From NCBI GenBank assembly GCA_029267635.1, contig JAJUIK010000004.1, forward strand, positions 62,001 through 126,000: a stretch of DNA of 64,000 nucleotides. The letters run 5' to 3'. Both the position numbers and the translations under genes were made by a program. The stretch is from Moraxellaceae bacterium. GTDB taxonomy: Bacteria > Pseudomonadota > Gammaproteobacteria > Pseudomonadales > Moraxellaceae. The notes under the pieces were generated by a model. The model made no database searches. It had not been told where the DNA came from and saw nothing but the letters and a program-made list of their open reading frames with translations. Shown here piece by piece: positions 1 to 64,000 of this stretch (the first letter of the stretch is position 1; each line of letters opens with the position of its first letter).

Positions 1-385
1 AATGTATGCCGGGCATAATCATGGCCCGACTGCCAATCCAGACGCCATCTTCAATGATGGTATCACCGGCGGGGACAAAACTTTTGGTATTAAAGGGGTA
101 GCTGGAAATCCAGTCGTGACGATGCAGCTGGTTGCCGCCCATCATAATGATACATTCGGTGCCAAAACAGACAAAGTTGCCAATACGCAGTTGATCCACC
201 GGTTTTTTCGCAGTTGATTTTTTGTCATGTAAATAGCGTACTGCACAGCGTTCAAAGCCTTGATCCCAATAGGCACTGTAATAACTGTAATTGCCCTTGA
301 TCTGGATATTGGGGTTTTTTACTGTTTTCGACAGAAATTCGAACTCACACCAGTGTTTGACCGGAGAGTTGATCAGTGGGTCCAT
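1..385 (-). CDS. CatB/Vat-type hexapeptide xenobiotic acetyltransferase, C-terminus cut by the window edge
   Basis: Reading leftwards from an ATG at 385, an open frame of about 128 codons runs off the window. It starts MDPLINSPVKHW, contains YLHDKKSTAKKPVDQLRIGN, and continues into isoleucine-rich left-handed beta-helix repeats (IGNFVCFGTE, then VWIGSRAMIMPG). This order, with a YPF segment between the repeats, is typical of the Vat/CatB branch of acetyl-CoA dependent O-acetyltransferases, which includes chloramphenicol and streptogramin acetyltransferases. These are soluble trimers. The substrate cannot be told from the sequence and the active-site loop is only partly visible. It is a separate transcription unit, convergent with nothing in view. 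The family is secure; a resistance role is only a possibility. Confidence 0.75.
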   Translation of the reverse strand, partial: MDPLINSPVKHWCEFEFLSKTVKNPNIQIKGNYSYYSAYWDQGFERCAVRYLHDKKSTAKKPVDQLRIGNFVCFGTECIIMMGGNQLHRHDWISSYPFNTKSFVPAGDTIIEDGVWIGSRAMIMPGIH

Positions 386-612
386 GGGAAAAGTACGCCA
401 GACAAGAACAGGCTTTATTATAGCGGAAAGCGGAGAGGGAAATGCTCAGGATGGGGGAAATTCGAAGTAAGCACTTGTATGCTATTTTGTGGTAGATTTG
501 AGATGATCCTGCCTTGAATCAGTGTAAAGGACCTCATCAGTAAATGTATGGCCCAGATCTCTGTACGGATGCTCAGATTGATAACGGAACCACGTTAAGT
601 CTGCTGAAAAAC

Positions 613-636
613 AAAGCCCCTGAAGCGAGGGGCTTT
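613..636 (-). terminator. greA terminator
   Basis: An 8-bp perfect stem (AAAGCCCC/GGGGCTTT) lies 20 bp beyond the greA stop and is followed on the minus strand by a short T-run. Confidence 0.75.
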
Positions 637-656
637 CAATTCGCAATCTTTAAAAA

Positions 657-1133
657 TTAAAGATATTCCACGCTGACGATTTCATATTCCACTTCGCCTT
701 GAGGTGTGGTGATTTTCACTTCATCACCTTCGCTCTTGCTGAGCAGGCCACGTGCGATTGGCGAGTTCACCGAGATTTTATTGATTTTAAAGTCGGCTTC
801 GTCATCCCCCACGATCTTGTAGGTTTTTTGTTCTTCAGTATCCAGATTTTCAATGGTCACGGTGACACCAAACACCACGCGACCATTTTGTTCCAAATCA
901 TGTACATCAATTACTTGCGCAGCGCCAAGTTTCCCTTCAATGTCCTGGATACGACCTTCACAGAAACCTTGCTGTTCACGTGCGGCGTGATATTCGGCAT
1001 TTTCTTTCAGGTCGCCGTGTTCACGTGCCTCAGCAATCGCCTGGGTAATACGTGGACGCTCAACTGTTTTTAGCTGATGTAATTCTTTCTCTAGGGCTTC
1101 TTTGCCTTCGGGAGTCATGGGATAACGTTGCAT
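657..1133 (-). CDS. greA: Transcription elongation factor GreA
   Basis: GreA enters the secondary channel of backtracked RNA polymerase and stimulates cleavage of the 3' end of the RNA, freeing stalled complexes. The 158-residue protein has the normal family length. The N-terminal coiled coil (about residues 8-75) carries the acidic tip motif [12 protein letters not shown], whose D and E residues stimulate cleavage. The C-terminal FKBP-like domain ends with [16 protein letters not shown]. It begins with an ATG ([10 protein letters not shown]). It lies 90 bp downstream of carB but a terminator stands between them, so it probably has its own promoter in 1134-1170. A GreB paralogue lies at about 33.2 kb. 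Confidence 0.97.
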
Positions 1134-1170
1134 TTTGGTCCCTCGAAATGGTTGGGAAAATACAGTCTAA

Positions 1171-1207
1171 AAAATGAAAAAATCCCGCCACCGATAAGGT
1201 GACGGGA
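1171..1207 (-). terminator. carAB terminator
   Basis: A 10-bp stem with one mismatch (TCCCGCCACC/GGTGACGGGA, 1183-1207) sits 16 bp past the carB stop. On the minus strand it is followed by a T-rich run, which separates carB from greA. Confidence 0.8.
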
Positions 1208-1222
1208 CTTATCGGTAATGGA

Positions 1223-4200
1223 TTAACCTACAGTTTGTAAATCTTGCAAGCGGTAAACATCCATTGGCAATTTAATCGCCAAGGCTTGGCATACAGCATC
1301 GGCACCATTTAGGGTGGTGGTGTGGTACACCTTACCTTGCAGTGCAGAACGACGGATTGAGAATGAATCCTGCTGCGCTTGTTTGCCTTCAGTGGTATTG
1401 ATAATGAGGTGAATTTCGCCATTTTTCAAGCGGTCCACAATATTAGGACGGCCTTCAGTGACTTTGTTTACACGTTCACATTCAATACCGGCTGCTTTAA
1501 TCACGTCATACGTACCACCAGTCGCGATGACTTTAAAGCCAAAGTCGACCAGTTGTTTCGCAATACCGACCGCACGTGGCTTATCAGAATCACGTACGGA
1601 GATAAATGCATGTTTCACTTCACCTTCGGTTGGTAGACCTGGTAAGCGTTCATTTGAGCCAAGGACTGCTTTGTAGAATGCTTCACCAAAGGTTTTACCT
1701 ACACCCATCACTTCACCTGTCGATTTCATCTCAGGGCCAAGGATTGGGTCAACACCAGGGAATTTGTTAAATGGGAACACGGCTTCCTTCACAGAGAAGT
1801 GAGCAGGGATGATCTCTTTGGTAAAGCCTTGCGACTCAAGAGATTGACCTGCCATACAACGTGCAGCCACTTTGGCTAAAGATTCACCGATACACTTAGA
1901 AACGAATGGAACCGTACGAGATGCACGTGGGTTCACTTCCAGGATGTAAACGTCATTGCCTTTTACTGCAAACTGAACGTTCATCAAACCTACTACACCA
2001 AGTTCTTTTGCCATGGCAACAGTTTGACGACGCATTTCGTTTTGCACGTCTTCAGACAATGAGTACGGAGGAATCGAACATGCTGAGTCACCTGAGTGAA
2101 TACCGGCTTGTTCAATGTGCTGCATGATCCCGCCGATCACGACTTCTTTACCGTCAGACACACAGTCTACGTCCACTTCGATGGCATCATCTAGGAAGCG
2201 ATCTAGAAGAACAGGTGCTTCGTTAGACGCTTGTACTGCATCACGTAAGTAGCGTTTCAGTTCTTCGTCGTTGTAGACGATTTCCATCGCACGACCACCG
2301 AGAACGTATGAGGGACGTACCACCAGTGGGTAGCCCACTTTAGACGCTTCAGCCAGACCTTCTTCAGCAGACTTCACAATGCTGTTGTTGGGTTGACGAA
2401 GTTGCAGACGTTGAATCATTTGCTGGAAACGTTCACGGTCTTCTGCACGGTCAATCGCGTCAGGTGATGTACCAATGATCGGCGCACCTGCTTCTTCTAA
2501 AGCACGCGCCAATTTCAACGGAGTTTGACCACCGTACTGCACGATAATGCCTTTTGGCTTTTCAGTACGTACGATTTCTAACACGTCTTCAAGCGTAATC
2601 GGTTCGAAGTACAAACGATCTGAAGTGTCATAGTCGGTTGAAACGGTTTCAGGGTTACAGTTCACCATGATGGTTTCATAACCGTCTTCACGCATCGCCA
2701 AGGCAGCGTGTACACAGCAGTAATCGAACTCGATCCCTTGACCAATACGGTTAGGACCACCACCGATCACCATGATCTTGTCTTTGTCTGAAGGGTTAGA
2801 TTCACACTCTTCATCGTAAGTGGAGTACATGTAGGCGGTGTCAGATTCGAACTCTGCCGCACAGGTATCTACACGTTTGTAAACAGGAGTTACGCCCAAG
2901 TTCCAACGATGTTTACGGAATTGTTTTTGTGAAATGCCCATCAAGTTCGCGATGCGAAGGTCAGATAAACCTTTGCGTTTGAACGCACGGATGTTATCGG
3001 CATTCAAATCACCAAAACCTAAGGTTTTGATTTCATTTTCAGTTTTGATGATGTCTTCGATTTGAATCAGGAACCAACGGTCAATCTTGGTTGCTTCAAA
3101 AACTTCATCAAGGCTAAAGCCGTGACGGAATGCATCAGCCACATACCAGATACGCTCTGGACCTGGCACTTTAAGTTCTTGCAGAATCTTCTCGCGTGCA
3201 CCTTCAGTACCCACTTCGATTTTCTCGTCGAAACCAGTCGCACCCACTTCAAGACCGCGAAGCGCTTTGTTCACGGATTCCTGGAAGTTACGGCCAATCG
3301 CCATGACTTCACCGACAGATTTCATCTGCGTGGTTAAAGTTGCGTCCGCTTGCGGGAATTTTTCGAAGTTGAAACGTGGAACTTTTGTTACAACGTAGTC
3401 AATTGTCGGTTCGAACGAAGCTGGGGTTGTACCGCCGGTGATGTCATTTTTCAATTCATCAAGGGTGTAGCCAACCGCCAGTTTCGCCGCGATTTTTGCA
3501 ATCGGGAAACCGGTTGCTTTAGAAGCAAGCGCAGATGAACGAGAAACACGAGGGTTCATTTCGATGATGACCATACGGCCATCTTTCGGGTTAATACCGA
3601 ACTGAACGTTAGAACCACCGGTTTCTACACCGATTTCACGAAGAACCGCTAAAGATGCATTACGCATCAATTGGTATTCTTTGTCGGTCAATGTTTGTGC
3701 AGGGGCAACTGTAATCGAGTCACCGGTGTGTACGCCCATTGGGTCGAAGTTTTCGATCGAGCAGACAATGATACAGTTGTCGTTTTTGTCACGAACAACT
3801 TCCATTTCATACTCTTTCCAGCCAATCAAAGATTCATCAATCAATAATTGTTTGGTTGGTGAAAGGTCGAAACCGCGTTCACAGATTTCCATGAATTCTT
3901 CACGGTTATACGCGATACCACCGCCTGAACCACCCATGGTAAAAGATGGACGGATAATCACCGGAAAACCGAAGCGTGCTTGAATCTCAAGCGCTTCTTC
4001 CATCGATTCAGCAATGGCCGCTTTTGGACATTCCAAACCAATTTTACGCATGGCTTGGTCGAAGAGTTTACGGTCTTCAGCTTTTTCGATGGCTTCTTTG
4101 GTCGCACCAATCAATTCAACATTGTATTTTTCTAAAATACCGTTGGCATCTAGTGCAAGCGCACAGTTCAATGCTGTTTGACCGCCCATGGTTGGAAGCA

Positions 4201-4456
4201 CTGCATCTGGACGTTCTTTTTCAATAATCGCCGCAACAGTCTGCCAAGTAATCGGTTCGATATACGTTGCATCTGCCATTGCAGGGTCGGTCATGATGGT
4301 CGCTGGGTTAGAGTTCACCAAAATAACACGGTAGCCTTCTTCACGAAGGGCTTTACAGGCTTGTGCACCTGAATAGTCAAACTCACAGGCCTGACCAATG
4401 ACAATCGGACCAGCACCAATAATTAAGATGCTTTTAATATCCGTACGTTTAGGCAT
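1223..4456 (-). CDS. carB: Carbamoyl-phosphate synthase large subunit
   Basis: CarB makes carbamoyl phosphate from bicarbonate, ammonia delivered by CarA, and two ATP, feeding both arginine and pyrimidine synthesis. The 1077-residue length is standard. Two homologous ATP-grasp halves are visible: the first starts after [20 protein letters not shown], the second near residue 560 with [18 protein letters not shown]. The C-terminal MGS-like allosteric domain follows residue about 940 ([14 protein letters not shown], then [11 protein letters not shown]). It begins with ATG (MPKRTDIKS), 14 bp after carA, so the two are co-transcribed. No missing motif was noticed. Confidence 0.98.
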
Positions 4457-4470
4457 TATTCGCTCCTCAA

Positions 4471-5610
4471 TTACTTCTTAGCTGCTTCAATCAGTTCGAT
4501 AAAATGATCGAACAATGGGGCACAGTCATGTGGACCAGGACTTGCTTCAGGATGGCCCTGGAAGCTGAATACTGGCTTGTCTGTGCGGTGGATACCTTGG
4601 TTTGTGCCATCAAACAGAGAACGGTGCGTTACTCTTAATACTGAAGGCAAGGTATTTTCGTCCACTGCGAAGCCGTGGTTTTGAGAAGTAATCATCACTG
4701 TACCTTTTTCAATGTCTTGTACAGGATGGTTGGCACCGTGGTGACCATGACTCATTTTCATGGTTTTGGCACCACTGGCCAAAGCCAGAATCTGGTGACC
4801 TAAACAGATCCCAAATACAGGAATTTCTGTAGTTTCAACAATGGTTTTTACAGCTTCAATTGCATAGTCACAAGCAGCAGGATCGCCCGGGCCATTCGAC
4901 AAGAACACGCCATCCGGATTCATGGCAAGGACTTTTTCTGCAGGAGTTTGCGCAGGCACCACAGTCAGTTTGCAGCCGCGGTCTGCAAGCATACGTAAGA
5001 TGTTGGTTTTGACACCGTAATCGTATGCAACAACATGATATTTAAATTCAGGTTGGCTAAAGCCTTTGCCCAATTGCCAAGAACCTTCAGTCCATTCGTA
5101 ACCTTCAGGATCACAGCATACTTTCGCAAGGTCTAAACCATTTAAGCCACCAAAACTACGTGCTTTTTCGATCGCTTCTTCTTCGCTAATGTTTTCACCC
5201 GCGATGATGCAGCCATTCTGGTTGCCTTTTGCACGTAAAATGCGTGTCAATTTACGCGTATCAATGTCTGCAATCGCAACCACATTGTGTTGTTGCAGGT
5301 ATTCACCTAAAGATTGTTCTGCACGGAAGTTGCTGTGCAATAAAGGTAAATCACGGATGATTAAACCATTGGCCCATACTTTGTGAATGCGGCCAGACTC
5401 GACGTCTTCGGTATTGCAGCCAGTATTACCAATATGCGGATAAGTGAGGGTCACAAGTTGTTGTGCATAACTTGGGTCAGTCAAGATTTCTTGATAACCA
5501 GTCATTGCAGTATTAAAAACGACTTCACCAGTCGTACAACCCGTTGCACCGATAGACGTACCTTTAAAGATCGTTCCATCTGCGAGGGCTAAAATGGCGG
5601 GGGTGCTCAA
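4471..5610 (-). CDS. carA: Carbamoyl-phosphate synthase small (glutaminase) subunit, TTG start
   Basis: CarA hydrolyses glutamine and channels ammonia to CarB. The 379-residue length is standard. The N-terminal CPSase small-chain domain ([12 protein letters not shown]) is followed by a class I glutamine amidotransferase domain. The nucleophile Cys is in [14 protein letters not shown], and the His/Glu pair in GHPEASPG. The start is TTG at 5610: a GGAG Shine-Dalgarno lies 7 bases before it, and the next residues (STPAILAL) match family N-termini. It is the first gene of carA-carB. The leader carries an inverted repeat and a T-rich run, described separately. Confidence 0.97.
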
Positions 5611-5642
5611 ACCAAAGCTCCTGAATTTTTAGCTGTAAAAAA

Positions 5643-5703
5643 GCGAGTAGACATAAAAAAAGGGTGGCTGTCTAAAAAACACGCCCTCCTTTGGTCTGCT
5701 CGC
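5643..5703 (-). promoter_or_regulatory. Possible structured leader of carAB
   Basis: In the carA leader, GCGAGCAGAC and GTCTACTCGC form a 10-bp stem with one mismatch enclosing 41 bases. The enclosed stretch holds AAAGG and CCTTT arms and a minus-strand run of seven T. The arrangement, 33-93 bases ahead of the carA start, would suit attenuation. No known riboswitch was recognised. Confidence 0.3.
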
Positions 5704-5922
5704 TTGTAACTTAACAGCGTATTGTACGCATGAAGGCAGGGAAAGTCCATGCCCATTAAGGTGAATCTCTAAGATAATTGCCTTGCATTTTTGCAGCTTT
5801 TCTGTTTTTGCAGCACAACAATAAAATGTAAGCAGATTCATATTGTCTAACAACTTTATGAGGTTCCAGTGTAGAGTAGCACTATGATCAACATATAACC
5901 AAACAATAAAAGGAATATCCTG

Positions 5923-6396
5923 ATGGCATTACCAGAACAAGGCAAAACAACGCCTGAGAGCGAAAAAAAGACAGCTGATCTGCAACAACAAGAGGCTGTA
6001 TTAGAGCCGCATGAACAATCTGAACAAAGTTTACAAACCGCCAAGCAGCAGGTACAAGAAACGGTTGCTGAAGGTGAAGATAAATTGGAAGAAGACAGCA
6101 AAAATCTGAATGCTTCTCTACAGGATCAGGTAGGGCAGTTCAAACAGGATCTGTTGCAGCGTATGGATACCTTGAAAAGTCAGTTGTCTTTGTCGCAACA
6201 GGATTTAAGTGAACTGAAAGATTTTCTGAAGGCTGAGTTCTCGCAGATTGTGGATGAATTGAGCCAATGGGGTAAAGAAGTGAAAGAAGATGTGACGCAG
6301 ATTTCTACCAAGCATAAGGACAATCTGGCAGCCACCTTGAAGCGCTCCAAGGATCATACGCTGGAAGTGTGGAACAATAAGGTCAATAAAAGCTGA
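5923..6396 (+). CDS. Uncharacterised coiled-coil protein, no signal peptide
   Basis: The function is not recognised. The 157-residue product is very rich in Q, E, K and S and poor in aromatics. Residues 1-50 look disordered (MALPEQGKTTPESEKK). From about residue 45 to the end there are amphipathic heptad-like repeats, compatible with a long alpha-helical coiled coil of the apolipoprotein/phasin kind. It has no transmembrane segment and no lipobox. An AAGGA Shine-Dalgarno precedes the ATG. It is monocistronic, divergent from carA and closed by a strong bidirectional terminator. A phasin-like or stress-related cytoplasmic role is possible but nothing fixes it. Confidence 0.7.
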   Translation: MALPEQGKTTPESEKKTADLQQQEAVLEPHEQSEQSLQTAKQQVQETVAEGEDKLEEDSKNLNASLQDQVGQFKQDLLQRMDTLKSQLSLSQQDLSELKDFLKAEFSQIVDELSQWGKEVKEDVTQISTKHKDNLAATLKRSKDHTLEVWNNKVNKS

Positions 6397-6412
6397 AGTG
6401 ATTTTTCTAAAT

Positions 6413-6441
6413 AAAAAAGTGAGGCCAGACCTCACTTTTTT
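6413..6441. terminator. Bidirectional terminator between convergent genes
   Basis: A 7-bp stem (AGTGAGG/CCTCACT) is flanked by A-runs on the left and T-runs on the right, so it can serve the coiled-coil gene and the convergent DOMON-like gene. Confidence 0.85.
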
Positions 6442-6444
6442 TAT

Positions 6445-6981
6445 TTAAAACTGATGTAGCCAGTCACGTTTGTTGTGGAAATCGGCTTGGGGGCTGCTGT
6501 GCTGCATGGCAAAATAATGCGTGCCTTTCGAAGTTTTGAGAACTGCAGACAGACCTAAATACAGATCATGCCATTTTAGCTGATGTTTAAGCATAAACTC
6601 AGTGCAGTCCAGACTGACATTCAGTCCGTAATGGGTGCGTTTCAGCTGATTCAGTTCAATATCATGGGCCGGACAAGGAGGTATATCTTCCGGATAGCGA
6701 TATTCCTCAAACTGATAAACCTGCCAAGCTTGAGAAGGGGAAAGATTAATTTCGCGGTAAAAATCTTGATCTTTCACCCCGACGAAAATCTCAAAGCAGG
6801 TATCTTCCCATAAAAAATCCTGGCGTGGATGTGCTGCAACCAGTTCTGGCCAAACAATCAACTGATTCGGATCGCGTAACCAAAAGCCTACATTCAAGTT
6901 ATATGGACTTTGCTGTTCAATCGCACCGACAAGAGAAATTGCCTGCATGCGATCAAAGGCATTGAGTTCGTAACTGGCCAT
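6445..6981 (-). CDS. DOMON-like domain protein
   Basis: The 178-residue protein resembles the cytoplasmic DOMON-like family related to CBM9 folds. It begins MASYELNAFDRMQAISLVGA and has the features WLRDPNQLIVWP, LWEDTCFEIFVG, YREINLSPSQAWQVYQF and LGLSAVLKTSKGTHYFAMQH. The E and N residues of the EINLSPS segment are the family hallmark. There is no signal peptide. The molecular role of this family is not established; related folds bind sugar or heme. The gene starts 11 bp after yhbY and is probably co-transcribed with it. Confidence 0.75.
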   Translation of the reverse strand: MASYELNAFDRMQAISLVGAIEQQSPYNLNVGFWLRDPNQLIVWPELVAAHPRQDFLWEDTCFEIFVGVKDQDFYREINLSPSQAWQVYQFEEYRYPEDIPPCPAHDIELNQLKRTHYGLNVSLDCTEFMLKHQLKWHDLYLGLSAVLKTSKGTHYFAMQHSSPQADFHNKRDWLHQF

Positions 6982-6992
6982 AAGAAAATCGA

Positions 6993-7316
6993 TTAATTGG
7001 CTAAATGGGCGTGGCGCACAAGGTTAGACAGGTGGGGATTCTGTTTGGCTGCTTTTTTATAGAGCAGGACAATTTTACCAATTTTTTGTACGGCTTCCGC
7101 ACCGCTGGCTTCGATTAAAGCTTCAATCACCGCTGCGCGTGCTTCACGGTCTTCACCGGCAATTTTAACCTTGATCAGTTCGTGATCATTGAGTGCGCGT
7201 GTAGTTTCCTCAATCACACCGTCAGTTAAACCTTGACTGCCAATCATGACTACAGGGTTCAACACATGCCCGATTTGACGTAAACGCTTGCGTTCCTGAA
7301 TAGATAAAGCCGCCAT
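6993..7316 (-). CDS. yhbY: Ribosome assembly RNA-binding protein YhbY (CRM domain)
   Basis: This is a single CRM-domain protein that associates with pre-50S particles. The 107-residue product has the family landmarks LSIQERKRLRQIGHVLNPVVMIG near the N-terminus, then LTDGVIEETTRALNDHELIKVKIAGEDREAR split over the following helices, ending in IGKIVLLYKKA. The GxxG-type RNA-binding loop appears as IGSQGLTDG. It has the normal length. It is divergent from rlmE and heads a two-gene unit with the DOMON-like gene. In Escherichia coli yhbY also lies beside rlmE-ftsH, which supports the call. Confidence 0.93.
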   Translation of the reverse strand: MAALSIQERKRLRQIGHVLNPVVMIGSQGLTDGVIEETTRALNDHELIKVKIAGEDREARAAVIEALIEASGAEAVQKIGKIVLLYKKAAKQNPHLSNLVRHAHLAN

Positions 7317-7514
7317 AAAGAATAACCTGATTTTGAAAACGGCTTAGTATAGCAAAAGGCAAATTTAAACGCTGTAAAAACTGTAGAAATAATCGATCGT
7401 GCTCATAGAAAAATTCATCTTGATGATGGCGGATTTAGATACAGTTGCCTACTGCAACAGGGCATATTTTCACGTACAATGTTTGATTAGAAGGTTTTTG
7501 ATATTTAGAGAGTT

Positions 7515-8162
7515 ATGGCCACCCGCATTACCAACCAAAAGTTATCTAAAAGTAGTCGCGCGTGGATGAGAGAACATCTGGATGATCCTTTTGTGAAAAA
7601 AGCACAAAAAGAGGGTTATCGTGCACGTGCCGCCTATAAACTGCTTGAGATTCAAGAAAAATATAAAATCATTAAACCAGGCATGACCGTCGTCGACTTG
7701 GGCGCAGCACCAGGCAGCTGGTCACAAATTGCTGGGAAGCTGGTGGGTGATAAAGGTCTGGTGATTGCATCTGATATTTTAGCGATGGATGCTTTGCCTG
7801 ATGTGACTTTCCTGCAAGGTGACTTCCGCGAGGAAGAAGTTTTCGAGAAATTGTTAAATATTTTAAATGGGCGCCAAGTAGATGTTGTAATTTCAGATAT
7901 GGCCCCCAATACATCAGGTAATAGAGCCGTCGATCAGCCTCGTCAGATTTACCTATGTGAACTTGCACTTGATTTTGCCAATAAGGTTTTAGGACCGAAA
8001 GGGCAATTTGTAGTAAAAGTATTCCAGGGAACGGGGTTTGATGAATTTCGGAAGCAGGTAGTGGATAGTTTTGATGTGCTCAAGACAGCCAAGCCAGCCG
8101 CTTCTCGGGCACGTTCGAAGGAAGTATTTTTAATTGGACAAGGTCGTAAAAAAGCATTGTGA
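7515..8162 (+). CDS. rlmE: 23S rRNA (uridine-2552-2'-O)-methyltransferase RlmE
   Basis: RlmE (RrmJ/FtsJ) methylates U2552 in the A loop of 23S rRNA late in 50S assembly, using S-adenosylmethionine. The 215-residue Rossmann methyltransferase has the SAM motif [13 protein letters not shown], the catalytic aspartate in [11 protein letters not shown] and a catalytic lysine in [13 protein letters not shown]. An N-terminal basic stretch ([18 protein letters not shown]) is typical. The start is ATG at 7515. ftsH follows after 137 bp, the conserved rlmE-ftsH order. In enterics this pair is heat-inducible, but I found no clear sigma-32 site upstream here. Confidence 0.96.
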
Positions 8163-8285
8163 TAATCTTTACTTGCCAAGTAATTAAAAATTGTGCATTT
8201 TGTACATTTTTAAACTATCGCAAGCTGTTTTTACTAGCTTTTTGTGAGGGTCAGCCGAATCTGGGCATGATCAAATTGGATTGAT

Positions 8286-8303
8286 ATGGGAATAAAGCTT
8301 TGA
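8286..8303 (+). other. Five-codon upstream ORF overlapping the ftsH start
   Basis: ATG at 8286 opens the peptide MGIKL, and its TGA stop (8301-8303) shares two bases with the ftsH TTG start (8300-8302). GGGA within it is the only Shine-Dalgarno-like element before ftsH. It may couple translation of ftsH, but this is inferred from overlap alone. Confidence 0.35.
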
Positions 8304-10189
8304 GCGATCTCTTTAAGAATGCCGTATTGTGGCTGATTATACTGGGTGTGCTGATTTTGATTTTCAGCAACATCAGTGACCGCAATAAGCCAGCCGCAAT
8401 GAACTATTCTGAGTTTGTCGCTGCGGTGAATGCGGGTCAAATTAAGCAGGTCACAATTGATGGCGAAAGAATTAGTGGCGAAAAAACAAACGGTTCAGAG
8501 TTTGAAAGCATTCGTCCGGCGGTTCAAGACCCTGAGTTGATGCCAAGTCTGATTAAAAACAACGTTGAAGTTGTCGGTACTGCACCACAACGTCAAGGCT
8601 TGTTGATGCAATTGCTGATCGCGAGCTTCCCTGTACTGTTAATCATTTTGTTATTCATGTTCTTCATGCGCAACATGGGTGGCGGCGCAGGCGGCAAAAA
8701 TGGTCCAATGAGTTTCGGTAAATCTAAAGCGAAAATGCTCTCTGAAGATCAGATCAAAGTGACTTTTGCCGATGTGGCCGGTTGTGATGAAGCTAAACAA
8801 GAAGTGGTTGAAATTGTCGATTTCTTGAAAGATCCTGCCAAGTTTAAACGTCTGGGCGCGACCATTCCAAAAGGCGTTTTGATGGTGGGTCCTCCAGGTA
8901 CCGGTAAGACACTGTTGGCAAAAGCGATTGCAGGTGAAGCCAAAGTTCCATTTTTCAGCATTTCGGGTTCTGATTTCGTCGAGATGTTCGTGGGTGTCGG
9001 TGCGTCTCGTGTGCGTGACATGTTTGAGCAAGCCAAGCGTCATGCGCCTTGTATTATCTTTATTGACGAGATTGATGCAGTCGGCCGTCATCGTGGTTCA
9101 GGTACCGGTGGTGGTCACGATGAGCGTGAGCAAACCTTGAACCAGATGCTGGTGGAGATGGATGGTTTTGAAGGCAATGAAGGCATTATCGTCATTGCTG
9201 CGACCAACCGTGCTGACGTACTAGATAAGGCATTGTTGCGTCCAGGTCGTTTTGACCGTCAGGTGATGGTGGGTCTGCCAGACATTAAAGGTCGTGAACA
9301 GATCCTGAATGTCCATTTGAAGAAATTACCTTCGGTGACAGGTGTTGATGTCAAGGTGCTTGCACGTGGTACACCAGGCTTCTCGGGTGCGCAGTTGGCC
9401 AACTTGGTGAACGAAGCTGCCTTGTTTGCAGCACGTCGTAACAAGAACACTGTCGATATGCATGACTTTGAGGATGCTAAAGACAAAATCTTCATGGGTC
9501 CTGAACGTAAATCGATGGTTCTGCGTGAAGAAGAGCGTCGTGCAACCGCCTACCATGAAGCAGGTCATGCGATTGTTGCTGAAGTTTTGCCAGGAACCGA
9601 TCCTGTGCACAAAGTTACCATCATGCCACGTGGCTGGGCGCTGGGTGTTACCTGGCAGCTGCCTGAGCAGGACCAGATTAGTCATTACAAAGACAAGATG
9701 CTGAACGAGATTTCAATTTTGTTTGGTGGTCGTATTGCTGAAGAAATCTTTATTAATCAGCAATCCACGGGTGCATCCAATGACTTTGAGCGTGCGACTA
9801 AAATGGCGCGTGCGATGGTGACCAAGTATGGTATGTCAGACAAGATGGGTGTGATGGTCTATGAAGATGATTCACAACAGTCTTTCTTGGGCAGTATTGG
9901 TAGCCGTACTATTTCTGAAGCGACACAACAACAGGTAGATACTGAAGTTCGTCGTATTCTGGACGAACAGTACAAGGTCGCATGGAATATCTTGGAAAAC
10001 CACAAGGACATCGCACATGCCATGGTGAAAGCCTTGATGGAGTGGGAAACCATTGATCGTGACCAAATCCGTGACATCATGGAAGGTCGTGAACCACAAC
10101 CACCTAAAGTGTATGTGGCTGAAAATCCGGTAGTAGATGTAACACCAAGCAATGGCCCATCGACACCACCACCGTTGCCAGCCAGCTAA
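8300..10189 (+). CDS. ftsH: ATP-dependent zinc metalloprotease FtsH, TTG start
   Basis: FtsH is a membrane-anchored hexameric AAA+ protease that degrades misfolded membrane proteins and regulators. The 629-residue protein has an N-terminal transmembrane helix (residues 8-24), a periplasmic domain, and a second helix (about 103-124). The AAA module has Walker A GPPGTGKT at 197-204, Walker B IIFIDEID at 252-259 and an arginine-finger region [10 protein letters not shown]. The peptidase zinc motif is HEAGH at 419-423. The TTG start fits family N-termini ([13 protein letters not shown]) and no in-frame ATG lies nearby before residue 34. A proline-rich tail ends the protein. Confidence 0.97.
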
Positions 10190-10198
10190 TATCGTTGA

Positions 10199-10234
10199 AT
10201 AAAAAAAGAGTCTCATAATGAGGCTCTTTTTTAT
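10199..10234 (+). terminator. ftsH terminator
   Basis: An 11-bp stem with one G-T pair (AAGAGTCTCAT/ATGAGGCTCTT) is followed by a T-run, 10 bp beyond the ftsH stop. Confidence 0.85.
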
Positions 10235-10322
10235 GCTGAAAATACGATGCCTTGAAAAGAATTCAGCCCGAGAAAACCGAGAGTTGTTAGAATAGGCCAA
10301 ATTTGATTGAAGGAGAATTCTC

Positions 10323-11174
10323 ATGCGGCTGATGCCCTTACCTCAGCAGATCTTGCAATGTGGACGTTTAAGCCTAGATTTGTCCAAACCGCATGTAATG
10401 GGGATTCTCAATGTCACGCCAGATTCCTTTAGTGATGGTGGACAGCACAATCAAAAAGAGCAGGCGGTTGCACATGCGCTGCAAATGATGGCGGATGGCG
10501 CGACCGTGATTGATATTGGTGGAGAGTCGACGCGTCCTGGCGCTTCACCTGTGGCTGTAGAGGAAGAAATTCGCCGCGTGATTCCTGTGGTTGAGGCATT
10601 ATCGACTTATGAGGTGGTGCTGTCGATTGATACCTCTCAACCTGAGGTGATGCGTGCTGCTGTGGAGGCAGGTGCACACATCTGGAATGACGTGCGCGCA
10701 TTGACGCGTCCTAACGCCTTGCAAACCGCTGCTGAACTCGATATTCCGGTGATGATTATGCATATGCGTGGCGAACCCACGACCATGAACAATCTGGATC
10801 AATACAATGATGTGGTAACTGACGTTATGCAAGAACTGCAACAACGTGTGGATGATGCTTTACAAGCCGGTATTCGCCGCGAAAATATCATGATTGATCC
10901 GGGCTTTGGTTTTGCCAAAAATGCCCAGCAAAATCTGAAACTCTTACAAGAATTCCATCGTCTGAACGAAATGGGTTATCCAATCCTTTCAGCGCTGTCA
11001 CGCAAGCGTTTTATTGGTGAGGCATTAGGCGGTGCGGATGCCCATCATCGCGCGGTGGGTTCGGTCGCAGCGCATTTGATGAGTATCCAGCAGGGCGCTT
11101 GTATGGTACGTGCGCATGACGTTAAAGCCATGAGTGATGCGATCAAAGTCTGGCATGCTACAATGCATGCCTAA
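10323..11174 (+). CDS. folP: Dihydropteroate synthase
   Basis: FolP condenses para-aminobenzoate with dihydropterin pyrophosphate in folate synthesis and is the sulfonamide target. The 283-residue TIM-barrel protein shows both signature segments: GILNVTPDSFSDGG near residue 27 and DIGGESTRPGA near residue 64. Later come IWNDVRALT, the pterin-site IDPGFGFAKN and the phosphate-binding SRKRFIGEALG. AGGAGA precedes the ATG at 10323. It follows ftsH, a conserved neighbourhood, but a terminator between them implies its own promoter. It contributes to the folate theme with folD and folE in this window. Confidence 0.97.
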   Translation: MRLMPLPQQILQCGRLSLDLSKPHVMGILNVTPDSFSDGGQHNQKEQAVAHALQMMADGATVIDIGGESTRPGASPVAVEEEIRRVIPVVEALSTYEVVLSIDTSQPEVMRAAVEAGAHIWNDVRALTRPNALQTAAELDIPVMIMHMRGEPTTMNNLDQYNDVVTDVMQELQQRVDDALQAGIRRENIMIDPGFGFAKNAQQNLKLLQEFHRLNEMGYPILSALSRKRFIGEALGGADAHHRAVGSVAAHLMSIQQGACMVRAHDVKAMSDAIKVWHATMHA

Positions 11175-11196
11175 TCAAACATGATTATCAGATTTT

Positions 11197-11226
11197 ATCC
11201 GAGTGTTTTGCACTCGGATTTTTATT
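11197..11226 (+). terminator. folP terminator
   Basis: A 7-bp perfect stem CCGAGTG/CACTCGG with a T-rich tail starts 25 bp after folP. The next gene begins just after it. Confidence 0.85.
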
Positions 11227-11238
11227 GTGAGTAAAAAT

Positions 11239-11553
11239 ATGCTGGATGACTTACTGATCCCGATGTATGACGATGATTACTATCCGGATATTTTGGTTGA
11301 TGAGCTAAAACAGTTACTGCGACCATTTGCCAAGCAGGTGGCAAAGGGTGGGTTGTCGAATCAAGCAATTTATCATGCGGCACATGAAGCCATCGGCAAG
11401 ATCAACAAAATGAAGCCTAAATTCGAAGACTGCGATTCATCACTTGATGATACGGCAGCAGACTATATTGCTGAAGCCATGATGATGGTGCTGCAGAATG
11501 CAGGTTATTTTGATGTCGAAATGGAAGAGCTGATTGCCAACCGTGAATGGTAA
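11239..11553 (+). CDS. Small DUF5713-like protein
   Basis: The 104-residue acidic, soluble protein has no signal peptide. The N-terminal MYDDDYYPDILVDELK, a central AIGKINKMKPKFEDCDSSLDD and the C-terminal ELIANREW resemble the DUF5713 family, recalled from memory rather than searched. Function is unknown. ATG at 11239 was chosen; GTG at 11227 is in frame, but it lies directly against the folP terminator tail and has no Shine-Dalgarno. The gene is alone between folP and tRNA-Leu. Confidence 0.6.
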   Translation: MLDDLLIPMYDDDYYPDILVDELKQLLRPFAKQVAKGGLSNQAIYHAAHEAIGKINKMKPKFEDCDSSLDDTAADYIAEAMMMVLQNAGYFDVEMEELIANREW

Positions 11554-11648
11554 AAGATTTTATGACATTAGCTTGAGGGGCTTGAGCTGACTTTTATCGC
11601 TGTGATCAATGTTTACTTTGCTCAATCAGTCTATTTAGGAGTAGGCAT

Positions 11649-11670
11649 AAAAAAAACCAGCTGATGCTGG
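11649..11670 (-). terminator. Terminator of tRNA-Leu copy 1
   Basis: Minus-strand stem CCAGC/GCTGG with a TGAT-type loop, followed by eight T. Confidence 0.75.
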
Positions 11671-11703
11671 ATTTTTATTACACCATTTTAACTTGGTTTA
11701 AAA

Positions 11704-11790
11704 TGGTGCCCGAGGCCAGACTCGAACTGGCACGCCTTTGAGGGCGGGGGATTTTAAATCCCCTGTGTCTACCGATTTCACCACTCGGGC
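11704..11790 (-). tRNA. tRNA-Leu (anticodon TAA), copy 1
   Basis: The gene is 87 bases including an encoded CCA. The acceptor arms are GCCCGAG and CTCGGGC, and the anticodon stem GGGGA/TCCCC encloses TTTAAAA with TAA as anticodon. A long variable arm, typical of leucine tRNA, and GTTCGAGTC in the T arm are present. A sigma-70 promoter lies upstream. A second identical gene lies at 13871-13957. Confidence 0.96.
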
Positions 11791-11799
11791 ATGAGCGCC

Positions 11800-11828
11800 A
11801 TCATAAAGAAGCACTGAAAACTTGGCAA
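11800..11828 (-). promoter_or_regulatory. Sigma-70 promoter of tRNA-Leu copy 1
   Basis: On the minus strand: -35 TTGCCA (11828-11823), a 17-bp spacer and -10 TATGAT (11805-11800), ending nine bases before the mature tRNA 5' end. Confidence 0.65.
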
Positions 11829-12002
11829 TAGGTTTTATTGTCTTGGGCTGTGCTTTTTCTATTGAGTGTATAAAAAATAATTAAAATTAAGTGGCTTATT
11901 GAGTTTGAGTTGCTTTAAATGTCACGTTTCTTTCATTGCTTTGAGATGAGTTGTTCATATTATTGCTTTAGTTTTGAGCTACTTCTATTTCGGAAAACAA
12001 TA

Positions 12003-13736
12003 ATGTCGAACAAAATAACAAGAAGATCTTTAATTCAGAAGAGTTTAGCGGGATTTGGTGCTTTGTCTTTGCCTATAGGTTTAACGGCCTGTGGTAGCGA
12101 TGATCAAGATAGGGTTGTGCCGGCTGAGTTTTTACACGGTGTGGCCAGTGGTGATCCCCTACAGGATCGCGTCATTTTATGGACACGTGTAACACCTCAA
12201 GACAGCAGTCTGCGTTTGCAAGTGACGTGGGAAATTGCACGGGATTCAAAATTTTCCCAGATCGTACATCGGGGCACGGTTATCACCAGTCAGGCACAGG
12301 ATTTTACCGTTAAGGTCGATGTTGCCAGGCTTCTGCCGAATACTACGTATTATTATCGTTTTCGCATGGGGCAAAAAATTTCAGCTTTGGGGCAAACCAA
12401 AACTTTGCCAATAGAAACGAATGCAGTGGCCTTTGCCGTCTGTTCCTGTTCAAACTACCCGGCCGGTTATTTTCATGTTTATCAGGAAATGGCCAAGCAA
12501 GATGTCGATGTTGTGATCCATTTGGGTGACTATATTTATGAGTATGGTCAGGGTGGTTATGCCACTGAAGATGCGGAAGCCTTGGGGCGTACTTTTGCAC
12601 CTGATAATAACCGGGAAATTATTGGTCTCGATGACTATCGCAAGCGTTACGCGCTATACCGTCAGGATACGGATTTACAAACCCTACATGCCCGTCATCC
12701 TTTTATTTTGATCTGGGATGATCATGAGCTCAGTAATGATACCTGGCGTGAGGGTGCTGAGAATCATCAGCCAGAAGAAGGGAATTTTATTCAACGTAAG
12801 CTATCTGCGTTACAAGCCTATTTTGAATGGATGCCGATTCGTCCTGTTTCGGAACAAGATCATTTGAATATTTATCGTCAGTTTAACTTTGGGCAACTGG
12901 TACAGTTGAATATGCTGGATACCCGTATTCTGGCGCGTGATCGTCAGCTGGACTATGCAAACTACATGACAGCTCAGGGACTCGATGCAGCTGCCTTTCA
13001 GCAGGATTTAACCGCACCAGATCGAACGCTACTGGGTTATGCTCAGCGTGATTGGTTGCAGCAACAATGGGTAAAATCTTTCGCCACCTGGAATGTGTTG
13101 GGTCAGCAGGTGTTGATGGGGAAAATGCTGGTTCCAGCAGAGTTATTATTACCGCTGAGTCAGATGGATATCCCAACCTTGAACCAGAAAATTACTGAAT
13201 TGGTAATGCTTAAAATGCGTCTGCAGCAAGGTGATTCGACGCTGACTATTGAGGATAAGGCGCGTTTAAGTACAGTGGCACCGTATAATCTGGATGCTTG
13301 GGATGGTTATTACGCGGAAAGAGAAATCCTATATCAGACTTTAAAAGGATTGGATAAAAAAGTCATCGTCCTGGCTGGAGATACTCACAATGCCTGGGCT
13401 TCCTATCTGCATACCCAACAGCAAGATTATGTTGGTGTCGAGTTAGCAACCTCTTCGGTGTCTTCACCGGGGATTGAAAAATACCTCAATTTGTCGCAGA
13501 GTCAGTTGCGGCAATTTGAATTTGCTTTCACCACCTTGATCGATGAATTGGATTATTGCAATCTCAACCAGCGTGGGTTTTTATTGGTGAAATTTGATCC
13601 GCAGCAGGTGCAAGCCAACTGGATTTTTGTGAATACAGTGAAAGAAAAACAGTATCAGCTGGATAGTACACGTCAACATCAGCTGATTTTGGATGTGGAT
13701 TTGCAAGTGGTACCAGAAGCGCAAGAGGTGGCTTAA
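12003..13736 (+). CDS. phoD: PhoD-type alkaline phosphatase/phosphodiesterase, Tat-exported
   Basis: The product is a secreted phosphatase/phosphodiesterase of the PhoD family, which uses Fe/Ca metals on phosphate esters outside the cytoplasm. The start is ATG at 12003, giving 577 residues. The N-terminus SNKITRRSLIQKS carries a twin-arginine motif and a hydrophobic segment, ending near LTACGSDD, which may also be a lipobox. The PhoD N-terminal domain (EFLHGVASGDPLQDRVILW) precedes the catalytic domain: VVIHLGDYIYEYG, LIWDDHELSNDTW and VLAGDTHNAWAS supply metal ligands. An in-frame start at 11919 would bury the Tat signal. It is monocistronic and lies between two copies of a tRNA-Leu unit. 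Confidence 0.88.
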   Translation: MSNKITRRSLIQKSLAGFGALSLPIGLTACGSDDQDRVVPAEFLHGVASGDPLQDRVILWTRVTPQDSSLRLQVTWEIARDSKFSQIVHRGTVITSQAQDFTVKVDVARLLPNTTYYYRFRMGQKISALGQTKTLPIETNAVAFAVCSCSNYPAGYFHVYQEMAKQDVDVVIHLGDYIYEYGQGGYATEDAEALGRTFAPDNNREIIGLDDYRKRYALYRQDTDLQTLHARHPFILIWDDHELSNDTWREGAENHQPEEGNFIQRKLSALQAYFEWMPIRPVSEQDHLNIYRQFNFGQLVQLNMLDTRILARDRQLDYANYMTAQGLDAAAFQQDLTAPDRTLLGYAQRDWLQQQWVKSFATWNVLGQQVLMGKMLVPAELLLPLSQMDIPTLNQKITELVMLKMRLQQGDSTLTIEDKARLSTVAPYNLDAWDGYYAEREILYQTLKGLDKKVIVLAGDTHNAWASYLHTQQQDYVGVELATSSVSSPGIEKYLNLSQSQLRQFEFAFTTLIDELDYCNLNQRGFLLVKFDPQQVQANWIFVNTVKEKQYQLDSTRQHQLILDVDLQVVPEAQEVA

Positions 13737-13815
13737 CTGGTAAATCGTGTGGGGAAGCTTGATTTTGCATCGGGCTTCTTTTCAGGTTTCCTGGGGAAAT
13801 AAAGATTTCAGGCAT

Positions 13816-13837
13816 AAAAAAACCAGCTTACGCTGGG
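13816..13837 (-). terminator. Terminator of the tRNA-Cys/tRNA-Leu unit
   Basis: Minus-strand stem CCAGC/GCTGG with a four-base loop, followed by seven T. Confidence 0.75.
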
Positions 13838-13870
13838 ATTTTTATTACACCATTTTAATTTGATTTAAAA

Positions 13871-13957
13871 TGGTGCCCGAGGCCAGACTCGAACTGGCAC
13901 GCCTTTGAGGGCGGGGGATTTTAAATCCCCTGTGTCTACCGATTTCACCACTCGGGC
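13871..13957 (-). tRNA. tRNA-Leu (anticodon TAA), copy 2
   Basis: Identical to the gene at 11704-11790, 87 bases with encoded CCA. It lies 10 bp downstream of tRNA-Cys and is probably processed from a shared transcript. Confidence 0.96.
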
Positions 13958-13967
13958 TTTACAAGAT

Positions 13968-14041
13968 TGGAGGCGGAGGTCGGAATCGAACCGGCGTACA
14001 CGGAGTTGCAGTCCGCTGCATGACCACTCTGCCACCCCGCC
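13968..14041 (-). tRNA. tRNA-Cys (anticodon GCA)
   Basis: The gene is 74 bases with encoded CCA. The acceptor stem is GGCGGGG/CTCCGCC with one G-T pair. The anticodon stem CGGAC.. encloses TGCAA with GCA, and the T arm contains GGTTCGATTCC. A plausible promoter upstream on the minus strand is TTGTTT, 16 bp, TAATAT. Confidence 0.95.
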
Positions 14042-14193
14042 ATGTCTTGGTGATGCACATATTAGCAAGCTTTGTAAAAAAAACAATACTATAAATGGTG
14101 TGGGTGCACATAAAATCAGCATATAGAAGAAAATTGCCTGCAGAATCATGTATTATTTGCGGAATTGATTCATATCTACTTTGGAGATGTGCC

Positions 14194-15042
14194 GTGGCAT
14201 TGGTTTTAGATGGTCGCGCATTAGCGAAAACAATTGAAGCTGACTTGTTGCAACGCGTTGAAGCGCTGAAAGCAAAAACAGGTCGTACCCCAATTTTGGC
14301 AACGATTCTGGTCGGTGACGATGGCGCATCTGCGACTTACGTGCGTATGAAAGGCAATGCCTGCCGTCGTGTGGGAATGGATTCATTGAAAATTGAATTA
14401 CCACAAGAAACCACGACTGAACAGTTGTTGGCAGAAATCGAGAAATTGAATGCCAATCCAGATGTTCATGGAATCCTGCTACAACACCCGGTGCCTGCAC
14501 AAATTGATGAGCGTGCCTGCTTTGATGCCATTTCATTGGCGAAAGATGTTGATGGCGTGACTTGTCTAGGTTTTGGTCGCATGGCGATGGGTGAAGCAGC
14601 GTATGGCTCTGCGACGCCTGCTGGCATCATGACGATTCTGCAAGAAAACAACATTGAAATCGCGGGTAAACATGCGGTTGTGGTAGGCCGTTCTGCGATT
14701 TTAGGTAAACCAATGGCAATGATGCTATTGCAAGCCAATGCAACTGTGACTATCTGCCACTCACGCACGCAAAACTTACCTGAATTGGTGAAACAGGCGG
14801 ATATCATCGTCGGCGCTGTGGGTAAAGCGGAATTGATCCAGAAAGACTGGATCAAGCCAGGTGCAGTAGTCGTTGATGCTGGTTTCCACCCGCGTGAAGG
14901 TGGTGGTGTGGGGGATATCCAGTTGCAAGGTATTGAAGAAATTGCTTCTGCCTATACTCCAGTTCCAGGTGGTGTAGGTCCAATGACCATTACCACTTTG
15001 ATTCGTCAAACGGTAGAAGCAGCGGAAAAAGCACTCGGTTAA
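14194..15042 (+). CDS. folD: Bifunctional methylenetetrahydrofolate dehydrogenase/methenyltetrahydrofolate cyclohydrolase, GTG start
   Basis: FolD interconverts 5,10-methylene- and 10-formyl-tetrahydrofolate with NADP, supplying one-carbon units. GTG at 14194 was chosen because GGAG lies 8 bases upstream and the resulting 282 residues ([14 protein letters not shown]) match family length. The longer frame from 14095 crosses the tRNA-Cys promoter region. The catalytic lysine is in [15 protein letters not shown], followed by [11 protein letters not shown], the [11 protein letters not shown] segment, the nucleotide-binding [17 protein letters not shown] and the C-terminal [11 protein letters not shown]. 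It is monocistronic with a strong terminator. Confidence 0.97.
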
Positions 15043-15064
15043 TACGGGACTATTTGCTGTCATG

Positions 15065-15098
15065 GGCGGTGTAAACATCAAGTTTGCACCGCCTTTTT
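15065..15098 (+). terminator. folD terminator
   Basis: A 12-bp stem GGCGGTGTAAAC/GTTTGCACCGCC with one G-T pair and a T5 tail, 22 bp after folD. Confidence 0.88.
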
Positions 15099-15131
15099 AA
15101 TGAAATAAAGTCACGATGAGAGAATTGTGTC

Positions 15132-15797
15132 ATGGATGGTGTAAAAACCTTACAAGCGCCTGAAAATTTATTAACCGCATTACATGCCATTATTCCAGGT
15201 ACAGCATTACAAGCACAGCAGTTGCCCGGTACGGAGATCAAGCTGTGGTTAATCCCTCCGGTTTTTCCAACAGAACGGCTTGATGATGAGGTGATTCGCC
15301 GGATCTGGAATGACACTCCATACTGGATTTTTTGTTGGGCCTCTGGATTGGCGATGGCGCAATGGATCTTTGCAGAGCCTGAGCATGTCAGAGATAAAGT
15401 CGTATTGGATTTTGGTGCGGGTTCAGGCGTGGTGGCGATTGCAGCGAAAATGGCGGGGGCAAAACGGGTCATCTGCTGTGATATTGATCCAGTTAGCCTC
15501 GCTGCTTGCCGTGCCAATGCTGCATTAAATCGGGTTGAGTTGGAATATCTGGATGATTTGTATCGGGCGGAGCTGGTTGATGTGCTGCTGGCGGCTGATG
15601 TGCTCTATGATCAATGCAATCGGTTTTTTCTCGATGAGTTTTTAAAGTTTGCACCTGAAGTGTGGGTTGCGGACAGCCGGGTAAAGAATTTTGGTCATCC
15701 TCGATATGCAAAAGTTGATGAACGCAGTGCGAGCACCTGGCCGGATTTGGATGAGGCGAAAGAATTTCGTAATGTCAGCTTTTACAAGACGCTGTAA
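15132..15797 (+). CDS. Class I SAM-dependent methyltransferase, ETFB lysine methyltransferase-like
   Basis: The 221-residue soluble protein carries a Rossmann methyltransferase core. Motif I is VVLDFGAGSGVVAIAA (about residues 91-106), motif II VICCDIDPVSLAACRANA and motif IV LLAADVLYD. The upstream PYWIFCWASGLAMAQWI resembles the substrate-side segment of PrmA/METTL20-like protein methyltransferases, so a protein lysine is a plausible target. The specific substrate is not determinable. The start is ATG at 15132. It faces a lipoprotein gene convergently with only 25 bp between stops, and no strong terminator was seen there. Confidence 0.8.
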   Translation: MDGVKTLQAPENLLTALHAIIPGTALQAQQLPGTEIKLWLIPPVFPTERLDDEVIRRIWNDTPYWIFCWASGLAMAQWIFAEPEHVRDKVVLDFGAGSGVVAIAAKMAGAKRVICCDIDPVSLAACRANAALNRVELEYLDDLYRAELVDVLLAADVLYDQCNRFFLDEFLKFAPEVWVADSRVKNFGHPRYAKVDERSASTWPDLDEAKEFRNVSFYKTL

Positions 15798-15822
15798 ACA
15801 CAGCATCTTGTAAAGGTCATGA

Positions 15823-16254
15823 TTAAGAACAAGTATAACGGATCACGCGCAAAGTACTTGGTTTGGTTTCAAGCGCCTGACGTGTAGCGTAATCTTCACT
15901 GTTAGTCAGATTGGGTGTGTTGGAGAATTCAAATGAGGTGCGGGATTTACCAATCTGTACGCCATACGGATTTTGTTGTGCGAGGGCTGGATTGATAATT
16001 TCATTGCTGCTTAAGATGGTCAGTTTATAAGTTTTGTGCTCTCCCAAAACTTTTTGACAGGCTTTTTGTAGCTTGTATTCTTCGATGGTTTCGTTGGTGC
16101 GAAGCGCAAGCGTGTAGGCGAGTGTTGCACTATTTTCCGTACGCGACTCAATCTGATAACCCGTAACCCCATTATGTGATTGTGGTGTGCTTTGACACGC
16201 ACTTAATCCCAAAGCCAGTACGCAACAGCTCAATAATTTTTTAGTATTGTTCAT
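15823..16254 (-). CDS. Uncharacterised lipoprotein
   Basis: The 143-residue precursor has a positively charged start, a hydrophobic stretch and the lipobox LSAC, so it should be lipidated at the cysteine near residue 20 and sorted to the envelope. The mature part contains two more cysteines (KACQKV and the terminal YTCS) that could form a disulfide. No catalytic motif or known domain was recognised. The pattern is similar to small Acinetobacter envelope proteins of unknown role. Between it and pckG lie about 160 bp with the pckG terminator. Confidence 0.75.
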   Translation of the reverse strand: MNNTKKLLSCCVLALGLSACQSTPQSHNGVTGYQIESRTENSATLAYTLALRTNETIEEYKLQKACQKVLGEHKTYKLTILSSNEIINPALAQQNPYGVQIGKSRTSFEFSNTPNLTNSEDYATRQALETKPSTLRVIRYTCS

Positions 16255-16414
16255 AAGGAAAATTCCCTGCCTGGAGAATGTAATTTAGATTGAGTATGCC
16301 ATAGCTCGCTTAGGGAAACGATGCTTTTCAGCTGTTTATTCGGATAAGTGAAGCGTAGGGGTGACAGTGAAATGCGTGTGGCAAGATCATGATTTTCTGA
16401 ACCATTTAGCCAAT

Positions 16415-16440
16415 AAAAAACCAGTTGCATCAGCAACTGG
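16415..16440 (-). terminator. pckG terminator
   Basis: An 8-bp perfect stem CCAGTTGC/GCAACTGG, with A6 on the left (T6 on the minus strand) and T5 on the right, 24 bp past pckG. Confidence 0.85.
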
Positions 16441-16463
16441 TTTTTGTGTCACATCAAGATTGA

Positions 16464-18293
16464 TTAAGCAGATTTAACCGCATCAATCAATTGTTGTTGA
16501 CGAGTTTTTAATGCTTCTGGTAAGCGCTCACCAAGTTTGTTGAACAATTCAGTGTGGCTTTCAAGCTCTTTGATCCATTGATCTTTATCTTGAGAAGTTA
16601 CAGTTTCAAACTGTTCTTTAGAGAAGTCTAAACCAGTCCAGTTCAACTGTTCATAAGTTGGAACACGGCCAATTGGTGTTTCAACTGCATCAGCACGACC
16701 TTCACAACGGTCAATGATCCACTCAAGAACACGCATGTTTTGACCGAAACCAGGCCATACGAAGTTGCCTTCAGCATCACGACGGAACCAGTTTACGTTG
16801 TAGATACCAGGAAGCTTGTTGCCTGCCGCTTTGGCTTTTTCAGCAACTTGCTCGCCCATCTCTAACCAGTGTGAGAAGTAATCTGCCATGTTGTAACCGG
16901 CAAATGGGAGCATTGCGAATGGGTCACGACGAACAATACCTTGTTGGCCGACCGCAGCTGCAGTAGTTTCAGAACCCATGGTTGCTGCTTTATAAACGCC
17001 ATCCACCCAGTCAAATGCTTCGGAAACTAAAGGCACAGTGTCGGCACGGCGACCACCGAAGATGAACGCAGAGATTGGTACGCCTGCTGGATTTTCCCAG
17101 TCGGCATCAATAGAAGGGCATTGAGAGGCTGAAACGGTGAAGCGAGCATTTGGATGCGCAGCTTTTTCACCAGCAACGTGTGGCTGACCTTTCCAGTTGG
17201 TGAGGTTGGCTGGAACTTCTTTAGAAAGACCTTCCCACCAGATTTCGCCATTGTCTGTGACCGCAACGTTGGTATAAATAACGTCGTGGCTTAGAGTAGA
17301 CATGCAGTTCGGGTTGGTTTTTGTGTTGGTACCTGGTGCAACACCGAAGAAGCCTGCTTCTGGGTTGATTGCATACAGACGACCATCTTCACCTGGTTTG
17401 ATCCAAGCGATGTCATCACCCACGGTTTCGATTTTCCAGCCTTCATAACCTGCTGGTGGAATCAACATTGCAAAGTTGGTTTTACCACATGCAGACGGGA
17501 ATGCTGCTGCGATGTAGTGTTTTTCACCTTGTGGATTGGTCACACCAAGAATCAGCATGTGTTCAGCTAACCAGCCTTGTTCACGACCCATGACAGAGGC
17601 GATACGAAGAGCCAAACATTTTTTACCAAGAAGTGCATTACCGCCGTAACCTGAACCGAAAGACCAGATTTCACGGGTTTCTGGGTAATGCACGATATAT
17701 TTTTCTTTGTTGCAAGGCCAAGCAACATCTTTTTGACCTTCAGCAAGCGGAGCACCAACCGTGTGAACACATGGAACGAACTCGCCATCTGTGCCCAATA
17801 CGTCATATACTGCTTTGCCCATGCGTGCCATTTTGCGCATGCTGACTGCAACATATGGAGAATCGGTTAATTCGATACCAATGTGCGCAATGTGGCTGCC
17901 CAAGGGACCCATAGAGAAAGGCACCACGTACATGGTACGACCTTGCATTGCGCCATCGAACAAGCCGTTCAATTTTTCGCGCATAACCGCTGGGTCTTCC
18001 CAGTTGTTAGTTGCACCAGCATCTTCTTTGTTTGCAGAGCAGATGAAGGTACGGTCTTCAACACGGGCAACGTCAGAAGGGTCGGAGTTTGCGAGGTAAG
18101 AACCAGGATGTTTTTCTTGGTTTAACTGTTGCATGGTGCCGTTGGCGATCATCAAGTCGATCAGACGTTGATATTCTTCTTCGCTACCGTCACACCATTC
18201 AATTTTAGCTGGTTTGGTTAACTTCGCAATTTCTTCAACCCATGCAATAAGCTTAGGATGACGAACGAATTCTGGTGCGTTCACTGGGGTCAT
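16464..18293 (-). CDS. pckG: GTP-dependent phosphoenolpyruvate carboxykinase
   Basis: The enzyme converts oxaloacetate and GTP to phosphoenolpyruvate, the entry to gluconeogenesis during growth on organic acids. The 609-residue length fits the GTP-dependent class rather than the shorter ATP-dependent PckA. The P-loop with the reactive cysteine is [13 protein letters not shown], the substrate site includes [14 protein letters not shown], and [11 protein letters not shown] lies in the N-terminal domain. It starts ATG ([14 protein letters not shown]). It is monocistronic; a TGTAC-AAA-GTACA palindrome lies about 20-33 bp upstream of the start. Confidence 0.97.
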
Positions 18294-18700
18294 GGTGAGG
18301 CCTACTTAAAATGTGTACAAAGTACAAATCTATTTGAAGGGGTACAACAAACAGATGAAGAGAAGATAAAAAAAGTGGCAGTATTAAAGCACAAAATGAT
18401 AAAAAATATAAGACTCTTGTTGCGTTAAGAAGTCAGCGTCGGGAAAAGAAAAATTTTTATAAAATATATAAAAACAATCACTTAAAAAGTTTTTCTGGTT
18501 TTTATTTATTTATTTTAATATTTTATGAGTATTATTTATTAAAAAAATTATATTATATATCAGAAACATAATTGGATTTTATTTAGGTTTGTTGTCATTG
18601 GTTTAATAAATGGTAGTAATTTGAATTTTACATAAAGGTACTTTAAATTTTTCCTTAATTGATCAAAATTAAAACAGATGCTTTACTTTGGCCAGTTGCT
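18294..18700. other. AT-rich intergenic region between pckG and a lipid kinase gene
   Basis: About 400 bp with no supported gene. It should hold the two divergent promoters. The visible elements are the perfect dyad TGTAC-AAA-GTACA (18314-18326) near pckG and a very AT-rich core from 18440 to 18560. I could not assign promoter hexamers with confidence. Confidence 0.6.
18314..18326. promoter_or_regulatory. Palindrome upstream of pckG
   Basis: Perfect inverted repeat TGTAC-AAA-GTACA, 21-33 bases upstream of the pckG start codon. It is a candidate operator or leader element with no known regulator match. Confidence 0.35.
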
Positions 18701-19621
18701 ATGACTACATCTCGCCAACCTTTATCTCTCATTTATAACCAGAAGTCTGGGTTTCATTCCGCGTATCGCGAGCAGATTTGTGAGTGCATTTTAACTTTAT
18801 TTCAGGATTATGGTTTTGAAATTCAGTTATTTGACCTTGCGCAAGTGCATGATTTTGATGCGCTGATGCAGAAGGTAATTCAGCGTCATCTGCAGTCAGA
18901 ACAACGCGGTATTATTGTGGTTGCCGGTGGAGATGGCACCATCAATTCCGTGGTGACCCGGCTGTTACAACATGATATTCCACTCGGAATATTGCCTTTA
19001 GGGACGTTTAACTATGTGGCCAGGGCGTTACATATCCCTTTAGACCTGTTGGAAGCTGCCGAAGTCATTGTCACCGGGCATGATCAGAGCATTAATATTG
19101 CAACCTTGAATGATCGCATCTATCTAAACAATGCCAGTTTAGGACTTTATCCTCTATTTATTCAGCGTCGTGAACAGTTTAACCGTTATTTGGGGCGCTT
19201 TTCCTGGCATGCCTATAGTTCTGCATTGGAGGTATTGTTACGTCGTCGGGAAGAATTGCAGTTGTCACTGGAAATCAATGGACAAAAATATCCTTTGAGG
19301 ACACCTCTGATCTTTTTTGGCAATAATCAGCTGCAACTTGAAGAAATGAAGCTGCAAGTGGCCGAGTGTGTCGCGATCGGACGGATCGCCGGGGTGGCGG
19401 TTTCCAAAGGCGATAAATGGTCTTTGTTTAAAATTGTCTGGCAGATGGTCCAGGGAACGTTGGAACGGGCACCAGAAATCTATAGTTTTTGTGGTGACCA
19501 GGTGATTGTTACTAGCAAACAGCAGACCTTGACCGTGGCTTTGGATGGGGAAATTGCCGAAATGACCCCGCCGTTGAAATTTGGTATTTATCGTCAAGCT
19601 TTAAAAATCCGGGTGCCTTAA
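18701..19621 (+). CDS. Diacylglycerol/lipid kinase catalytic-domain protein (YegS-like)
   Basis: The protein is predicted to phosphorylate a lipid such as diacylglycerol with ATP at the membrane face. From ATG 18701 it has 306 residues. The catalytic domain starts with LSLIYNQKSGF (NxKSG), followed by the nucleotide signature GGDGTIN at residues 76-82 and PLGTFNYVARAL at 99-110, the hallmarks of PF00781. No transmembrane helix is evident. An in-frame TTG at 18659 is the alternative start, but the sequence before MTTSRQ lacks family similarity. A calcineurin-like phosphoesterase gene follows after only 3 bp, so the two are co-expressed. Confidence 0.88.
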   Translation: MTTSRQPLSLIYNQKSGFHSAYREQICECILTLFQDYGFEIQLFDLAQVHDFDALMQKVIQRHLQSEQRGIIVVAGGDGTINSVVTRLLQHDIPLGILPLGTFNYVARALHIPLDLLEAAEVIVTGHDQSINIATLNDRIYLNNASLGLYPLFIQRREQFNRYLGRFSWHAYSSALEVLLRRREELQLSLEINGQKYPLRTPLIFFGNNQLQLEEMKLQVAECVAIGRIAGVAVSKGDKWSLFKIVWQMVQGTLERAPEIYSFCGDQVIVTSKQQTLTVALDGEIAEMTPPLKFGIYRQALKIRVP

Positions 19622-19624
19622 TTT

Positions 19625-20401
19625 ATGCTGCTGCATTTATCCGATCTGCATTTTGGTACGGAAAAACCAGCCTGCTTACAGGCGATCCAGCAGTTTTGTC
19701 AACAGCATCAGCCCGAAGCAGTGGTGGTCAGTGGTGATTTAACCCAGCGTGCACGGTGGATGCAGTTTCTGGCCTGCCGAAAATTTCTGGATTCCTTACA
19801 GCTTCCTTTTCTAGTCGTGCCGGGTAATCATGATATTCCGCTTTATCATGTCTGGGACCGTTTCTTTAATCCCTTTGTGCGTTATCAGGCACTCTTTGGT
19901 GCTTTGGAACAGGAGCTGGAAACGGAGCATTTCTATTTAATTGGGGTGAATAGTGTACGGCGGCGTTATCATACGCGCGGACATATTTCTCTCGAACAGA
20001 TTCAGCAGGTGCATGACCGTTTACAACAGGCACCTGTCCACAAGCGCAAAATTGTGGTAACCCATCAGCCTTTTTATACACCGCCCGATGATCCGCATGG
20101 CATCAAGGACTGTCCGGTATTGGGAAAAATGGCCTTGGAATTGTGGAGTCAGCAGCAGCTGTTTGCCTTGTTGCATGGTCATTTGCATCAGGCCGTGGTG
20201 TATGACCTAAATCAGATTTATCCATTGCATGCTGTTCATCCGGTGCTGGATATTCAGGCAGGTACAGCCACATCTACGCGCCTGCATCAAGATATTCCGA
20301 ATGGCTTTAATCTGATCCAGCCGGATGGCCGGATTGAGCATTATGTGTTTCAGCCGCAAACCCAGCGTTTTGTCTGGGAGCGCAGCTGGAAAATGGAATA
20401 G
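19625..20401 (+). CDS. Calcineurin-like metallophosphoesterase
   Basis: The 258-residue cytoplasmic-type protein has all metallophosphoesterase motifs in order: LLHLSDLHFG (2-11), VVSGDLTQRA (about 35-43), VVPGNHD (64-70), KIVVTHQPF and LLHGHLHQAVV. These coordinate two metals. The pattern is closest to the CpdA/UshA-independent small phosphodiesterase group, but the substrate (cyclic nucleotide, lipid phosphate or other) is unknown. It starts 3 bp after the lipid kinase gene, which suggests a kinase/phosphatase pair acting on linked substrates; that is inference. No clear terminator follows before the groES promoter. Confidence 0.88.
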   Translation: MLLHLSDLHFGTEKPACLQAIQQFCQQHQPEAVVVSGDLTQRARWMQFLACRKFLDSLQLPFLVVPGNHDIPLYHVWDRFFNPFVRYQALFGALEQELETEHFYLIGVNSVRRRYHTRGHISLEQIQQVHDRLQQAPVHKRKIVVTHQPFYTPPDDPHGIKDCPVLGKMALELWSQQQLFALLHGHLHQAVVYDLNQIYPLHAVHPVLDIQAGTATSTRLHQDIPNGFNLIQPDGRIEHYVFQPQTQRFVWERSWKME

Positions 20402-20458
20402 TTTTTAAAGGCTTGCTGAAAAAAAATACAAAAAATGCAAATTTTTTTGCATGCTCCC

Positions 20459-20486
20459 CTTGAAGCGTTTTTTTCCATCCCCACAA
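20459..20486 (+). promoter_or_regulatory. Sigma-32 (RpoH) heat-shock promoter of groES-groL
   Basis: CTTGAAG (20459-20465), a 13-bp spacer and CCCCACAA (20479-20486) match the heat-shock consensus CTTGAAA-N11-16-CCCCATNT closely. It lies about 90 bp upstream of groES. No CIRCE (HrcA) repeat was seen. Confidence 0.8.
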
Positions 20487-20575
20487 AAGTGTCATCTAAA
20501 CATTTTGATAGTGGTTATAGGAATAATTAGGCCATTATCAATTACAGCAAAAAACTGAGTCTGATGGAGTTATTT

Positions 20576-20866
20576 ATGAGCAACATTCGTCCATTACATG
20601 ATCGTGTAGTTATTCGTCGTGTAGAAGAAGAAACTAAAACGGCTGGCGGTATTTTATTGCCAGGTTCTGCTGCAGAAAAACCGTCACAAGGTGAAGTGAT
20701 TGCAGTGGGTAATGGTCAAATCACGGATAACGGTGTACGTGCCCTCGACGTTAAAGTTGGCGACAAAGTATTGTTCGGTACTTATGCAGGCACCACGGTA
20801 AAAGTGAACGGTGAAGAACTTCTTATCATGAAAGAGTCCGACATCTTGGCAGTATTGGAAGGCTAA
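20576..20866 (+). CDS. groES: Co-chaperonin GroES
   Basis: GroES forms the heptameric lid of the GroEL folding chamber. ATG at 20576 is used because GGAG stands 6 bases upstream and the protein then starts [14 protein letters not shown], giving the standard 96 residues. The longer frame would begin at the ATG inside the Shine-Dalgarno. The mobile loop [21 protein letters not shown] and the terminal [14 protein letters not shown] are intact. It is followed by groL after 60 bp in a single heat-shock operon. Confidence 0.98.
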
Positions 20867-20908
20867 GATTTTCAGCGACTCAATTAAAAAATCAGATCAA
20901 GTACTTAA

Positions 20909-22561
<1,653 letters not shown>

Positions 22562-22580
22562 TTCATACGGTTCCGACCAT

Positions 22581-22610
22581 AAAAAATCCCCGCAACTGCG
22601 GGGATTTTTT
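22581..22610 (+). terminator. groES-groL terminator
   Basis: Stem AATCCCCGCA/TGCGGGGATT with flanking A and T runs, 20 bp after groL. It can also act on the opposite strand for dgkA. Confidence 0.88.
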
Positions 22611-22618
22611 ATGCCTCA

Positions 22619-22710
22619 ATTAAGGCCATAAAATCAGTGCCCAGGTGATAAAAATAATGCTTAAATTAAGGCCATAAAATCAGTGCCCAGGTGATAAAAA
22701 TAATGCTTAA
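22619..22710. repeat. Perfect 46-bp tandem duplication covering the dgkA 3' end
   Basis: Copy 1 is 22619-22664 and copy 2 is 22665-22710, with no mismatch seen. Copy 2 contains the last 14 codons and stop of dgkA; copy 1 is an untranslated duplicate. Because the stop lies inside copy 2, the protein is not altered. Confidence 0.95.
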
Positions 22711-23040
22711 TGCCACCAATTGCGCTGCACTTCCCATATCTTTGGCATTTTTCGACAGTTCATGGCGGTCGAGTGAAATCCGGTCGACGACTGCTTCAAT
22801 GGCAGAATTAAACAGTTCAACGATTATAGCTAACAGACAGACGCCGATAAGAAAAGCCTGCTCACTGCGTGACACCTCGACAAAGAAACTGATCGGGATC
22901 AGAATAACGTTGATCAACACGATCTGGCGAAAGGCCGCTTCATATTTCAATGCACTTTTAAAACCGGAAACAGAATAACCGGCAGCATTTGCAATACGTT
23001 TTAGGCCATTTTTGCCTTTATAAGGGGAATAAGAACTCAT
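22666..23040 (-). CDS. dgkA: Diacylglycerol kinase (integral membrane DgkA)
   Basis: DgkA recycles diacylglycerol, released during membrane-derived glycan synthesis, to phosphatidic acid in the inner membrane. The 124-residue length and three hydrophobic helices are typical. The catalytic surface motif VELFNSAIEAVVDRI and KNAKDMGSAAQLVALS are intact. It starts ATG (MSSYSPYKGKNGLKRIANA). It is unrelated in fold to the soluble lipid kinase at 18.7 kb. Its 3' end is duplicated in tandem. Confidence 0.96.
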   Translation of the reverse strand: MSSYSPYKGKNGLKRIANAAGYSVSGFKSALKYEAAFRQIVLINVILIPISFFVEVSRSEQAFLIGVCLLAIIVELFNSAIEAVVDRISLDRHELSKNAKDMGSAAQLVALSIIFITWALILWP

Positions 23041-23101
23041 GCTTTAAAACTATTAGGAGATACAAATACAATAAAAATCTAAACTTAACTGTATATTAAA
23101 A

Positions 23102-23115
23102 ATGTTCTGGAACAT
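23102..23115. promoter_or_regulatory. Palindrome upstream of the exported MBL-fold gene
   Basis: ATGTTC-TG-GAACAT, 33-46 bases upstream of the next start codon and within the dgkA divergent spacer. It looks like a dimeric repressor operator; the regulator is unknown. Confidence 0.4.
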
Positions 23116-23147
23116 AACAAATTCTTTGTCCAGTAAAGGATACCGCA

Positions 23148-24110
23148 ATGCAAAAACAACATTTTATTTTGGCGCTCGCTTTGAGTAGTGCCATGATGAA
23201 CGCTCAAGCCAATACCCAACAGGTGCCAGGTTATTATCATCAGACATTTGGTGAATACCGAATTACCGCGTTATTGGATGGCACTAATTATATTTCTGCC
23301 TGCCTGTTTAAAGACCTGGGTGCGAAACAGACCCAACAAATCCTGCAAAAATATTATGTGGATCAGGCCAAAGGCATCCAGACCTCAGTGAATGCCTTTC
23401 TAATCAAGACACCGCAAGGCTTGATCTTGGTCGATAGTGGGGCAGCCAGCTGTTTCGGTTCACATTTAGGCTCAGTTGCGAAAAATCTACAGGCAGCAGG
23501 CTATGCACTGGATCAGGTGAAGACGGTGCTGTTAACTCATTTACATCCGGATCATGTCTGCGGCATCAGCCAGCAGGGACATAAAGTCTTTCCCAATGCC
23601 ACCATTTATGTGCATGAGCGCGAAGCCGATTTCTGGTTAAGCCCGAATACGGTTCAGCAGTTAGCACAAGCCAAACAGCAGGGTTTTCTGGCTACCCAAA
23701 ACATGATCAAGGCTGCGATTGCGCCGTACCAAAGCACTCAGCAGTTCCGTACCTTTAAAGACGGTAGCCAGATTGAGAGCTTAAAAGTGCGCGACAGTCG
23801 TGGTCATACCCCGGGACATCACAGTTTTAGTTTGCAGTCGGGTGGAAATGAGATGGTCTTCATTGGCGATATTGTGCATTCGCATAGCCTGCAATTTGAT
23901 GCGCCGAAAACCGCGATTGAATATGACATTGACCCACAGATGGCGGTTGCAACACGCCTGAAGATGTTTGCTGAAATTGCAGGGCAGGGCAAATGGGTCG
24001 CGGCCCCGCATTTGCCGTTTCCGGGCATTGGACATATTTATCGGCTGAATACACAGCAATACCAGTGGATACCGGTGCATTTTAACGATGTATTAAATCC
24101 AGCCAAATGA
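23148..24110 (+). CDS. Exported MBL-fold metallo-hydrolase
   Basis: The 320-residue precursor has a signal peptide (hydrophobic residues 6-20, cleavage probably after ANA or QAN near 22), so it should act in the periplasm. The metallo-beta-lactamase fold is shown by the zinc motif TVLLTHLHPDHVCG (HxHxDH), DSRGHTPGHHSF and the FIGDIVHSHS aspartate. This matches the glyoxalase II-like/lactonase subgroup rather than true beta-lactamases. The substrate is unknown; lactone or thioester hydrolysis is possible. AGGA precedes the ATG. A palindrome in the upstream spacer hints at dedicated regulation. Confidence 0.85.
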   Translation: MQKQHFILALALSSAMMNAQANTQQVPGYYHQTFGEYRITALLDGTNYISACLFKDLGAKQTQQILQKYYVDQAKGIQTSVNAFLIKTPQGLILVDSGAASCFGSHLGSVAKNLQAAGYALDQVKTVLLTHLHPDHVCGISQQGHKVFPNATIYVHEREADFWLSPNTVQQLAQAKQQGFLATQNMIKAAIAPYQSTQQFRTFKDGSQIESLKVRDSRGHTPGHHSFSLQSGGNEMVFIGDIVHSHSLQFDAPKTAIEYDIDPQMAVATRLKMFAEIAGQGKWVAAPHLPFPGIGHIYRLNTQQYQWIPVHFNDVLNPAK

Positions 24111-24314
24111 TCCGTTGCAGCTCAAGGATGAGCTGATGCGCTTTAAAAATCAAAAATGTAGCAGCGCAGGATATTTTTATACTTTATTAACTTTTATGTG
24201 AATTTGGCTTGTATTCCGTGCCTCTGTCATCGAATATCGGTTTTCATTTGTTAAGTTCATGATGTGCCTTGCACCTCCCTTATTTTTATCTGTGCCAAGC
24301 CGTGTTGAGTGCCC

Positions 24315-27300
24315 ATGCTGTCGAAATTTTTTATTCAACGTCCTATTTTTGCTGCCGTACTGGCGATTGTGTTGATGGCTTTTGGTCTGTTTGCCTTATT
24401 GCAATTGCCGGTAGAACGTTATCCCGATATTGCACCGCCGCGGATTACGGTTGCGGCAACCTATAGTGGTGCTTCGGCGGAAACGGTAGAAGAAAGTGTC
24501 ACGCAGGTGCTGGAGCAACAGATCAAGGGTATTGACCATCTCTTGTATTTTAGCTCCAGCAGTGATTCTTCAGGACGCAGCCGGATCAGTCTGAGTTTTG
24601 CCAATGGCACCGATCCGGATACCGCACAGGTACAGGTGCAAAACAGCATTAATGGCGTGTTGAACCGCCTGCCAGATGAAGTGCAACGTCAAGGCGTGAA
24701 TGTTTCTAAATCGCTGGGCGATACGCATATGGTCATCGGTCTGTATGATCAGACTGGCAAGAGCAGCAATATTGAGCTCTCCGACTATATGATCAATCAT
24801 CTTGAACAGGACATTGCCCGACTTGAAGGGGTGGGTGAAATTGATGTGTTCGGTTCGCAATATGCCATGCGAATCTGGCTAAATCCGCTCAAATTGAAAC
24901 AGTACCAGCTAATGCCGAGTGACATTCGGACGGCCATTGAAGCACAAAATACTCAGGTGGCGGCAGGGGCAGTGGGAGACTTGCCGGTACAGGAAGGACA
25001 ATATCTGAATGCCAAAGTCACGGCAGGCTTGCGCCTGAAAACGGTACAAGAATTTGAACAGATTATTGTTAAAGCCAACAATAATGGCAGTTTTGTTTTG
25101 CTCAAGGATGTAGCCCGTGTCGAGCTGGGCGCAGAAAATTATCAATCTTATAATACGATTAACGGCTATCCATCGGCCGGGATGGCCATTTCACTGGCTT
25201 CCGGTGCCAATGCACTACAAACGTCAGCTTTGATTGCGGCGGAAATTGACAAGATCCGACAACAATTGCCCGCAGGCTATCAGATTGTGTATCCACGCGA
25301 TAATACGCCGTTTGTACAAGAGTCGATGCAAGAAGTCATCAAGACCTTGTTTGAAGCGGTGCTGCTGGTGGTACTGGTCATGTACGTATTTTTGCAGAAC
25401 TGGCGCGCCACTCTGATTCCGACGCTCACAGTTCCGATTGTGATTCTGGGCACCTTTGCCGTGTTGTGGCTGTTAGGGCTAAGTATCAATACCTTAACCT
25501 TGTTTGCACTAGTGCTGGCGATTGGGTTGCTGGTGGATGACACCATTGTGGTGGTGGAAAATGTCGAGCGTTTGATGCATGAGCAGCATTTATCTGCCAA
25601 GCAGGCAGCGATTGAATCGATGCAGGAAATTGGTGGGGCATTGATTGGTATTACCTTGGTTCTGACCGCCGTTTTTATCCCGATGGCATTTTTTGGGGGA
25701 TCAACGGGTGTCATTTACCGCCAGTTCTCCATTACCCTGGTGGCTGCGATGGTTCTGTCATTGGCAGTGGCCTTGATTTTAACGCCGGCTTTATGTGCCT
25801 TGCTGCTGCAGGTCAAGCGTCAACCTGCACGCTGGTCACTGGTTTTTAACCGAAAACTGGAGCAGTTAAAACAGTTTTATGTCACGCTGTTACAACGTAG
25901 TTTGCAGCATAAATTACTTTGTGTCGTGCTGTTTGTGGCTTTGATGGCGATCTTTAGCTTGTTTTATCGTGCCTTACCCACCAGTTTTATTCCGAATGAA
26001 GATCAGGGCATGCTGAACGTGCAGTTTAGTTTGCTGAGTGGCGCACCCATGTCGAGTACGGTCAAAGTTGGCGAGGAAATTCAGCGTTATTTCCTGCAAC
26101 AGGAAAAACAGAATATTGATCTGGTACAGATTCGTTATGGCCGTAATTTTTCGGGGACCGGGCAGAATCTGGGACAGGGTTTTATTGCCTTAAAACACTG
26201 GGATGCACGTCCGGGACAGCAAAATTCTGCTCAGGCCATTCGCAAGCGGGCCATGCAATATTTTAGCCAGCATCGTGACGCCAAGATTATGGTGAGCCTG
26301 CCGCCTGCAGTGCGCGGTCTGGGGCAAACCGATGGTTTGGAGTTCTGGATCCGTGATCTGGATGGACAGGGGCGAGGCTTCTTACAGCAGCAATTCAAGA
26401 CCTTGCAAAATGACAGTAAAGCCAGTCAGAGTTTTGAAAATCTGGATCAAAAAACCAATCCTGATAAAGCCGAGTTGAAGATCAGCATTGATCAGAAACA
26501 GGCTCAGGCTGCAGGATTAACAACATCTGCGATTAATTCAACGCTTGCAGCGGCATGGGGCAGTGTCTATGTCAATGACTTTATTGATCGTGGCCGGATC
26601 AAGCGCGTCATTATGCAGGGCGATGCAGAATTCCGCGCCCAGCCGGAAGATTTGCAGGACTGGTCGGTACGCAACAACCTCAACCAGATGGTGCCGTTTA
26701 GCAGTTTTTCCCGTATTGACTGGACGGGGGGGGCGGAAACGGTCAACCGTTTTATGGGCTATCCAGCCTTGCAAATGGAAGCCGATACCGCACCCGGCTT
26801 TAGCTCGGGCCAAGCGATGCGGGAGCTGCAGCAACTGGTTCAACAGCATTCAGGGGTTGATCTGGCCTGGAGTGGGTTGTCTTATGAAGAACGCCAGTCC
26901 AACAATCAGGCGCTTTGGCTGTATCTGATTTCCATCGGGTTTATTTTTCTCTGTCTGGCGGCCTTATATGAAAGCTGGTCCATTCCTGCCGTGGTGATTG
27001 TTGCGATTCCGCTGGGGATTGGAGGCAATATTCTGTTCAGCTCCATGTGGGGTTTTCCGAATGATATTTATTTCCAGATTGCCTTGCTGACCACCATGGG
27101 TTTGTCCTGTAAGAATGCAATTCTAATGGTGGAGTTTGCGGCACAAGCGCAAGCTCAAGGTAAAACAGTCCTGACGGCTGCCTTTGCAGGCGCGAGTTTA
27201 CGTCTGCGACCGATTTTAATGACCTCATTGGCCTTTGGGGCTGGTGTGATTCCTTTGGTATTTGCGACTGGTGCAGGGGCGGTCAGCCGGCAGGAAATTG

Positions 27301-27413
27301 GTACAAGTGTGCTCGGTGGTGTCATTTTTGGCACCTTGCTGGTCTTGCTGTTTATTCCTTTGGTATATGTATTGATCCGTAGTGTGTTTAAAGTCAAAAC
27401 ACTAGAATCCTAA
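24315..27413 (+). CDS. RND-family efflux permease (HAE-1 type) without adjacent adaptor or outer membrane gene
   Basis: The protein is a proton-driven inner membrane pump of the AcrB/AdeB class, 1032 residues from ATG 24315. A GTG two codons earlier is less likely, since relatives begin MLSKFFIQRPIFA. It has a first helix, a large periplasmic loop, helices 2-7, a second loop and helices 8-12. The proton-relay acidic pair is in LLVDDTIVVVENVER (helix 4) and the lysine in LSCKNAILMVEFA (helix 10). These residues favour drug rather than metal export. It must recruit an adaptor encoded elsewhere. A G8 tract lies in the coding sequence near codon 805. Whether it equals a named orphan pump such as AbeD cannot be settled here. 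Confidence 0.9.
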   Translation: MLSKFFIQRPIFAAVLAIVLMAFGLFALLQLPVERYPDIAPPRITVAATYSGASAETVEESVTQVLEQQIKGIDHLLYFSSSSDSSGRSRISLSFANGTDPDTAQVQVQNSINGVLNRLPDEVQRQGVNVSKSLGDTHMVIGLYDQTGKSSNIELSDYMINHLEQDIARLEGVGEIDVFGSQYAMRIWLNPLKLKQYQLMPSDIRTAIEAQNTQVAAGAVGDLPVQEGQYLNAKVTAGLRLKTVQEFEQIIVKANNNGSFVLLKDVARVELGAENYQSYNTINGYPSAGMAISLASGANALQTSALIAAEIDKIRQQLPAGYQIVYPRDNTPFVQESMQEVIKTLFEAVLLVVLVMYVFLQNWRATLIPTLTVPIVILGTFAVLWLLGLSINTLTLFALVLAIGLLVDDTIVVVENVERLMHEQHLSAKQAAIESMQEIGGALIGITLVLTAVFIPMAFFGGSTGVIYRQFSITLVAAMVLSLAVALILTPALCALLLQVKRQPARWSLVFNRKLEQLKQFYVTLLQRSLQHKLLCVVLFVALMAIFSLFYRALPTSFIPNEDQGMLNVQFSLLSGAPMSSTVKVGEEIQRYFLQQEKQNIDLVQIRYGRNFSGTGQNLGQGFIALKHWDARPGQQNSAQAIRKRAMQYFSQHRDAKIMVSLPPAVRGLGQTDGLEFWIRDLDGQGRGFLQQQFKTLQNDSKASQSFENLDQKTNPDKAELKISIDQKQAQAAGLTTSAINSTLAAAWGSVYVNDFIDRGRIKRVIMQGDAEFRAQPEDLQDWSVRNNLNQMVPFSSFSRIDWTGGAETVNRFMGYPALQMEADTAPGFSSGQAMRELQQLVQQHSGVDLAWSGLSYEERQSNNQALWLYLISIGFIFLCLAALYESWSIPAVVIVAIPLGIGGNILFSSMWGFPNDIYFQIALLTTMGLSCKNAILMVEFAAQAQAQGKTVLTAAFAGASLRLRPILMTSLAFGAGVIPLVFATGAGAVSRQEIGTSVLGGVIFGTLLVLLFIPLVYVLIRSVFKVKTLES

Positions 27414-27725
27414 ATTGCTGATCATCAATGCGCAAATTAGGGTTTCGTGGCCGATTTGGGGCTTTGTTTTAAAAGAGATGATTGAGCAGCAAAGGAGGTT
27501 TGCTGAGGAAAATTTAACACAATTTTATGAGAGCAGGCTTCCGGTGAGCTGCATAAAGATTACGGTAGGGATTTGAGTGCGGAAAAGTTGAGTGTAAAGA
27601 ACACGGAAAAGATTAGTGATTCAAGGTCATCGCGATAAAAAAATGGGCTGTATAACAGCCCATTTTTGTTGTGTCAGTTGTATCTGGTCTCTGCAGACGT
27701 AAATAGATCGTCTACATAGATAACA
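27414..27725. other. Intergenic region after the RND gene
   Basis: About 310 bp with no convincing gene. A short ATG frame at 27478 (about 33 codons, starting MIEQQRRFAEE, with GGAGG just inside it) ends early and has no recognised relative. The right end holds the htpX terminator. Confidence 0.5.
27637..27667. terminator. Bidirectional terminator between RND gene and htpX
   Basis: An 11-bp perfect stem AAATGGGCTGT/ACAGCCCATTT with A and T runs on both sides. Confidence 0.85.
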
Positions 27726-28631
27726 TTAAGGGTAATTTAGCTGCTGTAATGCCGTGACACGTTGCTCAATCGTTGGGTGAGTCTGGAATAAGGCAGCAAG
27801 ACTAAAGCCTTGTTCCTGTCCAGCCGCGATGGCAAAGGCTTTCATTTCTTTCGGCATTTGGTCTGGCATTTCTGTTTCGGCCTGTAAACGTAACAATGCT
27901 GAAATCATGGCTTGTTTACCGGCTAAACGGGCACCGGCTTCATCGGCACGATATTCACGATGACGCGAGAACCACATCACGATGGCCGAGGCCAGAATAC
28001 CAAAGACAATATCCAAGACGATGGTAATAACGAGATAGGCGATGCCAGGGGCTTCACCATCTTCACGGCCAAACACGTTACGGTCAATAAAATCACCTGC
28101 CACACGTGCAAAGAACATGACAAAGGCGTTGACCACACCTTGAATCAGCGCCAACGTCACCATATCGCCATTGGCCACATGACCAATCTCATGTGCAAGT
28201 ACGGCACGCAATTCGTCTTTATTCATGCGCTCCAGCAAACCGGTAGACACCGCAACCAAAGCGTCGTTTTTGTTCCAGCCGGTCGCAAAAGCATTCGATT
28301 GATAAGACGGGAAAATACCGACTTCTGGCATTTGAATGCCTGCACGTTGTGAAAGCTCGGCAACAGTTTGCAACAACCACACTTCTGCCTGGCTACGCGG
28401 GGCATTCGGGTCGATGAGTTCTGTACCAGTGGTTTTCTTGGCCATCCATTTCGACATGAACAGGGAGATCAGCGATCCCACCATACCAAAGACAAAACAG
28501 ATCACCAGAAGGTTACCTAGATTTAAGCCACCCGCGCCATGGTAACTACCGACACCGAAGAGTGACAAAATAATGCCAGCTACCACCAGTACCGCGAGGT
28601 TGGTCAGCAAGAACAAACCAATCCGCATCAT
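27726..28631 (-). CDS. htpX: Membrane zinc protease HtpX
   Basis: HtpX is an inner membrane M48 metalloprotease that helps FtsH remove damaged membrane proteins. The 301-residue product has two N-terminal helices (residues 4-26 and 38-58), the zinc motif HEIGH at 147-151, two further helices and the third zinc ligand glutamate in [16 protein letters not shown] is nine bases before the first ATG ([14 protein letters not shown]). Its promoter region has a sigma-32-like site, matching the known heat-shock control of htpX in enterics. Confidence 0.95.
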
Positions 28632-28693
28632 TGGGAAAATCCTCTTATAATAAAAAAATAATCTGATTTATTAATTATAAACCGTGAAAGTTA

Positions 28694-28722
28694 ATATGCG
28701 GTGAATAGGCAAAAAATTCAAG
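28694..28722 (-). promoter_or_regulatory. Sigma-32-like promoter of htpX
   Basis: On the minus strand, CTTGAAT (28722-28716), a 14-bp spacer and CCGCATAT (28701-28694) match CTTGAAA-N11-16-CCCCATNT with one mismatch in each half. It lies 63-91 bp upstream of htpX. Confidence 0.65.
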
Positions 28723-28794
28723 AAAAAATCGGTAAAACCACCGTTAAAATCAGTATGAGCATTTCCATGCTGCTGCAAAAGAAATGCTCAGTGA

Positions 28795-29658
28795 TTAAAA
28801 AGAAATGCGCGCAGAGGCATAGGCATTGGTGGTGGCATAGGAGCCGGAAGGTGCATCGGTAAAAGAACCATCACCGGATGCGATAATTTGCCGTGAAGGT
28901 GCTTTACGCAGATTTTTCGTTTCTGTGCTGCTTGAGCTTGCAGGTGGTGTGTATGCAGTCGACTGTGCCAGCACTGGTGGCTCTGTGCTACTGTTGGTAA
29001 TACTGCCGAGACCTGAACTATACAAATTTTGATAACGACTGGTCACACGGCGTACATAGTCCTGTGTTTCACGGAACGGAGGAATTCCGCCATATTTGGC
29101 CACATTGCCTTCGCCGGCATTATACGCCGCCAGTGCCAATGAGGTATTGCCCTTAAAGCGTTTGAGCAGCCAGCTGAGATATTTGGCACCGCCCAAAATG
29201 TTTTGGTGCGGGTCATAGACATTGGACACCTTAAAACGTCGTGCAGTGGCTGGCATCAGTTGCATCAGGCCTTGCGCACCCACCGGTGAACGCGCCTGGG
29301 TATTAAAGCCGGATTCGGTATGCATGACGGCTTTGATCAGGCCTTCGGCCACACCGTGTTGCTGGGCTGCCTGCCGGATCAGATGATCGAAGGCATTTTT
29401 ATTTTTGCTATAACTTGGCAGTACCGACGCCTCTGAATTGCCCCAGTTGGAATAACTGTGAATATTACTATCGGGATAGTAAGTCTTCTTTTCGACTTTC
29501 AGGTGACCATATTTGCTTTTTTTATTGGTCAGCAAGGTGGTGCCATTGGAATCTTTGAGTTGATAGATGGTTTGTCCAGCCGCAACCGAGCCGGAAACAC
29601 CTACTAAAGCACAAGACCCCAAAAGCCAAAAGGCGGGAATTTTTAAATATGTTTTCAT
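28795..29658 (-). CDS. Exported SLT-domain lytic transglycosylase
   Basis: The enzyme cleaves the glycan strands of peptidoglycan to anhydro-muropeptides. The 287-residue precursor starts with a signal peptide (cleavage near VAA-GQ, residue 28). A DUF4124-like segment (IYQLKDSNGTTLLTNKK) follows, then the SLT lysozyme-like domain from about residue 90. The catalytic glutamate is E115 in HTESGFN, with GAQGLMQLMPATA and LALAAYNAGEGNV as further family motifs. The C-terminal 60 residues are low-complexity (Ser/Thr/Ala). The dedicated family looks like the single-SLT 1F-type; a symbol is not assigned. It is monocistronic, with no T-rich terminator seen directly downstream. Confidence 0.9.
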   Translation of the reverse strand: MKTYLKIPAFWLLGSCALVGVSGSVAAGQTIYQLKDSNGTTLLTNKKSKYGHLKVEKKTYYPDSNIHSYSNWGNSEASVLPSYSKNKNAFDHLIRQAAQQHGVAEGLIKAVMHTESGFNTQARSPVGAQGLMQLMPATARRFKVSNVYDPHQNILGGAKYLSWLLKRFKGNTSLALAAYNAGEGNVAKYGGIPPFRETQDYVRRVTSRYQNLYSSGLGSITNSSTEPPVLAQSTAYTPPASSSSTETKNLRKAPSRQIIASGDGSFTDAPSGSYATTNAYASARISF

Positions 29659-30155
29659 TGTATAAGAAACGTGTTCAACTTAAACCGTTTGTAAGGGAGT
29701 TTAACAAAAAACACTAAAAGAGAAATAGGAAGTACACGGTTTTTAACAATGTTAATTAAAAAAATCAAGTGAAGTTGAGGTAGGAATAATCAAAAAAATT
29801 TTTAATTTTTTTTAATTCTAGAACGCTTGACTTATATAAGTATATGATTTTGTTTTATATATTATGTTGATTAAAAAATAACCAATTTAAAGCGAAGCCT
29901 TGATCTGATGGTGAAAAGCGCTGTCAAGCCCAAAGAAATCCACAATTTTATCCACAGCTTTTGTGGACAACTGTGGAAAAGTATAAAAGATCATCAACTT
30001 GCTCATAAGATCAGCAAAACCTCCAATTAAATAGCAGAGAAATGACAGCAGGATGACCTGATTGCGCACGGGCAAGAAAATCATATTCTCTAGGTGCGAT
30101 TGCCGTCTGAATCGGCTAAAATTGCGCGGTATTTTTTTATAGGTCAGTTGCGTCT
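29659..30155. other. AT-rich intergenic region with DnaA-box-like cluster
   Basis: About 500 bp without a supported gene. The left part (29740-29885) is extremely AT-rich with T and A runs. The right part holds four DnaA-box-like 9-mers at 29936-29980. The promoter of ttcA should lie near 30080-30140. Confidence 0.6.
29936..29980. other. Cluster of DnaA-box-like 9-mers
   Basis: AAATCCACA (29936, plus), TTATCCACA (29948, plus, perfect consensus), TTGTCCACA (29962-29970, minus) and TTTTCCACA (29972-29980, minus). Two fit TTWTNCACA exactly. The second and third form a hairpin-like dyad. No dnaA, dnaN or gidA gene is nearby, so it is not evidently the chromosomal origin. Confidence 0.55.
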
Positions 30156-31067
30156 ATGTACTCGCCCGTTGAGTCCGAACAAGGATTTAATTTCAAACCA
30201 GAACTTCCAACAAGCTCTGCTTATTATCGTTTGCTGAAAAAGCTGCGCCGTCAGGTGGGCCATGCGATTCGTGATTTTAAAATGATCGAAGACGGTGATA
30301 AGGTGATGGTCTGTGTGTCTGGGGGTAAAGACAGTTACACCTTACTCGACATCCTGTTGCAATTTAAGCGCATTGCACCGATCAATTTTGATGTGGTGGC
30401 GGTGAACCTGGACCAGAAACAGCCGGGATTCCCTGAAGATGTGTTACCGCGTTATATGGAAGAAAACAATATTCCGTATTACATCCTGGAAAAAGATACC
30501 TATAGCATCACCAAACGCTTAACACCGGAAGGCAAGACCTACTGTGCCGTGTGTTCGCGCTTGCGTCGTGGCTCTTTATATGGCTTTGCGCAGGAAATTG
30601 GGGCAACCAAGGTGGCACTAGGTCACCATCGTGATGACATTCTGGCGACCTTCTTCCTGAACCTGTTCCATGGCGGCAGTTTGAAAGCCATGCCACCAAA
30701 GCTGTTGTCTTCGGATAAGAAAAATATCCTGATCCGTCCACTGGCTTATGTGGAAGAGAAGGACATCATTAAATATGCCGAATTGCGCCAATTCCCGATC
30801 ATTCCATGTAACCTGTGTGGTTCGCAGGAAAATCTGCAACGTGCGATTATCAACGACATGCTGCGTGAGTGGGACAAAGCTCATCCAAAACGCCTGCACA
30901 GCATTTTTGGTGCACTACAAAACGTATCTCCATCGCAACTGGTGGACCGTGAACTGTTTGACTTTGAAGTGCTAGACAGTCAGCGTGAGCTGGATTTCAC
31001 CACAGCTGAGACTGAAGAAGCGAAAAAACGTATCGATATGGTCAACTTGGGCTTCGCTGCAGATTAA
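30156..31067 (+). CDS. ttcA: tRNA 2-thiocytidine biosynthesis protein TtcA
   Basis: TtcA thiolates C32 in certain tRNAs using ATP and a [4Fe-4S] cluster. The 303-residue protein has the PP-loop [13 protein letters not shown] (about residues 53-65) and both conserved CxxC pairs, [10 protein letters not shown] and CNLCGSQEN, which with another residue hold the cluster. [19 protein letters not shown] is also characteristic. The ATG at 30156 gives a normal N-terminus. It is monocistronic with a strong terminator. Confidence 0.96.
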
Positions 31068-31075
31068 CTGATGCA

Positions 31076-31114
31076 CAGACACCTGAAGTCTTACTAAGTC
31101 AGGTGTCTGTTTTT
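31076..31114 (+). terminator. ttcA terminator
   Basis: An 11-bp perfect stem CAGACACCTGA/TCAGGTGTCTG followed by T5. Confidence 0.88.
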
Positions 31115-31274
31115 GCTGCCTTCATCTAAAAATAATCATAGTGAATATGGCGTACAAAAAAGCTTAGCGACATTTTTCGATTACATGCTATAAGGGAAGG
31201 CGAGCAAAATTGCTTGCTCCTAAGGTTGTCTGGATCAGCAACACAACAATGAACAAAGAACTTGAGGAAAAATC

Positions 31275-31658
31275 ATGCCTGCATTTTTAACTGATGATTG
31301 GTTTGCAACGGTAGAACAATTAACGGCAGCAGCAGGAGACTTGCACTTGCCACCGGTACTGGCGAATCTGGCCATCAATCTGGTGGTCAGCGGTGCAGAA
31401 GGGAATACCGAAGCCTCTCTTGCAGGTGGCACGATCCGGAAGGGTTTGGCGGAGAATGCCAAAACCACCTTGAGTATGGATGCAGAAACGGTACGTAAGG
31501 TATTTCTGGAATTTGATATGGCGGCAGCCATGCAGGCCTTTATGACCGGTAAAATTAAGGTACAAGGCGATATGTCACAATTGATGGCCTTACAGACCGC
31601 CAAAGCGAGTCAGGAACAAAAAGACCTGTTCAAGAGCATTTTGGCGCAGACCAACTAA
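31275..31658 (+). CDS. SCP2 sterol-carrier-domain protein
   Basis: This is a 127-residue single-domain SCP2-like protein with no signal peptide. The order WFATVEQLTAA, ASLAGGTIRKGL, TTLSMDAETVRKVFLE and the C-terminal FMTGKIKVQGDMSQLMAL is the standard SCP2 signature. These proteins bind lipids or acyl-CoA in a hydrophobic tunnel; UbiJ and stand-alone SCP2 proteins are relatives. The ligand here is unknown. GAGG is eight bases ahead of the ATG. It is monocistronic and shares a bidirectional terminator with mltF. Confidence 0.88.
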   Translation: MPAFLTDDWFATVEQLTAAAGDLHLPPVLANLAINLVVSGAEGNTEASLAGGTIRKGLAENAKTTLSMDAETVRKVFLEFDMAAAMQAFMTGKIKVQGDMSQLMALQTAKASQEQKDLFKSILAQTN

Positions 31659-31676
31659 GCTAGACATAAGCGCTGT

Positions 31677-31710
31677 AAAAAAAGCTTACCAGACGGGGTA
31701 AGCTTTTTTA
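31677..31710. terminator. Bidirectional terminator between SCP2 gene and mltF
   Basis: A 10-bp stem AAAGCTTACC/GGTAAGCTTT with A-run left and T-run right. Confidence 0.85.
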
Positions 31711-31714
31711 TGTA

Positions 31715-32827
31715 TTAAATTTCCACCAGTCTGGAACTGCTCTTGATGTGTTCCACATAGCTGCGGATGCGCGTGACATATTGCACGGCCTGGCGGTAGC
31801 GCCCATTGCTCGCTTTGTTCTGGTCCAAATAACTATAAAGGTTGACCCAGTTATTCGGATTTTTGCCTTGTGCTTCGATGCGCTTCTGAATCTGATTCAC
31901 CGCGCCTGGTCCCATATTATAGGCCACCAAGGCATACCAGTTGCGATCTGGCAAAGGTACATCAGCATAGAGGTTGAGCATCTTGTCGTAATACTTGGCA
32001 CCGCCCTGAATACTTTGTGCCGGATCATTACGATTATTCACGCCCATTTCCCGAGCGGTGCTGTTGGTCAGCATCATCAGGCCACGAACACCAGTTGGTG
32101 AAACCGAGTCAGGTTTTAAATAGGATTCCTGATAACCAATCGCAGCCAGCAAATGCCAGTCCAGATCATATTTCTGTGCGGTCTGCTTGAAACTGGCCTG
32201 GTAAATCGGAATGCGCTGGCTTAAGTCGCGCTGAATGGTTTTCCAGGATTCTGGCTGCACCACATTCTGATTATAAAAAGAAGCCAGCTGACGGATGGCC
32301 CCATTTTGTTTGCCCTGACAAATAAAACCACTCGCGGTTTGAGTCAGCGGATCTTCAGCATGTTTAAACACCAGATTGAGGTCAGGATTTAAACCATTTT
32401 GCTGCAAACTGTTCAGATCACCACAGGTAGCAGAAAAAGAATTGAGGTTTTTTGACTCAATATTTTCAATGCTGGCGGTGGTCATGGCAAAGTTGGCTTT
32501 ACCCTGTGCAACCCATTTTAATGCGGTTGCATTATCGGGCACGGTTTTAAAGTCTAACTTCACATTGATACTTTGTGCATAGTTACGTGCGAGATCATAG
32601 CCGAAGCCATGCATCAACTTACCTTCTTGAAAGACGGTGGTTGGATCTTCAACCGCCACTACGGTGAGGCGATTGTTGTTGACCACGGCATCATACTGAT
32701 AGGCCTTACTAGCATTGATGCTGTGGAAAGGGATTAAAATTGTACTTAAGGCAAGAATTTTAACCGGACGAGAAGAAAGTAAAGAGTTAAGGCAAAGCCT
32801 CGACTCAGAGGATGAACTACTGTGCAT
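31715..32827 (-). CDS. mltF: MltF-like membrane-bound lytic transglycosylase
   Basis: The product is a two-domain murein lyase. The 370-residue precursor has an N-terminal hydrophobic export segment (about residues 22-38), then a periplasmic solute-binding domain (RLTVVAVEDPTTVFQEGKL to about residue 200). The SLT domain begins at about residue 215 with catalytic E234 in GYQESYL, followed by GVRGLMMLTNSTAREMG and YALVAYNMGPGAV. The domain order and length fit MltF, somewhat shorter than the 480-520 residues of enteric MltF. No lipobox was seen. It is convergent with the SCP2 gene. Confidence 0.85.
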   Translation of the reverse strand: MHSSSSSESRLCLNSLLSSRPVKILALSTILIPFHSINASKAYQYDAVVNNNRLTVVAVEDPTTVFQEGKLMHGFGYDLARNYAQSINVKLDFKTVPDNATALKWVAQGKANFAMTTASIENIESKNLNSFSATCGDLNSLQQNGLNPDLNLVFKHAEDPLTQTASGFICQGKQNGAIRQLASFYNQNVVQPESWKTIQRDLSQRIPIYQASFKQTAQKYDLDWHLLAAIGYQESYLKPDSVSPTGVRGLMMLTNSTAREMGVNNRNDPAQSIQGGAKYYDKMLNLYADVPLPDRNWYALVAYNMGPGAVNQIQKRIEAQGKNPNNWVNLYSYLDQNKASNGRYRQAVQYVTRIRSYVEHIKSSSRLVEI

Positions 32828-33187
32828 GTTGTCTCCGCTACAAGTAATTTATGCCCATAAAAGTTCAGCAAAAGTCTGCTGAGAACTTTTAACAAGTTGA
32901 TAAATTCAATAAGGGTGGGCAGTCATGACGTCATTCAGAATGACATAAAGTGAAAAGAAAATTATGTAGAAAATCTACATAGTGTAAAAAGTGAGCGAAC
33001 TAAAAGTAGGTCGCACTATACGGGCTGAAAAATGCTTTGTCAAATTTTGTACAATTTTTAACTTGAATGATATTCATAACAACATGATTTATTGAATAAA
33101 AAACTTTTATATACTTTTGTTGTGGTGAAATAACGCATAAAATATTGCGTCTTGTTAATACAATGTAATTTTCCGCCGGTTGTGATC
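32828..33187. other. Intergenic region between mltF and greB
   Basis: A 360-bp divergent spacer with no supported gene; it should hold both promoters. An imperfect Fur-box-like 19-mer (33063-33081, 12 of 19 matches by eye to the classic palindrome) is the only motif noticed. Confidence 0.5.
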
Positions 33188-33676
33188 ATGAAATCAAACT
33201 TAATTACCCGTTCCGGACATGATAAATTGGTCGCGGAATTGAAGCAGCTGTGGCATGAAGAACGTCCCGAAATTACCCGAAAAGTGAACTGGGCGGCCAG
33301 CCTCGGCGATCGTAGTGAAAACGCAGATTACCAGTACAACAAGCAGCTATTGCGCAAGATTGACCGGCGTGTGCGCTACCTTGGAAAACGTCTCGAAGAG
33401 TTGAAAATTGTCGACTATTCGCCCCAGCAGGCCGGTAAAGTTTATTTTGGTGCTTGGGTGGAAATTGAAAACGAGCAGGGTGAACAAAAGACCCTGCGCA
33501 TCGTGGGTGTGGATGAAATTTATGATCATCATCCGCAGCATATCTCGATTGATTCACCCATGGCACAAGCTTTGCTATCCAAACAGGTGGATGAGGAAGT
33601 GGAGGTGGTTACACCCTCAGGAAAAAAATTGTGGTATATCAATTCGATTCGTTATGAGATTCCGGAAAACGGCTAG
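33188..33676 (+). CDS. greB: Transcription elongation factor GreB
   Basis: GreB is the GreA paralogue that rescues deeply backtracked RNA polymerase. From ATG 33188 it has 162 residues. The coiled coil contains LGDRSENADYQYNKQLLRKIDRRVRYL, of which the acidic tip is GDRSENADY; the KIDRRVRYLGKRLE stretch separates GreB from GreA. The C-terminal domain has ISIDSPMAQALLSKQVDEEVEV. A GTG two codons upstream is an alternative start; neither has a strong Shine-Dalgarno. tRNA-Ser follows after about 95 bp. Confidence 0.95.
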   Translation: MKSNLITRSGHDKLVAELKQLWHEERPEITRKVNWAASLGDRSENADYQYNKQLLRKIDRRVRYLGKRLEELKIVDYSPQQAGKVYFGAWVEIENEQGEQKTLRIVGVDEIYDHHPQHISIDSPMAQALLSKQVDEEVEVVTPSGKKLWYINSIRYEIPENG

Positions 33677-33770
33677 AAAAACAGAATTGTATCTATTTTA
33701 ATCGGTTGAACTGTAGAATCTAGAAAAAGATTTGCCAAGCTGAAATTTTATTTATATGATAGCGCTCGTT

Positions 33771-33860
33771 GGAAGCGTGGCAGAGTGGTTTAATGCACCG
33801 GTCTTGAAAACCGACGAGGGTTCACGCCCTCCGTGAGTTCGAATCTCACCGCTTCCGCCA
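33771..33860 (+). tRNA. tRNA-Ser (anticodon TGA)
   Basis: The gene is 90 bases with encoded CCA. The acceptor stem is GGAAGCG/CGCTTCC with discriminator G, the anticodon stem CGGTC.. encloses TTGAAAA with TGA, a long variable arm is present, and the T arm has GTTCGAATC. Confidence 0.96.
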
Positions 33861-33866
33861 GAATTC

Positions 33867-33898
33867 AAAAAACCCAGTCACATTGACTGGGTTTTTTT
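33867..33898 (+). terminator. tRNA-Ser terminator
   Basis: A 10-bp perfect stem AACCCAGTCA/TGACTGGGTT with a T7 tail. Confidence 0.88.
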
Positions 33899-33967
33899 AT
33901 GCTGGATGCAAAACCTGTTGGATTCAGTCAAGCATGTACTTCTGCTGGCATGGTCAAGACAATCGCT

Positions 33968-34663
33968 TCAATAGCGTTTAAACAGCACACTATTTTCTTT
34001 GGCGATATGCAGGAAAATATCATCACTGAGTTGATGCAGTTTGGCATACACGGCTTTCATGGTGGGGCAAGCATAATTCGGAGGGCTAAAATGCTGGGTC
34101 AGCTCAATGATCTGCTTGATCAGTTGTCCTGCAACCTCATGTTCGCTTTCTAACTGCTCGATCAGTTCACGTATCGCCATTCGGCTTTCCGGAGTTTGCT
34201 CAGCCTGCAACATGGCAGGAAACAGGATTTTTTCTTCTTTGGCAAAATGCTGTTCCAGCTCCATTTTAAGTAAGCTAAAGTTGCGGTGTAATTGTAAGAG
34301 CAAGACTTGATCGTGGTGGAAATGCACCAGCAAAATTTTGTTGATCAGTTCATCGAGTTCTTTCCACAGAATACGTTCGGGCTGATGATGTATTTGCAGG
34401 ATCAGATCAATCAATTGTGGATTAGACAGTTCGGTGATCGGGGCTTCACGGTCTGTACGAGTTAAGAAAGCCTGATAAGCCTGCTGTACTTCCCCCATAA
34501 AATCAGCGGGTAGTCCTGCATCATTTATGGCACTTTGCAAGCTGCGGTCCCCTTGGCAACAATAATCAATGTGCAGGTCATTTAGCCGATGGGTAATATC
34601 CGGGAAAAAAGTCACCAACTCTCCTAAGGTGGTCTGTGCATTAATCTGTAATGTTGGTTGCAT
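33968..34663 (-). CDS. ytfE: Di-iron iron-sulfur cluster repair protein (RIC/YtfE/ScdA)
   Basis: The protein repairs iron-sulfur centres damaged by nitric oxide or peroxide. The 231-residue product opens with the ScdA_N domain, including DLHIDYCCQGDRSL with the conserved CC pair. A hemerythrin-like four-helix domain follows whose histidines and glutamates (QIHHQPERILWKEL, HFHHDQVLL, HFAKEEKILFPAM, ESEHEVAG) bind the di-iron centre. It starts ATG (MQPTLQINAQTTLGE). It is monocistronic. I looked for an NsrR or FNR operator upstream and saw no convincing match. Confidence 0.92.
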   Translation of the reverse strand: MQPTLQINAQTTLGELVTFFPDITHRLNDLHIDYCCQGDRSLQSAINDAGLPADFMGEVQQAYQAFLTRTDREAPITELSNPQLIDLILQIHHQPERILWKELDELINKILLVHFHHDQVLLLQLHRNFSLLKMELEQHFAKEEKILFPAMLQAEQTPESRMAIRELIEQLESEHEVAGQLIKQIIELTQHFSPPNYACPTMKAVYAKLHQLSDDIFLHIAKENSVLFKRY

Positions 34664-34823
34664 GTTATTGTCCTAATGATTTTTTCGTCAGTGTAATAAT
34701 TTGCTAGCATTTAATGTTTAGACAATTTGTAAGATCGGATAAAGAAAAGCCGTAAAGCAGTGATACTGTAGTTTAGGTCAAGGCAAAAGCACGCAGTGAT
34801 TGCTTTTGCCTTAACTTTTGCGA

Positions 34824-36170
34824 TCAGCCAATCTGAATATTTGCTGCCGGATGTTTCAGGCGGCTTTCTTTTGGTGTTGCAATTAAATATACCAGACTCA
34901 GCGGCCCTAGACGGCCTGCAAACATTAAAAAGCTGAGAATCGCCAAGCTCGGTTGGCTCAGTTCACCCGTAATGCCACGTGACAAACCCACGGTGCAGGC
35001 GGCAGAAACTGCTTCAAAACTCAGGTCAAGAAAGTCCTGTTGGGGTTCCAGCACTAGTAGAATAAAATTGCCCACCGTGATGAGCGCGAAGGTAACAAAG
35101 GTTACGGCCAAGGCTTTCATGCTGAGTTCGCGTGAAATCGCATGATTGAAAATCCGGATTTCGCTCGAGCGTCTTAAAAATGCCAATACACTGAGCACCA
35201 AAACCACAAAAGTTCCGACTTTAATGCCACCTCCTGTACTGAGTGAGCCGCCCCCAATAAACATCAGTAACATGATAATAAAGCTGGTTGCAGGATAAAG
35301 TTGTGCGGTGTCGATACTATTAAAGCCGGAAGAGCGGGGTGAAGTGGCCTGAAACCAGGCAGCTGTCACTTGATCGGCAAACGGTAATGCGCCGAGCGTT
35401 GCAGGATTATGGATCTCCAATAGCCAGATGAGCAGAAAGCCGATGAGATTGAGCAATGCCATACTGACCAGAATAATCTTGCTGTTGGTTTGTAGTTTCG
35501 ACCAGCGTTTATTCTGTTTGATGTCAATCAGGATCAAAAAACCAATCGCCCCGATGACCGACAACGTGCTGATGGTGAATAGTACCAGTGGTTGATGTTC
35601 AAACTGCATCAAGCTATCGGAAAAGAGCGAAAAACCGGCATTGTTAAAAGCGGAAACGCTAAAAAAGATAGCTTGGTATAAGGCTGGCATAAAGCCAATT
35701 TGTGGTGTCCAGACACTGGTTAGGATCATCGCGCCGATGATTTCAAAAAATAGCGTGTACAGCACAACACTTTGTGCGACCTGCGACACTTTGGCCAGAC
35801 TGGTTTGGCCCAAGGCATCCTGTGCCCGAACTTGCTGTTTCAGTCCAATACGTGGAGAAAGGCTCATCGCTGCAAGCACCGCAAAGGTCATAAAGCCTAA
35901 ACCGCCAAATTGCACCATCACTAAAATCATGATTTGACCGAATGTAGTGTAGGTTGAACCGGTATCCACCACAGCGAGTCCCGTAATGGTAACCGCCGAG
36001 GTCGCGGTGAATACGGCATCCATCCAGCTGATCGGGTGTGTGGTGGCCAGCGGTATTTTCAGCATTAAGGTCCCAAAAATAATAAAACTCAGAAAACCCA
36101 ACGCCAAAATTTTCGGTGGGCTGAGATTAATGGTTTTATTTTTAAACCGGGAGAAGTCGAAAATACGCAT
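34824..36170 (-). CDS. ktrB: Potassium uptake membrane subunit, TrkH/KtrB type
   Basis: This is the ion-conducting subunit of a Ktr/Trk potassium transporter. It is about 448 residues of almost continuous membrane helices. The four filter loops each show the expected glycine: VTITGLAVVD, FNNAGFSLFS, PRSSGFNSID and CTVGLSRGIT. The third of three consecutive ATGs (36170) is chosen because AAGG stands 6 bases before it; the first (36176) touches the AAGG directly. It starts 18 bp after the RCK subunit gene, forming a two-gene operon. The short N-terminus and length fit KtrB better than TrkH. Confidence 0.9.
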   Translation of the reverse strand: MRIFDFSRFKNKTINLSPPKILALGFLSFIIFGTLMLKIPLATTHPISWMDAVFTATSAVTITGLAVVDTGSTYTTFGQIMILVMVQFGGLGFMTFAVLAAMSLSPRIGLKQQVRAQDALGQTSLAKVSQVAQSVVLYTLFFEIIGAMILTSVWTPQIGFMPALYQAIFFSVSAFNNAGFSLFSDSLMQFEHQPLVLFTISTLSVIGAIGFLILIDIKQNKRWSKLQTNSKIILVSMALLNLIGFLLIWLLEIHNPATLGALPFADQVTAAWFQATSPRSSGFNSIDTAQLYPATSFIIMLLMFIGGGSLSTGGGIKVGTFVVLVLSVLAFLRRSSEIRIFNHAISRELSMKALAVTFVTFALITVGNFILLVLEPQQDFLDLSFEAVSAACTVGLSRGITGELSQPSLAILSFLMFAGRLGPLSLVYLIATPKESRLKHPAANIQIG

Positions 36171-36188
36171 CATCATCCTTGTTGGTGT

Positions 36189-36839
36189 TTATTCAAAACG
36201 GCGCAGCAGTTTTTTCAGTTCAGTCAGAGGACCTTCTAAAATTAGAATATCATTTTCTTCAAAATGGAAGGTCGGTTGTACCTCATAGAACATGGTGAGA
36301 TTACGCTGCACCAGCAAGATTTTGATCTGTTCGGTATTTTGAGTGACCCCCAAGGCATGAACACCATGCAATTTGCTGTCAATGATGATCTTGACAATAT
36401 AATGGTCGTGATCCAGCCTCATATAACGGCTGACAATCGGGTAGTTGAGTGCCTGAGCAACACGAACGCCCATGTCTTCTTCTGGATGGATGATTTTGTC
36501 CACTTGCAGATGGGACAGAATCATGTGGTGGGCTTTGGTTTTGGCTTTAACCCAGATTTTTTTGACGCCAATATTGGTCAAATGCAGCACACATAAGATG
36601 CTGGCCTCAATGTCTTCACCAATCGCGACAATGACTGCATCACACTTTTCTAGATTGAGCTCACGCAGTACACGTTCATCCGTTGCATCCGCAATGACCG
36701 CATGGGTGAGGTCTTGTGCCAGTTCTTCTACATATTTTTTCTCGCTGTCAATTCCAATCACTTCATGTTTGGAAGCCGCAAGTTCACGCGCAACGGTTGC
36801 ACCAAAACTCCCTAAACCAATGACTGCGAACTGTCCCAT
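36189..36839 (-). CDS. ktrA: Potassium uptake regulatory RCK subunit, TrkA/KtrA type
   Basis: This is the cytoplasmic gating ring subunit that binds nucleotide. ATG at 36839 follows GGAAGG at a suitable distance, giving 216 residues. The RCK-N Rossmann fold starts with MGQFAVIGLGSFGATVARELAA and has the nucleotide-binding acidic residue in EVIGIDSE. The RCK-C domain occupies the last 80 residues (HGVHALGVTQNTEQIK to LEGPLTELKKLL). A single RCK-N/RCK-C pair marks the KtrA class; TrkA has two. It is the first gene of the operon with the pore subunit. Confidence 0.9.
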   Translation of the reverse strand: MGQFAVIGLGSFGATVARELAASKHEVIGIDSEKKYVEELAQDLTHAVIADATDERVLRELNLEKCDAVIVAIGEDIEASILCVLHLTNIGVKKIWVKAKTKAHHMILSHLQVDKIIHPEEDMGVRVAQALNYPIVSRYMRLDHDHYIVKIIIDSKLHGVHALGVTQNTEQIKILLVQRNLTMFYEVQPTFHFEENDILILEGPLTELKKLLRRFE

Positions 36840-36941
36840 GGTATTTTTCCTTCCTTCGAAGATTTTCTTTGTTATTAACGTTAAGCATGGGTTTTGTAAA
36901 GGCCTGCTGTATGAATCCCTCAGAATTCTTGAATTTGACAT

Positions 36942-36967
36942 AAAAAAACCACCTTGCGGTGGTTTTT
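36942..36967 (-). terminator. L,D-transpeptidase gene terminator
   Basis: An 8-bp stem AAACCACC/GGTGGTTT with a TTGC loop and T7 on the minus strand. Confidence 0.82.
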
Positions 36968-36984
36968 GGGTGCATCGTTGTCAC

Positions 36985-38196
36985 TTATTCAAGGAAACGC
37001 ACGGTCACACCGGAGCGGACTTTACGGCCCAGGTCATTGGCATCCCAGTTGGTCAGGCGGATACAGCCATGTGACGCTGTTTTAGAAATGGTCGATGGGC
37101 TTGGCGTGCCATGAATACCAAAGGATTTTTTACTCAAACCAATCCAGATGTTGCCCACTGGTGCATTCGGGCCCGGTGGCAGTGATAGTGGTTTGAGGTT
37201 ATTCCCCTGAATAAAGTTACTTGGTGAGTAGCTGTACCATGGATTTCTCGCTACCCCCGTCACTTTGTAGGTCCCGGTTGGCGATGGCGTGTCGGTACTG
37301 CCAATGGTGGCAGGGAATGAGCCGACCATCTGGTTTTTGTTGTTGAACAGATAAAGCTGTTTCGCGCCTTTATGTGCCACGATCAGATGAATGTCTTCCG
37401 GTAAATCATTACGGACGTTAGTGACAATGATTTTTTCACCAACTTTACTAAAGCTGGCTTTAGGATTAAGTTTCTTCAAGAAATCTTCATCCATGTGGAA
37501 TTTTTCACCCAACATTTCCGTGACACGAGTGTAATACAGGCCTTTCATTTTGGCTTGCAAAGCATAGTCGGACGGAATGGAAGGGGCATACGGACCTTTG
37601 AGGTCGTCTGCAGTAATGGTGTATTCTACAAAAGCCGGACGGGTCTGTTTCGCAACCAGCGCATCCCAAGTTTCTTTGGTGAGTTCGCCTGTTGGTTTGA
37701 GGCCATTCATTTGCTGGAAAGAGGCAATCGCTTTCAGGGTGTTTTTACCGCTGGTCCCATCAATGGCACCTGGAGAGGCATGCTCGTTATTCAGCATCAC
37801 GTGGGCACGCGCATAAACCGGAAATTGACCTTTGCCAATATTTTCATACCAGTCTGCCGTGTTGAGACTGTTGAGATCCCAGCTCACCTGTAATGGTGCG
37901 GTAGCGCTTTTAGCGGGTGCTGTGCCAATGTCGGCATTTTGATCTTCGCTCTGGGTCAGATTTTGCAGGGTGTCTGACGCTTGTTTTAAATCGCGCTGTT
38001 CTTGTGGGGTCACCAGCGTTTCTGTGGTATTGGTTGGGGTATTTGGAGGTTCAACCGCTAATGGATTAATTGGATCCTCGACTGCATCAGCAGAGATCAC
38101 TTGCGGCTTTAAGGGTTGCTCAGCAGTAGATGCGGCAAAGGCAGTGCCTGCAAGGATGCAGCTTAAACTCATGGCGAGTAATGAGCGAACGAACAT
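36985..38196 (-). CDS. Exported L,D-transpeptidase (YkuD) with peptidoglycan-binding domain
   Basis: The enzyme forms 3-3 crosslinks in peptidoglycan or attaches amino acids or proteins to it. ATG at 38196 gives 403 residues starting with a signal peptide (FVRSLLAMSLSCILAGTAFA). A Pro/Thr-rich linker is followed by a peptidoglycan-binding domain (AIDGTSGKNTLKAIASFQQ, LTKETWDAL). The YkuD domain runs to the end, with the catalytic histidine in IHGTPSPSTI and cysteine in SHGCIRLTN. The longer frame would place extra residues before the signal peptide. It is monocistronic. Which Acinetobacter Ldt it corresponds to is not decided. Confidence 0.92.
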   Translation of the reverse strand: MFVRSLLAMSLSCILAGTAFAASTAEQPLKPQVISADAVEDPINPLAVEPPNTPTNTTETLVTPQEQRDLKQASDTLQNLTQSEDQNADIGTAPAKSATAPLQVSWDLNSLNTADWYENIGKGQFPVYARAHVMLNNEHASPGAIDGTSGKNTLKAIASFQQMNGLKPTGELTKETWDALVAKQTRPAFVEYTITADDLKGPYAPSIPSDYALQAKMKGLYYTRVTEMLGEKFHMDEDFLKKLNPKASFSKVGEKIIVTNVRNDLPEDIHLIVAHKGAKQLYLFNNKNQMVGSFPATIGSTDTPSPTGTYKVTGVARNPWYSYSPSNFIQGNNLKPLSLPPGPNAPVGNIWIGLSKKSFGIHGTPSPSTISKTASHGCIRLTNWDANDLGRKVRSGVTVRFLE

Positions 38197-38399
38197 GTAA
38201 TTCAACCTTGAGAATTCTTCATATGTATGTAAAAAACTAGCCAAGTATTGCAGAAAAAATACGGAGATGCAGTAGTTGTTTTGTGTAAATATCACTTTTG
38301 TTTTTATCTAAAATGATTTTTTACGATGCCAAGAAATTATTAAATTTTCAGCCTTTTTGTTATGATGCTGACAAATCAAAAATGACCTCGAGAAAGTAA

Positions 38400-39473
38400 A
38401 TGACGACGCTAAAAAATGATCGTTTTCTGCGTGCCTTATTGCGTGAACCTGTCGATACCACCCCGGTTTGGATGATGCGCCAAGCCGGACGTTATTTACC
38501 GGAATATCGAGAAACACGAGCGAAAGCGGGTGATTTTCTTTCTTTATGTAAAAATACCGAATTTGCTTGTGAAGTCACTTTGCAGCCTTTACGCCGTTAT
38601 GATTTGGATGCGGCTATTTTATTTTCCGATATTTTAACCGTGCCGGATGCCTTGGGACTGGGTTTGTACTTTGAAGCCGGAGAAGGCCCCAAATTCCATA
38701 AAACTGTACGTACTGAACAGGATGTGGCGAATTTACCGGCATTTAATGCCAAAGCTGATCTTGATTATGTAATGAATGCAGTCTCGACCATTCGTTCGGC
38801 ACTGGGCGGGCAAGTGCCTTTAATTGGTTTTTCCGGCAGTCCTTGGACTTTGGCGACTTATATGGTGGAAGGCGGTTCGAGCAAAGAATTCCGGTTTACC
38901 AAACAGATGATGTATGCGCAGCCTGAAGTTCTACATGCCTTGCTTGATCGTTTGGCCGATGCGGTAACGGATTATCTGAATGCGCAAATTGATGCCGGCG
39001 CACAAGCCATCCAGATTTTCGACAGTTGGGGCGGGGCCTTGGCACACCGTGAGTATCTTGAATTCTCACTAAATTATATGCAGAAAATTGTGGCGGGTCT
39101 GCAACGTGAAAAAGACGGCCGCCGTATTCCGGTGATTCTGTTTACCAAAGGTGGTGGACAGTGGCTGGAACCGATGGTGGCTACGGGGGCTGATGCTTTT
39201 GGCCTGGACTGGACCACACCACTAAATGTTGCACGTCAAACTGTGAATGGACGCGCGGCATTGCAAGGTAATCTTGATCCAGCAACTTTATATGGTTCAC
39301 CTGCGACGATTGAGAAAGCCGTGAAAGCCATGCTAGATGATGCCTATGCAAATGGTGAAAAAACCGGTTATGTGGCTAATTTAGGACATGGCATCACTCA
39401 ATGGGTCGATCCAGCCAAGCCAAAAGTCTTTATCGATACCGTACACGAATACAGCGCTAAATATTTGGGGTAA
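38400..39473 (+). CDS. hemE: Uroporphyrinogen decarboxylase
   Basis: HemE decarboxylates uroporphyrinogen III to coproporphyrinogen III in heme synthesis. The 357-residue cytoplasmic TIM-barrel has the N-terminal signature [15 protein letters not shown] (about 22-36), the catalytic aspartate in [29 protein letters not shown] and the [10 protein letters not shown] segment near the end. ATG at 38400 fits family N-termini. A DUF817 membrane gene begins 5 bp after its stop and is likely coupled. Confidence 0.97.
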
Positions 39474-39478
39474 TCCAT

Positions 39479-40276
39479 TTGTTTAGTTGGTTTAAATCAT
39501 TTTTTGAATTTTCCTATAAGGCAGCTTCGGCTGCCTTATTTGGAATTCTATTGTTGCTGGCTTTTGCCCTGACTGCCCCGATGGGGAGTCAGGAGTTTTA
39601 TGGCCTGTTTCGTTATGATTATTTGCTGATCTATGCCTTGGTGATTCAGTGCTGCTTATTGTATTTAAGGCTGGAATCCTGGTCGGAAGCGAAAGTGATT
39701 GCCTTATTTCACCTGATGGCGATGGTGATGGAAATCTTTTTGACCCATCCTCATATTGCTTCCTGGCAGTATCCACAACCTGCAGTGTTTAAAATCCTGA
39801 CCGTACCACTCTTTGCTGGCTTTATGTATTCGGCCGTCGGTAGTTTTTTTGCCCGCTCTTTACGTTTGTATCAGGTGTCTTTTGAGAAACTACCCGGTTT
39901 TTCCCACATGCTGCTCTTGGCGTTGTTGTCTTACTTGAATTTTATGAGCAAGTTTTTTGTTCCCGATATTCGTAACTTGCTGTTTGTCTGGAGTATGGTG
40001 ATCTTCTGGAAAACCAAGCTTCATTTTCGCTTGCAGCAACATGCGATTCAGCTGCCGATGCTGCCGGTTTTGTTGCTTCTGGCCTTTATCATCTGGATTG
40101 CAGAGAACATCAGTACCTTTTATAAAATCTGGTTGTATCCGAGTCAGGTCGAAGCCTGGCATATGGTGGGCTGGGGTAAACTGGGTTCATGGTATCTGTT
40201 ACTGCTGTTGAGTTTGGTGTTGGTGCTGAAAATTCTCGGCCAGCGGGATGCACAGGGATACTGGAAGCTCAATTAA
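39479..40276 (+). CDS. DUF817 integral membrane protein, TTG start
   Basis: The 265-residue protein has about seven or eight hydrophobic helices and the DUF817 pattern, including LFRYDYLLIYALVIQ, EIFLTHPHIASW, PLFAGFMYSAVGSF and IAENISTFYKIWLYP. Function is unknown. The TTG at 39479 lies only 5 bp after the hemE stop, and the GGGG in the last hemE codons serves as Shine-Dalgarno, so translation is probably coupled. No transport or catalytic motif was recognised. Acidic and histidine residues inside the helices (THPH) could bind a metal, but this is speculative. Confidence 0.82.
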   Translation: MFSWFKSFFEFSYKAASAALFGILLLLAFALTAPMGSQEFYGLFRYDYLLIYALVIQCCLLYLRLESWSEAKVIALFHLMAMVMEIFLTHPHIASWQYPQPAVFKILTVPLFAGFMYSAVGSFFARSLRLYQVSFEKLPGFSHMLLLALLSYLNFMSKFFVPDIRNLLFVWSMVIFWKTKLHFRLQQHAIQLPMLPVLLLLAFIIWIAENISTFYKIWLYPSQVEAWHMVGWGKLGSWYLLLLLSLVLVLKILGQRDAQGYWKLN

Positions 40277-40437
40277 TCTGTGGCGGAGTTCACATTCGGC
40301 AAATTTTTTTATAGGAGTTGTGATACAGATCCAGGTCTTGTGATTGTCTAAAGAGCATGATCCAGTTAATCTGCCGCAAGTGTAATGAAATTTACACAAA
40401 CACAGATAACAAACATTGATAAAAACTGGAGAATTTC

Positions 40438-40908
40438 ATGTTGAAAAAAATTTTGTTAGCGACCGTACTTGCAACGGGTTCAAGCATGGCGATGGCAGAT
40501 CGGGATGTCGGTTGTGGTATTGGTTCTGAGGTATGGGCTGGTCAGCGTGGTCTGTTACCAAAACTTTTGGCAGGTACGACCAACCATATTTTCTTTAACC
40601 AACTGTTTGGTATTACTTTCGGTACACTAGGATGTAGTCAAGGTGGAACGGTAACGGCTCAAGTCGTGACCTTTACCAATGAAAATGCCGAGTCATTGGC
40701 ACGTGATATGGCAGTGGGTCAAGGTGAAAGTCTCAATGTACTGGCCGAATTGATGCGCATCAAGGCTGAAGACAAAGCACGTTTCTTTGCTCTTTCAAAA
40801 GAAAACTTTACAACGATCTATTCAGCTGAAAATCAAAACTCCTTACAGGTACTGGCTTCTTTGCAAGCGGTGATGGCACAGGATGATATTCTGAAAGCGT
40901 ACGTATAA
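40438..40908 (+). CDS. Exported DUF3015 family protein
   Basis: The 156-residue precursor has a clear signal peptide (MLKKILLATVLATGSSMAMA, cleavage after AMA). The mature part starts DRDVGCGIGSEVW and contains TFGTLGCSQGGTV, so two conserved cysteines may form a disulfide. The rest is helical. It matches DUF3015, a periplasmic family of unknown function often found beside the DUF4105/Lnb-domain gene, as here. GGAG precedes the ATG. A terminator follows, but the Lnb-domain gene starts only 88 bp later. Confidence 0.88.
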   Translation: MLKKILLATVLATGSSMAMADRDVGCGIGSEVWAGQRGLLPKLLAGTTNHIFFNQLFGITFGTLGCSQGGTVTAQVVTFTNENAESLARDMAVGQGESLNVLAELMRIKAEDKARFFALSKENFTTIYSAENQNSLQVLASLQAVMAQDDILKAYV

Positions 40909-40921
40909 GCCTACGAGTAAT

Positions 40922-40950
40922 AAAACCCTGTCGCCATGACAGGGTTTTGT
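40922..40950 (+). terminator. Terminator after the DUF3015 gene
   Basis: An 11-bp perfect stem AAAACCCTGTC/GACAGGGTTTT. The T-run is short, so read-through to the next gene is possible. Confidence 0.7.
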
Positions 40951-40996
40951 TCTGTCAGTCCTATAAAAAATATCCAATAAGAGAATCCTTAGCGCT

Positions 40997-42883
40997 ATGA
41001 TAGCCATCGTTGCACTGTTGACCTTAATGCTATCCGGAATGGCTTATGCCACTGCATCTGATCAAGTACAGATCCAGCATTATCAACATCTGGCAGAGCA
41101 ATACCAGTTGGATCAGCAGATCACTTGGCAACGTCTCATGTATGTAGATGAAAAAGGGAAGAGTGAGATCAGTTATGCGGGTTATTTTCTGGCAGCAGAA
41201 GGTCGGCACAATTTAAAACAAGAAATGCAGGCTGATATTGCGGCATTATTTTCAGCGGCTGAGCCGGATCAATCGATTCGCTGTAAATTTCCAGCACGCA
41301 GCCGCTGGTTGATGCAACAACTGCAGATTTCTGAACAGCAACTGCCAGTTGTGCAGTGCCCGCAATTGGCAGACTGGATCGGACAGATCAAACCCTATAA
41401 AGCCACGCTGATTTATGCCACGGACTTTATGGGCAATCCGAGTTCGATGTTCGGCCATACCTTGCTACGACTTGATCCAAAAGATCAAAAACAGTTGAAC
41501 CTGGTGTCGTATGCCGTCAATTATGCGGCAACGGTTCATAATCAGGATAATTGGGCCTACGCCTGGAAGGGTTTGACCGGGCAATATCCAGGTGAGTATT
41601 CCTTAATGCCGTATTACCGCAAGGTCAAGGAATATGGCGATTTCGAAAGCCGGGATCTATGGGAATATGAGCTGAATTTAAGTTCAGATGAAACGCGTTT
41701 TCTGGTCGAACATATCTGGGAAATGCAGCAGGTCAGTTTTCCTTATTACTTTGTCAGTGATAACTGTGCTTACCGTTTGCTAGGTCTGATTGATCTGGTC
41801 CGTCCCGAAGCCAATCTGCAGCAGCAATTCAAACATGCTTCGATTCCGATGCAAACCTTGAAAGCCATGCAGCAACAAGGACTGGTCAAAGACACGGTGT
41901 ATCGTCCCGCTTTGGAAACGCAATTGTTGTCTCAAGCCAGACAGCATGGCCATCATCTAGCTCAGGTTGCGCATAAAGTTGCCTTTGCCCAACAATCGGA
42001 GATGGCTTCATTGTTGGCTGAATATGCAGTGGATGAGCAGGCAAAAATTCTGGAAATGGCCTACGATGATTTGTATTTGCAGTTTGTTGCACGTCAGGTC
42101 GAAACCGCTTTTGCGCAGCCGCGCTTACGTCAATTGCTGAGTTTACGTAGCCAGTTAGCCATTGAACGGCAACGACAGGAGCCCCAGCGTCCCGCCAAAG
42201 ATCCAACCCAAGGGCATGATGCGCGGATGCTGAGCTTGAATACTGGGACAGTACAAGGGGATAGCTTTTTTGAATTGGGACAGCGTCAGGCCTACCATGA
42301 TCTACTCGACCCACAGGCCGGTTATCGTTTTGGGACACAACTATTATTTTTACAGGGCAATCTGCAAGTGCGCAAAGATGCTCTCAAACTGGAACAATTC
42401 GATCTGTTATCCGTGAATGCCTATAACCCGGTACAGCCATTTAAAACACCGCTCAGTTGGGGCTTTAACTTTAGCTGGCAGCAGGAAGCAGTACAAGCTG
42501 GGCAGTTTAGTGAACATGAACAACATGGCGTTGTTAGTGTGCAGACTCAATTGGGTTACAGCTGGGCCGATTATGCGCGGCAGCATCTCTGCTATGCACA
42601 ATTACAAAGTTATGTTCAGGCTGGCAAAAACCTAGAGCGCGGCTGGCGTTTCGGCATGGGACCGACGCTGGGCTGTATGAACCAGTGGTCACCGCACTGG
42701 AATAGTTTAGTGCAAGTGGAACTGCCGTATTGGGAAGATCAGCAGCAGTGGAATCTCAGACTGAATACACAACTGCAATACAGTCTGAATGCAAATCATG
42801 CACTGCGCCTGAATGGGCAATTTGAACAGCAACAGGGCAAAGAGTGGAGCAAAGTTGGTTTAGGTTATGCGAGGTTTTTCTAG
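40997..42883 (+). CDS. Lnb-like (DUF4105) periplasmic domain fused to a C-terminal beta-rich domain
   Basis: The 628-residue protein has an N-terminal export signal (about residues 1-20). The central Lnb N-terminal periplasmic domain (formerly DUF4105) is recognised by ATDFMGNPSSMFGHTLLRLD and NYAATVHNQDNWAYAWKGL. His154 (in MFGHTLL) and Cys257 (in SDNCAYRLL) are the likely catalytic pair of a permuted papain-like fold. Residues about 420-628 are rich in alternating hydrophobic strands and end in ARFF, suggesting an outer membrane beta-barrel. Lnb itself N-acylates lipoproteins in Bdellovibrio; whether this protein does so is unknown. It follows the DUF3015 gene. Confidence 0.82.
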   Translation: MIAIVALLTLMLSGMAYATASDQVQIQHYQHLAEQYQLDQQITWQRLMYVDEKGKSEISYAGYFLAAEGRHNLKQEMQADIAALFSAAEPDQSIRCKFPARSRWLMQQLQISEQQLPVVQCPQLADWIGQIKPYKATLIYATDFMGNPSSMFGHTLLRLDPKDQKQLNLVSYAVNYAATVHNQDNWAYAWKGLTGQYPGEYSLMPYYRKVKEYGDFESRDLWEYELNLSSDETRFLVEHIWEMQQVSFPYYFVSDNCAYRLLGLIDLVRPEANLQQQFKHASIPMQTLKAMQQQGLVKDTVYRPALETQLLSQARQHGHHLAQVAHKVAFAQQSEMASLLAEYAVDEQAKILEMAYDDLYLQFVARQVETAFAQPRLRQLLSLRSQLAIERQRQEPQRPAKDPTQGHDARMLSLNTGTVQGDSFFELGQRQAYHDLLDPQAGYRFGTQLLFLQGNLQVRKDALKLEQFDLLSVNAYNPVQPFKTPLSWGFNFSWQQEAVQAGQFSEHEQHGVVSVQTQLGYSWADYARQHLCYAQLQSYVQAGKNLERGWRFGMGPTLGCMNQWSPHWNSLVQVELPYWEDQQQWNLRLNTQLQYSLNANHALRLNGQFEQQQGKEWSKVGLGYARFF

Positions 42884-42926
42884 GCTGTGTAACTGACTCA
42901 GCATTGAAGAGGCATTTCCCTAAGGA

Positions 42927-43286
42927 CTATGCTTCCACTACCACATAATATTTTTTAACGGCTTCCACCACTTCAAAGGTGCCGACAAAGCCAGGGGGAA
43001 TTACACCTGCATCACCTGCCGTGATCTCAACAAAGGTCTGGGTTGCGCGGTCATGCAGACGTACCACACCTTCGATCACCTGGAAAAATTCCTGTTTATT
43101 GTCGGCGAACTGGATATTCCAAGAACCGACTTCACATTTCCAGATGCCACAGTTCATATGGGGATTTTCATACAAACTAAAGGTCAGGCGTTGCGGATTG
43201 CCTTTAACCAGACGATCGGGACGTGGATAGTCTACAGAAACGTCACTTTGGGTTAAACCTTGACCTGCTAACCAGATGGATGACAT
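42927..43286 (-). CDS. Cupin-domain protein (cupin_3/DUF861)
   Basis: The 119-residue soluble protein is a single small beta-barrel. The features GIWKCEVGSWNIQF, EFFQVIEGVVRLHD and AGDAGVIPPGFVGTFEV match the DUF861 cupin group, related to ureidoglycine aminohydrolase. The usual HxH metal ligands of classic cupins are not evident, as is common in this group. No reaction can be assigned. It starts 15 bp after folE on the same strand, so the two are co-transcribed; a link to pterin chemistry is conjecture. Confidence 0.82.
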   Translation of the reverse strand: MSSIWLAGQGLTQSDVSVDYPRPDRLVKGNPQRLTFSLYENPHMNCGIWKCEVGSWNIQFADNKQEFFQVIEGVVRLHDRATQTFVEITAGDAGVIPPGFVGTFEVVEAVKKYYVVVEA

Positions 43287-43301
43287 GGCACAACACTCGA
43301 C

Positions 43302-43856
43302 TTAATAACTTTCTGGAACGGCACTCAAGAATTCACGACGGGCATCTTTGTCTGTTTTGAAATCACCGAGGAATGATACCGTACGTGTGGTTGAATTCTG
43401 TTTGCCGACACCACGCATCATCATGCACATGTGTGCAGAGTCAATCACGACCGCTGCACCACGTGCACCGGTAACCTCTACCACGGCTTCAGCGATTTGC
43501 TGGGTCAGGTTTTCCTGAATTTGCAAACGACGTGCAAACATTTCGGTAATGCGGGCAAATTTGGACAGACCCAAAACTTGACCTTCTGGTAAATAAGCGA
43601 TGTGCACACGTCCATAGAAGGGCAGTAAATGGTGTTCACAAAGCGAATAGAATTCGATGTTCTTGACCAGTACCATTTCCCGGTTATCCGAAGGGAACAC
43701 CGCATTGTTGGTCACTTCTTCAAGAGATTGGTTATACCCGGAAGTCAGATAGGAAAACGCTTTTGCAGCACGCACAGGGGTATCTTTGAGGCCAGGACGA
43801 TTGAGATCCTCACCAACGGCGGTCAGAATATTTGCGTAGGATTGCTGCATAGACAT
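43302..43856 (-). CDS. folE: GTP cyclohydrolase I
   Basis: FolE converts GTP to dihydroneopterin triphosphate, the first folate step. The 184-residue length fits the type IA enzyme. The zinc ligand cysteine and histidine are in [13 protein letters not shown], followed by [16 protein letters not shown] and the second zinc cysteine region [10 protein letters not shown]. Two in-frame ATGs (43856 and 43850) are possible starts, and neither has a clear Shine-Dalgarno. It is followed closely by the cupin gene. Confidence 0.95.
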
Positions 43857-43941
43857 AAGACGTGTTCACTTACACTGATTGAACAAGGACGGCATTGTAC
43901 CAGAAAACTCTCAAAAATCGGACTATTGCAGGAAATGCCGA

Positions 43942-44640
43942 TTATTGTTTGTGCTTGGGGTTTTTTTCGGCACGCTTGAGCAGAACCAGCACCGCACCTG
44001 TTCCACCTTGATTTTCCGGTGCACTGACAAAGGCCAACACATCACGATGCTGACGCAACCAGCCATTCACGTAGGTTTTTAAAATCGCTTCCGGACCTTT
44101 ACCATGGACGATTTTAATCACATTCTCGTTGGCGTCTTTCGCCATTTGAATGATCTGGAGCACAGCAGCACGTGCCTGTTCGACAGTACATCCATGCAGA
44201 TCCACCGCTTCAAACCAGCGCAATTTACCGGCTTTCAGGTCTTCAAACATCCGGTGTTGCAAGGTCGCAATCCGGTAACTGAGGCTGGCTTGACTGGCAA
44301 CCGGATTCAGCATGGCTTGCGTATCCGATAGCTCAGTCAGTTCAGCTTCTTGCGGACCTTCGGCAGCTGCGCGTTTTGCCAGGGTTTGCGCATCAAGCTT
44401 GCGCTGTACAGGCGGCTTGACCTGGGCAATATTGCTGTTCTGTAGCGGTTTCACCCCTTGCAGGGCTTTTTTAAATAGATCCAGATCATCCGTTTCTTCA
44501 GCGCCAGCAGAGGTCTTTTTCGACTCCTGCTGTGTTGCCCGTGTGCTGCTATGCGGATTAGAGATTTGCTTTTTAAACTGCTTCAATAAATTTTGCTGCT
44601 CTTTAGAAAGCACTGAATCTTTTTTACTCATAGCACTCAC
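43942..44640 (-). CDS. Smr-domain (MutS2 C-terminal-like) protein
   Basis: The 232-residue protein has a long charged N-terminal region and a C-terminal Smr domain with the motifs VDLHGCTVEQA, KIVHGKGPEAI and GGTGAVLVLL. Smr domains have nicking endonuclease or RNase activity in several bacteria. The start at 44640 is GTG, two bases after the trpC stop; ATG at 44631 is the alternative. Co-transcription with trpGDC is likely from spacing, although no role in tryptophan synthesis is known. Confidence 0.85.
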   Translation of the reverse strand: MSAMSKKDSVLSKEQQNLLKQFKKQISNPHSSTRATQQESKKTSAGAEETDDLDLFKKALQGVKPLQNSNIAQVKPPVQRKLDAQTLAKRAAAEGPQEAELTELSDTQAMLNPVASQASLSYRIATLQHRMFEDLKAGKLRWFEAVDLHGCTVEQARAAVLQIIQMAKDANENVIKIVHGKGPEAILKTYVNGWLRQHRDVLAFVSAPENQGGTGAVLVLLKRAEKNPKHKQ

Positions 44641-44642
44641 AT

Positions 44643-45449
44643 TTAAACGTTTTGTGGATGACCAAACAGGGCAGTGAAGGCTTCATCCGGGCGTGGTTGT
44701 TTCATGAAACTTTCACCGACCAGGAAGCTGTGGATGCCGTGTTCCTGCATCAGGGCCACATCGGCCGGTGTGGCAATACCGCTTTCCGTGATCAGTTCAC
44801 GTTCTTTCGGCAATAAGTTTTTAAGGCGGATGGAGTTCTGCAAGTCCACTTCAAAGGTTTTCAGGTTACGGTTATTCACACCGAGCAGACAACGTTCAGA
44901 GAGTTTTAATGCACGTTCGAGCTCTTCTTCATCATGCACTTCCACCAGTACATCAAGCTGATGCTCGAAAGCGGTTTTCGACATTTCTTCCAGTTGCTGA
45001 TCAGACAGGCTCGCCACAATCAATAAAATACAGTCGGCATGCAAGGCGCGTGCTTCCACCACATTGTATGGATCAATCAAAAAGTCCTTACGTAATGCCG
45101 GTAACGAACAATGACTGCGGGCGATCTGGATGTTTTCATCGGCACCCTGGAAAAAGTCGATATCGGTCAAAACAGACAAACAGGCAGCACCCGCGCGTTC
45201 ATATTGTTCGGCAATTTCCGCTGGGTTAAAGTTTTCCCGGATCACGCCTTTTGATGGAGAGGCCTTTTTAATTTCGGCAATCACTCCCGGACGCTTGCTG
45301 CGTAAGCTTTTGGCAAAACCGCGCACAGGCGTGGCGGCCTGTGCGAGCTGTTCTAGATCCTGCAAACTGCGTTGCTGACGACGGACGGCAAGTTCCTCGA
45401 CTTTACGATCAACAATTTTTCCTAAAATGGTATTGGCAATATCGACCAT
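44643..45449 (-). CDS. trpC: Indole-3-glycerol-phosphate synthase
   Basis: TrpC closes the ring of carboxyphenylamino-deoxyribulose phosphate to indole glycerol phosphate. The 268-residue TIM-barrel is monofunctional (no TrpF domain). It shows [21 protein letters not shown] split over strand 1, then [53 protein letters not shown] and [15 protein letters not shown]. It lies 9 bp after trpD and is the third gene of trpG-trpD-trpC. Confidence 0.96.
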
Positions 45450-45458
45450 GATCTTTCC

Positions 45459-46538
45459 TTAATCCACTGCCTGTTCGTTGCTATGTTGTTTCATGGTTTT
45501 GGTGAACTCTGAAAGTACACTCATTTTTTCTAGTGCCTGCCCGCCATAAATAATGTCCTGTGCCAGTGCGACCCCTTGTTCATAATCTTTGCACAGACCT
45601 GAAACATACAGACCGGCACCGGCATTCAAGGCAATCATATGCGCGGCTTTTTCACCCATGTCGGATTTGTTTTTGCCGAGGGCATCTTTAATCAGTTTCA
45701 GACTTTCTGCTGAATTCTCCACCACCAAACCGGCCAAGGTTTCAGACTTGATGCCGACATCTTCCGGGTTCAGGGTCCATTCAAAAATTTCGCCATCTTT
45801 CAGTTCGGCCACATGGGTCGGGGCAGCCAGACTGATCTCATCCAGGCCGTCACGTGAATGTACGACCATCACCTGTTCTGCACCGAGCTGTTTCAACACT
45901 TCAGCGATTGGACGGCACAGTTCATCAGAAAACACGCCGATCACGAAACGCTTCACACCGGCCGGGTTGGTCAAGGGACCAAGCAGGTTAAAGAAGCTAC
46001 GAATGCCCAATTCACGACGTGGGCCAACCGCATATTTCATGGCTTTGTGATGGTTGGGTGCAAACAGGAAACCCACGCCCATTTCACGTATACAGCGTTC
46101 TGTTTGTTGCATGTCGAGATCAAGGTTGATACCAGCCTGTTCGAGCAAATCAGAAGAACCGGATTTGGTCGAGACCCCACGGTTGCCGTGTTTGGCAATG
46201 GTTGCACCCGCCGCGGCAATCACGAAAGAAGAGGCGGTCGATACATTAAACAAGTTTTGGCCATCACCACCGGTACCCACGATATCAATCAGGTAAGGCA
46301 GGTCACTGACATCAATCTTGATCGCAAAGTCACGCATCACACGTGCCGCAGCGGTAATTTCGTCGATACTTTCGCCTTTCATGCGTAAGCCCATCATCAG
46401 GGCACCGATTTGTGCATCGGTCGCTTCACCGCTCATGATCTGACGCATCACGTCTTCCATTTGCGCCTGGGTGAGGTGAATGTTTTTAGTAATATGGTTT
46501 AAAGCTTGCTGAATATTCATATCTTGTATTGCGCTCAT
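45459..46538 (-). CDS. trpD: Anthranilate phosphoribosyltransferase
   Basis: TrpD transfers phosphoribose to anthranilate. The protein is 359 residues from ATG 46538, which overlaps the trpG stop as ATGA and implies coupled translation. An internal ATG at 46520 ([13 protein letters not shown]) is an alternative and matches relatives better. The PRPP site [19 protein letters not shown] and [19 protein letters not shown] are intact, as are [10 protein letters not shown] and [12 protein letters not shown]. It is not fused to TrpG, unlike in enterics. Confidence 0.96.
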
Positions 46539-47122
46539 GATGCGTAAATATCTAAAAAATTCTGGAAAATCTGATGGCCATGCTGACTCAAAATGGATTC
46601 CGGGTGGAACTGCACGCCTTCAACCGGCAATGTCTTATGTCGAATCCCCATGATTTCTTCCATTGAGCCGTCAGCTTCCTGAGTCCAGCAGGTGACTTCC
46701 AGACATTCCGGTAGGGTGGCTTGATCAATCACCAGAGAGTGATAACGTGTGGCTGAAAAAGGATTCGGCAGATTGCTAAAAATCCCCTGATTGCTGTGAT
46801 ACATATCCGAGAGACGGCCATGCATTACAGTTTTGGCGCGCACAATATTGCCACCAAAAGCCTGACCAATACTTTGATGTCCCAGGCACACGCCCAATAG
46901 GGGGATTTTCCCGGCAAAGTGCTGAATGGCCGGAATCGAAATCCCGGCTTCACTTGGCGAGCATGGACCTGGTCCAATCACCAGGTATTTCGGTTGCCAT
47001 CGTTCAATATCTTCCAATGTGACTTGATCATTGCGAACCACTTTTACTTCTTGATTTAACTCGCCAAAGTACTGGACGATGTTATAAGTAAAGCTATCGT
47101 AATTGTCGATCATGAGAAGCAT
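46535..47122 (-). CDS. trpG: Anthranilate synthase glutaminase component
   Basis: TrpG supplies ammonia from glutamine to TrpE and probably also to PabB, as in other Acinetobacter with a single trpG. ATG at 47122 gives 195 residues beginning [20 protein letters not shown]; the longer frame to 47185 has no family similarity. The catalytic Cys is in [15 protein letters not shown] and the His-Glu pair in [10 protein letters not shown]. It heads trpGDC. No trpE lies in the window, consistent with the split trp genes of this genus. Confidence 0.95.
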
Positions 47123-47518
47123 ATTGAGCTTAACCTCTTGAATTGTATATGGGTAATTTGTAGGCGCTTGATGCGTTATGCACAATGTTTCCCATTTTTG
47201 AAAAAATGCCTTAAGGCAATAATATTGCCTGTCAGCCGGTTACTTTATCAGATTTATCTGCAGATGGGGCAGCAAAGTTACATAGCGATTGAAAGCCGTA
47301 GAGCTTTGAGTATTTTACCTTTAAGTAGTTCTGATGATTTTATAAGGTAGGGAAACTATGTTGGAATCATTCATGCGTGCAAATGTAATTTACTCGGCTC
47401 CTGTAATACGCGAAGCTATTGAAATAGCATTAATCTGATCTTAAAAAATATTATGTGTCTTTTAAAATAGACAGAACATCTGAAATTAGTTCTGCCTGAT
47501 GTCATCAAATCTTCAAGG
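47123..47518. other. Intergenic region upstream of trpG
   Basis: About 395 bp holding the trpG promoter and the 3' flank of the 5'-nucleotidase gene. I see no supported gene and no clear trp leader peptide. Confidence 0.5.
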
Positions 47519-49282
47519 CTATTCCTGGATCACCTGAATGCGCTGGGTCATTGGTGCTGTAACCGGCGAATGTTGCGCTATATAGCTTTGCAAGGCATCA
47601 ATATCTTTGCCGACGCCAATACGCTGTGTTCCCTGTTTAAAGGCTGTGAAATGATCCCCACCATCTGCCAGGAAACTGTTCACCGTGACCCGATAAATTT
47701 TGCTATTTATTAAGGGCTGACCAGCCACCCGAATATTCTGCGCTCGCGGTGATGCAGTTCTTGAAGCGCTATATTGATAGCTGAATTCTTGCGAAGGCTG
47801 CAAAATTTTGGGGAAACTGGCATTGGCACCCGACCATTGCTGTTCCAGTAGCTCGCGGATCTGTTGTCCACTCAAGCTCAAGGTGATTAGTGAATTGCCA
47901 AAAGGTTGCACGGCAAACACGTCAGCAAAAGTAATTTGCTGCTGGGCATTGACCATCAAGTCGGCACGGACACCACCCGGATTCATTAAAGCAAAATCAG
48001 AACCTTGTGGGTTATTGGCCAAGGCTGCTGCTTGCTGTGCATCGGCAATCAATATGCCCAGTGGGCTTTCGCCACTCGCAAGTATCTGCCTTGGTATGGC
48101 ATTGTAGGCACTACCTATTACCCGGGCGGAAATCGTCGTGACTGCCTGCCGGTAAGGCATTAAAATGGCTTCAATGCTGGGTGTTGGATTGAATTTTTCA
48201 TATAGATCAGTAGTGTCCATGCGGGTTGTCCCAACCATATAGGATTCGCTTTGTACGGGGATCTGTCGGGCATTTTTTTGCAGGACTTCACCAGTCTTGC
48301 CATCGAGTGTTAATTGGATATTGGTGATCAGCGTGCCGTATTGTCCGGCCGAAGTCAGCAAAAACGGTTTGGCTGGATTTTGCGTGGCATAGTCACAGAT
48401 ATAAGACTGATGGGTATGGCCCGAAACCACCAGGTCGACTTCGGGATCAAGACGCTCAAGAATGCCAATTAAAGGCCCGCTTAAGCCTGCACAAGTCTGC
48501 TGATTCAATCGCTGAGTAGGTGCAACACCTTCATGGATCAACACAACAATCGCCTGAATTCCTTGTTGTTGTAATTGTGGAATCAAGGCATTGATGGTTT
48601 CAGCTTCATCGTGAAAATCTACATCCTGAATGCCGGCAGCTGAGACAATGCTGGGTGTAGCTTCTAGTGTCAGGCCAATAAATGCTACCGGCATGCCTGC
48701 GTAATATTTGATTTTATATGCGGGAAACAGGGTGCGCTGCGGATGTCGTTTGAGCGAGACATTGGCTGCTAGAAAATCAAAATCTGCCCCAGAAAAGTTC
48801 GTATTCACCTGACAAGGCACGGCATGGGAATATTGCTGACAACCACCATTTTGTAGCCGGCGTAGCTCATCCGTACCACGATCGAACTCATGATTACCTA
48901 CCGCATTGAAGTCGAGTGCAATGGCATTCATCACTTCAATGGTTGGCTCATCCAGAAATAAGGAAGAAGTGAGAGGCGATGCACTGATCAGATCGCCGGC
49001 AGAAACCACGGCATGTTGAGGATGCTGTGCCCGTAACTTGTTGATTGCATCGGCCAGATAGCTGACGCCACCGACGGGAATACGCACAGCTTTGTTTGAG
49101 TTTGTCGGATCGGGAGCTTCAAGATAGCGTTTGGGTGGCTCAAGATTGCCATGAAAATCATTAAAAGCAAAAATATGTACGCGCTGATGCTTGCTTTCAG
49201 CTTGTATCAGGCTTTGACAGCCGGCCAAAGTGCTGAGGATCAAGCTGATTGAACTGAATTTGAATAAAGCTTTGAGAGTCAT
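47519..49282 (-). CDS. UshA-like 5'-nucleotidase/metallophosphatase lipoprotein
   Basis: The product is a secreted nucleotide phosphatase. The 587-residue precursor has a lipobox (STLAGCQSL), so it is lipid-anchored, unlike soluble periplasmic UshA. The N-terminal calcineurin-like domain shows IFAFNDFHGNLEP, VVSAGDLISASPL, AVGNHEFDRG, VVLIHEGVAP and VVSGHTHQSYIC. The C-terminal nucleotide-binding domain shows SDFALMNPGGVRADL, FAVQPFGNSLI and the substrate-stacking aromatics near YRVTVNSFLADGGD. A start at ATG 49282 gives a normal signal. It is monocistronic. Confidence 0.9.
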   Translation of the reverse strand: MTLKALFKFSSISLILSTLAGCQSLIQAESKHQRVHIFAFNDFHGNLEPPKRYLEAPDPTNSNKAVRIPVGGVSYLADAINKLRAQHPQHAVVSAGDLISASPLTSSLFLDEPTIEVMNAIALDFNAVGNHEFDRGTDELRRLQNGGCQQYSHAVPCQVNTNFSGADFDFLAANVSLKRHPQRTLFPAYKIKYYAGMPVAFIGLTLEATPSIVSAAGIQDVDFHDEAETINALIPQLQQQGIQAIVVLIHEGVAPTQRLNQQTCAGLSGPLIGILERLDPEVDLVVSGHTHQSYICDYATQNPAKPFLLTSAGQYGTLITNIQLTLDGKTGEVLQKNARQIPVQSESYMVGTTRMDTTDLYEKFNPTPSIEAILMPYRQAVTTISARVIGSAYNAIPRQILASGESPLGILIADAQQAAALANNPQGSDFALMNPGGVRADLMVNAQQQITFADVFAVQPFGNSLITLSLSGQQIRELLEQQWSGANASFPKILQPSQEFSYQYSASRTASPRAQNIRVAGQPLINSKIYRVTVNSFLADGGDHFTAFKQGTQRIGVGKDIDALQSYIAQHSPVTAPMTQRIQVIQE

Positions 49283-49758
49283 GTTTGATCAAGGCAACAG
49301 GCAGATAGAGAGAAAATACTGAGTACAGATGAACCTTTTGTGAAGCAATATTTTAAGAAAACCGAGCAATAGGGCTGATGACGTAACGAAAGTATGAGGA
49401 GCAAAAAATATGAATTTGGCTCAATAAGTCTGTCATACAGATTTTTAACAGATAAATATGTAAATGCGTCTGATCAGCTAAATAAAAGCGTCATTTTGGG
49501 GCATATATAAAACTGGATCGCTCAAAATATTTGAATCAATCATAAGTAATCAGCGCTGAGTGGTTTTTGAGGGATGAAAAAGAACAATATTGTAGTTATT
49601 TTTAGTGTTTTAATAGCGTATTTATTTTAAATAAAAATAAATAAATTAAATATTTATTGGTAATTATGGGTGTTAAATATTTTTAATTGCATGCTTGCAG
49701 CCCTAGGATTATGACAAAAGCTAAAAAATAATAATGAAATCCGCTGAGGATGTGTTTT

Positions 49759-49775
49759 TGCACTATTTTGGTTCA
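49759..49775. promoter_or_regulatory. NtrC-like enhancer site upstream of glnA
   Basis: TGCACTATTTTGGTTCA fits the NtrC pattern TGCAC-N7-GTGCA with one mismatch. It lies about 150 bp upstream of the sigma-54 promoter, a usual enhancer distance. A weaker dyad (TGCAT-N8-GTGCA, 49824-49841) lies between them. Confidence 0.6.
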
Positions 49776-49922
49776 AAATATTGTGTGGTTTAAATTAAAG
49801 TTTCAAACAATGAATGAATATAGTGCATTTGCAATTGTGCACAGTATAATAGTCGTAAAGCAAAGTTGATAAATCTTAAATTCTGATAATGAATTCAATG
49901 TTTTAGCTTTGATCTTAAAAGT

Positions 49923-49938
49923 TGGTACGAGATTTGCT
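49923..49938 (+). promoter_or_regulatory. Sigma-54 promoter of glnA
   Basis: TGGTACGAGATTTGCT matches TGGCACGNNNNTTGCW with one mismatch. GG (49924-49925) and GC (49936-49937) are separated by the required 10 bp. It lies about 60 bp upstream of the glnA start. Confidence 0.8.
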
Positions 49939-49962
49939 TTAGGTTGTACCAACTGCTAACAC

Positions 49963-49977
49963 GCACTTGCTAAGTGC
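49963..49977 (+). other. Hairpin in the glnA leader
   Basis: Perfect GCACTT-GCT-AAGTGC stem-loop, 23 bases ahead of the start codon and just upstream of the Shine-Dalgarno. Confidence 0.4.
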
Positions 49978-49999
49978 AATAAAATTTCATTGGAGCAAA

Positions 50000-51415
50000 A
50001 TGAGCATGGCGAACAAGGTCCTTCAACTCATACAAGAAAGTGGCGCTAAATGGGTCGATTTTCGCTTTACTGATACTCGTGGTAAAGAACAGCACGTAAC
50101 TTATCCTGCTGACTCAATCGATGAAGATACGTTTGAAGATGGTAAAATGTTCGACGGTTCTTCAATTGCGGGTTGGAAAGGCATTGAAGCATCTGACATG
50201 ATTTTGCGTCCAGATGCAGAAACAGGTTTTATCGATCCGTTCTTCGCTGAGCCAACTGTTGTTGTGACTTGTGACGTTATTGAGCCATCTACTGGTCAAG
50301 GTTATGAACGTGACCCACGCTCGATTGCTCGCCGTGCAGAAGAATATTTGAAATCGACTGGTATTGGTGACACTGCATTCTTCGGTCCAGAACCAGAATT
50401 CTTCGTATTTGACGAAGTAAAATGGGACATCGACATGTCGGGTGCTCGCCATACCTTGATCGCTGAAGAAGCGGCTTGGTCAACTGGCAACGACTATGAA
50501 TCTGGTAACTCTGGTCACCGTCCACGCGTTAAAGGCGGTTACTTCCCAGTGCCACCAGTAGATTCTTCACAAGATATGCGTGCAGAAATGTGTGCAAAAA
50601 TTGAAGACATCATGGGCCCAGGTCGTGTAGAAGTACACCACCACGAAGTTGCATCTTGCCAGTTGGAAATCGGTGTGAGCTTCAATACCATGGTTCGTAA
50701 AGCGGACGAAGTACAACAGTTTAAATATGCGGTTTGGAACGTTGCGCACCAATATGCAAAAACTGCAACCTTCATGCCTAAACCAATGGTAGGCGACAAC
50801 GGTTCTGGTATGCACGTTCACATGTCGATCTCTAAAGATGGCAAGAACCTGTTTGCTGGTGATGAATATGCAGGCCTTTCTGAAATGGCATTGTACTTCA
50901 TCGGTGGTATCATCAAGCATGCGCGTTCTTTGAATGCAATCACCAACCCTTCTACAAACTCGTACAAGCGTTTGGTTCCACACTTCGAAGCACCGATCAT
51001 GTTGGCTTACTCAGCGCGTAACCGTTCTGCTTCTATCCGTATTCCTTACGTTTCGAGCCCGAAAGGCAAACGTATCGAAGCGCGTTTCCCAGATCCAATG
51101 ATGAACCCGTACCTAGGTTTCGCTGCATTGTTGATGGCGGGTATCGATGGTATCCAGAACAAGATCCATCCTGGCGATGCTGCTGACAAGAACTTGTATG
51201 ACCTTCCTCCTGAAGAAGAAGCGAAAATCCCAACTGTTGCGCACAGCTTGGATATGGCGCTTGAAGCTTTGGCTGCAGACCAAGAGTACTTGTTAAAAGG
51301 TGGTGTGTTCACCAAAGAAATGCTTGATGCTTATATCGAGCTTAAAACTGAAGAAGTTCGTCGCCTGAACACGACGACTCACCCAGTTGAATTCGACATG
51401 TACTACAGCCTGTAA
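50000..51415 (+). CDS. glnA: Type I glutamine synthetase
   Basis: GlnA makes glutamine from glutamate, ammonia and ATP. The start is ATG at 50000 with GGAG just upstream (471 residues); ATG at 50006 ([10 protein letters not shown]) is equally credible. The beta-grasp domain has [16 protein letters not shown] and [10 protein letters not shown]. The catalytic domain has [36 protein letters not shown] and [12 protein letters not shown]. The tyrosine in [10 protein letters not shown] marks the adenylylation-regulated class. The sigma-54 promoter and NtrC-like site upstream imply nitrogen control. A strong terminator ends the unit. Confidence 0.97.
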
Positions 51416-51441
51416 TTTAAATTTTAAATTACTGTTGAAAA

Positions 51442-51467
51442 ACCCGCGCTAGTCGCGGGTTTTTTTG
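51442..51467 (+). terminator. glnA terminator
   Basis: A 7-bp perfect stem ACCCGCG/CGCGGGT with a T8 tail. Confidence 0.88.
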
Positions 51468-51505
51468 TATCATTTGTTTTTACACAGAAACAATCTGGCG
51501 GTCAT

Positions 51506-51781
51506 ATGGCACAGCGCAAAAAGCACACCAGTTTTTATCCATGGGTGGATGTGAAAGATCACAGTAAAGGTTTTAAAATGAATTTCTCTGCAGTGACTTA
51601 TATCGAAGTGGGGTATACCCCGGAAGGATATAAGCAGGCAGAATTTGTTGGTTTGAAACATCCCGAACTGGCGCTGGATTATGCTTATCCGCAAAGTTTT
51701 TATCTCAGCGCTGAAGGCTTTATTTTGCAAAAAACCAAAAGTGGTCAGTTTGAAGTGATTGCTAAAACAGATAATTGCTAA
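51506..51781 (+). CDS. Small uncharacterised soluble protein
   Basis: The function is not recognised. The 91-residue product is aromatic-rich (seven Tyr, nine Phe by eye), basic at the N-terminus (MAQRKKHTSFYPWVDVKD) and apparently beta-rich. There is no signal peptide or transmembrane helix. GGCGG lies a few bases before the ATG. It lies between glnA and ubiC on the same strand, 57 bp before ubiC, and may share the ubiC-ubiA transcript. Confidence 0.7.
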   Translation: MAQRKKHTSFYPWVDVKDHSKGFKMNFSAVTYIEVGYTPEGYKQAEFVGLKHPELALDYAYPQSFYLSAEGFILQKTKSGQFEVIAKTDNC

Positions 51782-51837
51782 TAAGAATCAAAGCTTAAAT
51801 CATCTTATCGTAATTTAACGGGGTACTAGGTAGGGTC

Positions 51838-52305
51838 ATGCAGCACATTCCCGCTGAACTCAAAACTTGGCTTTATGCATCGGGCTCACTCACTGGTCAG
51901 CTTACCCAGATCGCAAGTGGTCAGTTTTGTGTTGAGCCTTTTCAAGAGCATTTTCAGCGTTTAAGTTTCACCGATGCGCAATGGATGCAGATGCCATATC
52001 AGCATACCTCCTGGGTGCGCGAGTCGTATTTATATGGTTGTGATGAGCAGCCTTGGGTCAAAGCAAAAAGTATTTTTCCTATTTTAAGCTTGCAAGGCCG
52101 TGCCCGCCGTTTTAAACATATTGGTCGTATGCCGATAGGGAAACTGCTTTTTCAACGCACGACACCACTTTGCGAACGTCGTGTGGTCTGGCTGGAAGAC
52201 GGATGGACTCGCCAGAGCTGTTATACTTGGCATGGATGTAAATTTATCGTTCAGGAAACTTTTCTCCCCAGTTTTGAGAAGTTTTTGGCAAACATGCGAG
52301 ATTAA
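51838..52305 (+). CDS. ubiC: Chorismate pyruvate-lyase
   Basis: UbiC removes pyruvate from chorismate to give 4-hydroxybenzoate, the first committed ubiquinone step. The 155-residue length is typical. The conserved substrate arginines lie in SWVRESYLYG and FQRTTPLCERRVVW; FKHIGRMPIGKLLF and IVQETFLPSF are also conserved, with the terminal glutamate in QETFLP. It is followed after 5 bp by ubiA, a classic ubiCA operon. Confidence 0.93.
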   Translation: MQHIPAELKTWLYASGSLTGQLTQIASGQFCVEPFQEHFQRLSFTDAQWMQMPYQHTSWVRESYLYGCDEQPWVKAKSIFPILSLQGRARRFKHIGRMPIGKLLFQRTTPLCERRVVWLEDGWTRQSCYTWHGCKFIVQETFLPSFEKFLANMRD

Positions 52306-52310
52306 ATTCT

Positions 52311-53189
52311 ATGGCAACCGTGCAACAGATTTCATGGCAGCAACGTTTACAGGCCTATTATTACTTGTGCCGCTTTGATAAACCGATCGGTACTGAACTG
52401 GTGTTCTGGCCCACTATGTGGGCAATGTGGATTGCAGCCAAAGGTATACCAGACTTAAAAATTTTGCTGGTGATGATTCTGGGTGTGATTTTTATGCGGG
52501 CAGCCGGTTGTGCCATCAATGATTTTGCTGACCGCAAGGTCGATGGTTCCGTGGCACGTACTAAAGAACGTCCCTTGGCGACAGGCATCATTCAGCCGAT
52601 TGAAGCCATTTGGGTTTTTCTGGTGCTGGTGGCGGCGAGTGCAATTTTACTGCTATTTTTGCCGATTGAAGCATTTTACTGGTCCTTTGGCGCATTATTT
52701 CTCGCCTTTATTTATCCCTTCATGAAGCGTTATACACACTTGCCTCAGGTGTTTTTAGGAGCAGCATTTTCCTGGTCGATTCCGATGGGATATGTAGCCC
52801 TAGGACAAACTCCGGATTTGACTTGTTGGCTGCTGTATTTTGGAAATCTGGCCTGGACCGTGGCGTATGATACGCAATATGCGATTACCGACCGGGAATA
52901 TGATTTAAAAATTGGGGTGAAATCGACCGCCATCCTGTTTGGAAAATATGATATTGAAATCATTTCCTTCTTGCAGGCGGTGAGTGTGTTGTTGATTGGG
53001 GCAGCCTTGTATCGGGAAGATTTGTTGCTCCCGTTTGGATTGATTGCTTTATTGATTGTGGTGGCTGACTTTATTTATCAATGGAGCCAAACCAAAGCAC
53101 GTAACCCGCAGCGATGTTTCTGGGCATTTCGCCATAACCGTTGGGTCGGGTTGATTATTTTCTTGGGAATTTTTGTCAACTGGTTATAA
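52311..53189 (+). CDS. ubiA: 4-Hydroxybenzoate polyprenyltransferase
   Basis: UbiA prenylates 4-hydroxybenzoate in the inner membrane. The 292-residue protein has about eight or nine helices and both aspartate-rich motifs: NDFADRKVDGSVARTKERP (first) and YDTQYAITDREYDLKIGVKS (second). The start ATG at 52311 is 5 bp after the ubiC stop. A terminator follows directly. Confidence 0.96.
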   Translation: MATVQQISWQQRLQAYYYLCRFDKPIGTELVFWPTMWAMWIAAKGIPDLKILLVMILGVIFMRAAGCAINDFADRKVDGSVARTKERPLATGIIQPIEAIWVFLVLVAASAILLLFLPIEAFYWSFGALFLAFIYPFMKRYTHLPQVFLGAAFSWSIPMGYVALGQTPDLTCWLLYFGNLAWTVAYDTQYAITDREYDLKIGVKSTAILFGKYDIEIISFLQAVSVLLIGAALYREDLLLPFGLIALLIVVADFIYQWSQTKARNPQRCFWAFRHNRWVGLIIFLGIFVNWL

Positions 53190-53195
53190 AAACAC

Positions 53196-53218
53196 AAGGA
53201 GCGCAATGCTCCTTTTTT
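53196..53218 (+). terminator. ubiCA terminator
   Basis: A 7-bp perfect stem AAGGAGC/GCTCCTT with a T-run. Confidence 0.82.
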
Positions 53219-53378
53219 GTAATCCTGCTATTTTAAATGGATGAATAAATTAGAAAAATTTTTTTTATAGAAGATCATCTGGTGCTGAAGCTTTATTCAT
53301 TTATGCTGGGTTGGCTTTGTCTGGTTGTCGGATTTTGTTAAAGTGAGCTCATTCTAAATAGTATGAAGTAGGTGCGTG

Positions 53379-53603
53379 ATGTCGAGTAATAGCAATAAGC
53401 CGAATCGGAAAGTTTTTATTTTTGCCGGTTTAGGATTGTTGATTCCTGTTTTCGTGGTGGTGATGGCTTTTATTGCGGCAAAAAGTGATGCAGAAAACCA
53501 GAAAAAATATAAGCAGCAGCACGAAGCACAATTAAAACGCATTGCGGAGCGTGAGCGTTTAGAGCAACAGGCTGCATCCGAAGCTCAGTCATCTAAACCC
53601 TAA
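53379..53603 (+). CDS. Small single-pass membrane protein with charged coiled-coil tail
   Basis: The function is not recognised. The 74-residue product (ATG 53379, AGG six bases earlier; GTG 53376 is adjacent) has a basic start (SSNSNKPNRK), one transmembrane helix (VFIFAGLGLLIPVFVVVMAFIAA, about residues 12-34) and a K/E/Q-rich helical tail (QKKYKQQHEAQLKRIAERER). The orientation is predicted with the tail outside. It is convergent with a DUF2726 gene 28 bp away. Confidence 0.65.
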   Translation: MSSNSNKPNRKVFIFAGLGLLIPVFVVVMAFIAAKSDAENQKKYKQQHEAQLKRIAERERLEQQAASEAQSSKP

Positions 53604-53631
53604 AACCATTTAGGCATTAAGACGTAACAGT

Positions 53632-54060
53632 TTACGCAATCGTTTTCCGTAACTGCTGAACTGTGGGTATTTGGGTAAAACGGTAGACCTGATAGCCCGC
53701 TTCGTGTAAGAGGGCATCCCGCTGTTTATCTTCCTGTTCTTTGCCTAGATGGCTAGGGTCATCAAGTTCAATGATGGCGATGACCTGTAATTTATGATCG
53801 AGGATGACAAAGTCGGTGACTTTACGATTGAACCGATTGCGGATATTGATATTCTGGCTGGTGATCAGGGCGCTAAAGGCGACTTGCGCCAGAATATGGT
53901 GCTCTGGAAATGCCTGTTTCAGGCGTTGAAACATCCGGCTTTCAAAGCTAGTAATGACCTGGCGAGGATAGATCTGTTGCCGCTTTTTTCGATCTTTAAT
54001 GATGAGCCATGCACAGAGCAGGGTGCAGATCACGCCTAAAGTAAAAAAGAATCCAGACAT
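53632..54060 (-). CDS. DUF2726 domain protein with N-terminal membrane anchor
   Basis: The 142-residue protein has one N-terminal transmembrane helix (GFFFTLGVICTLLCAWLIIK) and a cytoplasmic DUF2726 domain. That domain resembles restriction-endonuclease-like folds: VTDFVILDHKLQVIAIIELDDPSH carries the D...ExD/E pattern, followed by KQRDALLHEAGYQVYRF. A nuclease activity has not been shown for the family here and is inference. ATG at 54060. It lies just downstream of tRNA-Asn on the same strand but behind a terminator. Confidence 0.85.
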   Translation of the reverse strand: MSGFFFTLGVICTLLCAWLIIKDRKKRQQIYPRQVITSFESRMFQRLKQAFPEHHILAQVAFSALITSQNINIRNRFNRKVTDFVILDHKLQVIAIIELDDPSHLGKEQEDKQRDALLHEAGYQVYRFTQIPTVQQLRKTIA

Positions 54061-54084
54061 CGGGGTGGGGCAATATATCCATAA

Positions 54085-54117
54085 TAAAAAAGCCCGCGTT
54101 AGTGCTGCGGGCTTTTT
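54085..54117 (-). terminator. Terminator of tRNA-Asn copy 1
   Basis: A 9-bp stem AAAGCCCGC/GCGGGCTTT with T-runs in both directions. Confidence 0.82.
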
Positions 54118-54124
54118 AGAATTT

Positions 54125-54200
54125 TGGCTCTCCCACCTGGGCTCGAACCAGGGACCTGCGGATTAACAGTCCGTCGCTCTACCGACTGAGCTATGGGAGA
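54125..54200 (-). tRNA. tRNA-Asn (anticodon GTT), copy 1
   Basis: 76 bases with encoded CCA. The acceptor stem is TCTCCCA/TGGGAGA with discriminator G, and the anticodon loop CTGTTAA contains GTT. Identical to copy 2. Confidence 0.96.
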
Positions 54201-54307
54201 ATCTGAAGCGAATTTTATGGAGCTTTTGCAATATGGTCAAGCATAATCTGTAAAAAAAAAGTCATCTTGATCTGACTGCTGAATTATTGCCCGAAAATTC
54301 ACTGAAG

Positions 54308-54619
54308 TTAGAGTTGTTTGATCTTTTCAATCCATTGCTGTTCATTTTGCCCGACTTTATGGGACTGGCATTGCCTGATCAGTTCAATCATTTGTTTCTG
54401 ATTGAGTTGTGTAGAAAGTCGTTGCTGTATGTGCTGAAACCACGCACCTTGTTGCTGTGAGGGGATTTTACTCATGCAGTCATACAAACGCTCATAGCTG
54501 TTGCTTGAGGCTATTTTTTCCTGTTCTTGTCGGGTGCTGCAACGGAAAATGAGAAAGATGATACTGACCAGTACAATCCAGAACAGCATGGACTTGAGCC
54601 AAGGAGTATTTTTTAACAT
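54308..54619 (-). CDS. Small uncharacterised membrane-anchored protein
   Basis: The function is not recognised. The 103-residue product has one N-terminal transmembrane segment (SMLFWIVLVSIIFLIF, about residues 10-25), then a glutamine-rich helical part with a cysteine pair (YDCMSKIP, IRQCQSHK) suited to a disulfide. The C of FRCSTRQ could be taken for a lipobox, but the preceding residues do not fit. It lies alone between tRNA-Asn copies 1 and 2. Confidence 0.65.
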   Translation of the reverse strand: MLKNTPWLKSMLFWIVLVSIIFLIFRCSTRQEQEKIASSNSYERLYDCMSKIPSQQQGAWFQHIQQRLSTQLNQKQMIELIRQCQSHKVGQNEQQWIEKIKQL

Positions 54620-54665
54620 GAGGTGTAATCTTTATTATTTTCAGGGATTATAAAACAGCTTTTAA

Positions 54666-54698
54666 TAAAAAACCCACGTCATGATGCGTGGGTTTTTT
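54666..54698 (-). terminator. Terminator of the tandem tRNA-Asn copies 2 and 3
   Basis: An 8-bp stem AACCCACG/CGTGGGTT with T-runs in both directions. Confidence 0.82.
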
Positions 54699-54705
54699 GG
54701 AATCT

Positions 54706-54781
54706 TGGCTCTCCCACCTGGGCTCGAACCAGGGACCTGCGGATTAACAGTCCGTCGCTCTACCGACTGAGCTATGGGAGA
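54706..54781 (-). tRNA. tRNA-Asn (anticodon GTT), copy 2
   Basis: 76 bases, identical to copy 1, with encoded CCA. It lies 6 bp downstream of copy 3. Confidence 0.96.
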
Positions 54782-54787
54782 AAAAAG

Positions 54788-54863
54788 TGGCTCTCCAACC
54801 TGGGCTCGAACCAGGGACCTGCGGATTAACAGTCCGTCGCTCTACCGACTGAGCTATTGGAGA
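54788..54863 (-). tRNA. tRNA-Asn (anticodon GTT), copy 3 with variant acceptor pair
   Basis: 76 bases with CCA. It differs from copies 1 and 2 by a compensatory change at the last acceptor pair: TCTCCAA/TTGGAGA instead of TCTCCCA/TGGGAGA. It is the promoter-proximal gene of the tandem. Confidence 0.96.
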
Positions 54864-54963
54864 ATCTGCTGCGGATTTTAGGCAGGAAAGTTCAGGTCGT
54901 CAACCAGATTATTCAGGAAAATGAATTGTTTGCTGTATAAATATGCATATTGAGCCGAAAAAT

Positions 54964-54992
54964 AAAAAAATCACCCATGAAGGGTGATTTTT
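54964..54992 (-). terminator. sodB terminator
   Basis: A 9-bp stem AAATCACCC/GGGTGATTT flanked by a T7-equivalent A-run on the minus-strand exit side. Confidence 0.82.
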
Positions 54993-55010
54993 CTTACAGA
55001 AAAATAAAAC

Positions 55011-55637
55011 TTATTTTTCAACGCCGGCATGTTGGCCAGCAAGTTTGGCATTTGCATAATCCCAGTTCACTAGGCTTTCTAGGAAAGTTGCGATGTATTT
55101 AGGACGCAAGTTACGATAGTCGATATAGTAAGCATGTTCCCATACGTCAATGGTAAGAACAGCGATCTGACCGTGTGCAAGTGGGGTGTCTGCATTTGAA
55201 GTTTTGGTAATCGAAAGTTTACCGTTGACTTCGTCAGCGACTAACCAAGCCCAGCCTGAACCGAATTGAGTGGTTGCAGCAGCAGTAAATTCTTCTGCAA
55301 ATTTTTCATAAGAACCAAACGCTTCATCGATTTTTGCTGCGATCGCACCTGTTGGCTTACCGCCACCATTTTTCGCCATACAGTTCCAGTAGAACGTGTG
55401 GTTCCAAACTTGTGCTGCATTGTTGAAGATACCCGCTTTAGACGCATCACCCGCAGTTGCCTGGATGATTTCTTCTAAAGTTTTACCTTCAAGCTCAGTG
55501 CCCTTAATCAGGTTGTTCAGATTCACCACATAAGTGTTGTGATGTTTGTCATGGTGGTATTCAAGCGTTTCTTTGCTGATGTGCGGCGCAAGATCTTCGT
55601 AGCCGTAAGGAAGCGCAGGTAAAGTAATGGTTGTCAT
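55011..55637 (-). CDS. sodB: Superoxide dismutase (Fe type)
   Basis: SodB dismutates superoxide in the cytoplasm. ATG at 55637 follows AAGGAA and gives 208 residues starting TTITLPALPYG. The metal ligands are visible in EYHHDKHHNTYVVNLN (first His), QVWNHTFYWNCM (second His) and DVWEHAYYIDYRNLRP (Asp and third His). GGGKPTG and the AAQVW-NHTFYW context favour the iron enzyme over the manganese one. It is monocistronic. Confidence 0.95.
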   Translation of the reverse strand: MTTITLPALPYGYEDLAPHISKETLEYHHDKHHNTYVVNLNNLIKGTELEGKTLEEIIQATAGDASKAGIFNNAAQVWNHTFYWNCMAKNGGGKPTGAIAAKIDEAFGSYEKFAEEFTAAATTQFGSGWAWLVADEVNGKLSITKTSNADTPLAHGQIAVLTIDVWEHAYYIDYRNLRPKYIATFLESLVNWDYANAKLAGQHAGVEK

Positions 55638-55787
55638 GTTTTTCAATTCCTTGCATTTTGCTGGGTTTTGACATTCGTGCTCTATTGTAATGGATTATTT
55701 GAACTTTTGTGCACTGCTTTTAAATAACAATACACAATAAAGGTCGAATTCATACGCATAATGAATGTCATATGCCAGCCGGTTGAG

Positions 55788-56561
55788 TTAAATCGGATTA
55801 TTTAATTCAAAATAACTATACTCAATTCCAAACTGTTGGCAAATGGCTTTTCCAAGACGTTGTACGCCATAGCGTTCAGTGGCGTGATGGCCACAGGCAA
55901 AATAATGCACGTTCAGTTCCTGTGCCTCATAATAGGTTCGTTCACTGACTTCACCGGAAATATAGGCATCGCAATCTTGTTCAGCGGCTTTGCTAATAAA
56001 ATCCTGTGCAGCGCCAGTACAAAAACCGACTTTTTGAATAGATGTTTTGTCGGCAGGCAAATGAATGGTGTCGAAGCTCAATTTTTCACTGAGCAGATTT
56101 TTAAAATCTTGCGGACTGAGTGCTTGGGTGAGGTAGCCGATGTTGCCAATCGGGTTGCGTTCATTCGGATCCAGCGCAGTGATATTTTGCAGTCCCAACA
56201 TTTCTGCAATCGCGGCATTGTTGCCTAATTCCGGATGAGCATCGAGCGGCAAATGATAAGCGACCAGAGAAATGTCGTTTCGAATGAGTGACCTGATGCG
56301 TTTGCCGCGCATGCCAGTAATGGGATAAGCTTCGCCTTTCCAGAAATAGCCATGATGGACTAACAGTAAATCGGCCTGTTGTTCAATCGCGGCCTCAATG
56401 GCTTGTTGTGAAGCGGTAACGGCGCACAGTAGTTTCTGGACCTGAGTTTTGCCTTCAATCTGTAAACCATTCGGAGCATAATCTTTAAATTCCGCCGTTT
56501 TTAAGGTCTGGTTGCACCATTGCAGAATATCTTGAAGCTGAGCCATACGTGCTTGCACCAT
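55788..56561 (-). CDS. Nif3-like dinuclear metal centre protein (YbgI type)
   Basis: The 257-residue protein belongs to the conserved Nif3 family, hexameric toroids with a dinuclear metal site. The features DYAPNGLQIEG, LLLVHHGYFWKGE, VAYHLPLDAHPELGNNAAIAEMLG and HYFACGHHATERYGVQRLG carry the metal-binding histidines and glutamate. GTP cyclohydrolase-related and tRNA/DNA-related roles have been proposed, but none is settled. The start is ATG 56561; ATG 56546 (MAQLQDILQWCNQ) matches relatives better. It is divergent from the DegS-like gene. Confidence 0.88.
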   Translation of the reverse strand: MVQARMAQLQDILQWCNQTLKTAEFKDYAPNGLQIEGKTQVQKLLCAVTASQQAIEAAIEQQADLLLVHHGYFWKGEAYPITGMRGKRIRSLIRNDISLVAYHLPLDAHPELGNNAAIAEMLGLQNITALDPNERNPIGNIGYLTQALSPQDFKNLLSEKLSFDTIHLPADKTSIQKVGFCTGAAQDFISKAAEQDCDAYISGEVSERTYYEAQELNVHYFACGHHATERYGVQRLGKAICQQFGIEYSYFELNNPI

Positions 56562-56728
56562 TTTTGAAATAAAATCGGAAAAAGAACATCAAAGCATATT
56601 CTGTATGTTAACTAAAGCTAGACAAAAACTTTTCTAGCTTTTTGATGTATTTATTACGATTTAGATTACAATATTTCAAGAAAATACTTGCCCTTCAATA
56701 AATTACATCACAATTAGAGGACTTTAGC

Positions 56729-57901
56729 GTGCGCCGGACCTTCGCTTGGTTACCGTGGATATTACTGGTTGTCGTGATTATCAGCTTTGTGGCCTGGCAG
56801 AAACTGCAACAGCCCACAGCACCTGTGGCTCCTGATGGCGTAAAAATGCCGGCAGAAAAAATTGAACCGCTGGTAGATGGTACACGCGCAGGCGGTGTAG
56901 CGTCCTATAGTGCGGCGGTCAAAGTCGCGGCACCAGCGGTGGTGAATATTTTTACCACGCAAAAAGTCAAGAAACTGGATAATCCATTAATGAATGATCC
57001 GGTATTCCGTGAGTTTTTTGGTGATCAGTTACCTGAGCAGAACCAGAATGAAAACAGTCTGGGGTCTGGCGTGATTGTCCATCCGGATGGATATATTTTG
57101 ACCAATAACCATGTGATTGCCCAGGCAGAACAGATCGTGGTGGCCTTACAGGATGGTCGCCGTGCCGAAGCCAAAGTAGTGGGAACCGATCCGGATACCG
57201 ATTTGGCTGTCATTAAAGTGGAACTGGACAAGCTGCCGGTTTTGCCATTTAAACTGAGTGGCAATCAGGTCGGTGATGTGGTGTTGGCGATTGGGAATCC
57301 ATTTGGTGTGGGGCAAACCGTGACGCAGGGGATTATTTCTGCTACCGACCGTTCTGATCTCGGTATTAATACCTATGAAGATTTTATCCAGACCGATGCT
57401 GCGATTAATCCGGGGAACTCGGGTGGTGCATTGATTGATGTGGCGGGGAATTTGATTGGGGTGAATACAGCGATTTTCTCACAATCAGGCGGTTCGCTCG
57501 GTATCGGATTTGCGATTCCGGCCAGTGTGTGTCAACAGGTGCTGAATTCCATTTTAAAAGATGGGCGCGTGGTGCGTGGATGGTTGGGAATTAGCCTATT
57601 ACCCGCAACACAGGAAAATGTACTGGCACCAAAACAAAAAGGGGTGGTGGTGGCTGATGTGTTGGCAAATGGTCCTGCAGCAGAAGCGGGCGTTAAACAA
57701 GGCGACAAGATTATTCGAGTCAATAATGAAGAGGTGATTTCAGCGTCACAGTTGATTAATTATGTGGCTTTACAAGCGCCGGGTAGTACCTTAGAGCTAG
57801 CCATTCAGCGTAAAGAGGAAAATATGACCTTAACGGTGAAAGTGGGTGAACGTAAAACCCTAAATCAAAGTTCGCAATATATTCCACTGCCACAGCGTTA
57901 A
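56729..57901 (+). CDS. degS: DegS/AlgW-type membrane-anchored serine protease, GTG start
   Basis: The product is a periplasmic HtrA-family protease that typically senses misfolded porins and cleaves an anti-sigma factor. The GTG at 56729 is preceded by AGAGG at a nine-base spacing. The 390-residue protein has an N-terminal anchor helix (residues 8-23) and a trypsin-like domain with His128 (TNNHV), Asp158 (DTDLAVIK) and Ser231 (GNSGGA). It has a single PDZ domain at about residues 280-380. One PDZ and an uncleaved anchor separate it from DegP/DegQ. No sigma-E operon lies in the window. Confidence 0.88.
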   Translation: MRRTFAWLPWILLVVVIISFVAWQKLQQPTAPVAPDGVKMPAEKIEPLVDGTRAGGVASYSAAVKVAAPAVVNIFTTQKVKKLDNPLMNDPVFREFFGDQLPEQNQNENSLGSGVIVHPDGYILTNNHVIAQAEQIVVALQDGRRAEAKVVGTDPDTDLAVIKVELDKLPVLPFKLSGNQVGDVVLAIGNPFGVGQTVTQGIISATDRSDLGINTYEDFIQTDAAINPGNSGGALIDVAGNLIGVNTAIFSQSGGSLGIGFAIPASVCQQVLNSILKDGRVVRGWLGISLLPATQENVLAPKQKGVVVADVLANGPAAEAGVKQGDKIIRVNNEEVISASQLINYVALQAPGSTLELAIQRKEENMTLTVKVGERKTLNQSSQYIPLPQR

Positions 57902-57920
57902 AATATCTTCTTGTCAGTTA

Positions 57921-57944
57921 AAAGCCCCAACCGGGGCTTTTTTT
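57921..57944 (+). terminator. Terminator of the DegS-like gene
   Basis: An 8-bp perfect stem AAAGCCCC/GGGGCTTT with a four-base loop and T-run. Confidence 0.88.
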
Positions 57945-58163
57945 ATGGATTTAGTTGCATGCATAAAATGAAGGGGATTCAGGATATGGATAGGGATAAG
58001 TGTTTCTGTTTATTTTGGGCAGGGAAAGGGGAGAGCAGTTGATCGATATTCATTTGGCTCAAAACACAGGTGTAGAAGCAGCTGGTTGTGCTGAACATTT
58101 TGTAGTTGATTGATCATGGATAGTGAGTAGTGACGATCAACCTGTTTTAAATAGTTCAGACAA

Positions 58164-58195
58164 TAAAAAACCAGCAGTCCAGCTGCTGGTTTTTT
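58164..58195 (-). terminator. Terminator of the Tim44-domain gene
   Basis: A 7-bp perfect stem CCAGCAG/CTGCTGG with T-runs in both directions. Confidence 0.85.
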
Positions 58196-58209
58196 ATTAC
58201 GATTGAATT

Positions 58210-59169
58210 TTACGCTTGTTGAATCCCCGCAACAATCCAGTCTTGTTGCGAACCGGCAGGTTTTACAAAATGCCAAATCTCAGTGAAAGGTTGTGGCAAG
58301 CTATTCAGGTCTTCAGTCACGGTTCCTGTAAAACGCACGCTCACGATATATTGACCATTTTCAGTCGCGGTATCGGTGACCATCGCATTTAGGTTGCTGA
58401 ACTCAGCCACTTGGTGATCCTGATTGGCCATGATATCGCTATACATGGAGTTATAGAGATCCGGTGTTAAATAACGGCGAATTTCTTCGATATTGCTGGC
58501 ACTGTTCATCGACTGGATATGGTTGAAACGCTGACGTGCGGTACGCAAGAACACCGCAGGTTCAGTACCATCCGGCAACTGGTTACCACTGTTGGTATAA
58601 GCAGCGCCGAATGGTGCCTGAGTCGCTGCACCTGTTGCTGAACCACTTACAGACTGACCAAAAATATTGGTGTTATCTGCTGCGGTACGCGGTGCCGCAT
58701 TTTGCTGACCAAATGGAGATGGGATAGGCCCACCTGCATTTGGTGCATATGGATTGTTAGCTGCTAGTTTTTTTTTTGCTCCGAATTTACGGAACAGGAA
58801 GAAGGCAACTGCAGCAGCAAGCAGGATCCAAACCCAGCCTGGAACTCCTCCCTCTTCCTCTGCAGCCTGAGCACGGCTAGCATCATCATCAGCCAATGCA
58901 TTGGCTGCAACGGCACCCACTGCAGCACCTGCTACACCGGCAGCAACCATTGAACCTACACCTGGACCTGATTTTTGCGGAGTGGTTTTAATTGTGCTTG
59001 GCTGTTGAATCGGCGTTGCTTGGGTCGGTTGTTGGGTTTGACTTGATGTTGTAGAGCGAGTCATACCATGGCTTTTACCACCACCTGCACGTTTCGCTTC
59101 AGCCAAAGGTGACATCACCAAAGCTGCCATTAAGATACCGGCCATCAAGCCACGCGGTCGAACTTCCAT
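58210..59169 (-). CDS. Tim44-like domain protein, membrane-anchored
   Basis: The 319-residue protein has an N-terminal signal or anchor (GLMAGILMAALVMSPLAEA), a low-complexity S/T/Q/P region, a Gly/Ala helix (about residues 72-92) and a transmembrane helix (VPGWVWILLAAAVAFFLF). The C-terminal Tim44-like domain (about 205-319, FLRTARQRFNHIQSMNSAS to EIWHFVKP) resembles mitochondrial Tim44 and bacterial relatives of unknown function. A run of ten A lies in the coding strand right after the transmembrane segment (GAKKKLA). ATG at 59169. It is upstream of nothing obvious and separate from radA. Confidence 0.85.
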   Translation of the reverse strand: MEVRPRGLMAGILMAALVMSPLAEAKRAGGGKSHGMTRSTTSSQTQQPTQATPIQQPSTIKTTPQKSGPGVGSMVAAGVAGAAVGAVAANALADDDASRAQAAEEEGGVPGWVWILLAAAVAFFLFRKFGAKKKLAANNPYAPNAGGPIPSPFGQQNAAPRTAADNTNIFGQSVSGSATGAATQAPFGAAYTNSGNQLPDGTEPAVFLRTARQRFNHIQSMNSASNIEEIRRYLTPDLYNSMYSDIMANQDHQVAEFSNLNAMVTDTATENGQYIVSVRFTGTVTEDLNSLPQPFTEIWHFVKPAGSQQDWIVAGIQQA

Positions 59170-59271
59170 TGCACTTTCCTATGTTGAGTAAATCAATTGG
59201 TATATTTATGCAGGCAAACGCCTCAAATTTCAATGTTTAAAATATTTTTTTATATGCTGGAATTTAGCGTT

Positions 59272-60663
59272 TTAAGCCAGTTCATCTGCCAGTTGCATGG
59301 CCTCTTGTAAGGCTTCATGCAAACGTGCCACAGCAATCACCTGCACGCCGGCTGGGCTTTTTTGTGGGGCATTGCCTCGCGGTAAGATAATATATTTAAA
59401 GCCATGTTTGATCGCTTCTTTTAAACGTTCCTGACCATTGGGGACAGGGCGGATTTCACCGGATAAGCCGACTTCGCCAAACACCGCAAGCTGTTGTGGC
59501 AAGGCCTTGCCGCGCAGGCTGGAGGCACAGGCCAGCAAAACGGCCAGATCCGAACCGGTTTCGGTAATTTTTAACCCGCCGACAATGTTGACATACACAT
59601 CCTGACCATTGGTTTGCACGCCACCATGACGATGCATCACAGCCAGCAGCATATTCAAGCGGTTTTGTTCCAGACCGAGTGCGACACGGCGCGGTTGGCC
59701 TTGTGCATCGTCGACCAAAGCCTGTACTTCAACTAACAAAGGACGGGTGCCTTCGCGACTGATCATCACCACTGAACCTGGAATCGCTTCATCATAGCGG
59801 CTGAGGAAAATCGCAGAGGGATTGGCGACTTCGCGTAAGCCTTTATCCGTCATGCCAAAAACACCGAGTTCATTGACTGCCCCAAAACGGTTTTTCACAG
59901 CGCGAATCATACGATAGCGTGAATCAGACTGACCTTCAAAATACAGCACGCAGTCCACCATGTGCTCTAGTACACGTGGCCCGGCCAGCGCCCCTTCTTT
60001 GGTGACATGACCGACAATAAACAGTGCCGTGCCACTGTTTTTGGCGAAACGGGTCAATAGAGCTGCAGATTCACGGATTTGGGAAACCCCACCGGGCGCA
60101 GATTGCAAGGTTTCTGTATATAAGGTCTGAATGGAATCCAGAATCGCCACGGCCGGTTTTTCATGAGCCAAAACTTCACAGATGCGTTCTACACAGGTTT
60201 CGGCCATGACCTTGAGTTGGTCTGTGGGCAAGTCTAAGCGCTGTGCGCGTAACGCGACTTGCGATAAGGATTCTTCACCAGTGACATAAAGTGCAGAGCT
60301 GTTGCCACTGGCCATATAGGTGGCCGTTTGCAGCAAAATGGTGGATTTACCAATACCCGGGTCACCACCAATTAACACCACTGAACCGGTCACTAGGCCA
60401 CCACCTAAAACCCGGTCAAATTCACTGATGCCAGTGGCCAAGCGGGTTTCTTGTGACACGGAGACTTTATTTAGGGTGGTAATATTGCTGGCCTGACCTG
60501 CATAGCCACCGCCCAGGTTGGGTTTAGCCCGATGCGAAACGGCCGGTTCCAGGCGTACTTCATTCAAGCAGTTCCATTCGCCACATTCTGAACATTGACC
60601 GGCCCATTTGGGGTGGTCGCTACCACATTGTTCACAACGATAAACGGTTTTGACTTTGCTCAT
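59272..60663 (-). CDS. radA: DNA repair protein RadA
   Basis: RadA is a hexameric helicase-like ATPase that promotes branch migration in recombination. ATG at 60663 gives 463 residues beginning with the zinc finger YRCEQCGSDHPKWAGQCSEC. The RecA-like core has Walker A GGDPGIGKST and the RadA-specific VKNRFGAVNELGVF. The C-terminal Lon-like domain includes GEVGLSGEIRPVPNGQERL. The longer frame to 60726 has no family similarity. No clear Shine-Dalgarno was found before the chosen ATG. Confidence 0.95.
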   Translation of the reverse strand: MSKVKTVYRCEQCGSDHPKWAGQCSECGEWNCLNEVRLEPAVSHRAKPNLGGGYAGQASNITTLNKVSVSQETRLATGISEFDRVLGGGLVTGSVVLIGGDPGIGKSTILLQTATYMASGNSSALYVTGEESLSQVALRAQRLDLPTDQLKVMAETCVERICEVLAHEKPAVAILDSIQTLYTETLQSAPGGVSQIRESAALLTRFAKNSGTALFIVGHVTKEGALAGPRVLEHMVDCVLYFEGQSDSRYRMIRAVKNRFGAVNELGVFGMTDKGLREVANPSAIFLSRYDEAIPGSVVMISREGTRPLLVEVQALVDDAQGQPRRVALGLEQNRLNMLLAVMHRHGGVQTNGQDVYVNIVGGLKITETGSDLAVLLACASSLRGKALPQQLAVFGEVGLSGEIRPVPNGQERLKEAIKHGFKYIILPRGNAPQKSPAGVQVIAVARLHEALQEAMQLADELA

Positions 60664-60939
60664 ATGGACTGCATCTGAAAATAAAAAAGCTGTGCCGAAT
60701 GTAGCAATAGTCCTGCTGAAACTCAAATTTTTAGCGGGGCACTCGCTAAAAAACAGATTGGCACGTAAACTGCAACTTTTAAGGGGAATATCATCAAGGA
60801 TGAAGCGTGCAGAGAACGGAATAAAATAGTCATCCGTGCCGGATGCAACTGAACAATACGCAATATATGCTCAAAAGATCTTTTTAAGTTTTTGTTTTGA
60901 GCCAATTTTGTCAGATTAATTTTGAGAGATAAAATAACA

Positions 60940-62337
60940 ATGTCAAATCAAAACCTCAATTCATCTGTTGCGCAGGGTGAGCTGCAACGGAGTTTGTCGA
61001 ATCGGCATTTACAGCTGATCGCGATTGGTGGTGCTATCGGAACCGGCTTGTTTATGGGGTCGGGAAAAACCATTAGCTTGGCGGGACCATCCATTCTGTT
61101 CATTTATATGATTATCGGATTGATGGTGTTTCTGGTGATGCGTGCGCTGGGCGAGTTGCTGCTCTCCAATTTACATTACAAGTCTTTTATTGATTTCTCG
61201 GCGGATCTGATTGGGCCCTGGGCAGGCTATTTTGTGGGATGGACCTATTGGCTGTGCTGGATCACCATTGGAATTGCTGACCTGTCCGCGATTATTTATT
61301 ACCTGCAATTCTTTAATGGCGGGCAGCCGTTTAGTCCGGCTGAAGGGGCACTGATCAGTATCGCTTCCATTCTGTTTATTCTGGGCTTGAACTTGGTGAC
61401 GGTAAGGCTGTTTGGTGAAATGGAATTCTGGTTTGCCATGGTCAAGATTATTGCCATTGTGGTGCTGATCGCGGTGGGTTTCTGGATGATCGTCACCGGA
61501 TTTACTTCAACGACCGGTGAAGTCGCTTCCTTTACCCATCTGTGGTCGCATGGTGGCATGTTCCCAACCGGGCTGACCGGTTTTCTGGCGGGCTTCCAGA
61601 TTGCAATTTTTGCCTTTGTCGGCATTGAACTGGTGGGAACCACGGCAGCTGAAACCCATGATCCGGAACGCAACCTGCCAAAAGCCGTCAATTCCATTCC
61701 GATCCGGATTATTATCTTCTATGTGTTGGCCTTGTTTATTGTCATGTCGGTCACGCCATGGAATCAGATTGACCCGACCGTCAGTCCGTTTGTCAACCTG
61801 TTTAGTCAGGCCGGTGTGGCAGCCGCCGCGATTATCATGAATCTGGTGGTGTTATCTTCGGTGATGTCCTCCATGAACAGTGGCGTGTTTTCGACCAGCC
61901 GTATGCTGTTCGGTTTATCACGTAGTGAACAGGCACCGTCTCTGTTTGGCAAACTCAGCAAACATGCGATTCCAGCAAATGCCCTGTATTTCTCGGTCAT
62001 CTGTCTGCTCTTCGGTGCGGCTTTGCAGTACTTTGTGCCAGATACTGTGTATGCCTTCACGCTGGCGACGACTTTGTCGACCATTCTGTTTATCTGTGTC
62101 TGGATTATGATTATGTGGAGTTACATCAACTACCGCACACAGCGTCCGGAATTGCATGCCAAATCCATCTTCAAGTTACCTGGCGGGGTGTTTACCTGCT
62201 GGGTGGTCATTCTGTTTTTTGTTGGCATGATCTATGTACTTTCGCTGGAAAACGACACCTGGCAAGCCTTAAAAATTAGCCCGCTCTGGCTGGTGATTCT
62301 GGCGATTGGTTATTTCTTTACCCGTCGTCGTGCTTAA
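60940..62337 (+). CDS. cycA: D-serine/D-alanine/glycine permease, CycA type
   Basis: The product is an APC-superfamily proton-coupled amino acid importer with twelve helices. ATG at 60940 gives 465 residues. LQRSLSNRHLQLIAIGGAIGTGLFMGSGKTISLAGP is the signature before helix 1, of which IGGAIGTGLFMGSGKT binds substrate. FAFVGIELVGTTAAETHDPERNLPKAVNSIP and SSMNSGVFSTSRMLFGLS also match CycA closely. GAGA upstream is a weak Shine-Dalgarno. It is monocistronic with a strong terminator. Confidence 0.9.
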   Translation: MSNQNLNSSVAQGELQRSLSNRHLQLIAIGGAIGTGLFMGSGKTISLAGPSILFIYMIIGLMVFLVMRALGELLLSNLHYKSFIDFSADLIGPWAGYFVGWTYWLCWITIGIADLSAIIYYLQFFNGGQPFSPAEGALISIASILFILGLNLVTVRLFGEMEFWFAMVKIIAIVVLIAVGFWMIVTGFTSTTGEVASFTHLWSHGGMFPTGLTGFLAGFQIAIFAFVGIELVGTTAAETHDPERNLPKAVNSIPIRIIIFYVLALFIVMSVTPWNQIDPTVSPFVNLFSQAGVAAAAIIMNLVVLSSVMSSMNSGVFSTSRMLFGLSRSEQAPSLFGKLSKHAIPANALYFSVICLLFGAALQYFVPDTVYAFTLATTLSTILFICVWIMIMWSYINYRTQRPELHAKSIFKLPGGVFTCWVVILFFVGMIYVLSLENDTWQALKISPLWLVILAIGYFFTRRRA

Positions 62338-62359
62338 CAGAGTGGCTCAATCAGAAAAA

Positions 62360-62388
62360 ACGTCAGTGCTTCACTGGCGTTTTTTTTC
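62360..62388 (+). terminator. cycA terminator
   Basis: A 9-bp stem ACGTCAGTG/CACTGGCGT with one G-T pair and a T8 tail. Confidence 0.85.
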
Positions 62389-62474
62389 TTCTGGCTTTAA
62401 TCTCTAGGCTTTAACACTTTGGTCAAGCGCTTGACCACGGTATACTTCCAGACATTTCTTAGATAGGTGGTCAG

Positions 62475-62684
62475 ATGCGTCTCCTCATTTGTTGCATCAC
62501 AATGTGTACAACTGGTCTTGTGCTGGTGGGATGTGGTCAGTCTGGTGCTTTGCATTTACCAAACGATCCCCACTACGATAAACGCGCGAAATATTTGCTC
62601 TATCCGAATGTCGATCCTAAACCCGCTCCACAGCAGCCGGTCACATCGACTACTGAATCTAATTCTTCTACATCTACACCTTAA
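62475..62684 (+). CDS. lptM: LptM-like small lipoprotein
   Basis: The 69-residue precursor has a short signal and the lipobox VLVGCGQSG. The sequence after the cysteine (GQSGALHLPND) is the hallmark of LptM/YifL, a lipoprotein that assists maturation of the LptDE lipopolysaccharide translocon. The tail is Pro/Ser/Thr-rich. AGGTGG lies just upstream of the ATG. Its place 21 bp before lysA and ahead of dapF matches the conserved yifL-(lysA)-dapF neighbourhood of many Gammaproteobacteria. Confidence 0.87.
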   Translation: MRLLICCITMCTTGLVLVGCGQSGALHLPNDPHYDKRAKYLLYPNVDPKPAPQQPVTSTTESNSSTSTP

Positions 62685-62705
62685 GCTGAAGACAAGGACA
62701 CATCC

Positions 62706-63956
62706 ATGAGTTTCACCCGTATTGATGGGGTATTGCACGCTGAGCAATGTTCACTTGACCAACTCGCGCAGCAATTTGGCACACCACTTTATGTTTATTC
62801 TAAAGCCAGCTTTGAAAAGCATTATTTAGATATGGATCGTGCCTTTAGCTTTATCGACCATCAAATTTGTTTTGCGGTGAAATCGAACTCAAACTTGGCC
62901 GTATTGAACGTGTTGGCAAAGCTGGGTGCCGGTTTTGATATTGTCACTGGTGGCGAGTTGGCGCGTGTATTGGCTGCAGGTGGTGATGCGTCCAAAATTG
63001 TGTTTTCAGGATTAGGCAAATCAGAAGCCGATATTGCCAAAGCACTCGAAGTCGGGATTGCGTGTTTTAATGTCGAATCATATGCAGAACTGGACCGTAT
63101 CCAGAAAGTGGCTGAGCAGCTTGGCAAAAAAGCGCCAATTTCACTGCGTGTGAATCCGGATGTCGATGCGAAAACTCATCCTTATATCTCAACCGGTCTC
63201 AAAGAAAACAAGTTTGGTATTCCATCCGATACCGTGTATGAAACCTATCAATATGCAGCTTCACTGCCGAACCTGGAAATTACCGGGATCGACTGCCATA
63301 TCGGTTCACAATTGACCGAAACCAAACCGTTTGTGGATGCTTTGGATCGTATCATTGTGATGATCGACAAGTTGAAAACGCTGGGTATCCAGCTCAAGCA
63401 TATCGACATTGGCGGTGGTTTGGGTGTGACCTATAAAGATGAAACGCCGCCAAGCGTTGCAGAATATGCCAATGCCTTGAAACCGGCTTTGGAAAAACTG
63501 GGACTGAAAGTGTATATGGAACCAGGGCGCAGCATTTCTGCCAATGCGGGTGTATTGCTCACGAAGGTGGATTTACTGAAACCGACCAATTATCGTAACT
63601 TTGCCATCATTGATGCGGCAATGAATGACCTGATCCGCCCGGCACTGTATGAAGCCTGGATGGATATTCAAGCCGTGACACCACGTACTGATGTGGAAAC
63701 GAAAGCATGGGATGTGGTCGGTGCGATTTGTGAAACCGGCGATTTCTTGGGTAAACAGCGTGAGCTGGCGATTCAAGAAGGGGATGTGCTGGCTGTGCTT
63801 GGCGCAGGGGCTTACGGTTTTGTGATGAGCTCGAATTATAATACTCGTGGCCGTGCTGCGGAAGTCATGGTGTCGGGTGAAAAAGCTTATTTGATTCGCG
63901 AACGCGAAAGCATTGAATCCTTATGGGAACGTGAGCGTTTATTGCCAGAGGAGTAA
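62706..63956 (+). CDS. lysA: Diaminopimelate decarboxylase
   Basis: LysA makes L-lysine from meso-diaminopimelate using pyridoxal phosphate. The 416-residue alanine-racemase-fold enzyme has the PLP lysine in CFAVKSNSNLAVL, the glycine loop HIDIGGGLGVTY, the phosphate site YMEPGRSISANAG and the active-site cysteine in GAICETGDFLG. ATG at 62706. It is co-transcribed with lptM and dapF, which starts 6 bp after its stop. Confidence 0.97.
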   Translation: MSFTRIDGVLHAEQCSLDQLAQQFGTPLYVYSKASFEKHYLDMDRAFSFIDHQICFAVKSNSNLAVLNVLAKLGAGFDIVTGGELARVLAAGGDASKIVFSGLGKSEADIAKALEVGIACFNVESYAELDRIQKVAEQLGKKAPISLRVNPDVDAKTHPYISTGLKENKFGIPSDTVYETYQYAASLPNLEITGIDCHIGSQLTETKPFVDALDRIIVMIDKLKTLGIQLKHIDIGGGLGVTYKDETPPSVAEYANALKPALEKLGLKVYMEPGRSISANAGVLLTKVDLLKPTNYRNFAIIDAAMNDLIRPALYEAWMDIQAVTPRTDVETKAWDVVGAICETGDFLGKQRELAIQEGDVLAVLGAGAYGFVMSSNYNTRGRAAEVMVSGEKAYLIRERESIESLWERERLLPEE

Positions 63957-63962
63957 ATTGAG

Positions 63963-64000
63963 ATGTTATTAGAATTTACCAAAATGCATGGTCTGGGCAA
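63963..64000 (+). CDS. dapF: Diaminopimelate epimerase, 5' end only
   Basis: Only the first 12 codons are inside the window. They read MLLEFTKMHGLG, the conserved DapF N-terminus (FxKMHGLGN). GGAG at the lysA end serves as Shine-Dalgarno. The lysA-dapF order supports the call. Confidence 0.9.
   Translation, partial: MLLEFTKMHGLG

Follow-up and report, generated by a model that had tools for sequence, protein, structure and literature searches.

The window (the whole 64,000-nucleotide stretch of DNA that was analysed) carries two adjacent genes on the plus strand, the first of which (positions 40438..40908) encodes a protein of 156 residues having two conserved cysteines and, as judged by eye, an N-terminal signal peptide. 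The second gene (40997..42883, plus strand) encodes a 628-residue protein composed of a signal peptide followed by DUF7843, Lnb_N (containing H154, N256 and C257), DUF7842 and DUF7840, in that order, and all four domains scored above cut-off in profile searches. The initial annotation had placed a DUF3015 protein paired with an Lnb-domain protein at 40438-42883. Both open reading frames were found there and the profiles agreed: the first protein belongs to PF11220 (DUF3015; 135.2 bits versus a gathering cut-off of 25, over residues 18-155) and the second to PF13387 (Lnb_N, formerly DUF4105; 182.7 bits versus a gathering cut-off of 22.2), with a DUF7840 score of 224.5 bits. Searches of PDB sequences with phmmer gave only matches with E-values of at least 0.56 for both proteins, and we found no published account of the role of the gene pair in the open-access literature searched.

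Between the two genes lies a terminator-like hairpin of 14 pairs (40919..40951, plus strand; RNA fold z = -4.68), which is absent from the initial annotation. RNA folding reported this hairpin, on which a simple terminator scan was silent. Among 76 related loci, 62 have a stem of at least 9 bp no more than 60 bases from the DUF3015 stop, compared with the 2.7 expected from shuffles. In the DUF3015 protein a glycine-rich segment is flanked by C26, present in 48/48 aligned rows, and C66 (48/49); G27 and G29, which together with C26 lie near the mature N-terminus, are likewise each present in 48/48 rows. Inspection by eye gave no lipobox. In the read-through model both DUF3015 and the enzyme are folded, and mature DUF3015 is poorly modelled over a large part of its N-terminal 60 residues. 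A candidate fusion of DUF3015 to another protein (genome G064) was discarded: the 836-residue stop-to-stop frame overruns a large upstream gene whose reading frame differs, and inside it DUF3015 begins at a start of its own, with a signal peptide.

Association of the two genes was surveyed in 229 genomes of the class, 299 genomes of the phylum and 80 named loci. Every one of the 43 class genomes that contain DUF3015 also contains DUF7840 (hypergeometric p about 1.4e-39), and in 39 of them the match lies on the same strand no more than 3.5 kb downstream. All 30 DUF3015 genomes of the phylum sample have an Lnb_N gene, located within the same downstream distance in 27, and neither sample held a DUF3015 genome lacking an Lnb_N or DUF7840 gene. 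DUF3015 is directly upstream in 76 of the 80 named loci, those of Desulfuromonas and Geotalea among them, and the unit is present in Acinetobacter, Pseudomonas, Vibrio, Marinobacter, Zoogloea, Geotalea and others. One genome (G279) has only a distant paralogue of the enzyme gene. Three genomes (G089, G121 and G241) have the reverse gene order and two others (G171 and G408) have the genes at separate places; both genes were kept in all five, a retention that speaks for function over mere inheritance of gene order. The partnership of DUF3015 with the enzyme, put forward in the initial annotation, extends across the class and beyond rather than being confined to one genus and is strongly supported.

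A third gene, encoding an alpha/beta-hydrolase, adjoins the pair in 22 of the 43 pair genomes of the class; high-scoring matches to it number 24 in the 229 genomes and 22 of these are beside the pair. All 17 aligned copies match Hydrolase_4 and Abhydrolase_1, and their alignment has invariant C22, S148, D230 and H259 residues. C22 is at the lipobox position and its lipobox-like contexts predict a lipoprotein. The BipL phospholipase and other NCBIfam models match the hydrolase at low scores, and for the first member all NCBIfam scores are far under the cut-offs. The genome of the window lacks the hydrolase (best match 40.8 bits), and around half of the pair genomes have no copy adjoining the pair; the system can thus do without the third gene. 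Being found in other species, it was invisible to the initial annotation. A shared lipid-metabolism neighbourhood extending past the third gene was considered and rejected, as the flanking genes vary by genus in the loci inspected. Assignment of an 812-residue Pseudomonas neighbour as PlsB was also dropped, its start resembling, upon reading, an ATPase-type protease.

H154, N256 and C257 of the Lnb_N domain are present in 80/80 named homologues, as are C96, C121, Y213, R219 and E223. The predicted catalytic His/Cys were lost in a locus outside these 80 (L059/L148). The conserved histidine comes first in the domain, with the cysteine later at a helix start. When residues 113-300 (41333..41896, plus strand) were folded alone, the solved structure nearest to the model was TseH (6v98, VIA Z 10.8), followed by Bacillus 3kw0 (8.1), Aichivirus 2A (6.7) and human TIG3 (5.6), and the match to permuted NlpC/P60 structures spans the stretch that contains both H154 and C257, which bears only indirectly on the initial annotation's question of whether these two residues lie far apart. 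The 3kw0 protein, which we take to be YiiX-like, is titled a cysteine peptidase in its entry. Foldseek gave an E-value of only 0.04 against TseH, which is weak alone, and an hhalign comparison with just one YiiX sequence, that of E. coli, yielded no noteworthy alignment. Overall, the model gives the Lnb_N domain a permuted NlpC/P60 fold, and the Lnb-like papain-fold domain of the initial annotation is upheld as far as its profile match, its invariant H154 and C257 and this model go. Proteins related to this fold cleave acyl chains or transfer them, Tox-Act1 being a phospholipase and DUF4105/Lnb an N-acyltransferase (PMC12994826). In the same paper TseH was inactive by mass spectrometry; its activity in a fluorescence assay was confined to pH 8.9, and that assay gave none for Tox-Act1 (PMC12994826). 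Hence, the fold is no guarantee of lipid activity in a given test.

The C-terminal region (residues 401-628, 42197..42880, plus strand) is DUF7840. Its structure was modelled in L101, a protein of Acinetobacter sp. A47 that is about 70% identical to the window protein, rather than in the window protein itself. The L101 model has a 12-strand C-terminal barrel, the best structural neighbours of which are the solved outer-membrane barrels of EstA, Tsx, KdgM, NanC, LpxR and OmpLA (Z 15.1 to 11.1); the autotransporter barrels of NalP, AIDA-I and EspP were also matched. In 75 of the 80 named homologues the chain ends in an aromatic residue (F, Y or W), and the window protein ends in F. DUF7840 is therefore predicted to be a C-terminal outer-membrane beta-barrel with an aromatic end, and structure prediction in this relative bore out the fused barrel suspected in the initial annotation.

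Given the fold and the partners, we favour acyl-lipid chemistry: the protein may be a cysteine-dependent phospholipase or acyltransferase at the outer membrane, with DUF3015 as its obligate partner or substrate and the hydrolase handling the product. We assign this reading a probability of about 0.5. Localisation, orientation, lipid substrate and the roles of DUF3015 and the hydrolase are as we infer them here. The 628-residue protein would be a cysteine enzyme anchored in the outer membrane by its 12-strand barrel, with the permuted NlpC/P60 (Lnb-like) domain facing the periplasm. Attack on a phospholipid acyl ester would give a thioester on Cys257, with His154 acting as base, and the acyl group would then be released to water, as in a phospholipase A, or handed to an acceptor, as in an acyltransferase. 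DUF3015 would be a small periplasmic protein, probably disulfide-bonded and perhaps in excess owing to the hairpin, that serves as an obligate activator, lipid presenter or acceptor. Where present, the adjoining lipoprotein serine hydrolase would probably remove the product, a lysophospholipid or acyl ester.

A different assignment is that the protein duplicates Lnt as an additional lipoprotein N-acyltransferase, by analogy with Lnb, the enzyme of this kind in Bacteroides. The Lnb_N score, a weak partial match to the Lnb equivalog NF051878 and two genomes without an Lnt match, G163 (a pair genome) and G047 (which has the barrel form and no DUF3015), are consistent with it. However, the equivalog score is 27.6 bits, covering model positions 44-152 of 394, and falls far under the cut-off of 550, so the protein does not score as a member of that family; the barrel would also place it in the outer membrane, a stage after lipoprotein acylation. 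Moreover, Lnt is matched in 42 of the 43 pair genomes, G163 being the exception, which led us to reject replacement of Lnt as a general role. The initial annotation had expected Lnt in Acinetobacter and the window's own genome indeed encodes it (315.6 bits versus a cut-off of 132.9). As Lnt is present, Lnb-like lipoprotein N-acylation is not needed, and we regard a redundant N-acyltransferase as highly improbable. Of the initial annotation's proposal, an undescribed acylation, deacylation or amidase reaction with DUF3015 as partner, the partnership was retained, and among the reactions acyl-lipid chemistry is favoured by the fold and the partners. Before the long barrel form is given the database name 'Lnb', a test would be needed.

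DUF3015 could instead be the substrate, with an acyl chain moved onto it from a phospholipid in a new outer-membrane protein lipidation and the hydrolase trimming a by-product or reversing the modification. The strict co-occurrence in both genome samples, the invariant C26, G27 and G29, and a stem that could let DUF3015 greatly outnumber the enzyme fit this scheme, but DUF3015 has no evident acceptor residue, its cysteine pair fits a disulfide equally well and the missing lipobox means that an Lnb-type acceptor is absent. A regulator or chaperone would give the same genomics, and we think a substrate role unlikely. Rather unlikely, in our estimation, is a widespread and so far undescribed outer-membrane system for protein lipidation or phospholipid remodelling, equivalent to the Lnt/Lnb reaction but placed at the outer membrane and given a protein substrate of its own, in which the barrel-anchored cysteine acyltransferase would acylate the more abundant DUF3015 from an outer-membrane phospholipid donor and the lipoprotein hydrolase would clear lysophospholipid. 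A peptidase, amidase or transglutaminase with DUF3015, peptidoglycan or a different protein of the periplasm as its target is decidedly unlikely: PMC10318531 and PMC12994826 place the fold within the wider papain/NlpC/P60 group and 3kw0 is titled a cysteine peptidase, but the nearest folds are permuted ones, a group in which the members tested so far work on acyl groups (PMC12994826), and the barrel and lipoprotein serine hydrolase partners fit lipids better. We consider it very unlikely that the barrel displays the enzyme domain at the cell surface in autotransporter fashion, as in EstA. Although EstA is the best barrel match and autotransporter barrels also match, Tsx, KdgM and NanC are nearly as close (Z 14.2 to 13.4), the partners look periplasmic and the enzyme part has the invariant C96/C121 pair. 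Such cysteine pairs are unusual in autotransporter passengers.

Two domains of unknown function thus form one conserved unit, with a third, lipid-hydrolase-like gene in many genomes. If the phospholipase/acyltransferase reading is true, the unit would be a new enzyme system for homeostasis of outer-membrane lipids, a permeability barrier of medical interest, and DUF3015 and DUF7840 would gain a testable function. Lnb of Bacteroides (PF13387, NF051878) has the Lnb_N domain in common with the window protein, which differs in having DUF7843, DUF7842 and the predicted barrel DUF7840, in usually coexisting with Lnt and in coming with DUF3015. Of the permuted NlpC/P60 lipid enzymes (TseH, Tox-Act1, YiiX-like proteins and LRAT/TIG3), TseH, Bacillus 3kw0 and TIG3 resemble the modelled isolated domain in fold, and the His-then-Cys order is likewise shared. 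The enzymes named here are, to our knowledge, effectors or small enzymes without a barrel, whereas in the window protein the domain shares its chain with a barrel and its gene comes with one for DUF3015. OmpLA (PldA) and LpxR have a similar barrel fold (Z 11.1 and 11.6, respectively) and acyl-ester chemistry is the proposed common theme, but their active sites are on the barrel itself, whereas that of the window protein would be on a separate cysteine enzyme domain. EstA, the closest barrel match, likewise has an N-terminal acyl-ester enzyme domain and a C-terminal barrel; however, EstA is a serine GDSL esterase at the surface, whereas the window protein would be a probably periplasmic enzyme of the cysteine type that also carries an invariant cysteine pair.

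The genome from which the window comes (2.45 Mb, 99.99 percent complete; the window is part of its contig 16) contains one DUF3015 gene and one Lnb_N gene. The DUF3015 gene (40438-40908) encodes a protein of 156 residues with a signal peptide recognized by eye and a DUF3015 match at residues 18-155. The enzyme gene (40997-42883) encodes 628 residues matching four consecutive Pfam families: DUF7843 (37-108), Lnb_N (125-293), DUF7842 (300-396) and DUF7840 (401-627). The pair is preceded by a DUF817 gene (Pfam match) and a hemE-like gene recognized by eye, and the next two genes 3' of the enzyme (42927-43286 and 43302-43856) are on the opposite strand. The enzyme signal peptide as called (MIAIVALLTLML..., window 40997-41060) lacks a positive charge ahead of the hydrophobic stretch, whereas the enzyme of L101, a relative from Acinetobacter sp. 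A47, begins MKLITF. A few genes from the pair, an exported-looking protein (36985-38295, reverse strand) carries near its C-terminus what we take to be a YkuD-type L,D-transpeptidase motif; nothing indicates that it belongs to the module.

The pairing of DUF3015 with the enzyme, claimed in the initial annotation, is real and widespread. Among the 229 genomes of the class sample DUF3015 was found in 43 and DUF7840 in 50, and all 43 DUF3015 genomes contained DUF7840 (p about 1.4e-39), the match starting at most 3.5 kb downstream of DUF3015 on the same strand in 39. In two other genomes (G121, G089) the genes share a contig and strand, but their order is reversed and the hydrolase gene described below lies between them; in G212 an Lnb_N-type gene adjoins DUF3015 and the DUF7840 match is on a separate contig, and in G171 the two genes are separated. 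Additional DUF3015 matches distant from the pair were present in G121, G137 and G038, and below the cut-off in G203. In the phylum sample (299 genomes, partly overlapping the class sample) DUF3015 was found in 30 genomes and Lnb_N in 64; all 30 had Lnb_N, which lay at most 3.5 kb downstream of DUF3015 in 27. The order is reversed in G241, the two genes are far apart in G408, and in G279 DUF3015 is accompanied solely by a distant Lnb_N paralogue. Second DUF3015 copies distant from any Lnb_N match were seen in G283 and G364. The orphan or extra copies (G279:C1:931488, G283:C1:5079657 and G364:C23:84265) come from a single genus belonging to the same order. The converse fails, as DUF3015 is absent from 34 of the 64 Lnb_N genomes in the phylum sample, and seven class genomes (G033, G034, G047, G067, G092, G139 and G200) have DUF7840 without DUF3015. 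Within family f2, some genomes lacking DUF3015 (e.g. G275, G478, G162 and G514) encode a long protein with an Lnb_N match of 91-97 bits (about 665 aa), and six others (G283, G348, G364, G408, G454 and G502) encode a similar long protein plus a higher-scoring Lnb_N gene.

A scan of genome contigs gave 583 confirmed relatives of the enzyme, of which the best 80 were studied; hence, these are the relatives most like the query. In 76 of the 80, DUF3015 was the gene directly preceding the enzyme, in the same orientation. Of the four loci without it, three (L109, L116 and L129) begin no more than about 410 bases from the end of a contig. The L109 genome has a contig-end DUF3015 piece (31 bits, 41 positions) that fits the absent upstream stretch, as does the L129 genome (22 bits, below the cut-off), which has an additional partial match (144 bits) on a different contig; the L116 genome has a full DUF3015 on a different contig and the L144 genome a divergent one (57 bits) elsewhere. 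Acinetobacter contributed 29 of the 80 loci, the other genera including Pseudomonas, Halopseudomonas, Vibrio, Marinobacter, Zoogloea, Aquabacterium, Geotalea and a Desulfuromonas MAG. Co-occurrence extends outside the genus, so the refuting outcome named in the initial annotation, its confinement to this genus, did not arise.

Between the two genes of the window lies a hairpin of 14 pairs (40919-40951; z = -4.68). Stems of at least 9 pairs, at most 60 bases past the DUF3015 stop, were found at 62 of the 76 loci (28 of 29 in Acinetobacter, 34 of 47 elsewhere). Dinucleotide shuffles predict 2.7 such loci, and a control stretch taken from within the gene gave none among the 76. A T-rich end is present in 53 of the 62. 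The hairpin resembles a terminator; if read-through is partial, DUF3015 would be made in excess of the enzyme, but the enzyme gene could also be driven by its own promoter.

At 18 of the 51 non-Acinetobacter loci among the best 80, the enzyme gene is directly followed, in the same orientation, by a gene for one and the same lipoprotein-like alpha/beta-hydrolase (277-322 aa), which starts -34 to +9 bases relative to the enzyme end. This count covers genes at short distances, and four of the 51 loci show no downstream gene. In the 17 hydrolases aligned (L128 was left out as close to L143) the lipobox-position cysteine and the Ser, Asp and His columns are invariant, the residue following that cysteine is S, T or A, and all 17 match Hydrolase_4. 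With up to ten candidates scored per genome, the class sample gave 24 matches of at least 239 bits, the next being 203. Twenty-two adjoin the pair, 20 by the enzyme and two (G009, G137) divergently by DUF3015; of the remaining two, one lies elsewhere (G210) and one is in a genome showing no pair (G204). The hydrolase was not found in the window genome (best match 40.8 bits).

C96, C121, H154, Y213, R219, E223, N256 and C257 of the enzyme are each invariant in the best 80 of the 583 relatives. In the DUF7840 protein of G033 (L059/L148, on G033:C100), a genome with no DUF3015 match, the dyad His is Gln and the Cys is Gly, and this protein is likely a pseudoenzyme; in G034 (L149) a short DUF7840 fragment frame likewise shows no visible dyad. 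Residues 113-300 of the window enzyme modelled alone from 52 sequences gave a pLDDT of 82.3 and a pTM of 0.78. By VIA-align 2 the top match of this model was TseH (6v98; Z 10.8, rmsd 3.7, 141 aligned), followed by 3kw0 (Z 8.1), Aichivirus 2A (Z 6.7) and human TIG3 (Z 5.6); Foldseek alone also ranked TseH first, but with an E of 0.04. His154 (residue 42 of the model) directly precedes a strand and Cys257 (residue 145) stands at the beginning of a helix, an order that fits the permuted NlpC/P60 group.

The adjacent L101 DUF3015 and enzyme genes (the enzyme about 70% identical to that of the window) were read through the intergenic stops and folded as one chain with 80 alignment rows (pLDDT 88.0, pTM 0.85). 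Twelve strands (model residues 572 to 789) form a predicted barrel, for which VIA-align 2 returned EstA (Z 15.1), Tsx (14.2), KdgM (13.7), NanC (13.6), LpxR (11.6) and OmpLA (11.1). In 75 of the best 80 relatives the enzyme terminates with F, Y or W, an aromatic ending typical of outer-membrane barrels. The DUF3015 part is helical and mostly confident from about model residue 55 to 135, whereas model residues 1-7 and 30-53 have pLDDT below 50 despite several strongly conserved positions.

We found no paper on the pair in the open-access collection to which the search was confined. DUF4105 is listed as papain-like and, from its genomic contexts, is guessed to act in resistance transporters or in translocation (PMC10318531), and one DUF3015 gene appears in a Leptospira expression table (PMC13066512); the PF11220 of PMC11609419 is an entry in a fungal glucosidase table and the COG3015 of PMC3759607 is NlpE.

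The analysis establishes the genes, their linkage, the conserved residues, the predicted folds, the hairpin and the third gene, and the mechanism is inferred from these. Given the fold neighbours and the company that the enzyme keeps, we put an acyl-lipid role of the module at about one in two. The enzyme would sit in the outer membrane facing the periplasm and attack a lipid substrate through a Cys thioester, DUF3015 would be its partner or, in one version of the acyl-lipid role, the acyl acceptor, and the hydrolase may be a clean-up enzyme.

Replacing Lnt is not the general role of the enzyme. The window genome has a full-length Lnt above the cut-off, as the initial annotation had expected. 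An Lnt match (E at most 1e-30) was present in 42 of the 43 DUF3015 genomes, the exception being G163, and in 210 of the 229 genomes of the class sample overall. Scored with the Lnb equivalog model of NCBIfam, whose cut-off is 550, the window enzyme reached 27.6. Among the seven DUF7840 genomes lacking DUF3015, G047 is without an Lnt match; it encodes an Lnb_N plus DUF7840 protein. Two genomes of family f13 (G012 and G165, both 100 percent complete and in both samples) gave no match to DUF3015, DUF7840 or Lnt (E 1e-30) and each encode three Lnb_N proteins, among them one of 389-401 aa as well as longer ones. It is possible that in this one family of the class Lnt was naturally displaced by an Lnb-type protein.
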